Assembly: GCF_030651755.1 (NCBI RefSeq)
Contig: NZ_JAUSBZ010000152.1
Span: 1 to 64,000 of the forward strand
Source: Phenylobacterium sp.
Lineage (GTDB): Bacteria; Pseudomonadota; Alphaproteobacteria; Caulobacterales; Caulobacteraceae
Reading direction: 5' to 3'
DNA: 64,000 bases
A model generated the notes under the pieces. The model did no database searches, was not told the DNA's origin, and saw only the letters and a list, made by a program, of their open reading frames with translations. Of this stretch, positions 1-64,000 are shown one piece after another (position 1 is the stretch's first letter; each line of letters begins with the position of its first letter). A program made the position numbers and the translations under genes.

Positions 1-2
1 CC

Positions 3-926
3 ACCGGCGATGGCCTGATCGACTATGCCCGGGGCGAGGAGTCAGGCCTGGCCAATCAGGGCTGGAAGGACAGCGAGGACTCCGTCTTCCACGCCGACGG
101 ACGCTTTCCCAACGGACCCATCGCCCTGGTGGAGGTGCAGGGCTACGCCTTCGCCGCCTTCCGCGCCATGGCCGACCTGGCCGAACGCCGCGGGGATCTG
201 GAATCGGCCCATCATTGGCGGGCACGCTCCGAACACCTGCGGGAGTCGGTGGAAAGCCGCTTCTGGATGGCCGACAAGGGGTTCTACGGCATGGCCATCG
301 ACGGGGACGGCGAGCTCTGCTCGGTCCTCGGCTCCAATCCCGGCCACCTGCTGTTTGTCGGCCTGCCCTCCCCGGAGCGGGGCGAGGCGGTGGCCGAGCG
401 GCTTCTGTCGACGGCGTTTTCCACCGGCTGGGGCCTGCGGACCCTGGCGGCGGGCGAGGCGCGCTTCAATCCCATGTCCTATCACAACGGCTCGGTCTGG
501 CCCCACGACACCGCCCTCTGCGTCCAGGGCATGGCCAACTATGGGGCGCGGGACGGGGTGGTGAAGATGATGTCCCACATGTTCGAGACCGCCTCCCACT
601 TCGAGATGCGCCTGCCCGAACTGTTCTGCGGCTTCCCCCGGGGGGCGGGCGAGCCGCCGGTGGCCTATCCGGTGGCCTGCCTCCCCCAGGCCTGGGCGGC
701 CGGGGCCATCTTCATGATGCTGCAGGCCTGCCTGGGCTTGAAGATCAATGGACGCGATCGGCGGGTGGAGATCGACGATCCCCGCCTGCCCATCGGCATC
801 GACCGCCTGACGGTCGAGGACCTGCGGGTCGGCCCGCACCACATCACGCTCCATTTTGAGACCCTCGACGGCAAGGTGGTCGTCCGCTGCGAGCCGGTGG
901 ATGGGGTCAAGATTGTGGTGCGTTAG
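3..926 (+). CDS. amylo-alpha-1,6-glucosidase / glycogen debranching family, C-terminal part (5' truncated by window)
   Basis: Frame 3 is open from the window edge (TGDGLIDYARGEESGLANQGWKDSEDSVFHADG...); continues as the 129..926 ORF with MSYHNGSVWPHDTALCVQGM, typical of the family. Confidence 0.8.
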   Translation, partial: TGDGLIDYARGEESGLANQGWKDSEDSVFHADGRFPNGPIALVEVQGYAFAAFRAMADLAERRGDLESAHHWRARSEHLRESVESRFWMADKGFYGMAIDGDGELCSVLGSNPGHLLFVGLPSPERGEAVAERLLSTAFSTGWGLRTLAAGEARFNPMSYHNGSVWPHDTALCVQGMANYGARDGVVKMMSHMFETASHFEMRLPELFCGFPRGAGEPPVAYPVACLPQAWAAGAIFMMLQACLGLKINGRDRRVEIDDPRLPIGIDRLTVEDLRVGPHHITLHFETLDGKVVVRCEPVDGVKIVVR

Positions 927-932
927 GCCCCA

Positions 933-2351
933 TTATCGACGCGGAACGTGCGCCAAACGCAGAATATTGGCCGCCCCAGGGGAGCCCATGGGCAGGCCGG
1001 CCAGGATCAGAATCCTCTGACCCGGCGGCGCAAGGCCCAGCGCGGCGGCCACCTCCGTCGCGATCTTGGCCAGACTCTCGGAATCGGCGGGCTGAGCCAC
1101 CACCCGGGCCTCGACCCCCCAGGTCAGGGCCAGGCGCCGGGCGACGCCTATGTGGGGGGTCAGGGCCAGGGCCGGTTGCAGGGGGCGCTCCCGGGCCAGG
1201 CGCAGCGCCGTCTGGCCGGTGGTGGTGAAGCTGGCCAGGCAGGCCACGGCCGGCCCCTGGGCGGCGCGGCCGGCGGCGGCCACCAGGGCGTCGGCGTCGG
1301 CGTCCTCGATGGGATATTCTGCCGCCATCAGCTCGGGCCAGCGGGGGTCGCGCTCCACCCGGCAGATGATGCGGTCCATGATCGACACCGCCTCCAGGGG
1401 AAAGTCGCCGGCCGCGGTCTCGGCTGACAGCATCAGGGCGTCGGCGCCCTCATAGACCGCGCCCGCCACATCGGAGGCCTCGGCCCGGGTGGGCGTCGGC
1501 GCGCTGGTCATGGATTCCAGCATCTGGGTGGCGACGATCACCGGAATGCCCCGGGTGCGGCAGGCGCGGATCAGCGCCTTCTGGACCACCGGCACGTCCT
1601 CGGGCGCGAGTTCCACCCCCAGGTCGCCCCGGGCCACCATCACCCCATCGCAGAGGTCGAGGATTTCATCGAGGGCGTCCAGGGCGGCGGGCTTCTCTAT
1701 CTTGGCCAGGACGGCGGCCCGGCCCTGGACCAGCTGGCGCAGCTCGGCCATGTCGGCGGCCCGCTGGACGAAGGAGAGCGCCACCCAGTCCACCCCCTGG
1801 TCCAGGGCGAAGGCCAGGTCCTTGCGGTCCTTGGCGGTCAGGGCGGGAATGGGGATCGGGTGGCCGGGCAGGTTGAGGCCCTTGTGGTTGGACAGGGTCT
1901 CGCCCACCACCACCTCGGTTTCGGCGAAGTCCTTGCCATGGCGGGTGACCCGCAGGCGCACCCGGCCATCGTCGATCAGGATGTCGGCGCCGACCTTCAC
2001 CGCCGCCAGGATTTCGGGATGCGGCGCGCAGACCCGGGCCGCGTCGCCGGGCGTCGGGTCGAGATCGAGGCGGAAGGCCTGGCCGGGCCGGATGCGCACC
2101 TGACCATCGGCGAACTTGCCGAGCCGCAGCTTGGGGCCTTGCAGGTCCGCCAGGACAGCGATAGGCCGACCTAGGGTCGCCTCGGCGCCCCGGACCGTGG
2201 CGATGGCCCGGGCATGGTCCTCGTGCGTCCCGTGGCTGAAATTGACCCGGAAGACATCGGCGCCGGCCCGGGCCAGCGCCTCCACCTGGGCAGGACTGCG
2301 ACTGGCGGGGCCCAGAGTGGCGACGATTCGGGCGCGGCGGGCTCGGATCAT
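933..2351 (-). CDS. pyk: pyruvate kinase
   Basis: MIRARRARIVATLGPASRSPAQVEALARAGADVFRVNFSHG; MVARGDLGVELAPEDVPVVQK; VIVATQMLESM motifs; start trimmed to MIRARR. Confidence 0.95.
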   Translation of the reverse strand: MIRARRARIVATLGPASRSPAQVEALARAGADVFRVNFSHGTHEDHARAIATVRGAEATLGRPIAVLADLQGPKLRLGKFADGQVRIRPGQAFRLDLDPTPGDAARVCAPHPEILAAVKVGADILIDDGRVRLRVTRHGKDFAETEVVVGETLSNHKGLNLPGHPIPIPALTAKDRKDLAFALDQGVDWVALSFVQRAADMAELRQLVQGRAAVLAKIEKPAALDALDEILDLCDGVMVARGDLGVELAPEDVPVVQKALIRACRTRGIPVIVATQMLESMTSAPTPTRAEASDVAGAVYEGADALMLSAETAAGDFPLEAVSIMDRIICRVERDPRWPELMAAEYPIEDADADALVAAAGRAAQGPAVACLASFTTTGQTALRLARERPLQPALALTPHIGVARRLALTWGVEARVVAQPADSESLAKIATEVAAALGLAPPGQRILILAGLPMGSPGAANILRLAHVPRR

Positions 2352-2498
2352 GGGTTCCCCGTTTGGATGTGCGGCCCGCACAGGGCCAAGATGGCGGCGA
2401 GTCACTTGGCGCCTCGCAGCTTAGCAAACGGCGCTGACCCGCCGTCGAGAAAAAGGACGCCACCACATGCGACACAACACCAGCGAGGCCCTGGCCCT

Positions 2499-4295
2499 GT
2501 GATTCAGACCCTGGACCTGTTTCCCATCGGCAACTGCTCGGCCAGCGCGCTGATCGACCGGCACGGCCGTTTCGTCTGGGGTTGCGTGCCCCGGGTGGAC
2601 GGCGACCCCTTCTTCTCGGCCCTGCTCAGCGACCGTGACCCGGCCGACGCCGACGTCCAAGGCCTGTGGGACATCCAGGCCGAGGGCCTGGCCCAGACCC
2701 GCCAGACCTATCTGCGCAACACCCCCATCGTGCGCACCGAACTGACCAACAAGGATGGGGAAAGCCTGGAGATCCTCGACTTCGCCCCGCGCTACCGGCA
2801 GTTCGGGCGGATCTATCGGCCCATGGCCATGATCCGGCTGATCCGGCCCCTGTCGGGCGCCCCGCGCATCCGCATCCGCATGCGGCCCAGCGTCAACTGG
2901 GGCCAGGCGCCCGCCCGCCAGACCACCGGCTCCAACCACATCCGCTATGTGGGCGGGCCGACCACCATGCGGCTGACCACCAATGCGCCGGTGAGCCACA
3001 TCACCGAGGAGCGGCTGTTCCGCCTGGAGGAGCCCATCGCCATGTTCCTCGGCCCCGACGAGGGGTTCGACGCCGATGTGATGGCCACCACCACCCGCAT
3101 GCTGACCGAAACCACCGACTACTGGCGCGGCTGGGTGCGCACCCTGTCGGTGCCGCTGGAGTGGCAGGAGGCGGTGATCCGCTCGGCCATCACGCTGAAG
3201 CTCTGCGCCTATGAGGAGACCGGCGCCATCGTCGCGGCATTGACCACCTCGATCCCTGAGCACGCGGAGTCCGGCCGCAACTGGGACTATCGCTACTGCT
3301 GGCTGCGGGACGCCTATTACGTGGTCCAGGCCCTGACCCGCCTGGGCGCCGCCGACATGCTGGAGAACTATCTCTCCTACCTGCGCAACCTGGTGGCCGA
3401 GGCCGGCGGCGGCCATGTGCAGCCGGTCTATGGGGTGGGGCTGGAGCCGGGGCTGACCGAGAAGATCGCCACCGCCCTGCCCGGCTATCGGGGCATGGGG
3501 CCGGTGCGCATCGGCAACCAGGCCCACGAGCACCTGCAGCACGACGTCTATGGCCAGATCATCCTGTCCACCGTGCAGGCCTTCTTCGACGAGCGCCTGC
3601 TGCGTCCGGCCACGGTGGAGGATTTCCGCGCCCTCGAGCCGGTCGGCGAGCGGGCCTATGAGGTCTACGCCACCCCCGACGCCAGCCTGTGGGAGTTCCG
3701 GGGCCGGGAGGCGATCCACACCTATTCGGCGGTGATGTGCTGGGCGGCCTGCGACCGCCTGGGCAATGCGGCGGTCCAGCTCGGCCTGCTGGAGCGGGCG
3801 GCCCTGTGGAACGCCCGGGCCGACGAGATGCGCGCCGTCATCGAGGACCGAGCCTATAACGAGGAGCTTGGCCGCTACGCCGCCACCTTCGACGGGGACG
3901 AGCTGGACGCCAGCCTGCTGCAGCTGGTGGACGTCCGCTTCACCCCCGCCAGCGACCCGAAGATGGCCGCCACCATCGCGGCGGTGGAAAAGGGCCTGCG
4001 GCGCGGCCCCTACATGCTGCGCTACGCCCTGCCCGACGACTTCGGCGAGCCCAAGACCGCCTTCAACATCTGCACCTTCTGGCTCATCGAGGCCCTGCAC
4101 CTGTCCGGCCGCACCCAGGAGGCCCGGGAGCTGTTCGAGGAGATGCTGACCAGGCGCACGGCCGCAGGGCTCCTGTCGGAGGACATCTCCTTCGACGGCG
4201 ATGAGCTGTGGGGCAACTATCCCCAGACCTATTCCCTGGTCGGGCTGATCAACTGCGCAACGCTTCTGTCCAGGCCCTGGGCGGCGGTGCGCTGA
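2499..4295 (+). CDS. glycoside hydrolase family 15 (glucoamylase/trehalase-like)
   Basis: ESGRNWDYRYCWLRDAYYVVQAL and LWGNYPQTYSLVGLINCA; GTG start proposed at VIQTLDLFPIGNCSASALIDRHG. Confidence 0.85.
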   Translation: MIQTLDLFPIGNCSASALIDRHGRFVWGCVPRVDGDPFFSALLSDRDPADADVQGLWDIQAEGLAQTRQTYLRNTPIVRTELTNKDGESLEILDFAPRYRQFGRIYRPMAMIRLIRPLSGAPRIRIRMRPSVNWGQAPARQTTGSNHIRYVGGPTTMRLTTNAPVSHITEERLFRLEEPIAMFLGPDEGFDADVMATTTRMLTETTDYWRGWVRTLSVPLEWQEAVIRSAITLKLCAYEETGAIVAALTTSIPEHAESGRNWDYRYCWLRDAYYVVQALTRLGAADMLENYLSYLRNLVAEAGGGHVQPVYGVGLEPGLTEKIATALPGYRGMGPVRIGNQAHEHLQHDVYGQIILSTVQAFFDERLLRPATVEDFRALEPVGERAYEVYATPDASLWEFRGREAIHTYSAVMCWAACDRLGNAAVQLGLLERAALWNARADEMRAVIEDRAYNEELGRYAATFDGDELDASLLQLVDVRFTPASDPKMAATIAAVEKGLRRGPYMLRYALPDDFGEPKTAFNICTFWLIEALHLSGRTQEARELFEEMLTRRTAAGLLSEDISFDGDELWGNYPQTYSLVGLINCATLLSRPWAAVR

Positions 4296-4305
4296 GCGGG
4301 CTCAG

Positions 4306-4351
4306 AGCGCGTTCCGATAAGTGGGAACCGGTTATCGGGACGAAACGCGCT
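4306..4351. repeat. dispersed imperfect palindrome, copy 1 (AGCGCGTTCCGATAAgtgggaaccggTTATCGggacgAAACGCGCT)
   Basis: Near-identical reverse-complement copy at 12898..12943; lies between convergent genes. Confidence 0.8.
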
Positions 4352-4364
4352 CCAGACATAGAGT

Positions 4365-5810
4365 TTAGGCCGGCGGCGGGGTGAAGCCGCGGACATTCTC
4401 GTCGATGGCCTGGGCCAGGGACAGGAGCCGGGCGTCGGTCCCATGGCCGCCGATCAGCTGGGCGCCCACCGGCAGGCCGTCGGCGGCGATCCCGGCCGGC
4501 AGGGTCACCGCCGGCAGCAGGCAGGCCGTCGCCAGGGCGATCCAGCCCAGCATGGTGATGTAGGGCGCGCCGCCCCCGTCGGAGAATTTCAGCCGCCGGG
4601 AGGGGAATGAGCCCTGGCTGTGGGGAAAGGCCGTGCCGGGCGCCACCGGCGCCAGGATGGCGTCATAGCCCTCGAACACCGCCTCCATCTCCCGGCGCAG
4701 TCGGGCGCGGATGGCGTCGGCCGCCAGCCAGTCCCGGTGGCGGGCCGTATAGGCCATCACCGTGCCCGCCCAGGAGAAGGGGCCGGCGCCGCGCGCCCTG
4801 GCGATGCGGGCGGCCGGGCGCATCATCTCCATGCGGCGGATCTGACCCGCCGGCATGTCGGCGCCGATGATCGCGCCCAGCAGCAGCAGGTAGGACTCCA
4901 GCAGGGTCTCGATATCCACAGGCGGCGAGATCACCTCGACGGTGGCGCCGGCGGCGGCCAGTTCGCCGGCATAGGCCACCAGCACCGCCCCCACCTGCGG
5001 ATCCAGCGGCAGGCCCGGCGCCTCCAGCCACAGGCCGATGCGGGCCTTGTGGAGGTCGGCCGGGGGCGCCTTGGGCGAGACCCCGCCATCGGCGATCACC
5101 GACAGCAGCAGACGCAGGTCCCGGGCCGAGCGGGCCATGGGGCCGATGACGTTCAGGTCCGGCTCCTGCCAGGAGCCGGGCTTGGGCGGCACATGGCCAT
5201 GCTGGGGAGTGAGCGCCCAGGTGGGCTTGTGCGAAAAGACCCCGCAGAAATGGGCCGGCACCCTCAGGGAGCCGCCGATGTCCGAGCCGATCTCCAGGGC
5301 CGTGACCCCGGCCGCGAGCGCCGCCGCCGCCCCACCGGACGATCCGCCGGGCGTGCGGGTCACGTCCCAGGGATTGTTGCTGGTCCCGTAGAGGGAATTG
5401 AAGCTCTGCCAGTCCCCGGCCATGACCGGCACATTGGTCTTGCCCCAGATCACTGCGCCTGCCCGCCTGGCCTGGGCGACTACGGCGGCGTCCTCGGCCT
5501 GGCGCCGGCGATGGACCTCCAGCCCCGCCGAGGCGGGCATGCCGCTGACGTCCAGGGTGTCCTTGATGGTCATGGGCAGGCCCGCCAGGGGCCCCAGCGC
5601 CCCGCCCCGGCCGCGGATGTCGTCAATGGCCTTGGCCCGCTCCAGGGCGCGCTCCAGATCGGCGGTGACCACGGCGTTCAGCCGCCGATGGGTCTGTTCA
5701 TGACGGGCCAGGGTGAGCTTCAGGAGCTCCACGGCGGTGACCCGGCCAGACGCCAGCAGGGCCAGCTGGCCCGAGGCGTCGAGGCTGAGCAGGTCGAGCC
5801 CGCCGTTCAT
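4365..5810 (-). CDS. amidase (amidase signature family)
   Basis: [45 protein letters not shown] signature. Confidence 0.9.
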
Positions 5811-6604
5811 GCCCCGGCCCTGGACGGACGGCCCTTGAGGCCCAGCACGTCCTGCATGTCATAGGCGCCCGGCGGCTGGCGCACCGCCCAGAGGCCGGCC
5901 TCCACCGCCCCGCGGGCGAACAGGCTGCGGTCCCGGGCCGAGTGGGACAGGGTCAGGATCTCGTCCTCGGCGGCGAAGACCACCGAATGCTCGCCGATGA
6001 TCCCGCCCCCGCGCATCACCGAATAACCGATCTCCCCTTCCGGCCGCGCCCCTGTGATCCCGTCCCGGGCCGCCCGGGCCACGGTCTCCAGGGCCACCGC
6101 GCGTCCCTCCGCGGCGGCCTGGGCCAACATGATCGCCGTGCCTGAGGGCGCGTCGACCTTGCGCCGGTGATGGGCCTCGAAGACCTCGATGTCGTAGTCG
6201 GCCGCCGCCAGGGCCCGCGCGGCCTGGGCCACCAGGCCCAGCAGCATGTTGACCCCCAGCGAGAAGTTGCCGGCCCGCACGATGGGGATGGCCTTGGCCG
6301 CCTGGTCGATCACCGCGATCTGGGCCGCATCAAAGCCGGTGGAGCCGATCACGAGCGCAATGTCGCCCCGGGCGGCGCACACCTGGGCGAGCTCGCAGGA
6401 GGCCTGGGGCGTGGAGAAGTCCACCACCACATGGGCCGCCGCCAGCGCGCTGGCCTGATCCACCAGCCGGGGATCATCGGCGCCGGGCCTATCGAAACAG
6501 GCGAAGACGCCGGCGTCGGACCGCGCCTCCAGCACGGACACCACCGCCTGGCCCATCCGGCCAAGGGCGCCTGAGACAGCGAAACGAACAGGTGCGGTCA
6601 GGAC
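5807..6604 (-). CDS. dapB: 4-hydroxy-tetrahydrodipicolinate reductase
   Basis: [67 protein letters not shown]; start trimmed from the long ORF (uncertain, 6604 or 6622). Confidence 0.9.
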
Positions 6605-6701
6605 GGTCTCTCCGGGGCTCACGCGACGCAAGGCAGCGAATGTCGCCCCTGGACCGGCGCGGTCAAGGGCGGAGGTGGGGGCGGAGGCAGGGCGGGGCGC
6701 T

Positions 6702-7109
6702 TTAGGCCCCAGCCAGCCAGTCCTCGCAGCGCAAACCATCGACCCGGCGAAACTCTGACAGATTGCCGGTGATCACGGTCAGGCCCCGGCTGCGAGCGTG
6801 GCCGGCGATCAGGAGGTCATAGCCGCCGATCATCTCCCCCCGCGCCTCCAGATTGGCGCGGATGTCGGCGGCATGGTCGGCGGCGCCCGCGTCAAAGGCC
6901 AGCACCTCCAGCCGCGCGGCGAACCGCTCCACCTCATTGCGATTATGCGCCGGCCGCGCCGACTTCGCCGCGCCATGCAGCAGCTCGGTCAGCACGATGG
7001 TGGAGATGCAGAGGCTGTCGGCCTCCAGATTGAACCGCTCGCGAACCTGAGGCGGCCGGTCCCGCAGCACCCGGATGCAGAGATTGGTGTCGAGCAGGTA
7101 GCGTAGCAT
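6702..7109 (-). CDS. vapC: VapC-type PIN-domain toxin
   Basis: [19 protein letters not shown]...[12 protein letters not shown]...[37 protein letters not shown]. Confidence 0.9.
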
Positions 7110-7331
7110 TCAGAACGGCTCGCGGCCTTGCACCGCCGGCTGATCCCGCTCGCCCAGATCGACGCCCGGCGCATCGAAGAAGTCGTCCCAGATGGCGTCG
7201 GCCGGCACGATGACCCGCCGCTTCCCATCCCGCAGCACCGCCACGGCCCGCACGCTGTCCGGAAAGGCCACGTCCTTGGGCAGACGCACAGCCTGGGAGC
7301 GATTGGACTGAAACAGGGTCGTGCGGGTCAT
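7110..7331 (-). CDS. vapB: VapB-type AbrB/MazE-like antitoxin
   Basis: MTRTTLFQSNRSQAVRLPKDVAFPDSVRAVAVLRDGKRRVIVPADAIWDDFFD; its stop codon abuts the vapC ATG. Confidence 0.9.
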   Translation of the reverse strand: MTRTTLFQSNRSQAVRLPKDVAFPDSVRAVAVLRDGKRRVIVPADAIWDDFFDAPGVDLGERDQPAVQGREPF

Positions 7332-7343
7332 GGGGCGCCTCTT

Positions 7344-7366
7344 GGGATATACGGAAGGTATATCCC
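7344..7366. promoter_or_regulatory. candidate VapBC operator: perfect palindrome GGGATATAC-GGAAG-GTATATCCC
   Basis: 9-bp perfect inverted arms with a 5-bp spacer, 13 bp upstream of the vapB ATG. Confidence 0.7.
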
Positions 7367-7460
7367 ATGGTGGGTGGGATCAAGGTCGGGGGTGGCCTTG
7401 AGCCGTTCAATCTCCTGGGCGAAGCGTCGCCACCCCCTGTCGCCCATAGTTGACATGTAG

Positions 7461-7502
7461 CTGGAGAGCGCCAAGGCCATGGCGCGTGAATTGGAGATTT
7501 GA
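7461..7502 (+). pseudogene. relic of the C-terminus of a HigB/Gp49-like toxin
   Basis: LESAKAMARELEI* reading, stop 4 nt before the antitoxin ATG; preceded in frame by a stop at 7458-7460. Confidence 0.5.
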
Positions 7503-7506
7503 GCGG

Positions 7507-7833
7507 ATGCCTCTGAAGACCAGCCGCTTCGATGCGGCCGCAGTTCTGGACACGCCCGAGGCGATCGAAGCCTTCCTGGAGGACGCCTTCCAATCCGGCG
7601 ACGCGTCCTTCATCACCCACGCCCTGGGGATCGTCGCCCGGGCCAATGGGATGTCGCAACTGGCCGAAGAAACCGGCCTCTCCCGCCAGGCCCTCTACAA
7701 GGCGCTCAGCGCCGAGGGCCGCCCGGAGTTCAGCACCGTCCTCAAGGTGGCCGGCGCCCTGGGCTTCCGGCTGCATCCGGAGCGGGCATTCACGCCGCCG
7801 CGCCCAACGGACTTCAATCAGCTTGTCCGCTGA
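7507..7833 (+). CDS. HigA-2-type addiction module antidote (orphan)
   Basis: SRFDAAAVLDTPEAIEAFLEDAFQSGDASFITHALGIVARANGMSQLAEETGLSRQALYKALSAEGRPEFSTVLKVAGALGFRL matches the putative addiction-module antidote pattern. Confidence 0.85.
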   Translation: MPLKTSRFDAAAVLDTPEAIEAFLEDAFQSGDASFITHALGIVARANGMSQLAEETGLSRQALYKALSAEGRPEFSTVLKVAGALGFRLHPERAFTPPRPTDFNQLVR

Positions 7834-8890
7834 GGTTCTGGACGATGAAACGCGCCCGGTAGAGCAACTCGTCAAACGTCAGGATTTCGGGCGAACGCAC
7901 GTTCCGCCGATAGAGCTCGAAGCACGCAATTTTATCGTCGTTTCCAGATAACTCACCAGAGTTTCCAACAACGAGGAAACCACGCGGCTCAACAGAATAC
8001 GTCAGATCTGTCGTGTCATTACCCGCGGCGTCCTTCATCACTTCCCGGAAGCGCCGGCGGGCAAAATCAAATGTGGTTTTCTGCACCTGCGTAACCGCGT
8101 TGGAAACCTCACTACTCACCCCATAGCAGCCAGGGCGATAGGGCTCCGCCGTTTGTCTGAGCAGGGCGGTGCTGTCTTTCTTGATCTCGACGAAAACGAA
8201 CTGGCTGACCTGCGCGCGGGTTCGCATCAGCGCGTCTACGGTTTTTCCCGCTCGGTCGAATTCGTGCCCGGTGGTCTTTGCCATCAAGGTCTCTGACACT
8301 TTGCCCATGGCTACGTAGTGGAGCCCGTGTCCGAATATCCAAGAATTGACCTCAAAGAACGCTTGCCAGTCCGCCTCTGAGAGCCCTTTTCCCATGCGGT
8401 GTTCAAAGTCGTCCAACACCGAACGCTTCGCTGCCAACGCGTATATATCTTGGTGTAGCTCAGGAGACTCGGCTAGTTGGGCGATGACGTCGGCCGCTTT
8501 GTTCGATGTCAGAAGACTTGTGAGCGCTGCAAGACTCACATTCTCCAATGAAACTTTCGTCTTTCGGGCGTCACCGAAGTCGAGGCTTGCTATAATTCTC
8601 AAGAAATCGCGGATTTGGGCTAGTTGAAAATGGGTGACCTGCACCCGGGAATCCTCACGCCACCCATAGGTCTTATGGTGAGTAAGCTTGATAAGCGCGA
8701 AAGTGCCGAAGTCAGATTTGTCATTCACCCAGAAGGCTTTGACCGCTAGCTTGCAGCGTTGGGTGACGTCTATGCCACCGATGACCTCCTCGCTTGCGCC
8801 ACATATCGTAGCGTAGGCACCATTGGGACCCGGGTGAACATAGAGCTTATCAGGCGTGTAGTTCGCCAAGTATTCCGCATCATCGCTCAT
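7814..8890 (-). CDS. Shedu-like (DUF4263) nuclease, candidate anti-phage protein
   Basis: C-terminal DWQAFFEVNSWIFGHGL...TVDALMRTRAQVSQFVFVEIKKDSTALL...RPGCYGVSSEVSNAVTQVQK...EPRGFLVVGNSGEL...EILTFDELLYRARFIV; PD-(D/E)xK-like D..EIKK; visibly lower GC than its neighbours. Confidence 0.75.
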   Translation of the reverse strand: MSDDAEYLANYTPDKLYVHPGPNGAYATICGASEEVIGGIDVTQRCKLAVKAFWVNDKSDFGTFALIKLTHHKTYGWREDSRVQVTHFQLAQIRDFLRIIASLDFGDARKTKVSLENVSLAALTSLLTSNKAADVIAQLAESPELHQDIYALAAKRSVLDDFEHRMGKGLSEADWQAFFEVNSWIFGHGLHYVAMGKVSETLMAKTTGHEFDRAGKTVDALMRTRAQVSQFVFVEIKKDSTALLRQTAEPYRPGCYGVSSEVSNAVTQVQKTTFDFARRRFREVMKDAAGNDTTDLTYSVEPRGFLVVGNSGELSGNDDKIACFELYRRNVRSPEILTFDELLYRARFIVQNLSGQAD

Positions 8891-9160
8891 AGCGGCAAGA
8901 TATCGCGGTTCTCGCTCGCTTGGCTAGGCCGATCAACTGGGGCTGGTCTGCACTTGCCGAGGACTTGCGCGCCAAAGTCCAAAGGACTGGGCTAACAGCG
9001 GCGTTTCCGAGCGGCCGCTCAGAGCCAGAACCGGCCAACAACTCCCCACCTCCCGCAATTCCTACCGCCCCGCAGGAGTCTTGCGGTTGTGGCGGGGGGG
9101 CGGGGTATGTAGGTTGCGGCCCTCTTCCATCACCAGTGTCTGCAAGGACCGTCCGCGCTC

Positions 9161-11449
9161 ATGAGCGACGCCGAGAAACGCACCTTCACCGACGAGGAGG
9201 CGCTGAGCTTCCACCGTCTGCCCACCCCTGGGAAAATCGCCATCGTGCCGACCAAGCCGATGGCCACGCAGCGGGACCTCTCGCTGGCCTATTCCCCCGG
9301 CGTGGCCGTACCGGTGCTGGCGATCGCCGAGGATCCGGACAAGGCCTATGACTACACCTCCAAGGGCAACCTGGTGGCGGTCATCTCCAATGGCACGGCC
9401 ATCCTGGGCCTCGGCAATCTGGGGGCCCTGGCGTCCAAGCCGGTGATGGAGGGCAAGAGCGTCCTCTTCAAGCGCTTCGCCGATGTGGACTCCATCGATG
9501 TGGAGGTCTCGGCCACCGACGCCGACGAGATCATCACGGTGATCAAGAACATCGGCATCACCTATGGCGGCATCAATCTGGAGGACATCAAGTCCCCCGA
9601 ATGCTTCCGCATCGAGACCGAGCTGCAGGAGCTGCTCGACATCCCGGTCTTCCATGACGACCAGCATGGCACGGCGATCATTTCCTGCGCGGGCCTGCTC
9701 AACGCCTGCAAGATCACCGGGCGCAAGCTGTCCGAGGCCAAGGTGGTGCTGTGCGGCGCCGGCGCCGCGGGCATCGCCTCCCTCGAGCTGATGAAGGCCA
9801 TGGGGGTGCGGGCCGAGAACTGCATCGCCGTGGACAATACCGGCGTCATCTATCGTGGCCGGGCCGAAAACATGAACCAGTGGAAGTCGGCCCACGCCAT
9901 CGACACCGACAAGCGCACCCTGGCTGAGGCGCTGGACGGCGCCGACGTGTTCCTCGGCCTGTCGGTCAAGGGCGCGGTGACGCCGGAAATGGTCGCCTCC
10001 ATGGCGCCCAATCCGATCATCTTCGCCATGGCCAATCCCGATCCGGAGATCACGCCCGAAGAGGTTCATGCGGTCCGCAAGGACGCCATCATGGCGACGG
10101 GCCGCAGCGACTATCCCAACCAGGTCAACAACGTCCTGGGCTTCCCCTACATCTTCCGCGGCGCGCTGGACGTGCGCGCCCGGCGGGTGAACATGGAGAT
10201 GAAGATCGCCTGCGCCCAGGCGCTCGCGGCTCTGGCCCAGGAGGACGTGCCCGACGAGGTGGCCGCGGCCTATCACGGGGTGCAGCTGAAGTTCGGCCCG
10301 CAATACATCATCCCGAGCCCCTTCGATCCGCGGCTGATCTCCTACATCCCGCCCTTCGTGGCCCAGGCGGCCATGGACACCGGGGTGGCGCGCAAACCGA
10401 TCGAGGACATGGACGCCTATCGCGCCCAGCTGGCCCAGCGGCTCGATCCCACCGCGGCCTTCCTGCAGAAGCTGCAGGGCTCGGTCCTGTCGGGGCCAAA
10501 GAAGCGCGTGGTGTTCGCCGAGGGCGAGGAGCCCAGCGTGATCCGCGCGGCCTACGCCTTCCAGACCGCAGGGCTCGGCGAGGCGATCCTGGTGGGCCGT
10601 GACGAGCTGGTGGCCGAGAACATGCGCGCCGTGGGCCTCAGCCCCACCGACGCCAACCTGCGGGTGGTCAACGCCCGGACCTCCGACCACAATCCGGAGT
10701 TCGCCGAGTTCCTCTACAAGCGCCTGCAGCGTCAGGGCTATCTGATGCGCGACGTGCAGCGGCTGGTGAACCAGGACCGCAACACCTTCGCCGCCTGCAT
10801 GGTGGCGCTGGGCCATGCCGACGGAATGGTCACCGGGGTGACGCGCTCCTACGACCAGGTGCTGGACGAGGTCCTGCGGGTCATCGATCCGGCCCCGGCC
10901 GGGCGGGTCATGGGCATGTCGGTGCTGCTGGGCAAGGGCCACACCCTGTTCATCGCCGACAGCAATGTCACCGAAATGCCCGAGGCCGAGGACCTGGTGG
11001 AGATCGCCCTGGAGGCCGCCCAGGCCGTCAAGGCGCTGGGCTACACCCCGCGCCTGGCCTTCATGTCCTATTCCACCTTCGGCAATCCCATGGGCGACCG
11101 CTCCGAAAAGGTGCGCGAGGCCGTGGCCATGCTCGACGAGATGGAGCTCGACTTCGAGTACGAGGGCGAGATGCCGCCGTCCCTGGCCCTGGAGCCCGAG
11201 CGTCGCGGCAACTTCCCCTTCATGCGCCTGACCGGCCCGGCCAATGTGCTGATCATGCCGGCCATCCACTCGGCCTATATCTCCACCCAGCTGGTGCAGG
11301 CCTTTGGCGGCGCCACCCTGGTGGGCCCGATCCTGCTCGGCCTCGAAAAGTCGGTGCAGATCGCGCCCCTGTCCTCCTCGGTCACCCGCATCCTGCAGCT
11401 GGCGACGCTGGCGGCCTACGACCTGCGCCAGACCGAGGCGCCCCGCTGA
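9161..11449 (+). CDS. maeB: NADP-dependent malic enzyme with C-terminal phosphotransacetylase-like domain
   Basis: SPGVAVPVLAIAEDPDKAYDYTSKGNLVAVISNGTAILGLGNLGALASKPVMEGK; PTA-like region KKRVVFAEGEEPSVIRAAYAFQ... Confidence 0.95.
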   Translation: MSDAEKRTFTDEEALSFHRLPTPGKIAIVPTKPMATQRDLSLAYSPGVAVPVLAIAEDPDKAYDYTSKGNLVAVISNGTAILGLGNLGALASKPVMEGKSVLFKRFADVDSIDVEVSATDADEIITVIKNIGITYGGINLEDIKSPECFRIETELQELLDIPVFHDDQHGTAIISCAGLLNACKITGRKLSEAKVVLCGAGAAGIASLELMKAMGVRAENCIAVDNTGVIYRGRAENMNQWKSAHAIDTDKRTLAEALDGADVFLGLSVKGAVTPEMVASMAPNPIIFAMANPDPEITPEEVHAVRKDAIMATGRSDYPNQVNNVLGFPYIFRGALDVRARRVNMEMKIACAQALAALAQEDVPDEVAAAYHGVQLKFGPQYIIPSPFDPRLISYIPPFVAQAAMDTGVARKPIEDMDAYRAQLAQRLDPTAAFLQKLQGSVLSGPKKRVVFAEGEEPSVIRAAYAFQTAGLGEAILVGRDELVAENMRAVGLSPTDANLRVVNARTSDHNPEFAEFLYKRLQRQGYLMRDVQRLVNQDRNTFAACMVALGHADGMVTGVTRSYDQVLDEVLRVIDPAPAGRVMGMSVLLGKGHTLFIADSNVTEMPEAEDLVEIALEAAQAVKALGYTPRLAFMSYSTFGNPMGDRSEKVREAVAMLDEMELDFEYEGEMPPSLALEPERRGNFPFMRLTGPANVLIMPAIHSAYISTQLVQAFGGATLVGPILLGLEKSVQIAPLSSSVTRILQLATLAAYDLRQTEAPR

Positions 11450-11540
11450 TGACCCTCGGCGCCCGCCAGCACGCCTGACGGATCGCGCGCCTTCGGGGCG
11501 GCGGGCGATCCGCCGTCCGCCCCCCGAAGGAGTCCGCGCC

Positions 11541-12890
11541 ATGAGCGCCGCGCCTACACCCTCGACCCCGCCCCAAACTGAGGTGGGCCTCAGCCTGGGG
11601 ATCGACTTCGGCACCACCAACACCGTGCTCGCCCTGGCCGCGCCCGGCGCGCCGGCCCGCCTGGCGCGCTTTCCGGCGCCCGACGGCGACGTGTTCGCCT
11701 TCCGCTCGGCGCTGGCCTTCCATGCGCCGCCGGACCAGCCTGCCGAGCGCACGGTGGAGGCTGGCCCCTGGGCCATCGAGGCCTATGTGGAGGACCCGCT
11801 GGAGACCCGCTTCATCCAGTCCTTCAAGACCTTCGCCGCTTCGGCGAGCTTCACCGAGACCCAGATCCTGGGACGCCGCTACGCCTTTGAGGACCTGCTC
11901 TCGGCCTTCCTGTTCAAGCTGCGCGAACATGGGGGTGAGACCCTGGCCCACCTGCCCGCCCGGGTGATCGTCGGGCGCCCCGTCACCTTCGCCGGCGCCG
12001 CGCCTGATCCGCGCCTGGCGCTGTCGCGCTACGAGACGGCCTTCGCCCGACTGGGATTCTCCGAAATCCTCTATGTCTATGAGCCGGTGGGCGCAGCCTT
12101 CTTCTTCGCCCGCACGCTGAAGGCCGACGCCACCGTCCTGGTGGGCGACTTCGGCGGCGGCACCAGCGACTTCTCCATCATCCGCTTCAAGCGCGATGGC
12201 GAAGGCGCGTTCCGGGCCGAGCCGCTGGGGCGTTCAGGCGTTGGCGTGGCCGGCGACGCCTTTGACTACCGGATCATCGACCAGCTGGTGTCGCCGGCGC
12301 TCGGCAAGGGGTCCAGCTACAGGACCTTCGGCAAGACCCTGCCCATCCCCAACCGCTATTACTCGGCCTTCGCCCGCTGGGACCAGCTGGCCCTGTTGCG
12401 GGCCTCCCGGGACATGCGCGAGATCCGCAAGCTCGAGCGCGAGGCCGTGGAGCCTGAGAAGATCGCCCGGCTGATCGAAATCCTCGACGACAACCACGCC
12501 TATCCCCTCTACCGGGCCGTCTCGCGGCTGAAGGAGACCCTGTCGCGGCAGGGTCAGGCGCGCTTTTCCTTCGAGGCCGGCGGGGTCTCCATCGTCCGCG
12601 ATGTGGCGCGGGGGGAGTTCGAATCCTGGATCGCCCCGGAACTGGGCAAGATCGAAGGCGCGGTGGACGAGGCCCTGGCGGGCGCTGGCCTGAACCCGGA
12701 CGGGATCGACCGGGTCTTCCTCACCGGCGGCTCATCCCTGGTGCCGGCGGTCCGCGCCATCTTCAACCGCCGCTTCGCGCCTGAAAAAATCGAGACCGGC
12801 GGGGAGCTGGAGTCCATCGCCTCGGGCCTGGCCCTCATGGGCCACGAACCCGACCTCGCCCGCTGGGGCGAGCGGGCAGTGATCGCTTAA
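11541..12890 (+). CDS. Hsp70-family protein (YegD-like)
   Basis: LSLGIDFGTTNTVLALAAPGAPARLARFPAPDGD; VLVGDFGGGTSDFSIIRF; RVFLTGGSSLVPAVRAIF. Confidence 0.85.
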   Translation: MSAAPTPSTPPQTEVGLSLGIDFGTTNTVLALAAPGAPARLARFPAPDGDVFAFRSALAFHAPPDQPAERTVEAGPWAIEAYVEDPLETRFIQSFKTFAASASFTETQILGRRYAFEDLLSAFLFKLREHGGETLAHLPARVIVGRPVTFAGAAPDPRLALSRYETAFARLGFSEILYVYEPVGAAFFFARTLKADATVLVGDFGGGTSDFSIIRFKRDGEGAFRAEPLGRSGVGVAGDAFDYRIIDQLVSPALGKGSSYRTFGKTLPIPNRYYSAFARWDQLALLRASRDMREIRKLEREAVEPEKIARLIEILDDNHAYPLYRAVSRLKETLSRQGQARFSFEAGGVSIVRDVARGEFESWIAPELGKIEGAVDEALAGAGLNPDGIDRVFLTGGSSLVPAVRAIFNRRFAPEKIETGGELESIASGLALMGHEPDLARWGERAVIA

Positions 12891-12897
12891 AGCTGGA

Positions 12898-12943
12898 CGC
12901 GCGTTTCGATCCGATAACCGGTTCCCACTTATCGGAACGCGCT
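12898..12943. repeat. dispersed imperfect palindrome, copy 2 (reverse orientation to 4306..4351)
   Basis: gcgtttcgatccgataaccggttcccacttatcggaacgcgct, reverse complement of copy 1 with few changes; abuts the phoD stop codon. Confidence 0.8.
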
Positions 12944-14530
12944 CTAGGCCGGAACCACCACCGCCTCGCCATTGGGCACGACCAGCTTCGCCCGGGTGCT
13001 GACGGCGCCGCCGGGCGCGCTGACCCTGTCCATCACCCGGAAGGCGGTCTCGAAGCGCTCGGCCGTCACGTCGCAGAGCATGTAGCCGCGCTGGGAGTTG
13101 TTGAACTTCAGCTGCGGATTGGCCGCCTGGACCTGCGCCATCCGTGGCGACTGATCGCTCCCATCGCCGCCAGAGGTGATGGAGGTGGCGACGAACTCGG
13201 TGGCGATGGCCCGTGGCTCAGGGTTGCGGCCGTCCAGGTGCAGCTCGCCGGCATAGTTCTGATGCTCGTCACCGGTCAGCACCACGGGATTGGCCACCCG
13301 GCGGTCGCGGATATGACGCAGTAGCCGGGCCCGCGGCGTCCGGTAGCCGCCCCAGGAGTCGGGATTGACCATGTAGCCGGGGCCGGGATCGCGATCGAGG
13401 TCCATCATCATCACCTGCTGGGCCAGGAGGTTCCAGCGGGCGGGCGAAGATGACAGGCTGTCGAACAGGAACTGTTCCTGCGCCGCCCCCAGCATCTCGG
13501 CCTGCGCCCGCTCCAGTTCGTTGCAGGCGCCCCAGCGGCCGCCACAGGGGTGCTCGGTGCGATACTGCCGGGTGTCCAGCAGGTTCAGCCGTAGCAGGGT
13601 TCCATAATCGGCCCGCCGGTAGAGCCGCATGGCCGGGCCGGCCGGGAAGGCCGAGCGCCGCAGGGGCATGTGCTCGTAATAGGCCTGCATGGCCGACTGC
13701 TGACGCAGGCGGAAGATGGCCGGGTCGGTTCCGTCCTGATCGAGGTCGGCGGCCCAGTTGTTGTCGATCTCGTGGTCGTCCCAGGTGACGAACCAGGCGG
13801 CCGCGGCGTGGCTGGCCTGCAGGTCGGGGTCCATCTTGTACTGGGCGTAGCGCCGCCGATAGTCATCCAGGCTGTAGGTCTCCTGACCCACATGCTGGCG
13901 CTGATTGGCCTGGGGGCCGGCTGCGGAGTTCCCCACCCGGGCCGAGCGCCCCTCATAGATGTAGTCGCCGTAGCAGAAGACGAAGTCGAGCTCGTCCTCC
14001 TCCGCCAGGCGCCGGTGGGCGGTGTAAAAGCCCTGCTCGTAGTGCTGGCAGCCGACCACGCCGAAACGGACCCGGGCCAGGCTCGCCCCGGCCGCGGGCG
14101 TCGTGCGGGCCCGGCCTGCGAGACTACGCTCGGCGCCGGCCATGAACCGGTAGTGATAGGTCCGCGCCGGCGAGAGGCCGGCCACCTCCACATGAACCGC
14201 ATGGGCGAGCTCGGGCCTCGCCACGGTCTCACCTCCGGCGGCGATACGGGTGAAGGCCTCGTCCTCGGCCACCTCCCAGCTGACCGGCACGGGGCGGGCG
14301 GGCATGCCGTAGCCGACCGCCAGGGGGTCGGGCGCCAGCCGCGTCCAGATGACGAAGCCGTCGGGGGCCGGGTCGCCGGCCGCCAGGCCCAGCTGGAACG
14401 GATAGTCGGCGAACACCGGCTGGGCCTGCGCCTGACGGGGGTCGAGCGCCGGGGCCAGGAGCGCGCCCAGGCCTCCGGCCAGCATCCGCCGGCGCGACAG
14501 GGTCAGGGCTCGAATAGTGTGGTCGTCCAT
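12944..14530 (-). CDS. phoD: PhoD-type alkaline phosphatase/phosphodiesterase with Tat-like signal
   Basis: LSRRRMLAGGLGALL twin-arginine; FQLGLAAGDPAPDGFVIWTRLAPDPLA; FVFCYGDYIYEG; WFVTWDDHEIDNNWA. Confidence 0.92.
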   Translation of the reverse strand: MDDHTIRALTLSRRRMLAGGLGALLAPALDPRQAQAQPVFADYPFQLGLAAGDPAPDGFVIWTRLAPDPLAVGYGMPARPVPVSWEVAEDEAFTRIAAGGETVARPELAHAVHVEVAGLSPARTYHYRFMAGAERSLAGRARTTPAAGASLARVRFGVVGCQHYEQGFYTAHRRLAEEDELDFVFCYGDYIYEGRSARVGNSAAGPQANQRQHVGQETYSLDDYRRRYAQYKMDPDLQASHAAAAWFVTWDDHEIDNNWAADLDQDGTDPAIFRLRQQSAMQAYYEHMPLRRSAFPAGPAMRLYRRADYGTLLRLNLLDTRQYRTEHPCGGRWGACNELERAQAEMLGAAQEQFLFDSLSSSPARWNLLAQQVMMMDLDRDPGPGYMVNPDSWGGYRTPRARLLRHIRDRRVANPVVLTGDEHQNYAGELHLDGRNPEPRAIATEFVATSITSGGDGSDQSPRMAQVQAANPQLKFNNSQRGYMLCDVTAERFETAFRVMDRVSAPGGAVSTRAKLVVPNGEAVVVPA

Positions 14531-14584
14531 GCGCCCCTCCCCAGACAGCGCTCTTGTCTAACCTCAGTCCATGACGGCCGTGAG

Positions 14585-15832
14585 TCAGGTCTCCCGCAGG
14601 CCAAGCGCCGCCAGGGCCTCATCGGCGGCCCGCAGGCCGCTCTCCCACGCGCCATGGGCGGTGGAGAAGGATTTGGTTGAGGTGGCCTCGCCGGCGAAAA
14701 ACAGGCGGCCATCGACCGGCTCGGCCAAGGCCCGCCTGGCCGCCGCGCAGCCCGGCAAGGCGTGGGAGTAGGCGCCCAGGACCCAGGGATCGGCGCCCCA
14801 GCGGGTCTCGGCCAGGGGCTGCAGCTGGGCGCGCACATCGGCGCCGTAACAGGCGACCAGCTCGTCGATGGCGAAGGCCGTGGCTGCGCCAGGCCCCTCG
14901 GCCGACAGCGCCCGGGCGTGGTCGCCGCCGAAATAGGCCTCGATCACCGGCCGCCCCAGGGGCCGGAGATAGTAGCTGCCGGTCGCCGCCCGGTCGGTGG
15001 CGCCCCAGCGGTGGCTCTCCCGCGGGAAGACCTCCGGCGCGGAGGGCCGCAGGAACACCTTCTCGGCCTGGCCCAGCGGCAGGCCCGTGGCGGCGTCCAC
15101 CTTGGCCGGCAGGCGGGGATGGATGCGGATGGCCTCCTGGGCGATCAGCGCGCTGGAGACGGTCACCACCGCGGCCCTGGCGGTGATGGTTCCCCGGGCG
15201 GTCTCCAGCCTGAGCCTCGAGCCCTCATGGTCGATGGACAGCACCGCGCAGTGGGGCACGATCAGGGACCGGGGGGCGAGGCCGCAGATCGCCGCCCCAT
15301 AGCCGTCAGGCGCCCGCCAGTTCACGCCGGTATCGGAAAAGGCCCCATAGTCCTGCACCGAGACCTGGGAGAGGGACGCGCCGTTATAATAGGCGCTGAA
15401 GGCCTCCAGCATCGGATGCCAGCGCGTCGCCCGCGGGGGCAGGTGGGCGATGGCGCGGCCCTCCTGTCCCGCCCGGGCGGCCTGTTCGAGGGCGGCTTCA
15501 AAGTCCTGCATGGCGCTGGCGAAGGCGGCCTGATCCTCAGGCGTCAGGCTCTGATTGGCCTCGGGGCGGCTCCAGGCCGGCGTCGTGCGGTCCAGCGCCA
15601 CGCCGGCCCGGGCGAACAGGGTCGCCAGCGGATTGCGATCGGCGCTGTGCAGCCAGCCGCACCCCAGGTCGAGGGGCAGGTCCGGGCGGGCCGCCAGGGT
15701 GTGAGCCCGGCCGCCGATGCGGCCCTGCCCCTCCAGGACGACCACCGAAAGGGCTGCGCGGGACAGGCGCGCCGCCGCCGCGAGGCCAGCGGCTCCGGCC
15801 CCGACCACAACAACATCGAACGCATCCTGCAT
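14585..15832 (-). CDS. FAD-dependent amine oxidase family protein
   Basis: VVVVGAGAAGLAAAARLSRAALSVVVLEGQGRIGGRAHT; C-terminal RLFFAGEATSTKSFSTAHGAWESGLRAADE. Confidence 0.9.
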   Translation of the reverse strand: MQDAFDVVVVGAGAAGLAAAARLSRAALSVVVLEGQGRIGGRAHTLAARPDLPLDLGCGWLHSADRNPLATLFARAGVALDRTTPAWSRPEANQSLTPEDQAAFASAMQDFEAALEQAARAGQEGRAIAHLPPRATRWHPMLEAFSAYYNGASLSQVSVQDYGAFSDTGVNWRAPDGYGAAICGLAPRSLIVPHCAVLSIDHEGSRLRLETARGTITARAAVVTVSSALIAQEAIRIHPRLPAKVDAATGLPLGQAEKVFLRPSAPEVFPRESHRWGATDRAATGSYYLRPLGRPVIEAYFGGDHARALSAEGPGAATAFAIDELVACYGADVRAQLQPLAETRWGADPWVLGAYSHALPGCAAARRALAEPVDGRLFFAGEATSTKSFSTAHGAWESGLRAADEALAALGLRET

Positions 15833-15886
15833 GCCGCGACTAGGCAGGTTCTACGGCCAAGGTTCAACCCCCGGCGTCGAATCGTC

Positions 15887-18700
15887 TCAGGGCGCCGCAG
15901 CGCCCAGGTCCGTGGCCTCCAGGTCCAGCTCCGCCGCCGGTATTCGCCGCAGGTCCGGCGCCCGGCTCCGCAGGCCTTCGATGAAGGCTTCGGCGTCGCC
16001 GACGACGATCACCGCCGCGTCGCCCGGCGACAGGCGCTGGGCGGCGAAGGCGCGGACCTCATCGGCGGTCACCGCCTGGACCTTGGCGGTATAGGCGCTG
16101 ATCTCCTCCAGGGGGACGTCTTGCAGGGCCATCTCCCCCAGCACCCCGCCCAGGCCGCCGGCGGTGCCCAGGGCGCGACCAAAGGCGCCGATCAACACCG
16201 ACTTGCGCGCGGTCAGCTCTTCGGTGGTCACGGGGTCGGCGGCCAGTCGCGTCATCTCCGCGGAGATCAGGTCGACCACCTCGGGGGCGGACTCGTTCTT
16301 GGTCTGGGCCTGGGCCTGGAAGGCGCCGGTGGTCCGCCGGGCCGACAGCCCCGATCCCGCCCCATAGGAGAGGCCGCGCTTGATGCGGATCTCCTGGTTC
16401 AGCCGGGCCGAATAGCCGCCGCCCAGGACCGAATTGGCGACGATGGCCGGATAGTAGGCCCCGTCCCGGCGGGATATGGCCGGCTTGGCCAGACGGACAG
16501 CGGCCTGGCCTGCGCCGGGCAGGTCGATCACCACCACCTGCCGCCGGGCGGCCGGGGCGATCTGGGGCTGGGCCGGCAGGGCCTCCGTCGGCCGCGCCCA
16601 ATCGGCGAAGGCCTGGCGGGCGAGGGCGAACCCCTGTTCCGGAGAGACATCGCCGCTCAGAACCAGAATGGCGTTGTCGGGCCGGAAGTGTCGGTCATGC
16701 AGGGTCTTCAGGCTTTCCGGCGTCAGCCGGGGCAGCGAGGCGGGCGTCCCATCGGCCGGGTGGCCAAAGGCCGTGCCGGCGAAGATCACCGGACCCACGG
16801 CCATGGCCGAGAGCTGGCCGGGATCCTCATAGGCCACAGACATGCCATCCAGAGCCTGGGTGGTCTGACGCTCCAGCTCTTCGGGGGCGAAGGCGGGATT
16901 GCGCACCACGTCCGACAGGATGGCGAAGGCCGGCTCCACCTTGTCGGACATGGAGGTCAGGCTGACGCTGACCGATTCCAGCCCCGCCGAGGAGGACAGG
17001 CTGGCGCCCAGGGCCTCGATCTGCTGGGCGATCTGCGGCGCCGTGCGGGTGGTGGTCCCCTCGGTGAGCATGGCCGCGGTCATGGACATGGCGCCGGCCA
17101 GACCTTGCGGGTCGGCCCAGGCGCCGGCGCGTACGATCAGGGCCGCCGAGACCAGGGGCAGGTCGCTGGAGCGGGCGACAATCACCCGCAAGCCATTGTC
17201 GAGGACCATCTGGGCCGGGGTGGGCAGCACCGGGTCCGCCGGCTCGCCCACCGGCGGGGGCGCCTGGCGTTCGGACTCCGGCGCCAGGGTGACAATCTCC
17301 CCGTCAAAGGCCACGGGCTGGGCCGCGGGCGGCGCAGGCTCGACGGCGGCCTGCCCCGCCGGACGTTCTGACTCCGGGCGATAGCGGATGGTCATCCGCC
17401 GGTCGGCGGCGAGGTATGTCTGCGCCACCCGCTGGACGTCGGCGCCGGTGACGGCGGCCAGCTCCGCCAGCTCCGTATTGGCCTTGGCCGGGTCGCCTTG
17501 GGTCGCCCAGGCATAGCCGAGCGCGAAGGCGCGGCCATCGACGGTTTCGCGCTCGCGCAGGGCGCCGGTGACCAGCTCGTTGCGGGCCTCATTCAATTCG
17601 GCCTCAGTGGGCGGGGCCTCCCGCAGGCGGGCGACCTGGGCCAGCAGGGCGGCCTCGCCGGCCTCCACGGTCTGCCCGCTGGAGAGGATGGCGCCGACGG
17701 CGAACAGGCCCGGCTGCTGCGGCAGGTCGGCCTGGGAGAAGGCCTCCACGGCGATCTGCTGCTCATAGACCAGGCTGTTATAGAGCCGCGAGGACTTGCC
17801 GGCCGACAGGATGGCGTCCAGCACCTTGAGCGCCGGGGCGTCCGCGCTGGCGGCCTCGGCGCCCAGCCAGGTCAGGACCACGGCGGGCAGAGGCACATTG
17901 GGGCCATAGCCGTCATAGACGCCGGGTCCGGTGCGCGCAGGCTCCACCGCATCCACCCGCTTGAGGGGCGTCTCCGGGGTCTTCAGAGGCGCGAAATACT
18001 TGTCCACCCAGGCGTCGAGCTGGGCCTCATTGAAATTGCCGATGACGATCAGGACGGCGTTGTCGGGGCGGTAATAGTCCCGGTGGAAGGCCCGCACATC
18101 GTCGATGGTGGCGGCGTCCAGCTCGGCGATGGAGCCGATGCCCGGCCGCCTGTAGGGATGCTCCTGGAAGCTCGCCTGCGGGATCATCAGGCCAAAGAGG
18201 CGGCCATAGGGGGCGGCGAGGATGCGCTGGCGCAGCTCCTCCTTCACCACGTCCCGTTCGGAGTTGAAGATCTCGGCGTCCACCACCAGGGAGCCCAGCC
18301 GCTCGGCCTCGGCCCAGAGCAGACGCTCCAGATGGTTGGCGGGGACCACCTCGTAATAGTTGGTGAAATCATCCCAGGTGGACGCATTGTTGAACCCGCC
18401 CACGTCCTCGGTCATGCGGTCCAGGGTCTCGGACGGCATGTTGCGGGTGGCCTTGAACATCATGTGTTCAAAGAGGTGGGCGAAGCCCGAGCGCCCCTCC
18501 GGGTCGTCCTTGGAGCCGACCCCGTACCAGACCTGCACCGTCACATTGGGCGTGGTGGCGTCCACCCCGCTCAGCACCCGCAGGCCGTTGTCCAGCACCC
18601 GCTCGCGATAGGTGATCGGCGGAATGTCGGCGGCCTGGACGGCCATCGGCGCGGCCAGCAGAACGGCGGCCAGGGCGATGCGGGTGAAGGCGCGAAACAT
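15887..18700 (-). CDS. M16 (pitrilysin) family metallopeptidase, two M16 repeats, secreted
   Basis: FAHLFEHMMFKATRNMPSETLDRMTEDVGGFNNASTWDDFTNYYEVVP (HxxEH); signal MFRAFTRIALAAVLLAAPMAVQA; the second repeat lacks HxxEH. Confidence 0.92.
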   Translation of the reverse strand: MFRAFTRIALAAVLLAAPMAVQAADIPPITYRERVLDNGLRVLSGVDATTPNVTVQVWYGVGSKDDPEGRSGFAHLFEHMMFKATRNMPSETLDRMTEDVGGFNNASTWDDFTNYYEVVPANHLERLLWAEAERLGSLVVDAEIFNSERDVVKEELRQRILAAPYGRLFGLMIPQASFQEHPYRRPGIGSIAELDAATIDDVRAFHRDYYRPDNAVLIVIGNFNEAQLDAWVDKYFAPLKTPETPLKRVDAVEPARTGPGVYDGYGPNVPLPAVVLTWLGAEAASADAPALKVLDAILSAGKSSRLYNSLVYEQQIAVEAFSQADLPQQPGLFAVGAILSSGQTVEAGEAALLAQVARLREAPPTEAELNEARNELVTGALRERETVDGRAFALGYAWATQGDPAKANTELAELAAVTGADVQRVAQTYLAADRRMTIRYRPESERPAGQAAVEPAPPAAQPVAFDGEIVTLAPESERQAPPPVGEPADPVLPTPAQMVLDNGLRVIVARSSDLPLVSAALIVRAGAWADPQGLAGAMSMTAAMLTEGTTTRTAPQIAQQIEALGASLSSSAGLESVSVSLTSMSDKVEPAFAILSDVVRNPAFAPEELERQTTQALDGMSVAYEDPGQLSAMAVGPVIFAGTAFGHPADGTPASLPRLTPESLKTLHDRHFRPDNAILVLSGDVSPEQGFALARQAFADWARPTEALPAQPQIAPAARRQVVVIDLPGAGQAAVRLAKPAISRRDGAYYPAIVANSVLGGGYSARLNQEIRIKRGLSYGAGSGLSARRTTGAFQAQAQTKNESAPEVVDLISAEMTRLAADPVTTEELTARKSVLIGAFGRALGTAGGLGGVLGEMALQDVPLEEISAYTAKVQAVTADEVRAFAAQRLSPGDAAVIVVGDAEAFIEGLRSRAPDLRRIPAAELDLEATDLGAAAP

Positions 18701-18770
18701 GGCGGGCTCCGGAACAGTCGAAGCCAAATCCATAGCATCCTGAGCGGCCCGCGGAAGCCGGCGCGTCGGG

Positions 18771-18870
18771 AGGCGACGCGAAGGACACAAAGGGAGGCGA
18801 AGAACACAAAGATGAGGCCGCCGACACCTTCGTGTCCCTGGCTCGTCTTCGTGTCCTTCGTGTCCCTGTC
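18771..18870 (-). repeat. dispersed GACACGAAGGACACGAAG / TTTGTGTCCTTCGCG repeat, copy A
   Basis: Reverse complement matches the 38290 copy, including ggacacgaaggtgtcggcggcctc. Confidence 0.8.
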
Positions 18871-18889
18871 TTTTTGAAGCGCTAGGCGC

Positions 18890-19873
18890 CTAGTCGGCCA
18901 GCTTGACCAGCATCTTGCCGGAATTGGCGCCTTCCAGCAGGCCGATCAGGGCCTGGGGGGCGGACGTGATCCCGTCCATCACCGTCTCCTGGTACTTGAT
19001 CTTGCCCTCGCGCAGCCAGGCGGCCATGTCGCGCTGGAAGTCGGGCTGCAGGTGCATGAAGTCCGTGCCCACAAAGCCCCGCAGCATCACCCGGGAATAG
19101 ATGATGTTGGACAGGTTGCGCACCGGCGCCTGACCTTCGTTGTAGCCCGAGATCATGCCGCAGACCGCGATACGGCCCAGTGTGTTCATCCGGCGCAGCG
19201 CGGCTTCCAGATGCTCGCCGCCGACATTGTCGAAATAGACGTCGATGCCCTTGGGCGTGGCGTCCTCCACTGCCTTGCGAATGGGCTGGGTCTTGTAGTT
19301 GATCACGGCGTCCAGGCCGATCTCGTCCCGCAGCCAGGCGGCCTTGTCGTCCGAGCCGGTGGAGCCGACCACGTAACCGTTTTTGATCTTGGCGATCTGG
19401 GCGGCCATCGAGCCCACCGCGCCGGCGGCGGTGGAGACGAACACCTGCTCGCCCTCCTTCATCGCGCCGATGAACAGCAGGCCGCCATAGGCCGTGAAGC
19501 CGGTCATGCCCATCGCATGCATGTGGACCGTCAGCGGCAGGCCCTCGGCCGGGGTCAGCTTGGACAGGCCCTTGGCGTCGGAGACGAAATACTCCCGGAA
19601 ACCCAGGCGGTTGTTGACCAGATCGCCGACGGCGAAGTCCGGGCTCTTGGACTGGACCACCCGACCGAGCGCCCCGCCCATCATGGCCTCATTCAGGGCC
19701 TGGCCTGAGGTCAGCCGCGGGCGCATGGCCGGGTCCACCGACATGTAGAGGTTCTGGACCAGCACTTGGCCGTCGGCGGCGTCGGGGACGTTGGTCTCGA
19801 CGATCTCGAACTCGCTCGCCTGCGGCATGCCATTGGGGCGGGTGATGAGATGAACTTCGCGGCTGATGGGCAT
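18890..19873 (-). CDS. NADP-dependent oxidoreductase, zinc-independent MDR family (CurA/YncB-like)
   Basis: MPISREVHLITRPNGMPQASEFEIVETNVPDAADGQVLVQNLYMSVDPAMRPRLTSG; FVSTAAGAVGSMAAQIAKIKNGYVVGSTGS; start trimmed from the 644 aa ORF. Confidence 0.92.
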   Translation of the reverse strand: MPISREVHLITRPNGMPQASEFEIVETNVPDAADGQVLVQNLYMSVDPAMRPRLTSGQALNEAMMGGALGRVVQSKSPDFAVGDLVNNRLGFREYFVSDAKGLSKLTPAEGLPLTVHMHAMGMTGFTAYGGLLFIGAMKEGEQVFVSTAAGAVGSMAAQIAKIKNGYVVGSTGSDDKAAWLRDEIGLDAVINYKTQPIRKAVEDATPKGIDVYFDNVGGEHLEAALRRMNTLGRIAVCGMISGYNEGQAPVRNLSNIIYSRVMLRGFVGTDFMHLQPDFQRDMAAWLREGKIKYQETVMDGITSAPQALIGLLEGANSGKMLVKLAD

Positions 19874-19978
19874 ATGGCCCTCCCTTATGTGTCTTGAATG
19901 GGTGAAAACTATGGGCGGACCATGGACCGCGCCGATCAGGGGCTTCAACCCTGACGCAAGGGAAGGGGGAGGGGGCTG

Positions 19979-20857
19979 ATGGCCGAGCGCGTGCAGGTGG
20001 ACGAGGCGACCGTCGCCGCCCTGGTGGCCGAGCAGTTTCCCCAATGGGCGGACCTGGCCGTGAGCCGCGTGCGGCCCGGGGGCTGGGACAATCGCACCTT
20101 CCGGCTGGGGGAGGCCCTGCTCGTTCGCATGCCGGCCGCCGACCACTATGTGGCCGCTGTGGAGAAGGAACAGGTCTGGCTGCCGAGGCTGGCGCCCGCC
20201 CTGCCCCTGCCGATCCCGGCGCCTGTGGCGGTGGGCGCGCCGGGCCACGGCTACCCCTTCCCCTGGTTGATCTGCGCCTGGATCGCGGGGGACACGGTGG
20301 CGGCGGCGGAGGGCCTGGACCACAATCAGCTCGCCCAGGACCTGGCTGACTTCCTGCTGGCCCTGCACGCCATCGACGCCCAGGACGGGCCGGCGGCGGG
20401 CGCCCACAACTTCCACCGGGGTGGCGATCCGGCGGTCTATGACGGCCAGACCCGGGCGGCGGTGCGGGCCCTGGGCGATCAGATCGACGGCGCCGCGGCC
20501 CTGGGGCTGTGGGAGGACGCCCTGTCCACCCGCTGGGAGCGGCCGCCGGTCTGGATCCACGGGGACGTGGCGCCGGGCAATCTGCTGGTCCGGGACGGCC
20601 GGCTGGCCGCGGTGATCGACTTCGGGACCTGCGGGGTCGGCGATCCGGCCTGCGACCTGGCGTTCGCCTGGACCGTCCTGGCGGACGAGGCCCGCGACGT
20701 GTTCCGCCAGCGTCTGGGCCTGGACGACGCCTGCTGGCGCCGGGGTCAGGCCTGGGCGCTGTGGAAGGCGCTGATCGTGGTGGCCGGGGCGCCCGGCGTC
20801 CACACCCACGAGCGCGACCTGCACCTGCGGGTGTTGAAGCGCCTGGGCGTCATGTAG
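19979..20857 (+). CDS. aminoglycoside phosphotransferase family protein
   Basis: RVRPGGWDNRTFRLGEALLVRMP; PPVWIHGDVAPGNLLVRDGRLAAVIDFGTCGVGDPACDLAFAW. Confidence 0.9.
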   Translation: MAERVQVDEATVAALVAEQFPQWADLAVSRVRPGGWDNRTFRLGEALLVRMPAADHYVAAVEKEQVWLPRLAPALPLPIPAPVAVGAPGHGYPFPWLICAWIAGDTVAAAEGLDHNQLAQDLADFLLALHAIDAQDGPAAGAHNFHRGGDPAVYDGQTRAAVRALGDQIDGAAALGLWEDALSTRWERPPVWIHGDVAPGNLLVRDGRLAAVIDFGTCGVGDPACDLAFAWTVLADEARDVFRQRLGLDDACWRRGQAWALWKALIVVAGAPGVHTHERDLHLRVLKRLGVM

Positions 20858-20897
20858 CCTCTCGTCCTGGGCCTGGACGGCCCGGTCAAGTCAGGCC

Positions 20898-20926
20898 GCG
20901 ACGGCCCAGGTTCTCTGGGCCGTCGC
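20898..20926. terminator. intergenic hairpin GCGACGGCCCAG-gttct-CTGGGCCGTCGC between convergent genes
   Basis: Perfect 12-bp arms; no clear T-run. Confidence 0.5.
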
Positions 20927-20939
20927 TGTCGAACAGGCT

Positions 20940-22274
20940 TCAGGCCGGGGCTTTTTCCCGTTCGGCCTTCAGCTTGGCGTAGCCTTCCTTCAGCTCCTCC
21001 AGCTCCTTGGCGTACTTCTCCTTGGCTTCCTCCTGCAGGCGCGGGATGTGGTAGCTGGGGAAGAGGTCGTTCTCGGGCCGGTAATCCTTGAGGATCTGCT
21101 TGGCGAGCGTGACCTTGTGCACCTCGGTGGGGCCGTCGGCGATGCCCATGACCAGAGAGCTCGTCACCATACGCATGAACGGCATTTCGTTGGAGACGCC
21201 CAGCGCCCCATGCAGGTGGGCGGCCTTGGTGGCCACGTCGTTATAGACCTTGGGCATGGCCACCTTGATGGCGGCGATGTCCTTGCGGACCTTGTTGTAG
21301 TCCTTGTGCTTGTCGATCAGCCAGGCGGTGCGCAGGACCAGCAGGCGGAACTGCTCGACGGCGATCCAGGAGTCGGCGATCTGCTCCTGCACCATCTGCA
21401 GGTCCGACAGGCGCCCGTCCCGGGTGGTGCGCGACACCGCCCGCTGGCACATCAGGTCGAGCGCATGGCGGCAGGCGCCGACGGTGCGCATGGCGTGGTG
21501 GACCCGGCCGCCGCCCAGGCGGACCTGGGCGATGACGAAGGCCGCGCCGCGATCGCCCAGCAGGGCCTCAGGCCCCACGCGGACGTCGTTGTAGCGGACA
21601 TAGCCTTCGGTGCCGCCGCCGATCTCGCCGCCGCCGCCGACCGCCACATTGCGGATGATCTCCACGCCGGGGGTGTCGGTGGGCACCAGGAAGATCGAGG
21701 TGCGCCGATAGGGGTCCTTGGCGTCCGGATCGGTGATCGCATAGACCACCAGCAGCTTCGAATAGCGGGCGTTGGTGGAGAACCACTTCTCGCCATTGAT
21801 GATCCAGTCCTTGCCGTCCTGCACCGCGCGGGTGGTGAAGGTCAGGGGATCAGACCCGCCGGCCGGCTCGGACATGGAAAAGGCCGAGCGGATCTCGCCG
21901 TTCAGCAGCGGCCAGAGCCAGCGCTCCTTCTGGGCGTCGGTGCCGTAGTGGGCGATGATCTCGGCGTTGCCCGTGTCGGGCGCCTGGCAGCCGAAGACGG
22001 TGGGGGCGATGGAGTTGCGCCCCAGCTTCTCGTTCATCAGGCCGAGCTTGAGCTGACCATAGCCCTGGCCGCCGAGTTCGGGACCGAGGTGACAGGCCCA
22101 CAGGCCCTGGTCCTTCACCTTCTGCTGCAGGGGCTTGATGAACTTCTCGCGGCCCAGCGGGCCGTGGGCGGCCATGCCCAGATGGCTGAGAGGTTCGACC
22201 TCCTCGCGCATAAAGTCCTCGATCCAGTCGAGCTTCTTCTGGAATTCGGGGTCGGTTTCAAAGTCCCAGGCCAT
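20940..22274 (-). CDS. acyl-CoA dehydrogenase family protein
   Basis: MAWDFETDPEFQKKLDWIEDFMREEVEPLSH; SAFSMSEPAGGSDPLTFTTRAVQDGKDWIINGEKWFSTNA. Confidence 0.92.
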   Translation of the reverse strand: MAWDFETDPEFQKKLDWIEDFMREEVEPLSHLGMAAHGPLGREKFIKPLQQKVKDQGLWACHLGPELGGQGYGQLKLGLMNEKLGRNSIAPTVFGCQAPDTGNAEIIAHYGTDAQKERWLWPLLNGEIRSAFSMSEPAGGSDPLTFTTRAVQDGKDWIINGEKWFSTNARYSKLLVVYAITDPDAKDPYRRTSIFLVPTDTPGVEIIRNVAVGGGGEIGGGTEGYVRYNDVRVGPEALLGDRGAAFVIAQVRLGGGRVHHAMRTVGACRHALDLMCQRAVSRTTRDGRLSDLQMVQEQIADSWIAVEQFRLLVLRTAWLIDKHKDYNKVRKDIAAIKVAMPKVYNDVATKAAHLHGALGVSNEMPFMRMVTSSLVMGIADGPTEVHKVTLAKQILKDYRPENDLFPSYHIPRLQEEAKEKYAKELEELKEGYAKLKAEREKAPA

Positions 22275-22539
22275 GTCGTCCTCCTTGGGCTCCGCCGCAC
22301 CAGGCGCGAAGCATTTCGTAGATGCGGTATGTTTCGGCGCGCCGGGCATACCGGAAATTCTAACACTGGCGGCCGGCTCTGGCCGGCTCCCGGCATTATC
22401 AGGCCAGCGGCGGCGCGACGCAACCGGGCGAGCCCAAATCACCTAACAGACTGATTTCACGACAATTGTGCTGACTCAGCGCAGTTGTGCTGAAACTGCC
22501 GCCAAGCCTGGGTGTGCCGGTTTCTTCAGAACGCAGGGT

Positions 22540-22645
22540 TCACCACGAAGGACACGAAGAGCACGAAGAGCACGAAGGAGGGGCCACATCTTTGTGAACT
22601 TTGTGTGCTTCGTGGTTGATCTTACGGCGCTGCGCGCGGCCTGAC
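22540..22645. repeat. dispersed CACGAAGG / TTTGTG..CTTCGTGGTTGATC repeat, copy B (variant subfamily)
   Basis: caccacgaaggacacgaagagcacgaag...tttgtgtgcttcgtggttgatcttacggcgctgcgcgc; related to 56900 copy F. Confidence 0.7.
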
Positions 22646-22653
22646 CGCCCTCA

Positions 22654-24141
22654 TCAGTCCGAGCCCGTCGCGGGCGCCAGGGCTGGACCTGGGACGTCAC
22701 CGCGGGGCGGAGGCGAGAGGGTCGAGCGCCGCCAGCCGCCCCAGACATAGTAGCCCCCGGCCAGGACCATGGTGGTCACGCTGCCCAGGGGGAAGCTCCA
22801 CCAGATGGCGTCGGCGCCGAGCATGGGCGTCAGGAGCTGGGCGAAAGGGATGCGCACCACCCACAGGGAGACCACCATGGCCAGGAGCGGCGCGATCACC
22901 GCCCCTGTGGCCCGCACCACGCCGGCGAAGATGAAGGCCACCCCGAACGGGACGAAGCCCCAGAGCACAATGGCGTTGATGTGCCGGGCGATGGGGATGG
23001 TCCCGCTGCCCTCCGGCAGGAAGATCCGCAGGATCAGAGGCTCGGCCAGATAGATCAGGGCGATGGGCAGGGCGGTCATGATGATGGCGAACAGCACGCC
23101 GGTCCGAGCCACCGCCTCCACCCGGTCCATGCGCCCGGCCCCGACATTCTGGGCGGCCATGGAGGACACCGCCGCCCCCAGCGCCATGGCCGGCATCTGC
23201 ACATAGGTCCAGACCTGCATGGCCGCGGCGTAGGCGGCGGCGGTCTGGGAGCCATAGGCGTTGACGAAGGCCAGCATCACCACCGCTGCGCCCGACACCA
23301 CCAGCATGTGCATGGCCATGGGCAGGCCCTTGAACACCAGGGTCTTGAGGATGGCGGGGTCGGGGCGCAGCAGGCCCCATTCGCCGCGTCGCAGAACCAG
23401 CGGACTGCCCGTGCGGTAGAGGAAGACGATCATGCCGGCCAGCGCGATGGTCTGGCTGATCAGGGTGGCGGCGGCCGATCCGCCGATGCCCAGGGTCGGC
23501 GCTGGTCCAAGGCCCAGGATCAGCACCGGGTTGAGGACGATGTCGAGACCGACGGCGGCGAGGGAAAAATAGAAGGGCGTCCGGGAATCGCCGGTCCCGC
23601 GCATGGCCATCATCGCGAAGGAGAAGAAGTACATGAAGGGCAGGGCCGCAAAGATCACCCGCAGATAGGTGATCGCATCGGCCCGGGCGTCGGCGGGCGT
23701 TCCCATGGCCGCCAGGATGGCCGGGGTCAGGGCCAGGCCCGCCAGGCCCACGGCCAGGGACAGGAGGGCGAAGAAGAGCGTGCTGGCGCCGGCCACCCGC
23801 TTGATTTCAGCGGTGGAGCCGGCCCCGACGGCCTGGGCGATCAGCAGGTTGGCGGCCATGGCCAGGCCGAACACCGCGCCCAGCAGCAGGAAGAGGATGT
23901 TGTTGGCGTTGGCCGTGGCCGTGAGGGCGGCTGGCCCCAGGATATGGCTGACCCAGGCGGCGTTGGCCGTTCCGTTCAGGGACTGGAGGAGGTTGGCCCC
24001 CAGCATCGGCAGGGTGAAGACCAGCAGGCCGCGCGCGATGGGGCCTTGGGTCAGATCGCCCTTGCGCGGGGCCGGCGGCGCCCCCGCGATGGCCGCGCTG
24101 GAAGGGGGCTCCCCGGAAAGGGCCTTGTCAGTGGGTTCCAA
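22654..24141 (-). CDS. MATE family efflux transporter
   Basis: About 12 hydrophobic segments; LLVFTLPMLGANLLQSLNGTANAAWVSHILGPAALTATANANNILFLLLG. Confidence 0.9.
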   Translation of the reverse strand: MEPTDKALSGEPPSSAAIAGAPPAPRKGDLTQGPIARGLLVFTLPMLGANLLQSLNGTANAAWVSHILGPAALTATANANNILFLLLGAVFGLAMAANLLIAQAVGAGSTAEIKRVAGASTLFFALLSLAVGLAGLALTPAILAAMGTPADARADAITYLRVIFAALPFMYFFSFAMMAMRGTGDSRTPFYFSLAAVGLDIVLNPVLILGLGPAPTLGIGGSAAATLISQTIALAGMIVFLYRTGSPLVLRRGEWGLLRPDPAILKTLVFKGLPMAMHMLVVSGAAVVMLAFVNAYGSQTAAAYAAAMQVWTYVQMPAMALGAAVSSMAAQNVGAGRMDRVEAVARTGVLFAIIMTALPIALIYLAEPLILRIFLPEGSGTIPIARHINAIVLWGFVPFGVAFIFAGVVRATGAVIAPLLAMVVSLWVVRIPFAQLLTPMLGADAIWWSFPLGSVTTMVLAGGYYVWGGWRRSTLSPPPRGDVPGPALAPATGSD

Positions 24142-24317
24142 GCCGGGCTCCCGCCAGCGCCCAGGGGCGTGTAGGGGTCAATCCTAGGCGGGGGCGCCGG
24201 CGCCCACAACCCGGACGCGCAGGCCCGTTCGTCTTGAGCCCGCCGCATTTCGCTGTATGAGCAGGACTAACCATTTGAACGGGCGCGCGCCTGGGGCGCC
24301 TGCAGACAAAGTTCGGC

Positions 24318-25367
24318 ATGAAAATTCTGATCACCGGCGGCGCCGGCTTCATCGGGTCGGCCGTGGTCCGCAGGGCGATCGCCCAGGGTCACGAGGTCGT
24401 CAATCTGGACGTTCTGACCTATTCGGCCAGCCTGGCCAATGTGGCCTCTGTGGCGGGCTCGCCCCACTACGCCTTTGAAGAGGCTGATATCTGCGACGGG
24501 CCCAGGATGGCGGAGATCTTCGCCCGCCACCGGCCCGATGCGGTGATGCATCTGGCGGCCGAAAGTCACAACGACCGGGCCATTGACGGGCCGCTGGACT
24601 TTGTCCGCACCAATGTCACCGGGACCGCCGTGCTGCTCGAAGCCGCCCGGGCCTTCTGGAACACCCTGGAGGGCGAGGCCAAGGCCGCCTTCCGTTTCCA
24701 CCATGTGTCCACCGACGAGGTGTTCGGGGCGCTGGGCGAAGACGGCGCCTTCACCGAAGAGACCCCCTACGACCCCAACTCCCCCTATTCGGCCAGCAAG
24801 GCCGGCGCCGACCATCTGGTGCGCGCCTGGGGGCGGACCTATGGCCTGCCGGTGGTGATCACCAACTGCGCCAACAATTACGGCCCCTTCCAGTTTCCCG
24901 AAAAACTGATCCCGACGGTGGTGGTCCGGGCCATGGAGGGCAAGACCATCCCGGTCTATGGGGACGGCCGCCAGGTCCGCGACTGGCTGCATGTAGATGA
25001 CCACGCCCAAGCCCTGCTGCTGGTGCTACAGAAGGGCCGCCTGGGCGAGACCTATTGCATCGGCGGGGACTCCACCCACCGCAATTTGGAGGTCATCCAG
25101 ATGCTCTGCGCCGAGCTCGACCGCCTGGCGCCGGCCAATACGCCGCACGCCGAAAAGATCACCTTTGTCGCCGACCGACCGGGCCACGACTTCCGCTATT
25201 CCATCGACGCCGCCAAGCTGAAGGCCGAACTCGGCTGGGAGCCGGCCACGCCGCTCAGCGAAGGTTTGGCGCAGACCGTGGCCTGGTACGTGGACAACCG
25301 CGACTGGTGGCAGGCTATCCGCGACAAGGGCTTCCATTCCGAGCGCCTGGGCCTGGCCAAGGCATGA
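24318..25367 (+). CDS. rfbB: dTDP-glucose 4,6-dehydratase
   Basis: MKILITGGAGFIGSAVVRRAI; HVSTDEVFGALGEDGAFTEETPYDPNSPYSASKAGADHLVRAW. Confidence 0.95.
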   Translation: MKILITGGAGFIGSAVVRRAIAQGHEVVNLDVLTYSASLANVASVAGSPHYAFEEADICDGPRMAEIFARHRPDAVMHLAAESHNDRAIDGPLDFVRTNVTGTAVLLEAARAFWNTLEGEAKAAFRFHHVSTDEVFGALGEDGAFTEETPYDPNSPYSASKAGADHLVRAWGRTYGLPVVITNCANNYGPFQFPEKLIPTVVVRAMEGKTIPVYGDGRQVRDWLHVDDHAQALLLVLQKGRLGETYCIGGDSTHRNLEVIQMLCAELDRLAPANTPHAEKITFVADRPGHDFRYSIDAAKLKAELGWEPATPLSEGLAQTVAWYVDNRDWWQAIRDKGFHSERLGLAKA

Positions 25368-26260
25368 GCCTGAAGGTCCTGCAGTTCGGCGCCACCGGCC
25401 AGCTCGCCCGGGAGATGCTTGAGCGCGCCGGTCCGGGCGTGGAGATCACCGCCCTGTCCCGCGCCCAGGTCGATCTGACCGACCCCGTGGCCGTCGCGCG
25501 CGCCATCGGCGAGGCCGGCGAGACCGACCTGGTGCTGAATGCGGCGGCCTATACCGCCGTCGACAAGGCCGAGGCCGAGCCGGACCTGGCCTATGCCGTC
25601 AACGCCTGGGCGCCCGCCGCCATGGCCCGGGCCTGTCAGGCGCGGGGCCTGCCCCTGCTGCACATCTCCACCGACATGGTGTTTTCCGGCGAAAAGGCTG
25701 GCGCCTACCTCGAAACCGACCCCCCGGCCCCGTTGCACGTCTATGGCGCCTCCAAGCTGGCCGGCGAGCAGGCGGTGCTGAACGGCTGCGACCGGGCCCT
25801 GGTGATGCGGGTCTCCTGGCTGTTCTCGGCCTATGGCCAGAACTTCCTGCAGATGATGCTGCGCCTAGGGGAGACCCAGCCGGCGCTGAAGGTGGTGGCC
25901 GACCAGCGGGCCTGCCCGACGGCCAGCGGCGACCTGGCGGCCTTCATCCTCAGCCAGGGGGAGCGCCTGGCCAAGGCGCCGGCCGGCGCCCGGGAATGGG
26001 GCCTCTTGCATGTGGTCAACGCCGGCGTCGCCAGCCGCTATGACATGGCCCAGGCGATCTTCGCCCAGACCAAGCCGGGCAACCCGCCGGCCATGGAGCC
26101 TGTGCCCACCAGCGCCTTTCCGACGCCGGCCCGCCGGGCCCTGAACGCGGTGCTGGACACGAGCCGCATGCAGGAGGTCTTCTCCCTGCAGCTGCGTCCC
26201 TGGCAGGAGGCGCTGGAGGATGTGGTGGGGGCGCTGATAGCCCAGAAGGAGACGGCGTGA
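25364..26260 (+). CDS. rfbD: dTDP-4-dehydrorhamnose reductase
   Basis: [44 protein letters not shown]; 4-bp ATGA overlap with rfbB. Confidence 0.92.
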
Positions 26261-27153
26261 GACGCGGCATCATCCTGGCGGGGGGCTCGGGCACCCGGCT
26301 GCACCCGCTGACCCTGGCGGTCTCCAAGCAGCTCCTGCCGATCTACGACAAGCCGATGATCTACTACCCCCTGTCGGTCCTGCTGCTGGCCGGGGTCCGC
26401 GAGATCCTGATCATCACCACGCCTGAGGACCAGGCGGGATTCAAGCGCCTGCTGGGCGACGGCTCCCAGCTCGGCGTACGGTTCGAATTCGTCGTCCAAC
26501 CCAAGCCCGAGGGCCTCGCCCAGGCCTATCTGCTGGGGGAAGAGTTCGTCGGCGGCGAGCCCAGCATCATGGTGCTGGGCGACAACATCTTCTTTGGCCA
26601 GAACTTCGGCCAGATGCTCCGGGCCGCCGATGAGCGGACCAATGGCGCGACGGTCTTCGGCTATCCGGTCAACGACCCCGAACGCTATGGCGTGGTTGAG
26701 CTCGGCGAGGGCGGCAAGGTGCTGGGCATCGAGGAAAAGCCCACCCGGCCCAAGTCCAACTATGCGGTGACCGGCCTCTATTTCTATGACGGCAAGGCCA
26801 GCGAATACGCCAAGACCCTGAAGCCTTCCCACCGGGGCGAGCTGGAGATCACCGCGCTGAACCAGGTCTATCTGGACGCCGGCGAACTGAATGTGGAGCT
26901 GCTGGGCCGCGGCTTCGCCTGGCTGGACACCGGCACCCATGACAGCCTGATCCAGGCCGGCGAACTGATCCGCACGCTGGAGCTGCGCCAGGGCCTGCGC
27001 ATCGGCTGTATCGAGGAAGTCGCCTATTCCAAGGGCTTCATCGACCGGGCGCAGCTGGCCGATCTGGGCCGCGCCCAGGCCAAGGGCGAATATGGCCAGT
27101 ACTTGATCCGCCTGGCCGAGGGCCTCGCCACCGGCGCCGAGCCGGCGGAGTAA
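26257..27153 (+). CDS. rfbA: glucose-1-phosphate thymidylyltransferase
   Basis: [57 protein letters not shown]. Confidence 0.95.
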
Positions 27154-27157
27154 GAGC

Positions 27158-27817
27158 CTAGTCCACCCAGAGGTCCTGGGCCTCGCCCTTGCGGTTCAGG
27201 GCGCGGACCGCGCGTTTGACCACGGCGATCAGCCGTTCGCGCCGGGCGATCTCGTCATAGGTCAGCGAGCCCCGGGCCAGGCCTTCCAGCAGGAAGCGGC
27301 CGAGATCGCGGCTGGTCTGGAAGCGTGGGTCGCTGCCGGCCTGGGTCAGCGCCAGGAAGCGCTCGCCCACCTGATTGCGGTCAAAGGCGCTCTGGGCGTT
27401 GGCCAGGCGGGTGCGCAGCATGGGGTCGGTGCGGGCGGCGGCCTCCAGCTCGGCGAAGGCCACAAAGGGCGTCTCGTGCAGCAGGGACCAATAGGCGTCG
27501 ATGGCCTGCTCGGCGGAATCGACCCCCGGCGCGGTGGGGCTGGAGGCGGCCTGTTCGAACAGGCGCGCGCGCTCAACCTCGATATGCGCCACGGCGGCCT
27601 CCACCAGCTCTTCACGGCTGGAGAAGTGATAGAGCATGGCCCCGCGGGTCAGGTTGGCCGCGTCGGCGATCAGGGCGTTGGTGGCCGCATGATAGCCGAC
27701 CTCGGCGAACAGCCGCATGGCCGCGTCCAGGATGCGGGCGCGGGTCCGGCGAGACTTGGGGGTCTCCTTGGCGGGATAGGTTCGAGCGTCCATCTGCACG
27801 GGCAAAGCTTCAATCAA
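27158..27817 (-). CDS. TetR family transcriptional regulator
   Basis: TRARILDAAMRLFAEVGYHAATNALIADAANLTRGAMLYHFSSREELVEAAVAHIE. Confidence 0.9.
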   Translation of the reverse strand: MIEALPVQMDARTYPAKETPKSRRTRARILDAAMRLFAEVGYHAATNALIADAANLTRGAMLYHFSSREELVEAAVAHIEVERARLFEQAASSPTAPGVDSAEQAIDAYWSLLHETPFVAFAELEAAARTDPMLRTRLANAQSAFDRNQVGERFLALTQAGSDPRFQTSRDLGRFLLEGLARGSLTYDEIARRERLIAVVKRAVRALNRKGEAQDLWVD

Positions 27818-27933
27818 AGTGCGGCCGACATATGGCGAGCCATGCTGCGGCGCCAGTGTTGCAGTGCGGTTTCATCAAAGCGACATGCAATCAGCCTACC
27901 CGACGGTCAGATATAGCCGCTTCGGAGGCGTTC

Positions 27934-28794
27934 GTGGCCGATCTGGGAATCCGACGTTATCGGACCGTCTTCGTTTCCGACGTCCACCTGGGCACCCGGG
28001 GGTGCCAGGCCGAGATGCTGCTGGACTTCATTCGGCACATCGAATGCGACACCCTGTATCTGGTCGGGGACATTGTCGACGGCTGGAAGATGAAGAGCGG
28101 CTGGTACTGGCCCCAGGCCCATAATGACGTAGTGCAGAAAATCCTGCGCCTGGCCCGCAAGGGCGTCAACGTCGTCTATATTCCCGGCAACCACGACGAC
28201 CGCATCCGCGACTTCTGCGGCATTCACTTCGGCGGGGTGGTGGTGGCCCGCGATGCGATCCACGAGGGCGCCGACGGGCGCCGTTTCCTGGTCACCCACG
28301 GCGATGAGTTCGACGGGGTCGTGCAGCACGCCAAGTGGCTGGCCTTCCTGGGCGACTATTCCTATCGGGCGCTGCTGTCGGCCAACACCCTGTTCAACCG
28401 GGTGCGGCGCCGTATGGGCTTTGGCTATTGGAGCCTGTCGGCCTTTCTGAAGACCAAGGTCAAGAACGCCCTGCACTTCATCGAGAACTTCGAGGGCGCG
28501 GTGGCCGAGGAGGCCCGGCGGCGCGGGGTCGACGGGGTGATCTGCGGCCACATCCACAAGGCGGAGATGCGCCAGATCGAGGACATCCTCTATATCAATG
28601 ACGGGGACTGGGTGGAGAGCTGCACCGCCCTGGTCGAGCATATGGACGGCCGGATGGAGATCCTGGAATGGGCCAAGCTGCGCACCTGGGAGGCCGTGCG
28701 TCAGGCGCGCACCCAGCCCGAGGCGCAGGACTCCAGCCCGCCCGCTCCGGTCGAGCCCCAGCCCCTGCCCGCGGCCGCCACGGCGGCGGCCTGA
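27934..28794 (+). CDS. metallophosphoesterase, UDP-2,3-diacylglucosamine diphosphatase-like; PlcP (phospholipase C)-like
   Basis: RTVFVSDVHLGTRGCQAEMLLDFIRHIECDTLYLVGDIVDGWKMKSGWYWPQAHNDVVQKILRLARKGVNVVYIPGNHDD; VICGHIHKAEMRQIEDILYINDGDWVESCTALVEH; GTG start. Confidence 0.88.
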   Translation: MADLGIRRYRTVFVSDVHLGTRGCQAEMLLDFIRHIECDTLYLVGDIVDGWKMKSGWYWPQAHNDVVQKILRLARKGVNVVYIPGNHDDRIRDFCGIHFGGVVVARDAIHEGADGRRFLVTHGDEFDGVVQHAKWLAFLGDYSYRALLSANTLFNRVRRRMGFGYWSLSAFLKTKVKNALHFIENFEGAVAEEARRRGVDGVICGHIHKAEMRQIEDILYINDGDWVESCTALVEHMDGRMEILEWAKLRTWEAVRQARTQPEAQDSSPPAPVEPQPLPAAATAAA

Positions 28795-28824
28795 TCCGAT
28801 CGGCTGATTGACACCCGGGGAGGC

Positions 28825-28847
28825 TCATGACAGTGAGACTGTCATGA
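28825..28847. promoter_or_regulatory. perfect palindrome TCATGACAGT-GAG-ACTGTCATGA overlapping the start codon of the HTH-glycosyltransferase gene
   Basis: 10-bp perfect inverted arms, 3-bp spacer; contains ATG 28844. Confidence 0.75.
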
Positions 28848-30313
28848 GTGATGACCCCAACGCCCCAAGCGACGGCCCCCTCGACGCCCGGGACCGCCAG
28901 AAGGCCGCCACCCGGGACCAGATCCTGCGGGTCGTCGGCGCCCGGATCGAGACGGGCCCCCTGGACGAGCTGTCCTTCGCCGACATCGCCAAGGACGCCG
29001 GGGTTGGCGAGCGCACCGTCTATCGCCATTTCCCCACGCGTGAAGCCCTGCTGGGCGCCTATTTCGCCTGGGCCCAGGCCCAGGCCACCCTGCCGCTGGC
29101 CTCCCCCGGGGCGGACGCCCCCGTCCGGCCAGAGCCGAGCCCTGCGACGCCGCCGGCCCGCTCCCCGGCCCAGCGCATGTGGGAGCCCGCCGTCCCCGTG
29201 GACGACGTCCAGCGGCCCATGCGCATCCTGCTGGCCACCGACGCCTGGGAGCCGCAGGTCAACGGGGTGGTGCGGACGCTGACCCGGGTGGTGCGCGAAC
29301 TGCGCGACCTGGGCCACGAGGTCGAGGTGATCAGCCCCGACCAGTTCAAGACCCTGCCGCTGCCCACCTATCCGGAGATCAAGGTGGCCATCGGCGCCTA
29401 TGAGCCGGTGCAGGAGCGCTTCAAGGCCTTCGAACCCGAGGCCATCCACATCGCCACCGAGGGCCCCATCGGCCTGGCCGCCCGGCGCATCTGCGTGGAG
29501 TGGAAGCTGCCCTTCACCACCAGCTATCACACCCGGTTCCCGGAATATGTCTCGGCCCGTCTGCCGCTGCCGCTCTCGGTGGGCTACACCTATATGCGCT
29601 GGTTCCACCGCCCGTCCGGGCGGCTGATGGTGGCCACGCCGACCATGCGCGACGAGCTGACCCGGCATGGCTTCCGCAACATCTCGGCCTGGTCCCGCGG
29701 GGTCGACACCGAGATGTTCCGCCCCCGGGCCGAGGGCGAGCCCGACATCTTCGCCCACCTGCCCAAGCCGATCTTCCTCTATGTGGGCCGGGTGGCGGTG
29801 GAGAAGAATATCGAGGCCTTTCTAGGCCTCGACCTGCCCGGCACCAAGGTGGTGGTCGGCGACGGGCCGCAGAAGGACGAGCTGACCGAACGCTACCGCG
29901 GGGTGGTCTTCACCGGCTCGAAGTTCGGCGAGGAGCTGTCGGCCCATTTCGCCTGCGCCGACGTCTTCGTCTTCCCCTCCCTCACCGACACCTTCGGCCT
30001 GGTGATCCTGGAGGCTATGGGCTCGGGCACGCCGGTGGCGGCCTATCCGGCGCCAGGCCCCATCGACATCATCCCGGGCTCCGGCGCCGGGGTGCTGGCG
30101 GCCTCGGCCACCGAAGGGCTGAAGGAGGCCTGCATGGAGGCGCTGGCCCTGGACCGCAAGGCGGTTCGGGCCTTTGCGGAGACCTTCTCCTGGACCGCCT
30201 GCGCCGAGGACTTCGTGCGCAACCTGCAGCCCTATCCCGAGCCGGAAAAGACCCGCTTCTGGCGACGCCTGCGCCGGCTGGCCCGGGTGCGGCGCCGGCC
30301 GAAGACGGCCTGA
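28844..30313 (+). CDS. TetR-type HTH domain fused to GT4 family glycosyltransferase
   Basis: One continuous ORF: N-term AATRDQILRVVGARIETGPLDELSFADIAKDAGVGERTVYRHFPTREALLGAYF, linker VRPEPSPATPPARSPAQ, then MRILLATDAWEPQVNGVVRTLTRVVRELRDLGHEVEVISPD...FLYVGRVAVEKNIEAFL...FVFPSLTDTFGLVILEAMGSGTPVAAYP. Confidence 0.85.
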   Translation: MSDDPNAPSDGPLDARDRQKAATRDQILRVVGARIETGPLDELSFADIAKDAGVGERTVYRHFPTREALLGAYFAWAQAQATLPLASPGADAPVRPEPSPATPPARSPAQRMWEPAVPVDDVQRPMRILLATDAWEPQVNGVVRTLTRVVRELRDLGHEVEVISPDQFKTLPLPTYPEIKVAIGAYEPVQERFKAFEPEAIHIATEGPIGLAARRICVEWKLPFTTSYHTRFPEYVSARLPLPLSVGYTYMRWFHRPSGRLMVATPTMRDELTRHGFRNISAWSRGVDTEMFRPRAEGEPDIFAHLPKPIFLYVGRVAVEKNIEAFLGLDLPGTKVVVGDGPQKDELTERYRGVVFTGSKFGEELSAHFACADVFVFPSLTDTFGLVILEAMGSGTPVAAYPAPGPIDIIPGSGAGVLAASATEGLKEACMEALALDRKAVRAFAETFSWTACAEDFVRNLQPYPEPEKTRFWRRLRRLARVRRRPKTA

Positions 30314-30321
30314 AGTCTCCA

Positions 30322-30446
30322 AAACGAAGGACACGAAGGACACCCAGATAGCCAAGGACACGAAGGGGGCGGCGGCCCCGCCTTTGTGTCCTTCGCGCGC
30401 CTTTGTGTTCTTTGTGTCGCCTCTTGAGAGCGCCTGCGGCGCGTAG
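30322..30446 (+). repeat. dispersed GACACGAAG repeat, copy C
   Basis: acgaaggacacgaaggacacccagatagccaaggacacgaag...cctttgtgtccttcgcgcgcctttgtgt..cgcctgcggcgc. Confidence 0.8.
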
Positions 30447-30533
30447 GGCGCCCGCCAGCGCACGCTTGCCCGTGGTGCGGCCCTGGCCGAAAGTGCCGCC
30501 GCGCCCGGATCGGCGCGTCTTGGGATCACCGTC

Positions 30534-32321
30534 ATGCCTCTCCTGCTCGACCGCCGCATGCTGATGGCCTTCGGGGCCGCCGCGGCCCTGCCCTTCTCGG
30601 CCGCCCGCGCCCAGCCGACCCCGGCTGCGAGCCCGGCCGATCAGGCCTTCGACGTCCTGGCCGCGGCCTGGCTGGAGACCAATCTACGGCTCAGCCCGAT
30701 CACCGCCACCCAGTGGGGGGATCACCGCTATGATGGCCGCCTCGATGATCTGAGCCTGGCCGGCTGGGCGTCCCGCCGCGACAGCGCCGCAGCCTTTCTT
30801 GAGCGCCTCAGCGCCATCGCGCCGGCCGAGCTCAGCCGTGAGCGACAGGTGGACGCCGCCATCCTGCGCAACAGCCTGGCCGGGGAGGTCTGGACCCACG
30901 ACACCCTGCAGGCGCACCGGTGGGACCCGCTGATCTACCAGTCGTCGGTGGGCTCGGCCCTCTATGGCCTCATCGCCCGGGACTTCGCCCCCCTGCCGCA
31001 ACGCCTGACCTCGGCCACCGCGCGGATGAACGGCTTTCCCAACCTTCTAACGCAGGTGCGCGCCAGTCTCGATCCGGCCCGCACGCCCAGGATCCACGCC
31101 GAGACGGTCTCTGGCCAAAACGCCGGGCTGGTGAGCCTGATCGACCTGCTGCTGGCCGAGGCCGGCGCCCTGGAGGGCGAGGCCCACGCTGAACTTGAGG
31201 CCGCCGCCGCTATCGCCAAGGCCGCCATCGCCGAGCACCAGGCCTGGATCGATGGGGTCCTGGTTCCCCAGGCGCAGGGCGAATGGCGCCTGGGCGCCGA
31301 CCTCTATGACGCCAAGCTGGCCTTCGCCCTCGACAGCCCCTTAAGCCGCGCCGAGATCAAGGCCGCCGCCGAGCAGGCGCTCGCCCAGGTGCGGGCCGAG
31401 ATGTACGACATCGCCCGCCAGGTTCTGGTCCGCAGAGACGCCCCGCCCACCCCGGCCCAGCCGACGCCTGAACAGGAACAGACGGCCATCGCCGCGGCGC
31501 TTGAGCTGGTCTATGCCGACCGGGCCACGCCGGAGACCCTGATCGAGACCGCCCAGGTCAAGCTGGACGCCGCCATCGCCTTTGTCGCCGCCAACCCCAT
31601 CGTCACCCCGCCCACCGAACCGGTGGAGCTGGTCCTGACCCCGGAATTCCAGCGGGGCGTGGCCGTGGCCTATTGCGATCCGCCCGGCCCGCTGGATCGG
31701 GAGCTGCCCACCTTCTACAAGCTCTCGCCGATCCCCGAGGACTGGACGCCGGAGCAGGCTGAGTCTTTCCTGCGGGAATACAACAACTGGACCCTGGAGG
31801 GCCTGACCGTCCACGAGGGCACGCCCGGCCACTACCTGCAGCTGGCCATCTCCAACCGTCATCCTTCGGTGCTGCGCTCGGTCCTGTGGTCGGGGAGCTT
31901 TGTCGAGGGCTGGGCCTGCTACGCCCAGGACGTGATGGTCGAGGCCGGCCACCGGGACGGCCATCCGCTCTACCGGCTGGCCAACCTCAAATTCCTGCTG
32001 CGGGTGATCACCAACGCCATCCTCGACATCGGCGTCCATGTGGAGGGCTGGGACGAGGCCCGCGCCATGCATCTGATGACCCACGACGCCTTCCAGCAGG
32101 AGCGCGAGGCGGCCGGCAAGTGGACCCGCGCCCGGGTCTCCTCAGCCCAGCTGCCCACCTATTTCGTCGGCTGGCGGGAACACTGGTCCCTGCGCCGGGA
32201 GGCCGAAGCCAGGGCCGGCGACGCCTTCGACATGAAGGCCTATCACGATGAACTGCTCAGCCATGGCTCCCCGCCGGTGCGGGTCTCCCGCCAGCTGATG
32301 TTCGACCTGCCGGTGGGGTGA
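30534..32321 (+). CDS. DUF885 family protein (putative secreted peptidase-like)
   Basis: Signal-like N-terminus; NNWTLEGLTVHEGTPGHYLQLAISNRHPSVLRSVLWSGSFVEGWACYAQDVMVEAG. Confidence 0.9.
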   Translation: MPLLLDRRMLMAFGAAAALPFSAARAQPTPAASPADQAFDVLAAAWLETNLRLSPITATQWGDHRYDGRLDDLSLAGWASRRDSAAAFLERLSAIAPAELSRERQVDAAILRNSLAGEVWTHDTLQAHRWDPLIYQSSVGSALYGLIARDFAPLPQRLTSATARMNGFPNLLTQVRASLDPARTPRIHAETVSGQNAGLVSLIDLLLAEAGALEGEAHAELEAAAAIAKAAIAEHQAWIDGVLVPQAQGEWRLGADLYDAKLAFALDSPLSRAEIKAAAEQALAQVRAEMYDIARQVLVRRDAPPTPAQPTPEQEQTAIAAALELVYADRATPETLIETAQVKLDAAIAFVAANPIVTPPTEPVELVLTPEFQRGVAVAYCDPPGPLDRELPTFYKLSPIPEDWTPEQAESFLREYNNWTLEGLTVHEGTPGHYLQLAISNRHPSVLRSVLWSGSFVEGWACYAQDVMVEAGHRDGHPLYRLANLKFLLRVITNAILDIGVHVEGWDEARAMHLMTHDAFQQEREAAGKWTRARVSSAQLPTYFVGWREHWSLRREAEARAGDAFDMKAYHDELLSHGSPPVRVSRQLMFDLPVG

Positions 32322-32329
32322 GGCCTTGC

Positions 32330-32437
32330 GTCCTTCGAGGCTCGCTTTCGCTCGCACCTCAGGATGAGGGAAGGGGGTGCGGCGTCTCGTTCCGTCCTCA
32401 TCTTGAGGCGCCCTGCGCCAGCAGGGCCTCGAAGGAC
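32330..32437. repeat. palindromic GTCCTTCGAGGC...CCTCAGGATGAG / CCTCATCTTGAGG...GCCTCGAAGGAC repeat
   Basis: Outer arms gtccttcgaggc/gcctcgaaggac and inner cctcaggatgag/cctcatcttgagg. Confidence 0.7.
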
Positions 32438-32459
32438 GAGGGCGGCCGCACAGCCCCGG

Positions 32460-32801
32460 CTAGCCCGCGTCCTGCCCCCTCAACCACCGCCTCAGCAGGT
32501 ACAGGTGCAAGGCGTGGACGGCGATATAGGCCAGGCAGACGAGGGTCAGCACGATCCGGAAGGTCAGCCGCTCGTCGGGCGCCACCCAGAGGCTGGCCAG
32601 GGCGAAGGGGGTCAGGGTGAAGGCCGCCAGCAGCGGCGTGAACGACAGGGCGATCTCGCGGGGGGCATGCCAGATCGGGCGGCCATTGAGCCCCCATTGC
32701 ATGGGCAGCTTCATCCCCGCCGGCGCCCGCCGCGCAAAGGCCAGCGACATGGCCACAAGGGCTAGGACGGTCATGCTCGATACGAAGGGCGCGCTCAACA
32801 T
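32460..32801 (-). CDS. small membrane protein, DUF1648-like
   Basis: MLSAPFVSSMTVLALVAMSLAFARRAPAGMKLPMQWGLNGRPIWHAPREIALSFTPLLAAF; hydrophobic segments and PMQW.LNG.P motif. Confidence 0.6.
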   Translation of the reverse strand: MLSAPFVSSMTVLALVAMSLAFARRAPAGMKLPMQWGLNGRPIWHAPREIALSFTPLLAAFTLTPFALASLWVAPDERLTFRIVLTLVCLAYIAVHALHLYLLRRWLRGQDAG

Positions 32802-32848
32802 CGGGCCAGCTTGGCAGGTTTGGCCCCCGACTCAAACCAGCCTGGCCC

Positions 32849-33655
32849 CTAGATCAGCCGCGAGCGGATGGCCTGGGAGAGGATGTCGATCAGGGTCACG
32901 GCGACGACGATCACCAGGGCGATGGCCGCGACCCGGGAATAGTTGAAGCTGTTGAGGCTATCGAACAGGATCTGGCCGATGCCCCCGGCTCCGATGAGGC
33001 CCAGAATGGTGGCCGCCCGGCTGTTGGATTCGAACCGGTACAGCGCATATGAGGTCCATAAGGGGGCGACCTGCGGGACCACACCCCAGGCGATCTCCTG
33101 CAGCTTGTGGGCGCCGGTGGCCCGGACCCCTTCCACCGGGGCCTTGTCGATGGACTCCACGGCCTCGGAAAACAGCTTGCCCAGCACCCCGCCGGTGTTC
33201 AGCGCCAGGGCCATGACCCCGGCGAAGGGGCCGAGGCCCACGGCGACCACAAAGACCATGCCGATCACCAGGTCGGGCACCGAGCGCAGGATGTCCATGA
33301 GCCTGCGCACCGGCCACTGGATGGCGGCCGGCGCGATATTGCGCGCCCCCAGCAGGCCCAGGGGCACGGCGATGAACACCGCCAGCACCGTGCCCCACAT
33401 GGCCATCTGGATGGTCAGCCACATCTGGGCGATGAAGAAGGGCAGCAGGTCGAAGTCCGGGTTCATGAAGGCCCGGCCGAACTCGCGCATATTGTCCGAC
33501 CCGGAGAACAGGCGCGGGAACTTCTCGATCTCAGCCGGGCCGAAGCTGAGCGTCAGGACGATGATGATGCCGCCCCACAGCAGCACGTCGAAGATCCACT
33601 GGCCCAGCGGCCGTGCGGGCGGCTTCAGGGCGGCGCTGGTCGCGGCGTCGGTCAA
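32849..33655 (-). CDS. phnE: phosphonate ABC transporter, permease
   Basis: MWGTVLAVFIAVPLGLLGARNIAP; RRLMDILRSVPDLVIGMVFVVAVGLGPFAGVMALALNTGGVLGKLFSEAVESID; GAGGIGQILF. Confidence 0.92.
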   Translation of the reverse strand: MTDAATSAALKPPARPLGQWIFDVLLWGGIIIVLTLSFGPAEIEKFPRLFSGSDNMREFGRAFMNPDFDLLPFFIAQMWLTIQMAMWGTVLAVFIAVPLGLLGARNIAPAAIQWPVRRLMDILRSVPDLVIGMVFVVAVGLGPFAGVMALALNTGGVLGKLFSEAVESIDKAPVEGVRATGAHKLQEIAWGVVPQVAPLWTSYALYRFESNSRAATILGLIGAGGIGQILFDSLNSFNYSRVAAIALVIVVAVTLIDILSQAIRSRLI

Positions 33656-33683
33656 GGGCGTCTGGCTCTTTGAGGGTCTGACG

Positions 33684-34757
33684 TCAGGGGGTCGGAACAG
33701 GGGCCATCGGCGCCGAGATGATCGGCGCCTCGCCGGCCCGGGCGTCCAGGGCCTCGCGCTCGGCCGTCACCACGTCCAGGGCCGCCTGGGCCTGGGCGAT
33801 GCGGGCCGGATCGCGGCTGTTCCGGGCGGTGATCAGGGCCTCGGTGGCCTCCATTTCCCGCACCGGCAGCAGGTGGCTGGCGTCGGCCGGCAGGAAGCCG
33901 CCGATGGAGATGGCCGCCAGCAGAGCCCGCTGGCGCTCGGCCTCGGGACCTTCGCCCTTGCCATAGGTCAGGAAGAACTGGCGGACCTTCTCCTTGACCG
34001 CCGGATCCAGATTCTTGCGCCAGACGATGGGGTCCTCGGGCAGCTTGGGCGATTCCCAGATCACATTGATCTTGTCGGTCACCGTCGGCTGGCCGTTGGC
34101 GCGGTTGATCACGTCCCGCTCGCCCTGCAGGCGGATGGCGGTGGAGTTGTTGGTGGCCACGTCGAGCACCCCATTGGCCACGGCGAACAGATTGGCCTGA
34201 TGGTTGGCGGTGCGCACCTGCTTGAAGCAGCGCTCCGGCTCGATGGCCCGGGGTCCGAACAGATAGGTCATGGGCGCGAGCGTGCCCGAGGTGGACTTGG
34301 CGTCGCCGATCCCGAAATCCAGGGTGCGGTCGCACTTGAGCACGTCTTCCAGGGTCAGGCCGCTGGAGGCGGTCGCGATCAGCACCGAACGATAGCCGTC
34401 CTCGCCGGAGGGGTCGAAGGTGCGGGCGAAGATCTCGGCGTCGGCCCGGCGCACGGCCTCAAGGCCCGACAGGTTGGAGAACCAGCCCACATCGGTCTGG
34501 CCAAAGCGCAGGGCCTCGATCAGGGCGGTGTAGTTGGAGCCGTAGAAGGGCTTCACCGGAATCCCGATCTCCTCCTCCATATCGGCCAGGACCGGCCGCC
34601 AGAGGGTGTCGAGACTGGTGGAGTTCTCCGTCGCCAGTATGGAGAAGTTCAGCACGTCGGGCTGGGCGCTGTTCAGGCTCTGTCGCTCCCCGCAGGCGGC
34701 GAGCATCAGGAGGAGGGCGGCGCTCAGGCCAGCGCCGAGGACTCTGCGAGCGATCAT
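33684..34757 (-). CDS. phnD: phosphate/phosphonate ABC transporter substrate-binding protein
   Basis: Lipobox-like LLMLAACG; FSILATENSTSLDTLWRPVLADMEEEIGIPVKPFYGSNYTALIEALRFGQTDVGWFSN. Confidence 0.92.
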   Translation of the reverse strand: MIARRVLGAGLSAALLLMLAACGERQSLNSAQPDVLNFSILATENSTSLDTLWRPVLADMEEEIGIPVKPFYGSNYTALIEALRFGQTDVGWFSNLSGLEAVRRADAEIFARTFDPSGEDGYRSVLIATASSGLTLEDVLKCDRTLDFGIGDAKSTSGTLAPMTYLFGPRAIEPERCFKQVRTANHQANLFAVANGVLDVATNNSTAIRLQGERDVINRANGQPTVTDKINVIWESPKLPEDPIVWRKNLDPAVKEKVRQFFLTYGKGEGPEAERQRALLAAISIGGFLPADASHLLPVREMEATEALITARNSRDPARIAQAQAALDVVTAEREALDARAGEAPIISAPMAPVPTP

Positions 34758-35548
34758 TGGGGGGCTCCCTCCCAGAAGACGTCTTCGAATTCGGGACCGT
34801 AGATGTCGATAAGCTGTTTGCGTTTCAGTCCCTGGGGCGGGCCATCATAGACCACCTTGCCGGCCTTGAGGGCGACGACCCGGTCACAATAGCGCAGGGC
34901 GTAGTCCACCTGGTGCAGGGTGACGATCAAGGTCAGGCCGTCGGCCCGGTTCAGGTCCCGCAGGACCTCCATCACCTTGCGGGCCGCCACGGGATCAAGG
35001 GAGGCCACCGGCTCGTCGGCGAGGATGATCTTGGCCTTCTGCACCAGGGTCCGGGCGATGGCCGCCCGCTGCTGCTGGCCCCCCGACAGGGTGCCCGCCC
35101 GCTGGCCGGCATATTCGGCCACGCCTACCCGGGCCAGCGCCGCCATGGCGGCGTTCTTGGTCTCGGCGGGCCAGAACCCGAAAAGCCCCCGCAGGAAGCC
35201 GATCCGCCCCAGCGAGCCCATGGCGACATTGGTGAACAGGGTCAGCCGGCCCACCAGGTTGAACTGCTGGAAGATCATGCCGATGCGGATTCGGGTGCGG
35301 CGCACGTCGCGATCGACGCGGCCCTGGGCCTGGACGGCGCCGCCAAAGGCTTCGATCCGGCCGGGCCCCTTGTCGATGGGCGCCAGGCCATTGATGGCGC
35401 GCAGCAGGGTGGACTTGCCCGATCCCGAAGGACCGATCAGGGCGATCATCTCGCCGCGGGCGACGTCGAGGGAGACGGCGTCCAGCGCGCGGCGGGACCC
35501 GAAGCTCTTCGACACTTGGCGCACCGACAGAACGGCTGCGTCAGACAT
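34754..35548 (-). CDS. phnC: phosphonate ABC transporter ATP-binding protein
   Basis: GPSGSGKSTLLRAINGL; LSGGQQQRAAIARTLVQKAKIILADEPVASLDP. Confidence 0.93.
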   Translation of the reverse strand: MSDAAVLSVRQVSKSFGSRRALDAVSLDVARGEMIALIGPSGSGKSTLLRAINGLAPIDKGPGRIEAFGGAVQAQGRVDRDVRRTRIRIGMIFQQFNLVGRLTLFTNVAMGSLGRIGFLRGLFGFWPAETKNAAMAALARVGVAEYAGQRAGTLSGGQQQRAAIARTLVQKAKIILADEPVASLDPVAARKVMEVLRDLNRADGLTLIVTLHQVDYALRYCDRVVALKAGKVVYDGPPQGLKRKQLIDIYGPEFEDVFWEGAPQ

Positions 35549-35853
35549 GAACGGCGACTATCCCCTGGGCGTTCGGCGGCCGGACTCATACCAGCGCGTG
35601 ATCGCCGAGCCCCACGACGGTTTCATGACATGGGCGCCCCTCGCGGTCCAGCACGGCGCCTTTGCACGACCGCTTCGGGCGGATTCGGGGGGCGGTCTGA
35701 GCGCGCCAAGCCCAGGCCCAGCAAGGTTCATTTGCCGGGCGCCCTTTACATCGGCGCCATATGCCCCTATTTCCCACCGCTCCGGCGGACCCCGTTGTCC
35801 AAAGCGTTGCTAACGCCGGATTGGGTTCAACAATCTGTTGGGGGTTGCGTGAG

Positions 35854-37110
35854 GTGCACAGGTACCATACGCCCCTGGACCTGGTCCGTGAGCGGTCACC
35901 GGAACGTCCTGTCGCCTTTGCGCGACCGGACGCCGTGGCCCTAGCGGCGCGCTGGTTCCAGGACAATTTTAAAGGCGACGTCTTCTACGCTGTGAAGGCC
36001 AACCCTTCGCCGTGGGTGCTTGAAACCCTCGCGGCGAATGGCGTGCGGTCGTTCGACGTGGCGTCGGTTCCAGAAATCGAGCTGGTGGCGAAACACGCCC
36101 CTGGCGCGCGCATGGCCTTCATGCATCCGGTCAAGAGCCGCCGCTCCATCTCCACGGCCTATTTCGACCATGGGGTGCGGACCTTCGCCCTCGATACGCA
36201 CGAAGAGTTGGCCAAGATCCTCGACGCCACCGGTCACGCCAAGGACCTGAACCTGATGGTTCGCCTGGGCGTCGCCGCCGAGGGCGCGGCCTATTCCCTG
36301 TCGGGCAAGTTCGGCGTCGATGCGCATGAGGCCCCTGACCTGCTGCTGGCCGCCCGCCGGGCGACCCAGGAGCTGATGGGCGTCTCCTTCCATGTGGGCA
36401 GCCAGTGCATGCGGCCGACCGCCTATCAGGCGGCCATGAGCCAGGCCTCCCGCGCGCTCGTCCGCGCCGGCGTCTTCGCCGACGTGGTCGATGTGGGCGG
36501 CGGCTTCCCGTCGGTCTATCCCGGCATGGTGCCGCCGGCGCTCGCCGACTACATGGACTCCATCGACCGCGGCTTCGCCGAGATGATGGTCCATGAGACC
36601 ACCTAGCTGTGGTGCGAGCCTGGCCGGGCCCTGGTGGCGGAAGCCTCTTCGGTGCTGACCGCCGTCGAGCTGCGCAAGGGCGACGCCCTTTATCTGAACG
36701 ACGGCTCCTATGGCAGCCTGTTCGACGCCACCCACACCAAGTGGCCCTTCCCGGTGAAGCTGCTGCGCCGCGAGGCCGATGGCTCGGCCCGGGAAGTGGA
36801 AGGCCCGCTGAAGCCCTACCGCTTCTATGGTCCGACCTGCGACTCCCTGGACCACATGCCCGGCCCCTTCTGGCTGCCCGAGGATGTGCGCGAGGGCGAC
36901 TTTGTCGAGATCGGCATGCTGGGCGCCTATGGCGTGGCGATGAACACCCGCTTCAACGGCTTCGGCGACACCGAGACCGTGGCGGTGGACGATCCGCCGA
37001 TGGCGTCCATGTATGGCCTGGCCCGCCGCTCCATCCCGGTGCCGCGGACCGAGACGCACAATGTCGTCAAGCTGTCGCGGGCCCGGGGCAAGAAACGTCG
37101 TCGGCGTTAG
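35854..37110 (+). pseudogene. type III PLP ornithine/lysine/arginine decarboxylase-family gene interrupted by in-frame TAG at 36604-36606
   Basis: 35761..36606 and 36634..37110 ORFs share a frame; reading through gives ...FAEMMVHETT*LWCEPGRALVAEASSVLTAVELRKGDALYLNDGSYGSLFD...GPTCDSLDHMPGPFWLPEDVREGDFVEIGMLGAYG. Confidence 0.8.
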
Positions 37111-37137
37111 GACGTTAGGTTCGACGCACACGCATGA

Positions 37138-37175
37138 GACGCGACCGGTCGCTCCGTCCCGGTCGCGTCCTTTCT
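37138..37175 (+). terminator. hairpin GACGCGACCGG / CCGGTCGCGTC followed by ctttct
   Basis: 11-bp perfect arms downstream of the decarboxylase. Confidence 0.65.
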
Positions 37176-37212
37176 CCATGGACGGGCGCTCAAACTCTAG
37201 GACTCCAAGAGA

Positions 37213-38271
37213 ATGAACGCTGAGGTTCAGTCCAACCGCAAGGCCGAGCTGCTGTCGTCCACCGTCGAGCACGTGGCCATCGACCAGTACGACGCCCGTC
37301 CGATCATCGACGCCATGCGTCAGATGAGCTTCACCAGCCGCGACACCGCGCGCGCGGCCGACATCTTCTCCATGGCCCTGGAAGATCCGTCCTGCTCGAC
37401 CTGGCTGACGCTCGCCGGCTCCACCAGCGCCGGCGGCTGCATGCACATCTATCGCGACATGGTGAAGTACGGCCTGATCGACGCGGTGGTCGCCACCGGC
37501 GCCTCCATCGTCGACATGGATTTCTTCGAAGCGCTCGGCTTCAAGCACTACCAGGCGAAAGAGCCGGTGGACGATCGCGACCTGCGCGCCCTCTATATCG
37601 ACCGGATCTACGACACCTATATCGATGAGGAAGAGCTGCAGACCTGCGACGCGGTGATCAAGGAGATCACCGACCAGCTGGAGCCGCGGCCCTATTCCTC
37701 GCGGGAATTCATCTGGGAGATGGGCAAGTGGCTGGCGGCGGGGAACGCCAAGAAGCCGGGTTCGCTGATCCAGACGGCCTATGAGGAAGGCGTGCCGATC
37801 TTCTGCCCGGCCTTCACCGACTCCTCGGCCGGCTTTGGCCTGGTCAAGCATCAGGTGGAGCGGATGAAGGCGGGCAAGCCTTACCTGACCATCGACTCCA
37901 TCGCCGACTTCCGCGAGCTCACCGACGTCAAGATCGCGGCGGGCACCACCGGCCTGTTCATGGTCGGCGGCGGCGTGCCCAAGAACTTCGCCCAGGACAC
38001 GGTGGTCTGCGCCGAGATCCTCGGGCAGGAGGTCGACATGCACAAATACGCCATCCAGCTGACGGTGGCCGATGTGCGCGACGGCGCCTGCTCGTCCTCG
38101 ACGCTGCAGGAGGCCTGCTCCTGGGGCAAGGTGGACGTCACCTGGGAACAGATGGTCTTCGCCGAAGCCACCACCGTGGTCCCCCTGATCGCCTCGGACG
38201 CCTGGCACCGGGGCTCCTGGAAGACCCGCGAACGCCGCCGCTGGAACAAGCTGTTCGAAAAGGCGGCCTAG
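37213..38271 (+). CDS. deoxyhypusine synthase-like family protein (bacterial homologue, candidate polyamine enzyme)
   Basis: TWLTLAGSTSAGGCMHIYRDMVKYGLIDAVVATGASIVDMDFFEALG; VPIFCPAFTDSSAGFGL; TGLFMVGGGVPKNFAQDT. Confidence 0.88.
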   Translation: MNAEVQSNRKAELLSSTVEHVAIDQYDARPIIDAMRQMSFTSRDTARAADIFSMALEDPSCSTWLTLAGSTSAGGCMHIYRDMVKYGLIDAVVATGASIVDMDFFEALGFKHYQAKEPVDDRDLRALYIDRIYDTYIDEEELQTCDAVIKEITDQLEPRPYSSREFIWEMGKWLAAGNAKKPGSLIQTAYEEGVPIFCPAFTDSSAGFGLVKHQVERMKAGKPYLTIDSIADFRELTDVKIAAGTTGLFMVGGGVPKNFAQDTVVCAEILGQEVDMHKYAIQLTVADVRDGACSSSTLQEACSWGKVDVTWEQMVFAEATTVVPLIASDAWHRGSWKTRERRRWNKLFEKAA

Positions 38272-38289
38272 GCTCAGGCCGTAAAAGAG

Positions 38290-38404
38290 GGTCACGAAGG
38301 ACACGAAGGAAGCCAAGGACACGAAGGTGTCGGCGGCCTCGCCTTTGTGTCCTTCGCGCTCCTTTGTGTGCTTCGTGTCGCCCCTTGACGGCGCCTGCGG
38401 CGCA
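38290..38404 (+). repeat. dispersed GACACGAAG repeat, copy D
   Basis: gtcacgaaggacacgaaggaagccaaggacacgaaggtgtcggcggcctcgcctttgtgtccttcgcgctcctttgtgtgcttcgtgtcgccccttgacggcgcctgcggcgc. Confidence 0.85.
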
Positions 38405-38605
38405 CAGGACGCCGCTATCGAATCTCAAACCCCATGCCGTCACCCTGGGCCTTGTGCCCAGGGTCCCTCGCGACGCTTGCGCCCGCCCCGGGCAGGGACC
38501 CTCTGGACAAGCCCGAGGGCGGCGGGGAAATGAGTCGTACAGGCGGTTGCCACAGGCCCCCCACTCCGCATACTCCGCGCCAAAGTCGATCAAGGGAGTT
38601 GCGCC

Positions 38606-40546
38606 GTGAGTGATGGCGAGATTTTTCCGGTGCCTGAGTCCTGGGCTGCGCGGACGCACATGGATGCGGCCGCCTATGACGCCGCCTGCCAGCGGGCCGA
38701 CCAGGACCCGGACGGCTACTGGCGCGAGGTGGCGAGCCGCCTGGACTGGTCCAAGCCCTTCACCCAGGTCAAGGACGTCTCCTTCAACGCCTCAGATTTC
38801 CGCATCAAGTGGTTCGCCGATGGCGAGCTGAATGTCAGCGTCAACTGCATCGACCGGCATCTGCCGGAGCGGGCCGACCAGGTGGCCATCATCTGGGAGA
38901 GCGATGACCCGGAAATCTACAGCACCCTGACCTATGGCGAGTTGCACGCCGAGGTCTGCCGCATGGCCAATGTGCTCAAGGCCAAGGGCGTCAAGAAGGG
39001 CGACCGGGTCACCATCTATCTGCCGATGATCCCGGCCGCGGCCGTGGCCATGCTGGCCTGTTCGCGGATCGGGGCGGTGCATTCGGTGGTGTTTGGCGGC
39101 TTCTCGCCTGACAGCCTGGCCGGCCGCATCCAGGACTGCGACTCCCGCATCGTCATCACCGCCGATGAGGGCGTGCGCGGCGGCCGCATCGTGCCGCTGA
39201 AGGCCAATGTGGACGAGGCGCTGAAGGCCTGCCCGGACGTCACCGACGTCATCGTCGTGCGGCGCACCAAGGCCGACGTGCCCATGGTCGAGGGCCGCGA
39301 CGCCTATTATGGCGAGCTGAAAAAGACCGTCGCCGACACCTGCGACCCGGAGCCGATGAACGCCGAGGATCCGCTGTTCATCCTCTACACCTCCGGCTCG
39401 ACGGGGAAGCCCAAGGGGGTGCTGCACACCACCGGCGGCTATCTGACCTGGGCGGCCCACACCCATGAGCTGGTGTTCGACTATCGCCCCGGGGAGGTCT
39501 TCTGGTGCACCGCCGATGTGGGCTGGGTCACCGGCCACTCCTATGTGGTCTATGGCCCGCTCGCCAATGCGGCGACCACGGTGATGTTCGAGGGCGTGGC
39601 CACCTATCCGGACAATTCCCGCTTCTGGCAGGTGGTGGACAAGCACAAGGTGGAGATCTTCTACACCGCGCCCACCGCCATCCGCGCCCTGATGCGCGAC
39701 GGCGACGCGCCGGTGAAAAAGGCCAGCCGGGAGTCCCTGCGCCTGCTGGGCACAGTGGGCGAGCCGATCAATCCCGAAGCCTGGCTCTGGTATCACCGGG
39801 TGGTGGGCGAGGGTCGCTGCCCGGTGGTCGACACCTATTGGCAGACCGAGACCGGCGCCTGCCTGGCCACCCCCCTGCCCGGCGCGACGCCGGCCAAGCC
39901 CGGCTCCTGCGCCATGCCCCTGCCCGGGGTAAAGTTCCAGCTGGTGGACGCCGACGGCAAGGTGCTGGACGGCGCGACCAGCGGCAATCTCTGCCTGACC
40001 GATTCCTGGCCTGGCCAGATGCGCACGGTTTATGGGGACCATGAGCGCTTCATCCAGACCTATTTCACCACCTATCCCGGCAAGTACTTCACCGGCGACG
40101 GCTGCCGCCGGGACGCCGACGGCTATTACTGGATCACCGGCCGGGTGGACGATGTGATCAATGTGTCGGGCCACCGCCTGGGCACGGCCGAGATCGAGAG
40201 CGCCCTGGTGGGCCATGAGGCCGTGGCTGAGGCCGCCGTGGTTGGCTATCCCCACGACATCAAGGGCCAGGGCATCTACGCCTTCGTGACGCTCAAGTCC
40301 GATGTGGAGCTCACCGACATCCTGGCCGCCGACATCAAGGGCTGGGTGCGCCGGGAGATCGGCGCCTTCGCGGCCCTCGACGCTCTGCAGTTTGCGCCCT
40401 CCCTGCCCAAGACCCGGTCGGGCAAGATCATGCGCCGCATCCTGCGCAAGATCGCCGAGAACCAGACCGACCAGCTGGGCGACACCTCGACCCTGGCTGA
40501 GCCCGGCGTGGTCGACGACCTCGTGCAGAATCGCGTCGCGGTTTGA
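38606..40546 (+). CDS. acsA: acetate--CoA ligase
   Basis: [73 protein letters not shown]. Confidence 0.95.
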
Positions 40547-41523
40547 GCCCCGACCTTCCCGGCCCCCTGCGCGGGGCCATTGAGGCCAGGCTCGAGGGCG
40601 TCTCCCGCCGGGACCTGGCCGAACGGGCGGCCCGGGTCTCGGCGGGCTATCGCGGCGGGGCAGGCTCGGCCGGGGTTGTGCTGACCCCGGACGACGCGCT
40701 GGCCTATGCGCTCGCCCGCCTGCCGGCCACCTACGCCGCCGACATGGCCGTCTTCTCCGCGGTCGCCGAGGCCTGTCCGGACTTTGCGCCGGCCACCCTG
40801 CTGGACGCCGGCGCCGGCCCCGGGACGGCGTCCTGGGCGGCGCTGGAGGTCTGGCCGCAGATCGAGGCGGCCCTGCTGCTGGACGAGAGCGGCCCCTTCC
40901 TCGACCTCGCCCGCATCCTGGGCGAGGGCGGGCCGCCAGTGCTGGCGGGCGCCGAGCGGCGCCGGGCCAATCTGACCGCGACCCAGGCCGAGCCCTGGCC
41001 CAGGGCCGAGCTGGTGGTCGCCTCCTACGTCCTGGCCGAGATCCCGGCGCCGGCGCAGCCCCCCCTGGTGGAGCGGCTGTGGGACGCCTGTGAAGGCCTG
41101 CTGGTGCTGGTGGAGCCCGGCACGCCGGCCGGCTACCAACGGATTCTGGCCGCCCGGACCCAGTTGATCGCGGCCGGCGCCCGGCTGGCTGGGCCCTGCC
41201 CCCACGCCCAGGCCTGTCCGCTGAGCGCGCCCGACTGGTGCCATTTCGTCCAGCGCCTGCCCCGCTCCCGCGACCATCGCCTGGCCAAGGGGGCCGATGC
41301 GCCCTTCGAGGACGAGAAGTTCATCTGGCTCGCCGCGGCCCGGGATAGCATCGTGGTCACCCCCTTCGAGGCCCGGGTGCTCGCCCCCCCTCGCCAGGCC
41401 AAGCCCGGCGTCGACCTCAAGCTTTGCGTGCAGTCAGGCGCGCTGGAGCAGCGTTTTGTCCCCCGCCGCGACAAGCCAGCCTACGCCCTGGCGCGCCGCC
41501 TGGACTGGGGCGACGCCATCTAA
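40543..41523 (+). CDS. Rsm22-like rRNA small-subunit methyltransferase family
   Basis: [74 protein letters not shown]. Confidence 0.85.
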
Positions 41524-41643
41524 AGCGCAGTCCTGTCGCCAAACCGCCCACACACGCTTGCCTTCGCCCCCGCCGCTCGGCTTTCTGGGGACAAGGCCGC
41601 CTGAAGAAGGCCAGAGAACAACCCACCTAGGACGCCAGGACCC

Positions 41644-43401
41644 ATGACCGAGACCGCCGCCAAACCTTGGCCCATCATGTCCATCGCCGAGGCCCACGCC
41701 AGGCTGACCGCGCCGGGGGAGCGCTTCGAGCTGGACGAGGCGTTGATCGACGGGGTCGCGACCAAGGTCTGGAAGAACGCCCCTGCAACCTTGCGCGACG
41801 TGCTGCTGAACGGCCGGGCCTTCGGCAGCCGGGAATTCCTGGTCCATGAGGACGAGCGGGCCACGTTCGAGGCCTTCACCCGGGCGGTCATCACCCTCGC
41901 CCACCAGCTGCAGGCCGATGGGGTGAAGCCTGGGGATCGGGTGGCCCTGGTCATGCGCAACCTGCCCGAATGGCCGACAGCCTTCTTCGCCGCCGCCATC
42001 ATCGGGGCCATCGTCACGCCCCTGAACGCCTGGTGGACCGGGCCTGAGCTGGAGTTCGGTCTGGCTGATTCCGGGGCCAAGGTCGCCCTGGTGGATGACG
42101 AGCGGCTGGAGCGGATGCTGGAACGCCTGGACGCCTGCCCGGCGCTCGCCCGGGTCTATGTGACGCGCACAGAAAGCCTGCCCGCCGACCCACGTCTGGC
42201 CCGGTTGGAGGACGTGATCGGCCCGGTGAACAGCTGGGGCGATCTGCCTGACCAGCCCCTGCCCGAGGTTCCTCTGGCGCCCGATGATGTGGCGACCATC
42301 TTCTACACCTCCGGCACCACCGGAAAGCCCAAGGGGGCGCTGGGGACCCACCGCAACCTGACGGCCAACATCATGGCCAGCGCCTGCGCGGCGGCCCGCG
42401 GTTTCTTGAGGCGCGGGGAGCCGATCCCGGAGCAGGACCCCCACAAGCTGCCTCAGCGGGCCTATCTGCTGGTGGTGCCCATGTTCCATGTGACGGGATG
42501 CAACGCGACCCTGTCGCCGGCCATCAATTCGGGCTCCAAGCTGGTCCTGATGCGGAAGTGGGAGCCGGTGGAGGCCATGGGCCTGATCGAGAAGGAGCGC
42601 GTCACCAACACCGGCGGCGTGCCCACCATCGCCTGGCAGCTGATCGAGCATCCGGCCCGCAAGGACTTCGACCTGTCGTCGCTCACCACCGTGGCCTATG
42701 GCGGCGCCCCCTCGGCGCCCGACCTGGTGCGCAAGATCGTCGAGACCTTCCCGGGCTCGGCGCCCTCCAACGGCTGGGGCATGACCGAGACATCGGCCAC
42801 CTGCACCACTAATATCGGCCGCGACTATGAACACCGCCCCGACAGCTGTGGGGTGGCCCCGCCCCCCTGCGAGCTGAAGATCGTCGATCCCGCCGACGGG
42901 GTCACCGAACTGCCCGTGGGCCGGGTGGGCGAGCTGTGGGCCAAGGGGCCGAACATCGTCAAAGGCTACTGGAACCGGCCGGAAGCCACCGCCGAGACCT
43001 TTGTCGAGGGCTGGGTGCGCACCGGCGACCTGGCCCGCCTGGACGAGGAGGGCTTCTGCTTCATCGTCGACCGGGCCAAGGACATGCTGATCCGCGGCGG
43101 CGAGAACATCTACTGCGTGGAGGTGGAGAACGTCCTCTACGACCATCCCGATGTGATGGACGCCGCCCTGATCGGCCTGCCGCACCGCACTTTGGGCGAA
43201 GAACCCGCCGCCGTCGTCCACCTGAAGCCCGGCGGCACGGCCACCGAGGCCGAGCTTCGGGCCTTTGTCCGTGAGCGGCTGGCGGCCTTCAAGGTCCCGG
43301 TCAGGGTGGCCTTCTGGCCCGAAACCCTGCCGCGCAACGCCAATGGGAAAATCCTCAAATCCGAGCTGAAAGCCGCCTTTGAGACCGCCGCCGACGCCTG
43401 A
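41644..43401 (+). CDS. class I AMP-forming acyl-CoA synthetase
   Basis: IFYTSGTTGKPKGALGTHRNLTANIM; GWGMTETSATCTTNIG; MLIRGGENIYCVEVENVLYDHPDVMDAALIGLPH. Confidence 0.93.
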   Translation: MTETAAKPWPIMSIAEAHARLTAPGERFELDEALIDGVATKVWKNAPATLRDVLLNGRAFGSREFLVHEDERATFEAFTRAVITLAHQLQADGVKPGDRVALVMRNLPEWPTAFFAAAIIGAIVTPLNAWWTGPELEFGLADSGAKVALVDDERLERMLERLDACPALARVYVTRTESLPADPRLARLEDVIGPVNSWGDLPDQPLPEVPLAPDDVATIFYTSGTTGKPKGALGTHRNLTANIMASACAAARGFLRRGEPIPEQDPHKLPQRAYLLVVPMFHVTGCNATLSPAINSGSKLVLMRKWEPVEAMGLIEKERVTNTGGVPTIAWQLIEHPARKDFDLSSLTTVAYGGAPSAPDLVRKIVETFPGSAPSNGWGMTETSATCTTNIGRDYEHRPDSCGVAPPPCELKIVDPADGVTELPVGRVGELWAKGPNIVKGYWNRPEATAETFVEGWVRTGDLARLDEEGFCFIVDRAKDMLIRGGENIYCVEVENVLYDHPDVMDAALIGLPHRTLGEEPAAVVHLKPGGTATEAELRAFVRERLAAFKVPVRVAFWPETLPRNANGKILKSELKAAFETAADA

Positions 43402-43461
43402 ACGCCTTGGAGCCAGGGCTTTCGGCGCCTAAATGAGCGGCAGAAGGTCCCAGGCGGGCCA

Positions 43462-44601
43462 ATGAGAGCGCAGATGACCACGACCCAGGACACCCAAGTC
43501 GACGCCGCCCACCGGGCGGTCAGTCCCATCGAAGAGATCATCGAAGAGGCGCGCAACGGCCGGCCCTACATCCTGGTGGACGCCGAGGACCGGGAGAATG
43601 AGGGGGATGTGATCATCCCCGCCCAGTTCGCCACCCCGGCCCAGATCAACTTCATGGCCCGGCACGCCCGGGGCCTGATCTGCCTGTCCATAACGCCTGA
43701 GCGGGCGCGGACCCTGCGCCTGCCGCCGATGACCGCCGACAATGGTTCGGGGCACGGGACGGCCTTCACGGTTTCGGTGGAGGCCCGGGAGGGCGTGACC
43801 ACCGGGATCTCGGCCCAGGACCGGGCCCACACCATCGCCGTGGCGGTGGACCCCACCAAGGGCCCTGACGACATCGTCTCGCCAGGTCACGTCTTTCCCC
43901 TGGTGGCCAAGCCGGGCGGCGTTCTGGTGCGGGCCGGACATACCGAGGCCGCCGTCGACATCTCGCGGCTGGCGGGCCTCAACCCCGCCGGGGTGATCTG
44001 CGAGATCATGCGCGATGACGGGACCATGGCCCGCCTGCCCGACCTCATCGACTTCGCCCGCCTGCACGGCCTGAAGATCGGGACCATCGCCGACCTGATC
44101 GCCTATCGCCGCCGCACTGAGCGGCAGGTGGAGCGGGTGCTGGAGACGCCGTTCGAGAGCGCCTATGGCGCCTTCCGCATGGTCATCTACCGCAACATCC
44201 TCGACCATACCGAGCATGTGGCCCTGACCCGGGGGCGGATCGCCCAGGACGCGCCGACCCTGGTGCGGATGCACCGGGTGGACTTCGCCGCCGACCTGCT
44301 CGCCGCCGCCGGCCCTCGCAAGGACTATGTGCCCCAGGCGCTCAAGGCCCTGGCCGAGCATGAGGGCGCCGCCGCGGCGGTGTTCATCCGCGATTCCAAC
44401 CCCGCCTGGCTGTCGGAACGCTATGGCCAGGATGGCGCGGCCGCGGCGCCGGCCAACACCCTGCGGGACTATGGGGTGGGCGCCCAGATCCTGCTGGACC
44501 TGGGCGTGCGCGACCTGGTTCTGCTCAGCAACGCCGATACGGTGCTGCCGGGCTCCGCGGGCTACGGCCTGAAGATTGTCGGCCGCCGCGCCCTGTCCTG
44601 A
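43462..44601 (+). CDS. ribB: 3,4-dihydroxy-2-butanone-4-phosphate synthase with degenerate GTP cyclohydrolase II-like C-terminus
   Basis: YILVDAEDRENEGDVIIPAQFATPAQINFMARHARGLICLSI; GHTEAAVDISRLAGLNPAGVICEIMRDDGTMARL; start may be 43477. Confidence 0.92.
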   Translation: MRAQMTTTQDTQVDAAHRAVSPIEEIIEEARNGRPYILVDAEDRENEGDVIIPAQFATPAQINFMARHARGLICLSITPERARTLRLPPMTADNGSGHGTAFTVSVEAREGVTTGISAQDRAHTIAVAVDPTKGPDDIVSPGHVFPLVAKPGGVLVRAGHTEAAVDISRLAGLNPAGVICEIMRDDGTMARLPDLIDFARLHGLKIGTIADLIAYRRRTERQVERVLETPFESAYGAFRMVIYRNILDHTEHVALTRGRIAQDAPTLVRMHRVDFAADLLAAAGPRKDYVPQALKALAEHEGAAAAVFIRDSNPAWLSERYGQDGAAAAPANTLRDYGVGAQILLDLGVRDLVLLSNADTVLPGSAGYGLKIVGRRALS

Positions 44602-44613
44602 TATTGGGGCCTC

Positions 44614-45150
44614 TCAGGCCGCCGGGGCGACCGGCGGCTCGCCGTAGACCACCTTGGCCCCCTTGAAGGACCGGGTCTCAGGCGCCGGCAGGCCATTGGC
44701 CTTGATCATGGCCATCAGCTCGTCCTTGCGGGCCTGCATCCGGTCGGCCAGCGCCACCAGATCCACGTCGGTGCGGCGGCACTGGGCGAACATGCCCTCG
44801 GACGGGCGCTCCTCCTCCTTGACGTGGTGCTCGATCTCTTCGGACAGCACCGAGACCTTGGCGTCATAGAAGGCGTCGTCCGGGTCGCCGGCCATCAGCT
44901 CGGCGATCAGCATCTTGGCGCCGTCATGCTCCACATAGCCCTCGTCGAGGAGGTCGTCTTCGATCTTGCCCCGGAAGGTGGGGTAGAAGATCTCTTCCTC
45001 GATCAGGCTGTGCACGGTCAGCTCGGTGCAGATCTTCTCGACGATCTTGGCCTTGCGGTCCTTGGTTGTGGCCTTTTCGAACTGTTCGAACAGGTCCTCC
45101 ACCTCCCGGTGGTCGTCCTTCAGAAGTTTGATGGCGTCGATCTTGGCCAT
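44614..45150 (-). CDS. hemerythrin domain-containing protein
   Basis: MAKIDAIKLLKDDHREVEDLFEQFEKATTKDRKAKIVEKICTELTVHSLIEEEIFYPTFRG...VEHDGAKMLIAELM...EIEHHVKEEE. Confidence 0.9.
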   Translation of the reverse strand: MAKIDAIKLLKDDHREVEDLFEQFEKATTKDRKAKIVEKICTELTVHSLIEEEIFYPTFRGKIEDDLLDEGYVEHDGAKMLIAELMAGDPDDAFYDAKVSVLSEEIEHHVKEEERPSEGMFAQCRRTDVDLVALADRMQARKDELMAMIKANGLPAPETRSFKGAKVVYGEPPVAPAA

Positions 45151-45372
45151 GGGTGTCTCCCGTTGTCTGGCGTCTTCGCCGTCAACGTCGCCACCGGGGA
45201 TTTGGATGCGCGGACCCTGCGGCGCAGCCGAGAATTGCCAAGGCGGGGGTTTATCAGCCAATCTAGGGGGCGCCGGACGCGGATTTCACGCCGGCTGAAC
45301 CGATTTTTCTCAGTACGGCGGGTCGCCGCCGGATCGTCCATTTCAAGCCCGACCATTTCCGAGCCTCATTTC

Positions 45373-46134
45373 ATGACCCAGATCGTCGTTCCGCGGCAGT
45401 TCCGCGGCCCCCCCGTCACCGCCAATGGCGGCTATATCTGCGGCCTGCTGGCCAAGGCCGTTGGCGGCAAGGGCAGCGCCATGCTGCGCGCCGGCGTGCC
45501 CCTGGACACCGCCGTGGCGCTGGTGACCGGCGAGGACGGCGCCGTCTCGGCGGTGGGCGACCAGGGCCAGGTTCTGGGGGTGGCCAAGCCGGCCAGCGAC
45601 GATCAGATCCCTGCCCCGCCGCCGTCGCCCGGGATCGAGGCCGCCCGCCTGGCCGCGGCCGCCTCGCCCTTCGCCACGCGATCCCTTCACCGGGGCTGCT
45701 TTTCCTGCTGCATCGAACGGGAGGCCGGCGAGGGCCTCGGCGTGCATGTGGGCCAATTGCCGGGCGCCGAGCCCGGGGTCTGCGCCGGCCTGTGGACCCC
45801 GCACGCCAATTTCGCCGGCCCCGATGGGACCATGCCCGACGAGATCACCTGGGGCGCCCTGGACTGCTCGGGATCCATGGCCTGGTGGATCAAGACGGGC
45901 TCGCCGGTGGGCCTGCTGGGCACCATGGCGGGCGAGGTGCTGACGGCGCCCAAGGCCGGCGAGACCTATGTGGTGGTCGCCTGGGCCCGGGAGTCCGAGG
46001 GCCGCAAATTCTTCGCCGGCGTCGCCCTCTATGACGCGGCTGGCGAGGTGGTGGCCAGAAGCGGCCAGATCTGGATCGGCCGCCCGGCCGGCGCCCCGGC
46101 GCCTGCGCCGCTTGCCCCCGCCGCCAGCGCCTGA
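45373..46134 (+). CDS. hotdog-fold/thioesterase-like protein
   Basis: RQFRGPPVTANGGYICGLLA; ITWGALDCSGSMAWW; GETYVVVAWARESEGRKFFAGVALYDAAGEVVARSGQIWIG. Confidence 0.65.
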   Translation: MTQIVVPRQFRGPPVTANGGYICGLLAKAVGGKGSAMLRAGVPLDTAVALVTGEDGAVSAVGDQGQVLGVAKPASDDQIPAPPPSPGIEAARLAAAASPFATRSLHRGCFSCCIEREAGEGLGVHVGQLPGAEPGVCAGLWTPHANFAGPDGTMPDEITWGALDCSGSMAWWIKTGSPVGLLGTMAGEVLTAPKAGETYVVVAWARESEGRKFFAGVALYDAAGEVVARSGQIWIGRPAGAPAPAPLAPAASA

Positions 46135-46265
46135 AAGCCGCCGGGTCTTCACGGTCTCGGGAAAGGAACCGGCCGGGCATTTCCTTTCCCGTAGAACGGG
46201 CCTATACGGAATATTGACAACCGCCCGGCCGAAAGGCCGGGCGCCGTCGTTTCTGGAGTACGGCC

Positions 46266-46901
46266 ATGACCGACATTTTGATGCCCAAGGCGACCGCCGT
46301 CTGGCTGGTCGACAACACCTCTCTGACCTTCGATCAGATCGCCGACTTCTGCGGCCTGCACCCCCTTGAGGTGCGCGGCATCGCCGACGGCGAGGTGGCG
46401 CGCGACATCCGCGGCGCCGACCCGATCGGCAACGGGCAGCTGTCACGGGAAGAGCTGGACGCCGCGCAGGCGAGCCCCGCCTACCGGATGAAGGCCCAGA
46501 AGAGCCGCCACGCCGAGCTGCTCAAGCCGACCAAGAAATCGCCGCGCTATACGCCGGTGTCCCGTCGTCAGGACCGGCCCGACGCCATCGCCTGGTTCCT
46601 GCGCAACCACCCCGAAGTGCCGGATTCGCAGATCGCCCGCCTGCTGGGCACCACCAAGGCGACCATCGACCAGATCCGCAACCGCACCCACTGGAACTCG
46701 GCCAATATCAAGCCGGTGGACCCGGTGACCCTGGGCCTCTCGACCCAGATGGAGCTGGATGGCGTGGTCCGTAAGGCCGCCGACAAGAAGGCCAAGGACG
46801 ACGCCAAGGCGGGAATCGTCGATCCCGACGGTCCGTCCCTGCTGCCGGCCTCAGAGACCGGCGCGGTGGAAGACGTCCCCGTGGCGGCCGAGGAAGACTA
46901 A
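46266..46901 (+). CDS. trcR: DUF1013 protein, TrcR-like (RNA polymerase-associated cell-cycle regulator family)
   Basis: MTDILMPKATAVWLVDNTSLTFDQIADFCGLHPLEVRGIADGEVARDIRGADPI...LLGTTKATIDQIRNRTHWNSANIKPVDPVTLGL. Confidence 0.88.
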   Translation: MTDILMPKATAVWLVDNTSLTFDQIADFCGLHPLEVRGIADGEVARDIRGADPIGNGQLSREELDAAQASPAYRMKAQKSRHAELLKPTKKSPRYTPVSRRQDRPDAIAWFLRNHPEVPDSQIARLLGTTKATIDQIRNRTHWNSANIKPVDPVTLGLSTQMELDGVVRKAADKKAKDDAKAGIVDPDGPSLLPASETGAVEDVPVAAEED

Positions 46902-46978
46902 AGACCCCAGAGCGTGATGCTCTAGATCCGAAGGTTGGAGCGCATTCCGCTCCAGGCTTTCAGGACCCCGAGAATGCG

Positions 46979-47007
46979 AGAGGCCCGCGCGATGCGCGGG
47001 CCTCTTT
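46979..47007. terminator. bidirectional hairpin AGAGGCCCGCGC-gat-GCGCGGGCCTCT
   Basis: 12-bp perfect arms between convergent genes. Confidence 0.75.
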
Positions 47008-47019
47008 CAGTCTGGAGGA

Positions 47020-47223
47020 TCAGTGGGCCTTGCGTTGCAAGGTCTGCATCTCTTCCTTCAGCTTAAGCTTTCGTCGCTTGAGTTCCTGAAGTCGGAGGTC
47101 GTCTCCCGCGGGGCTACGCACTTCGTCCTGGATCGCCTTATCCAAGGTCTGATGGCGAGATCCGAGTTCACGGATGCGGGCTTCAACGGCCATAGGTACG
47201 CCTCCTTCAAGGTTTTTCGACAC
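47020..47223 (-). CDS. YdcH/DUF465 family protein
   Basis: MAVEARIRELGSRHQTLDKAIQDEVRSPAGDDLRLQELKRRKLKLKEEMQTL; the start may be the internal MAVEAR. Confidence 0.85.
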   Translation of the reverse strand: MSKNLEGGVPMAVEARIRELGSRHQTLDKAIQDEVRSPAGDDLRLQELKRRKLKLKEEMQTLQRKAH

Positions 47224-47323
47224 GACACCTGATCACCCCTTCGCCGGGGTGTCAGATCAAATATGATTGCGCAGGGTTGAGTTCGGATTACGGCCGGATT
47301 TTTCAGCGCAGGGGTGAGACCGA

Positions 47324-47953
47324 ATGCCGCAATCTGAGCCGTCCGTCCCGGGTCGTCCCCGACTGGTGATCGGCGTCGCCGGCGCCAGCGGCGTGGCCTA
47401 TGGCCTGCGCGCCCTGGCCGCCTGCCGGGACCTGGGGGTGGAAAGCCATCTGGTCATGAGCCGGGCCGCGGCCCTCACCCTCGCCCAGGAGACCGATCTT
47501 TCGGTGGCCGAGGTCCAGGCCATGGCCGATGTGGCCTATCGCGCGGGCGACGTGGGCGCCGCCATCGCCTCGGGCTCGTTTCCCACCCTGGGCATGCTGA
47601 TCGCCCCCTGTTCGGTGCGGACCATGAGCGAGGTGGCCACCGGCGTGACCTCCTCCCTGATGACCCGGGCCGCCGACGTGACCCTCAAGGAGCGCCGCCC
47701 CCTGGTGCTGATGGTGCGCGAGACTCCCCTGCACCTGGGGCATCTGCGAACCATGGTGAAGCTGGCGGAGATGGGGGCGGTGATCGCCCCGCCCCTGCCG
47801 GCCTTCTACGCCAAGCCGGTCAGCCTGGAGGAGATGGTCGACCAGTCGGTGGGCCGGGCGCTCGATCTGTTTGGCCTGTCCTGGGCCCGGGTGAAGCGAT
47901 GGGGCCAGGACATGGCCATGCCCCCGGCCATGCCCCCGGCCATGGACGACTGA
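47324..47953 (+). CDS. ubiX: flavin prenyltransferase UbiX
   Basis: RLVIGVAGASGVAYGLRAL; IAPCSVRTMSEVATGVTSSLMTRAADVTLKERRPLVLMVRETPLHLGHLRTMVKLAEMGAVIAPPLPAFYAKP. Confidence 0.93.
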   Translation: MPQSEPSVPGRPRLVIGVAGASGVAYGLRALAACRDLGVESHLVMSRAAALTLAQETDLSVAEVQAMADVAYRAGDVGAAIASGSFPTLGMLIAPCSVRTMSEVATGVTSSLMTRAADVTLKERRPLVLMVRETPLHLGHLRTMVKLAEMGAVIAPPLPAFYAKPVSLEEMVDQSVGRALDLFGLSWARVKRWGQDMAMPPAMPPAMDD

Positions 47954-47956
47954 GCC

Positions 47957-48502
47957 ATGGACCTCTGGTCCTGGGCCGTGGCCGCCTATGGCCGCCCTGG
48001 TGTTGCGCCGGCCGCCCTCGCCCTGCAGGACGAGCATGGGCAGTGCGTGCCCCTGCTGCTCTGGGGCGCGTTTGCAAGGCCGGCTGACCCTGACGTCATC
48101 GGTGAGGCTGTCAGCCTGGCAAGGACCTGGGAGCGCGCCGCCATCCTGCCCCTGCGCGCCGCCCGCCGGAACCTGAAGTCCCCCCTGCCGGGGGCCGATA
48201 CCGGTCCGCGGGAGGCCCTGCGCGATCAGGTTAAGGCCGCCGAGCTGGCCGCCGAACGTCTGCTGCTGGCCGCCCTGGCGCCCCTGGGGCCAGGCGTGAG
48301 GGATGCGGGGCCGCCCCTGGCCGTCCTCCAGGCAATCGCCAAGGCCTGGGGTCCGACGTCACCGGGGGCGCCGGACGCCCTGAGCGCGGGCCTGACGCGC
48401 CTTTCGGCCGCCCTGTCTCACCCGCCGGATCCCGGCGATCCGGCGGCCGCGATCGGTGACGGATTGAGCGGTCCTTTACCCAGGGCTGGCAAAACAGGAT
48501 GA
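47957..48502 (+). CDS. TIGR02444/DUF2390 family protein
   Basis: DLWSWAVAAYGRPGVAPAALALQDEHGQCVPLLLWGAFA...LRAARRNLKSP. Confidence 0.8.
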   Translation: MDLWSWAVAAYGRPGVAPAALALQDEHGQCVPLLLWGAFARPADPDVIGEAVSLARTWERAAILPLRAARRNLKSPLPGADTGPREALRDQVKAAELAAERLLLAALAPLGPGVRDAGPPLAVLQAIAKAWGPTSPGAPDALSAGLTRLSAALSHPPDPGDPAAAIGDGLSGPLPRAGKTG

Positions 48503-48539
48503 TGCAGCGACGGGGGAACAAGGCCATGGCGGGGGCGGC

Positions 48540-48755
48540 ATGAACGATCTGGGACCCGATCCCGAGGCGCAGCTCCGTGAACGCCTGAGCGCCGCCCGGC
48601 AGGAACACGCCGATCTCGACATCGCCGTGCAGGCGATCAGCGCCATGCCCACCCCAAGCCTGGGGGTTCTGGGGCGCTTCAAGCGCCGGAAACTCGCCCT
48701 GAAGGACGAGATCGCCGCCCTGGAGGATCAGCTGACCCCGGACATCATCGCCTGA
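48540..48755 (+). CDS. YdcH/DUF465 family protein
   Basis: LRERLSAARQEHADLDIAVQAISAMPTPSLGVLGRFKRRKLALKDEIAALEDQL. Confidence 0.85.
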   Translation: MNDLGPDPEAQLRERLSAARQEHADLDIAVQAISAMPTPSLGVLGRFKRRKLALKDEIAALEDQLTPDIIA

Positions 48756-48773
48756 GGCCAGGGCTGCCGGCGG

Positions 48774-49127
48774 TCAGTCTATGACCTTGAACCGGCCCTT
48801 TTCGAAAAAGCGCAGCACCTGCTCCAGCTCGTGCCCACGGCGCAGGATCATGCCCCCCTGGCCGATCACCGCCCAGGCCCCCTGGCGCCGCGCCAGGGCC
48901 GGGCGCTTTTCGATGCGATAGAGGGGCGACTCCGCCGCGCGACGGAAGACCGAAAAGGCGCAGGCCTCGTTCCCGGGTTCGATGGAATAGTCCCGCCATT
49001 CGCCGGCGGCGACCATTCGACCATAGAGGTTGAGGAGCCGCTGGAATTCCTGGCGCTGAAAAAAGACGGGGCCGGCCCGGCGTCCGGCGGTCGCGTGGGA
49101 ATCGTTGGCGGACGGATCAGTGGCCAT
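48774..49127 (-). CDS. DUF2794 family protein
   Basis: VFFQRQEFQRLLNLYGRMVAAGEWRDYSIEPGNEACAFSVFRRAAESPLYRIEKRPALARRQGAWAVIGQGGMILRRGHELEQVLRFF. Confidence 0.85.
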   Translation of the reverse strand: MATDPSANDSHATAGRRAGPVFFQRQEFQRLLNLYGRMVAAGEWRDYSIEPGNEACAFSVFRRAAESPLYRIEKRPALARRQGAWAVIGQGGMILRRGHELEQVLRFFEKGRFKVID

Positions 49128-49349
49128 CGCCGCAGAGCGTGACTCAATCCGCCGAAGAAATCGAGCCGTGATTGCGGCGGCCCCCGCGCCGCGAAATGAC
49201 CTTATTTCGGTCCTGTCCCCGCCTGCTTAGACCCCGATAAATGCATTGTCGGTTGATCGGGACCTCGCGGTTCCGGACCCTGAACAGCCCCCCCAGCCCC
49301 CCTGGGACCCGGGACTCGGTCAGCCGGCGATCTACCCCATCCCCGATTG

Positions 49350-49393
49350 ACGGCCTGCGCGGAGTAGCCCCCCTCCTCTGCGCGGGCCGTTTT
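49350..49393 (+). terminator. strong Rho-independent-like terminator ACGGCCTGCGCGGAG...CTCTGCGCGGGCCGT-TTT
   Basis: 15-bp arms with two wobble pairs and a T-run on the + strand; no + strand CDS immediately upstream. Confidence 0.65.
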
Positions 49394-49432
49394 CGTTGGG
49401 CGACGCAGGCGTGTCTTGGAGCCTGAGCCAAG

Positions 49433-49454
49433 GATCAGACGGTTCCGTCTGATC
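49433..49454. repeat. palindrome GATCAGACGG-TT-CCGTCTGATC within a REP-like element
   Basis: Perfect 10-bp arms, flanked by gcatcatgctctag. Confidence 0.7.
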
Positions 49455-49464
49455 GCATCATGCT

Positions 49465-50193
49465 CTAGCGCGCGGCGGTCTGGGGGCGCGCCATCAGGGT
49501 GGTCTTGGCCTTGGCCGCCAGAATACGGCCGCCTTCCGGGGCCTGGACGATCAGCAGGGTCTCAAGACCCTCTTCGGTGGGCTCAGGCGCCGCATAGGCG
49601 GTGGGCCGGCCCCGCCACTGGCCCAGACGGACGATCTCACGGACCACATTGCGCTGCTCCAGGGTCTGACCCCGGTTCTCGCCCCGGCGCACGACCACCT
49701 GCCGCGGCTTGGGGTCATAGCGCACCAGCCAGACCTCGGCCCCGCCCCGGGGGGCCGGACCAGAGCCCACATCCACCCGGCGCGGGCCGATGAACTGGAT
49801 GTCGGGCGCCGGTCCCTGGCTGCGGGCGGCGTCGTCCAGCAGGTCCTCGACCTTGTCCGGCTCGACCCCCGAGGCCTCGCTCGCCCCGTTGATGACCAGC
49901 TGGGGGGTGTAGGGTTCGCGCAGGGACAGGGGCGCCAGATAGGCCTTCTGCCGCTCGGCGAAGGCTGGCTGGGCGAAGGTGTCGGCCCAGCCCAGATAGT
50001 CCCAGTAGTCGACGGCGAAGGTCAGGGCCACCACACCGGGTCGCTCGGCCAGGCTGTTGACGAAGGTGTTGGCCTCAGCACAGGCCGCGCAGCCCTGGGC
50101 GGTATAGAACTCCACCACCACCGGCGGCTTGGCCGCGGCGGCGACGGCCGGGACCGTCAGGAGGCATAGGGCGGCGAGCAGGGCTCTGATCAT
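49465..50193 (-). CDS. DUF1223 family (thioredoxin-like, secreted)
   Basis: MIRALLAALCLLTVPAVAAAAKPPVVVEFYTAQGCAACAEANTFVNSLAERPGVVALTFAVDYWDYLGWADTFAQPAFAERQKAY. Confidence 0.9.
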   Translation of the reverse strand: MIRALLAALCLLTVPAVAAAAKPPVVVEFYTAQGCAACAEANTFVNSLAERPGVVALTFAVDYWDYLGWADTFAQPAFAERQKAYLAPLSLREPYTPQLVINGASEASGVEPDKVEDLLDDAARSQGPAPDIQFIGPRRVDVGSGPAPRGGAEVWLVRYDPKPRQVVVRRGENRGQTLEQRNVVREIVRLGQWRGRPTAYAAPEPTEEGLETLLIVQAPEGGRILAAKAKTTLMARPQTAAR

Positions 50194-50301
50194 GGTCGGG
50201 CAATTAAGCCGAGTTGCGGCGCCCGCGCGCCTCAACAAGGTGTGAGCAGAGGTCGACATTGGGTTCGACGTCTCAAAAAAAGCAGTCCCTCATAAAACGT
50301 C

Positions 50302-50335
50302 AAAAGGGGGCCGCGGCGACCGCGACCCCCCTTTT
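50302..50335 (-). terminator. terminator hairpin AAAAGGGGG...CCCCCCTTTT downstream of acnA
   Basis: Inverted repeat ending in a T-run on the minus strand, just after the acnA stop. Confidence 0.8.
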
Positions 50336-50355
50336 CGTTGTCAGGCGCGATGCGC

Positions 50356-53046
<2,691 letters not shown>

Positions 53047-53257
53047 CCTAAAGGATCCTCTCTCTGTTCACGGCCGTTCATCTACCGCCCCCGGGATCGC
53101 GCGCTCAAAGAGGCGGACACACAGCGTCCGTCCCCGCGCCGCGTACGCCCCCTCGGGTGGCGACGGCCGCGGCTGTCATAGACCCGGCCGCGAGCCTCGT
53201 CCATGCGAGGCGTGAGGTCATTTTGCGGCCTCTTCTTTACTTTGCGGGGGGCCGCCC

Positions 53258-53857
53258 ATGATCCCAGAGGTTTCGATTCAGTCCCTGGCCCTGTCCCGCG
53301 GGGGCCGCCAGTTGTTTTCGCGACTTATTCTCAAGTTAAGTCCGGGGGAAGCGATCGCCCTCATCGGGCGCAACGGCGCGGGAAAAACCAGTCTTTTGAG
53401 AGCTATAGCCGGCCTGATCAACCCCGATGAGGGGGAGATCGCCTTTGGCGGCGTCGAGCCCGCCGAGGCGCGGGAGGCCATTCATCTCCTTGGACATCTG
53501 GACGGCCTGAAGTCTTCGCGGACGGCCCGGGACGAACTGGCCTTCTGGACCGGTTTCGGCGGCGGCGCGCCCGCCGCCGTGGAGGCCGCCGCGGCCCGCC
53601 TGGAGCTGATCCCCCTGCTGGATCTGGAGGTGCGGCGCCTGTCGGCCGGGCAGAGGCGAAGGCTGGCCCTGGCCCGCCTGCTGGCCGCGCCCCGACCGCT
53701 CTGGCTGCTGGACGAGCCCTTGAGCCCCCTGGACGCCGAATGGCGCGGCCGGTTCGGAGAGATCATGGGCGAGCATCTGGCCACGGGCGGCATGATCCTG
53801 GCCGCGGTCCACGACCCCCTGCCGCTGGCGACCCGCACGGTGGAGGTCGGCCGATGA
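53258..53857 (+). CDS. ccmA: heme exporter ATP-binding protein
   Basis: [61 protein letters not shown]; next to ccmB. Confidence 0.92.
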
Positions 53858-54519
53858 GCCGGGTTTCCACCCTGCTGGCCCGGGAGACGGCTCTGGCCTG
53901 GGGCAAGGGCGGCGGTCCCATGGTGGCCGTCGGCTTCTATGCCGGGGTCGCCACCCTGCTGCCCCTCGCCGTCGGGTCGGAGCCCGAGCGGCTGGCGGCC
54001 ATCGCGCCCGGCGCGGCCTGGGTGGCCCTGGCGCTCGCCGCCCTGCTCTCCCTCGATCGCCTGTTCGAGCGGGACTATGAGGACGGATCCCTGGACCTGC
54101 TCACCCTGTCGCCGGTCCCGCTGGAGATCATCTGTGCGATCAAATGCCTGGCCCAGTGGCTGGCCACCGGCCTGCCCCTGGCGCTCGCCGCGCCCGTAGC
54201 GGCCATTGCGCTGGGCGCCTCGCCCCAGCTCAGCGGTCTGGTGGTGGCCTGCGCGCTGCTCGGCGGCCTGGCCTTTTCCTTCATGGGCGGGATTGGCGCG
54301 GCGCTGAGCCTCGGGGCGCGCCGGGGCGGCCTCTTGACCGCGGTGATCGTCCTGCCGCTGTTCGTGCCGCCGGTGATCTTCGGCGGCGGCGCCCTGGCCA
54401 GCCTGGAGGCCGGCCTGCCCTGGAGCGCGGGGTTCGCCCTGCTGGGCGCCTATGCCGCCGCCGCCGTGGCGCTCGGACCCCTGGCCATGGCCGCGGCCTG
54501 TCGCAACGCCCTGTCCTGA
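53854..54519 (+). CDS. ccmB: heme exporter permease
   Basis: [85 protein letters not shown]. Confidence 0.92.
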
Positions 54520-54587
54520 AAGAATCTGCGACGGAACGGCGGTCGGCCTGCGTGCAAGTCTTCAGAGGGGCACGACTGGAGACACAC

Positions 54588-55106
54588 ATGAAGACGATCA
54601 AGACCATTGCGCTCAGCGGCGCCATCGCCAGCCTGGCCTTCGCCACCGCCGCCTACGCCCAGCAACCACCGGCGCCCGGCCAGGGCCAGCGCCCCGGCAT
54701 GGAGGCCCGCGAACGCCCCAGCCCGGAACAGATGCGCACCCACATGGCCGAGCGCCTGCGCACCACCCTGCAGCTGACCAGCCAGCAGGAGGCCGCCCTC
54801 AACACCTATGTCGGCGCCATCGCTCCGCAGCCGGGCGCCTGGGACCGCCGCGGCGATCGCAGCGCCATGCGCGACATGACCACGCCCCAGCGCCTGGACG
54901 CCATGGCCGCCCAGATGGCCCAGCGCCAGCAGGCCTTCGCCACCCGGGCTGAGGCCACCAAGCGCTTCTACGCCCAGCTGACGCCGACCCAGCAAAAGGC
55001 CTTCGACGCCCTGCGCCCGGCCGGCCGCGGCATGGGTATGGGCATGGGCGGCAAGTCCATGGGCGGCCCCGGCGGCCATCGCGGCATGGGCCACAGCGGC
55101 CGTTAA
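54588..55106 (+). CDS. periplasmic LTXXQ-motif (Spy/CpxP-like) protein with Met/Gly/His-rich tail
   Basis: Signal peptide; LQLTSQQEAALNTY and LTPTQQKAFDAL; tail GRGMGMGMGGKSMGGPGGHRGMGHSGR. Confidence 0.75.
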   Translation: MKTIKTIALSGAIASLAFATAAYAQQPPAPGQGQRPGMEARERPSPEQMRTHMAERLRTTLQLTSQQEAALNTYVGAIAPQPGAWDRRGDRSAMRDMTTPQRLDAMAAQMAQRQQAFATRAEATKRFYAQLTPTQQKAFDALRPAGRGMGMGMGGKSMGGPGGHRGMGHSGR

Positions 55107-55119
55107 GCGTCCGAAAAGT

Positions 55120-55250
55120 GAGGGACACGAAGGACACGAAGACAGCCAAGCGCACAAAGATGCCTGCGGCATGGTCTTCGTGTTCTTCGCGCCCCTTTGT
55201 GTCCCCCCTTTGTGTCCTTTGTGTCGCCCCTTGATGTCGCCTGCGGCGGA
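55120..55250 (+). repeat. dispersed GACACGAAG repeat, copy E
   Basis: agggacacgaaggacacgaagacagccaag...tcttcgtgttcttcgcgcccctttgtgt...tgtgtcgccccttgatgtcgcctgcggcg. Confidence 0.8.
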
Positions 55251-55337
55251 CGAGACCTCGCCGCATTCAGACGCTGACCCCCCCGCGACGGAGCGGCGCC
55301 TTGCGGGGGCGCGGCGCAAAGGGCTAATTGCGCGGCC

Positions 55338-56066
55338 ATGATCCCCGCCCCGGCCTTCCTGTCCAATCCCGAACGGTTCATGGCCTTTTCCCGCTGGGCC
55401 GCGCCCCTGTTCGGCGCCATCGCCGTGGTCCTGGCCATCGCCGGCCTGTGGCTCGCCTTCGCCGCGCCGGAGGATTATCAGCAGGGCGATACGGTGCGGA
55501 TCATGTTCATCCATGTGCCGGCGGCCTGGATGAGCATGTTCGTCTATGCCTGCTTAGGCGTCGCGAGCTTCCTGTCGCTGGTCTTCCGCCATGCCCTGGC
55601 CGACGCCGCCGCCCAGGCCGCAGCCCCGCTGGGCGCCGCCTTCACGGCGCTCGCCCTGATCACCGGCTCCCTCTGGGGCCGGCCCATGTGGGGCGCCTGG
55701 TGGGTGTGGGACGCCCGCATGACCTCGGTCCTGGTGCTGTTCCTGTTCTACGTCGCCTACATGGCCCTGCGCGCCGCCCTGGATGATGAGGCCAAGGCCG
55801 CCCGGGCCGGCGCGATCCTGGCCCTGGTGGGGGTGGTCAACCTGCCCATCGTCAAGTTCTCCGTCGACTGGTGGAACAGCCTGCACCAGGGCGCCTCGGT
55901 GTTCCGCGCCGATGGTCCCACCGTGGCCGACGTCTTCCTCTACCCCCTGCTGCTGATGGCGCTGGCCTATATGTCGGCCTTCGGGTCGCTCTGGCTGGTC
56001 CGCATCCGCGGCGAGGTCTGGCGCCGCCGGGCCGAGGCGCTGGCGCTGCGCGCAGCGAGGGCCTGA
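55338..56066 (+). CDS. ccmC: heme exporter permease CcmC
   Basis: VRIMFIHVPAAWMSMFVYACLGVASF; ITGSLWGRPMWGAWWVWDARMTSVLVLFLFYVAYMALR; WWNSLHQGASV. Confidence 0.95.
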   Translation: MIPAPAFLSNPERFMAFSRWAAPLFGAIAVVLAIAGLWLAFAAPEDYQQGDTVRIMFIHVPAAWMSMFVYACLGVASFLSLVFRHALADAAAQAAAPLGAAFTALALITGSLWGRPMWGAWWVWDARMTSVLVLFLFYVAYMALRAALDDEAKAARAGAILALVGVVNLPIVKFSVDWWNSLHQGASVFRADGPTVADVFLYPLLLMALAYMSAFGSLWLVRIRGEVWRRRAEALALRAARA

Positions 56067-56068
56067 GG

Positions 56069-56290
56069 ATGTTCGGCATGCTTGATCTCGACGCCAGCCC
56101 CTATGGCGCCTTCGTGTGGCCGGCCTTCGCCATCACCGCGCTGGTCTTTATCGGCATGATCGCCGGCGCCCTGGCCCATGCCCGCCACTGGCGCGCCCGC
56201 ACCGAGGCCCTGCGCCAGACCGCCGAGGCCGCCGAGGCCGCCCGGCGCGGCGGCCCGGCCCCAGATCTTGGCAAGGATCCTGCCCCATGA
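56069..56290 (+). CDS. ccmD: heme exporter protein CcmD
   Basis: Short single-TM protein SPYGAFVWPAFAITALVFIGMIAGALAHARHWRART between ccmC and ccmG. Confidence 0.8.
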   Translation: MFGMLDLDASPYGAFVWPAFAITALVFIGMIAGALAHARHWRARTEALRQTAEAAEAARRGGPAPDLGKDPAP

Positions 56291-56802
56291 ACCGCTGGCT
56301 GGCGCTGGCCCCCCTGGCGGTGCTCGTGGCGCTCGCCCTGTTGTTTGGCCTCTATTCCCTGAACCGCGACCCTCAGGTCCAGCCCCAGGCCATGGTCGGC
56401 AAGCCGGTCCCGGCGCTCAGCCTGCCCCATCTGGAGAGCGGCCGCCCGACGGCCATCACAGAGGCTCTGAACGGCCAGCCGGCCCTGATCAACTTCTTCG
56501 CCTCCTGGTGCCCGCCCTGCGAGGTGGAGCATCCGGTGCTGGTGGAGCTGGCCGCCCGGGGCGTGCCGATCATCGGCGTGGCCTATAAGGACGCCCCCCC
56601 CAACACCGAGGCCTTCCTTGCCCGCCTCGGCGACCCCTTCACCATCCACCTGGTGGACCGCGACGGCCGCGCCGGCGTCGAGTTCGGCGTCACCGGCGTC
56701 CCCGAGACCTATCTGGTCGGCGCCGACGGGACGATCCTCGCCAAGCACGCGGGGCCGTTGAGCGCAGAAGATGCGGCGGCGCTGTGGGGGCGGCGGGAGT
56801 AG
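56287..56802 (+). CDS. ccmG: thiol:disulfide interchange protein CcmG/DsbE
   Basis: ALINFFASWCPPCEVEHPVLVELAARGVPIIGVAYKDAPPNTEAFLARLGDPF; GVTGVPETYLVGADG. Confidence 0.93.
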   Translation: MNRWLALAPLAVLVALALLFGLYSLNRDPQVQPQAMVGKPVPALSLPHLESGRPTAITEALNGQPALINFFASWCPPCEVEHPVLVELAARGVPIIGVAYKDAPPNTEAFLARLGDPFTIHLVDRDGRAGVEFGVTGVPETYLVGADGTILAKHAGPLSAEDAAALWGRRE

Positions 56803-56899
56803 CGCCCCCTTCATCCCCGCCCTGTTCGACCTGGCCGTGGAGGCGGTGTTCGAAAATCCCCACCGGGCGTGACGGACGACCTCCGCCGAAGGCGGGGGA

Positions 56900-56988
56900 A
56901 GAAGAACCACAAAGATCACAAAGGGGGCGCGGCGCCTTCGTGCGCTTTGTGGGCTTCGTGGTTGATCGTCTGCGCGCTACGCGCGAGG
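56900..56988. repeat. dispersed repeat, copy F (variant subfamily with copy B)
   Basis: gaagaaccacaaagatcacaaaggg...cttcgtgcgctttgtgggcttcgtggttgatcgtctgcgcgctacgcgc. Confidence 0.65.
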
Positions 56989-57097
56989 TCGCCGAGGCGC
57001 CCAAGAGACCCCTGGCCTTCAGACACCGTTAACCATAAATTCAGTGGGGACCGGCCATTTTGGCCCTGATTTACCGCTCCAGACCCCGGTTTTCGCT

Positions 57098-57388
57098 GTG
57101 ACCGCGATTCGACCTCCTTTTCCGAACGCCCTGCCGACGGCCCCGCAAGGGGTCGCGCCGCAGCCGCGCAGCGCCGCCCAGAAGGCCTTTTTCGAGGCCG
57201 CCCTGGGCCGGGCGGCGCCGGACGCCGCGCCTGTTGCGTCCCGGGTCCCGACCCGGGCCGCGGCGCCGGCCGCTGACATCCAGGTGCGCGCCACGCCGGT
57301 GCGCGAGGTTCCCCTGCAGGTCCGCGCCACCGATGAGCCGCCGAAGAAGATTCTGCGGCCAGGCTCCCTGCTGGATATTCGAGTCTAG
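57098..57388 (+). CDS. small hypothetical protein
   Basis: VTAIRPPFPNALPTAPQGVAPQPRSAAQKAFFEAALGRA...KKILRPGSLLDIRV; plausible coding composition, GTG start assumed. Confidence 0.4.
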   Translation: MTAIRPPFPNALPTAPQGVAPQPRSAAQKAFFEAALGRAAPDAAPVASRVPTRAAAPAADIQVRATPVREVPLQVRATDEPPKKILRPGSLLDIRV

Positions 57389-57858
57389 AACCGGCCCGAG
57401 CGGGCCTTCCAGATGGCGGTTTCCAGGGCGCGGGCGAAATCGGCCTGTTCGCCGGGCGACAGGGCCGCGGCCACCTGGGCGAACTTTCCCGAGAGCCTCA
57501 GTCGGACGCCCACGGTGCGGTCGTCCTCCACCTCCACATCGACCCGGGTGAAGGCCGTGGGCGAGGTCCAGACCAGGGCCTGGGCCTGGGGGGTCTGGCG
57601 CAGGACGCGGACCTCGTGGGCGGTGACCTGCACCCGCTCCACCTGCTTGGCGGCGTGGAAACTGACCAGGAAGGCGAGCGCGATGGCGCCCACATCCAGC
57701 GCCAGGAAGATCGGCACCAGGGTCGCCCCCATGGACATGAAGACCAGGGCCGAGACGCAGTTCAGGGCTGTGATCGCGGATATAAGGATCACGAACCCTC
57801 GCTGCGACAGCGAGCGGTTGGGGGAGATGACCGCGTCCATGTAATAGGGGCCGTCCAT
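57385..57858 (-). CDS. DUF2244 family membrane protein
   Basis: MDAVISPNRSLSQRGFVILISAITALNCVSALVFMSMGATLVPIFLALDVGAIALAFLVSF. Confidence 0.8.
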   Translation of the reverse strand: MDGPYYMDAVISPNRSLSQRGFVILISAITALNCVSALVFMSMGATLVPIFLALDVGAIALAFLVSFHAAKQVERVQVTAHEVRVLRQTPQAQALVWTSPTAFTRVDVEVEDDRTVGVRLRLSGKFAQVAAALSPGEQADFARALETAIWKARSGRF

Positions 57859-57923
57859 CGTGACCGGGATATTAGCGACGCCAGCGGGCTTGGCGAGGGG
57901 CTTTGCGCAGGGCATCAAGCCCC

Positions 57924-58637
57924 ATGGCCGCGCCTCCCCGATCCCCCGCTGCGAAACCCCGCAAGACCCCGGCGAAGGCGCCCGTCCGCCGGCGCCTGCC
58001 GCCGGCCGAGCAGGCGCGCATCGCCACCCTGTTCGAGCGGTTCGAGGCTGCGGAGTCCGACCCGCGCACCGAACTCAACTATGACAGCCCCTATACATTG
58101 GTGACCGCGGTCGCCCTGTCGGCCCAGGCCACAGATGTGTCGGTCAACAAGGCCACCGCCCGGCTGTTTGCGGTGGCCGACACCCCGGAGAAGATGCTGG
58201 CCCTGGGGGAGGAGGGCCTGATCCCCCTGATCGCCTCCATCGGCCTCTTCCGCACCAAGGCCAGGAACGTCATCGCCGCGGCCCGCATCCTGATCGAACA
58301 GCACGGGGGCGAGGTGCCCCTGGAGCGGGCGGCCCTGCAGGCCCTGCCCGGGGTGGGCCGCAAGACCGCCAGCGTGGTGCTGAACGAACTGCGGGTCGAG
58401 CCGGCCATCGCCGTGGACACCCACGTCTTCCGCGTCGCCCACCGGCTGAAGCTCGCCTTCGGCAAGACCCCCGACCAGGTGGAGGCCGAGCTGATGGCGG
58501 TGATCCCCCAGCCCTATCTGGTGCGGGCCCACCACTGGCTGATCCTGCACGGCCGCTATGTCTGCGTGGCCCGCAGGCCCAAGTGCGAGGAATGCCCCGT
58601 CGCCGACCTCTGTCCGTCCCGGGCGCTGTTCTCCTAG
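57924..58637 (+). CDS. nth: endonuclease III
   Basis: LVTAVALSAQATDVSVNKATARLF; LPGVGRKTASVVLNELRVEPAIAVDTHVFRVAHRLKLA; C-terminal CVARRPKCEECPVADLC Fe-S motif. Confidence 0.95.
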   Translation: MAAPPRSPAAKPRKTPAKAPVRRRLPPAEQARIATLFERFEAAESDPRTELNYDSPYTLVTAVALSAQATDVSVNKATARLFAVADTPEKMLALGEEGLIPLIASIGLFRTKARNVIAAARILIEQHGGEVPLERAALQALPGVGRKTASVVLNELRVEPAIAVDTHVFRVAHRLKLAFGKTPDQVEAELMAVIPQPYLVRAHHWLILHGRYVCVARRPKCEECPVADLCPSRALFS

Positions 58638-58649
58638 ACGCGCAGCGCT

Positions 58650-58777
58650 AGAAAAAGAGGGGACACGAAGAACACGAAGACAGCCAAGGACACGGAGGGA
58701 TCTGCGGCCTCGCCTTTGTGTCCTTCGCGCCATCTTCGTGTCCTTTGTGTCCCCAATTTGCAGCGCCTGCGGCGCTC
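58650..58777 (+). repeat. dispersed GACACGAAG repeat, copy G
   Basis: gaaaaagaggggacacgaagaacacgaagacagccaaggacacggagggatctgcggcctcgcctttgtgtccttcgcgc...cagcgcctgcggcgc. Confidence 0.8.
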
Positions 58778-58798
58778 AAGGCGGTGGGGCCAGCGCCC

Positions 58799-59635
58799 CT
58801 AGCGTGACGCCTCCCGTGCCGGGATTTCCACATCGCAGAGGGTGAAGTCGGCGCCTTTTTCGGCGCGCTGGGCCGCCACCTTGGCCTGGAAGAGCGCGCC
58901 GGCCGGGTCAGCCACCTCGATCCGCGGGCGCTCGGCGTCCGGCAGGTCGGCGGCGAGCGCCACGCGGACCATGCGGTCGGGGGTTTCCGGCGGCTCGCCT
59001 GCGGCCAGGGCCTGGGCCACATCGAAGCCCGCGATCACCCGGCCAAAGGGCGTGTAGTCCCGGTCGAGCCGGCGGGCTGAGTCCAGCATGACGAAGATCT
59101 CGCTGTTGGCGGTGCCGGGGTCGGCCTGGCGGCCCATGCCGAACACGCCGGCGCAATAGGCGCCCCAGGCCAGCACCCGGCCGTTGCGGGCCCGGGCTTC
59201 CTCGCCGGCCGAGACGGCGCTGATCGGCAGGGAGCCCAGAAAGCCTGTGCGCCCGTCGCTGGCCTCGGTGACAAAGGCGACCTCACGCGCCATCTCCGGG
59301 GTCAGGCGGAAGGTGAATTCCGGCGCCAGATCAGGATGGTCGGAGCCTCCCCCATCCTGGTTGTTGGGGTTACCCGTCTGGGCCACGAAGCCGGGGATCA
59401 CCCGGTGAACCTCCAGGCCGTCATAGACGCCTTCCCGGGCCAGCAGCTTGATCCGCGCCACCGCCTGGGGGGCGACCTGGGGCGCCAGCTCCACCACCAT
59501 GCGACCCTTGGTGGTGTCGATCACCAGGGTTTGCGCCGGATCAGGGCTGCGCCAGTCGGCGGCGAGCGCCCAGACCGGGGTGAGCAGGGCGGGGGCGAGC
59601 CCGGCGGCGAGGCCGGCGATGATCAGGGTCTTCAT
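58799..59635 (-). CDS. peptidylprolyl isomerase (cyclophilin type), secreted
   Basis: LVIDTTKGRMVVELAPQVAPQAVARIKLLAREGVYDGLEVHRVIPGFVAQTGNPNNQDGGGSDHPDLAPEF. Confidence 0.92.
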   Translation of the reverse strand: MKTLIIAGLAAGLAPALLTPVWALAADWRSPDPAQTLVIDTTKGRMVVELAPQVAPQAVARIKLLAREGVYDGLEVHRVIPGFVAQTGNPNNQDGGGSDHPDLAPEFTFRLTPEMAREVAFVTEASDGRTGFLGSLPISAVSAGEEARARNGRVLAWGAYCAGVFGMGRQADPGTANSEIFVMLDSARRLDRDYTPFGRVIAGFDVAQALAAGEPPETPDRMVRVALAADLPDAERPRIEVADPAGALFQAKVAAQRAEKGADFTLCDVEIPAREASR

Positions 59636-60165
59636 GTCCAGTCCTTGGCGTGGCGCAGGCGGATGCCGCTGGCGTGCAGGGTGGTGTCCCAGACCGGGCG
59701 CAGGTGGGTCAGGGTCTCGGTGAGGCGAAGCTCGACCCCGGCCGCGCACAGGGCGCCGGGCAGGTCGGTGAGGGTTTCGCGCGACAGCGGCTTCACGCTC
59801 TGCCGGGCCACCCACATGCCGGCGTCCTCCAGGCTCTCGAAGGGCGCGCGCGGCAGGGCGTAGCGATGCAGGGTCGCGGCCCGCAGGGCCTCCAGCCAGT
59901 CCCACTCCACATAGGCGATGGCGTGGGCCGGGCTTTGCCCAAACCAGGCGGCGCGGTCGGCCGCGGTAGTGTCGGCCTTGGGAAACAGCAGGATGCGCGG
60001 GCAGTCCCGGGGAAACAGGTACAGGGCCTGCCAGGCGGCCTCGATGGCCCAGACCAGGGGACCGTTCAGCCAGTCGCGCCCCGGACCGCGCGCCGACGGG
60101 ACGCGGACAGGGCGGGGTTTGAAAACCGCAATGCCCGGATCATCGCTGAAGTGGTAGAGCTGCAT
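59632..60165 (-). CDS. DUF6886-like hypothetical protein
   Basis: MQLYHFSDDPGIAVFKPRPVRVPSARGPGRDWLNGPLVWAIEAAWQALYLFPRDCPRILLF; 4-bp overlap with the PPIase gene. Confidence 0.7.
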   Translation of the reverse strand: MQLYHFSDDPGIAVFKPRPVRVPSARGPGRDWLNGPLVWAIEAAWQALYLFPRDCPRILLFPKADTTAADRAAWFGQSPAHAIAYVEWDWLEALRAATLHRYALPRAPFESLEDAGMWVARQSVKPLSRETLTDLPGALCAAGVELRLTETLTHLRPVWDTTLHASGIRLRHAKDWT

Positions 60166-60355
60166 GGCGGCGCGATAGCGCCCGATCGGGACGGACCGCG
60201 CAAGACCCGCCGCGCAGGGGAGGGCGCCGATGTCTTTGGCCGGGGCTGCGGGGCTGCTTCACATTGCCCCGACTGTGCTTTCCCTGTAATCGGCGCCCGT
60301 TCCCTGATCATCGCCCCTGATCATCGGCGCCCAACGGAAGAGAAACCCTCCCGCC

Positions 60356-61345
60356 ATGACCGAGCTTTACGACGTCGCCGCCATCGGCAACGCCATCGTC
60401 GATGTGATCGCCCCGGCGGGCGAGGACTTCCTCACGCGGGAAGGCCTGTCCAAGGGCGCGATGATGCTGGTCGACGAGGCTCAAGGGATCGACCTCTACA
60501 GCCGCATGGCGCCGGGTGTGGAGACCTCCGGGGGCTCGGCCGGCAATACGGTGGCCGGGGTGGCCAGCTTCGGCGGCCGCGCGGCCTATCTGGGCAAGGT
60601 GGCCAAGGACCAGCTGGGCGACGTCTTCACCCATGACATGCGCGCCCAAGGGGTCCGGTTTGATGTGGCGCCGCTCGCCGCCGGCCCGGCCACGGCCCGC
60701 TGCCTGATCAATGTGACGCCGGACGGCCAGCGCACCATGTGCACCTATCTGGGCGCCTCCACCGAACTGACCGCCGACGATGTGGACCCGGCCATCGTCG
60801 AGGCGGCCAAGATCGTCTATCTGGAAGGCTATCTGTTCGACCCCTACGAGGCCCGCCGGGCCTTCGCCAAGGCTGCGGGCCTGGCCAGGGCCAATGGCCG
60901 ACAGATCGCGCTGACCCTGTCGGACGCCTTTGTCGTCGAGCGTCATCGCGGCGCCCTGATGGAGTTCATCGAAACCCAGGTGGACATCGTCTTCGCCAAT
61001 GAGGCCGAGGTCTGCGCCCTGTTTGAGACCACCGACTTCTACGCCGCCGTCGACGCCCTGGCTTCGCGCACCGCCGTCGCCGCGGTGACCCGCAGCGAAC
61101 AGGGCTCGGTCATCGCCGCCGGCGAGGCCCGCCACGAGATCTGGGCTGCGGCCGTGGACCAGGTGATCGACACCACCGGCGCCGGCGACCAGTATGCCGC
61201 GGGCTTCTTATATGGATTGGCGAACGACCGCTCGCTTCCGGTCTGCGGCCAGCTCGGCGCCCTGGCGGCGGCGGAGGTCATTTCCCATTACGGCCCGCGG
61301 CCGCAGGTCTCGCTGAAGGCCCTGGCCGCTTCGAGAGGACTTTGA
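60356..61345 (+). CDS. PfkB-family adenosine kinase
   Basis: [77 protein letters not shown]. Confidence 0.92.
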
Positions 61346-61350
61346 AGACC

Positions 61351-61941
61351 ATGGCGCGCACGGCCGAGGTGGTTCGCAACACGAAGGAAACCCAGATCAC
61401 CATCAGCGTCGATCTGGACGGGACCGGCGTGTCCGACGTCGAGACCGGCGTCGGCTTCTTCGACCACATGCTCGACGCCTTCGCCCGCCACGGCGGGATC
61501 GACCTGAAGGTCCGCACCAAGGGCGACCTGCACATCGACGCCCATCACACGGTGGAAGACACCGGCATTGTGCTGGGTCAGGCGATCCACAGGGCGCTGG
61601 ACGGGTTCAAGGGCATCCGCCGGTTCGGCCATGCCTATATCCCCATGGACGAGACCCTGACGCGCTGCGCCATCGACCTGTCCAACCGGCCCTATCTGAT
61701 CTGGAAGACCGCCTTCCGCACGCCGAAGATCGGCGAGATGGACACCGAGCTGTTCAAGGAGTTCCACCACGCCTTCGCCATGAATTGCGGCGCCTGCGTG
61801 CACCTGGAGACCCTGTACGGGGACAACAGCCACCATATCGCCGAGAGCGGGTTCAAGGCCTTGGCCCGGGCCCTGCGCACGGCCATTGAGATCGACCCCA
61901 AGACGGGCGGCCAGGCCCCCTCCACAAAGGGCGTGCTCTAG
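61351..61941 (+). CDS. hisB: imidazoleglycerol-phosphate dehydratase
   Basis: [56 protein letters not shown]. Confidence 0.96.
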
Positions 61942-61968
61942 GCGCGCCCAAGGGTCTAAGGAACCGCT

Positions 61969-62613
61969 ATGCAGACCGTCGCCCTGATCGACTACGGGTC
62001 GGGCAATCTCCGTTCGGCGCAGAACGCCCTTGTGAAGGCCGCCGGCTCAGCGCCCGGGGCTGCGGAGATTCACGTCACCTCTGATCCCGAAACGGTGGCC
62101 GCCGCCGATCGCATCGTCCTGCCGGGCGTCGGCGCCTTCGCCGCCTGCCGCGGGGCGCTGATGGCCAGGCCTGGCCTTGTCGAAGCGATCACCGAAGCGG
62201 TGCAGACCCGCGGCGTCCCCTTCCTGGGGGTCTGCGTCGGCATGCAGCTGCTGGCCAGCCGCGGCCTGGAGTTCGGCGAGACCCCCGGTCTCGACTGGAT
62301 TCCCGGCGAGGTTCGCCGGCTCACGCCCGCCAGCCCCGCCTGCAAGGTGCCGCACATGGGCTGGAACAGCCTGGACGACATCAGCCCGGCCGGTCGCGCC
62401 CTCGGCCTCGTCGCCGACGGCGCCATGTATTTCACCCACTCCTTCGCCTTCCACGCGGCCGACCCCGCCGATGTGGCCGCCTTCACCGATCACGGGGGCC
62501 GGTTCGCCGCCGCCGTGGCGCGGGGCAATGTGGCGGGAGTTCAATTCCACCCGGAGAAGTCGCAGTCTGCCGGGCTTTCTCTCCTCGCGCGCTTTCTGGA
62601 GTGGCGACCTTGA
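61969..62613 (+). CDS. hisH: imidazole glycerol phosphate synthase subunit HisH
   Basis: [66 protein letters not shown]. Confidence 0.96.
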   Translation: MQTVALIDYGSGNLRSAQNALVKAAGSAPGAAEIHVTSDPETVAAADRIVLPGVGAFAACRGALMARPGLVEAITEAVQTRGVPFLGVCVGMQLLASRGLEFGETPGLDWIPGEVRRLTPASPACKVPHMGWNSLDDISPAGRALGLVADGAMYFTHSFAFHAADPADVAAFTDHGGRFAAAVARGNVAGVQFHPEKSQSAGLSLLARFLEWRP

Positions 62614-63332
62614 TCCTCTATCCGGCCATCGACCTGAAGGACGGCCAGTGCGTGCGCGTGCTGCACGGCGTCCTCGACACCGCCACGGTGTTCAACACCT
62701 CGCCCGCCGACCAGGCCCGGCAATGGGCCAATGCCGGCTTCCCGTGGATTCACGTGGTCGACCTGAACGGCGCCGTGGAGGGCAAGGCGGTCAACGCCGC
62801 CGCCGTCCAGGCCATCCTGGAGGCGGTCTCGGTGCCGGTGCAGCTGGGCGGCGGCATCCGCAGCCTGGCCGATATCGAGGGCTGGATCGAGGCCGGCGTC
62901 AGCCGGGTGATCCTCGGCACCCTGGCCGTGCGTGAGCCGCAGGTGGTGGTGGAAGCCGCCCGGCTTTGGCCCGAGCAGATCGCCGTCAGCGTCGATGTCC
63001 GGGGCGGCAAGGTGGCCGTCCAGGGCTGGACCGAGGATTCCGATCTCGACGCCGTCACCGTGGCCAAGCGTTTCGAGGACGCCGGGGTCAGCGCCCTGAT
63101 CATCACCGACATCGACCGTGATGGCGCGCTCACCGGCTTCAATGTGGATGTGTTCGGGGCCATGGCCGATGCGGTGGACATTCCCGTGATCGCCGCCGGC
63201 GGCCTGGCCAGCGTCGAGGACATTCATCGCCTGCGCGCCCGCAAGGGCCGGCCGATCGCCGGGGCCGTCCTGGGCCGGGCCCTCTATACCGGCGCCATCA
63301 AGGCGCCCGAAGCCATCAAGGCCGCAGCCTGA
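62601..63332 (+). CDS. hisA: phosphoribosylformimino-5-aminoimidazole carboxamide ribotide isomerase
   Basis: [63 protein letters not shown]. Confidence 0.96.
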
Positions 63333-64000
63333 TGCTGAACCTGCGCGTCATCCCCTGCCTGGACGTCAAGGACGGCCGCGTGGTCAAGGGCGTGCAGTTC
63401 CTGTCCCTGCGCGACGCCGGCGATCCGGTGGAGCAGGCCAGCGCCTATGACGCGGCCGGCGCCGACGAGCTGATGTTCCTCGACATCACCGCCAGCCATG
63501 AGGGCCGCGGCGCCATCCTCGACGTCATCGCCCGCACCGCCGATGTCTGCTTCATGCCGCTCAGCGTCGGCGGCGGCATCCGCGCCGTGGAGGATGCGCG
63601 CCGCCTGCTGCTGGCCGGGGCCGACAAGATATCGGTGAACACCGCGGCGGTGGAAAACCCCGACCTGATCAGCGCCTGCGCCGACGCCTTCGGCTCCCAG
63701 GCCGTGGTCGCGGCCATCGACGCCAAACGGACCGAGGACGGCGCCTGGCGGGTGTTCATCTATGGGGGCCGCAAGGACACCGGCCTGGACGTCATCGACT
63801 ATGCCCGCCTGGCCGTGGAGAAGGGGGCCGGCGAGATCCTGCTGACCTCCATGGACCGGGACGGCGCCAAGTCCGGCTATGACATCGAACTTCTGCGCGC
63901 CATCACCTCGGCGGTCAGCGTGCCGGTGATCGCCTCGGGCGGCGCCGGCTCGGCCGCCCACATGGTCGAGGCCGCGACCCAGGGCGGCGCGGATGCGGTT
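63332..64000 (+). CDS. hisF: imidazole glycerol phosphate synthase subunit HisF (3' truncated by window)
   Basis: [59 protein letters not shown]. Confidence 0.96.

Follow-up and report, generated by a model that had tools for sequence, protein, structure and literature searches.

Trigger enzymes of the PutA type, such as E. coli PutA, BirA and NadR, carry an enzyme and a DNA-binding domain within one chain. The gene described here, which fuses a TetR-type helix-turn-helix (HTH) to a GT4 glycosyltransferase, shares this defining arrangement. Like these proteins it has a putative operator of its own and could, as a membrane-associated enzyme, leave DNA when working. It differs from PutA, which pairs a ribbon-helix-helix domain with proline/FAD redox sensing, in that a TetR-type HTH sits on a GT4 enzyme and any sensing is hypothetical. 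With TetR family repressors it shares a predicted four-helix DNA-binding domain and a palindromic putative operator on its own promoter, but a linker and an enzyme stand in place of the ligand-binding/dimerisation domain of these repressors.

On the enzymatic side, the closest described proteins are the Agt glycosyltransferases (A. tumefaciens Atu2297 and those of M. trichosporium and Pelagibacter), which occur in plcP-agt pairs. The plcP-agt pair is required for glucuronosyl-diacylglycerol in phosphate-limited Methylosinus (PMC9239053), Agrobacterium Agt makes both glucosyl- and glucuronosyl-diacylglycerol (PMC3972451), and Caulobacter produces anionic glycoglycerolipids on phosphate starvation, in a report whose text does not mention agt or plcP (PMC6445935). 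The fusion resembles the described Agts in its GT4 type, in a plcP neighbour in most relatives and in a presumed part in glycolipid remodelling. In contrast to them, it adds an HTH, a promoter of its own and a putative operator, while described Agts have no DNA-binding domain. In the open-access literature, we came across no glycosyltransferase described as carrying a TetR-type DNA-binding domain.

Architecture and distribution of the fusion

Within the window, that is, the whole 64,000-nucleotide stretch of Phenylobacterium DNA analysed, the fusion is laid out as follows:

28844-30313, + strand: TetR-HTH/GT4 fusion gene, 489 aa (translation, Pfam, orthologues, AlphaFold2)
28889-29089, + strand: predicted TetR-type DNA-binding domain, four helices, aa 16-82 (Pfam, selection, AlphaFold2)
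29090-29218, + strand: disordered linker rich in Pro and Ala, aa 83-125; of variable length and evolving fast
29219-30310, + strand: GT4/GT-B glycosyltransferase domain, Agt-like; other genera use its first Met as start codon

The initial annotation had reported a single uninterrupted ORF at 28844-30313. The frame is indeed open and translates exactly as described, in the order TetR_N HTH, linker and complete GT4 glycosyltransferase, and both domain types were recovered by Pfam and AlphaFold2. The TetR_N match covers aa 39-72 and scores 38 bits with the N-terminal part alone, above the Pfam cut-off of 24 bits, and TetR_N was matched in 34/34 fused members of our alignment A2. Glyco_transf_4 and Glyco_trans_1_4 match aa 139-434 above their curated cut-offs. 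An AlphaFold2 model built on 48 aligned relatives (mean pLDDT 85) gave confident N-terminal helices at 13-37, 45-52, 56-62 and 66-82, disorder in the linker at 84-109 and a GT-B fold for the enzyme part; the prediction supports the N-terminal part being a TetR-type DNA-binding domain. Only glycosyltransferases appeared among the matches listed in a PDB fold search, which was uninformative on the HTH and, together with Pfam and AlphaFold2, indicates a complete GT-B fold with GT4 domains. The C-terminal all-helical TetR ligand-binding/dimerisation domain is absent by Pfam and AlphaFold2, residues 83-125 being mostly disordered linker followed by GT-B.

A separate observation concerns the C-terminal helix (aa 468-483, window 30240-30310), which is very Arg-rich (RFWRRLRRLARVRRRP) and likely a membrane-binding tail. 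Among the class-wide matches listed, most stop short of this helix.

The initial annotation had also suggested looking in relatives for orthologues with both domains, and these were found: the fusion and its open frame are present in 96 of the 96 orthologues read, which come from Phenylobacterium and a second genus of the Caulobacteraceae. Matches were obtained in 95 of 100 Phenylobacterium genomes, the full-length ones beginning at query residues 2-16, and the second genus (g15) carries the fusion in three genomes. Caulobacter, Brevundimonas and the other sampled genera encode the bare enzyme, starting at the Met equivalent to window 29219. Class-wide sampling of 385 genomes yielded no further fusion among the matches listed, which, the window's own excepted, consist of the enzyme alone or of a partial linker plus the enzyme; one longer match (G589) was rejected, as its alignment runs through stop codons. 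The genomes sampled were mostly metagenome assemblies. The fusion is fixed in Phenylobacterium and is more than a chance event. The tree of the enzyme part requires a single gain only, and with its modest support (71/83 for the fused/bare branch, 68% of bootstrap trees) we infer that the fusion was probably gained once.

A comparison of dN/dS had likewise been proposed, and it places the HTH under purifying selection. For about 350 pairs chosen with enzyme parts 90-98.5% identical, the median dN/dS was 0.087 for the HTH and 0.085 for the enzyme, versus 0.29 for the linker, as computed with NG86, a simple method for GC-rich genes. HTH and enzyme are thus equally constrained, which shows that the protein makes use of its HTH. 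Additionally, helix 3 and its flank, the ERTVYR[HY][FY]PT recognition region, are nearly invariant among orthologues.

Gene neighbourhood, promoter and palindrome

Four features precede or overlap the fusion start:

27869-27886, + strand: weak PHO-box-like direct repeat GTTTCAT-CAAA-GCGACAT, upstream of plcP
27910-28794, + strand: metallophosphoesterase resembling plcP, LpxH-like with scores far short of the LpxH cut-offs; partner in the ancestral operon
28808-28813, + strand: TTGACA, conserved -35 box in the promoter of the fusion itself (comparison of orthologues)
28825-28847, no strand: palindromic putative operator TCATGACAG-TGAGA-CTGTCATGA, 9-bp arms and 5-bp spacer, over the start codon

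A plcP gene precedes 68 of 96 fused genes and 15 of 23 bare ones, the location known for agt genes. It was not found upstream in the other 28 fused loci, where promoter, palindrome and fusion are nevertheless all retained, and it lies elsewhere in the genome in 9 of 10 such genomes tested. In most bare-enzyme genes the start reads ...TGATG and shares 1-4 bases with plcP. Relying on synteny and family membership, without a direct comparison to a characterised Agt sequence, we infer that the enzyme part is Agt-type and would make glucosyl- and/or glucuronosyl-diacylglycerol. Many orthologues have the PHO-box-like repeat upstream of plcP in the same place, but in the window it is weak. A full-length TetR gene (window 27158-27817, - strand), divergent from plcP, is a conserved neighbour, present in 85/96 fused and 16/23 bare flanks.

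The palindrome and the fusion's own promoter are new here; neither the operator nor the plcP context had appeared in the initial annotation. The right arm of the palindrome contains the fusion start codon, and the palindrome was found with its in-frame ATG at the set place in 93 of 96 orthologues, the core TGACAG/CTGTCA having at most 3 mismatches in these 93. The remaining orthologues (L024, L110 and L119) fall outside this automatic count, although inspection by eye still reveals a diverged or second site in them. The palindrome has been duplicated in two lineages: L024 has a further, perfect copy upstream, and the group of L029, L034, L070 and L121 carries a diverged tandem copy. Between close pairs, sites differ by 8% in the arms, 41% in the spacer and 45-58% in the flanks, with the arms evolving about 5 times slower than the spacer. 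The T at -19, the mirror base of the A after the start codon, is retained in 85 of the 93, a conservation that would not be explained by coding or by ribosome binding.

As for the promoter, 89 of 93 orthologues have TTGAC at 36-39 bases upstream of the ATG, compared with 0.8% of control windows, and no -10 box could be identified with confidence. Since the palindrome lies downstream of the -35 box and spans the start codon, it covers the rest of the promoter together with the start codon. At the level of sequence alone, and with no binding shown, the fusion thus has the palindromic operator at a target promoter that is typical of the TetR family. The bare-enzyme genera have neither the palindrome nor the promoter at the enzyme start. 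A conserved matching operator, together with close relatives that lack HTH and operator, amounts to a natural before-and-after experiment. A PHO box was considered as a site at the fusion promoter and rejected, none being found there within 3 mismatches.

Proposed autorepression and competing explanations

Self-repression of the gene, which the initial annotation had proposed, gains strong support from the sequence comparisons. Because the fusion is fixed, its HTH is under purifying selection and the conserved palindrome lies on its own promoter only where the HTH is present, we read the fusion as a putative Agt-like glycolipid synthase that represses its own promoter. We regard this reading as very likely, in the absence of binding, expression or enzyme data.

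The TetR-type HTH, presumably as two protomers, would bind TCATGACAG-N5-CTGTCATGA, and the free protein on the palindrome would block transcription of the fusion gene; binding and repression are both inferred, and activation is not excluded. With the usual TetR dimer-making domain missing, dimerisation would run via the enzyme part or the HTH. The most speculative step, modelled on PutA, is that engagement with substrate, diacylglycerol or membrane releases the protein from DNA, whereby the enzyme level would be matched to demand. That the protein senses through its catalytic or membrane-bound state is plausible by analogy, with no test data. A one-protein thermostat of membrane composition, in which the engaged protein would leave the operator so that more is made, the idle protein would keep the gene off and, in one clade, a cell-wall L,D-transpeptidase gene with the same palindrome may also be controlled, is offered only tentatively, as rather less than an even prospect. 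The locus makes directly testable both a lipid enzyme regulating its own gene and a repressor domain working without its usual dimerisation domain.

We infer that the arrangement arose through a capture, probably a single one, that placed the promoter, operator and HTH of a self-regulated tetR between plcP and agt and replaced coupling to plcP by independent self-control. In a free-standing full-length TetR with a 47% identical HTH, the gene's own start codon comes with a TTGACA box and an inverted TGTCA/TGACA repeat, features to be expected in a donor of this type. This likeness hints at a joint acquisition of promoter, operator and HTH from a self-regulated tetR, the donor itself being inferred. 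The case illustrates a way out of co-regulation for an operon enzyme, which is to take up promoter, operator and DNA-binding domain together.

A narrower form of the autorepression reading is that the fusion autoregulates by its own concentration alone, the catalytic domain sensing nothing. The flexible, fast-evolving linker offers no obvious signal path, and simple negative autoregulation is common, so this form remains a serious possibility, only somewhat short of even. What speaks against it is that one enzyme has replaced the TetR ligand-binding domain and the pairing is kept throughout the sampled genus; in addition, membrane-bound enzymes can partition away from DNA, PutA being an example.

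We consider it improbable that the palindrome is used by another regulator, either the TetR encoded at 27158-27817 or PhoB, with the fused HTH having a different role. The TetR gene has long stood next to fused and bare loci, but its presence extends to bare-enzyme genera without the palindrome. Similarly, the half-site CTGTCAT is like a PHO half-site, yet PHO boxes are direct repeats and the palindrome is inverted.

An RNA hairpin hiding the start codon and controlling translation, with the HTH having another DNA target or none, receives very little credence from us. Arms of 6-9 bp enclosing a 5-base loop at the start codon would suit such a structure, as would the overlap of the palindrome with the ribosome-binding site. 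At the most variable pair, however, A.C mismatches (22) outnumber G.U pairs (6), the reverse of what is expected of an RNA stem, and the outer pair has a C.A mismatch in 15; a DNA operator tolerates A.C and G.U alike. Moreover, the palindrome strictly co-occurs with the DNA-binding domain. The mismatches point to a DNA operator and not to an RNA hairpin, a conclusion drawn without binding data.

The alternative raised in the initial annotation, a decayed tetR read through by chance with the real start at the internal ATG 29219 and a functionless HTH, is rejected: this Met is the start codon of other genera and remains ATG in 93 of 96 fused genes, but of the rest two carry CTC and one CTG, the frame is open in all 96, HTH and enzyme have matching dN/dS values, and it is the upstream start to which the conserved promoter and operator are tied.

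Further palindromic sites

When the window's genome was searched at up to 1 mismatch, the palindrome at the fusion was the sole site, and a regulon in this genome was rejected, no further site being found at that threshold. A perfect TGACAG-N5-CTGTCA is present in six other Phenylobacterium genomes (L132, at 2272-2288, L125, L127, L128, L129 and L134), where this second site is flanked by genes for a lysine-2,3-aminomutase-like protein and a YkuD L,D-transpeptidase, upstream of the latter; a seventh genome (L141) has it with one mismatch. The site is missing from most relatives tested, and the L,D-transpeptidase gene is a possible second target in one clade. Finally, TTGACACGATAACTGTCA is conserved upstream of an unannotated gene (L272, L275 and L276, at 1501), with the site present in 5 of 6 sister genomes, and is probably the site of another regulator.
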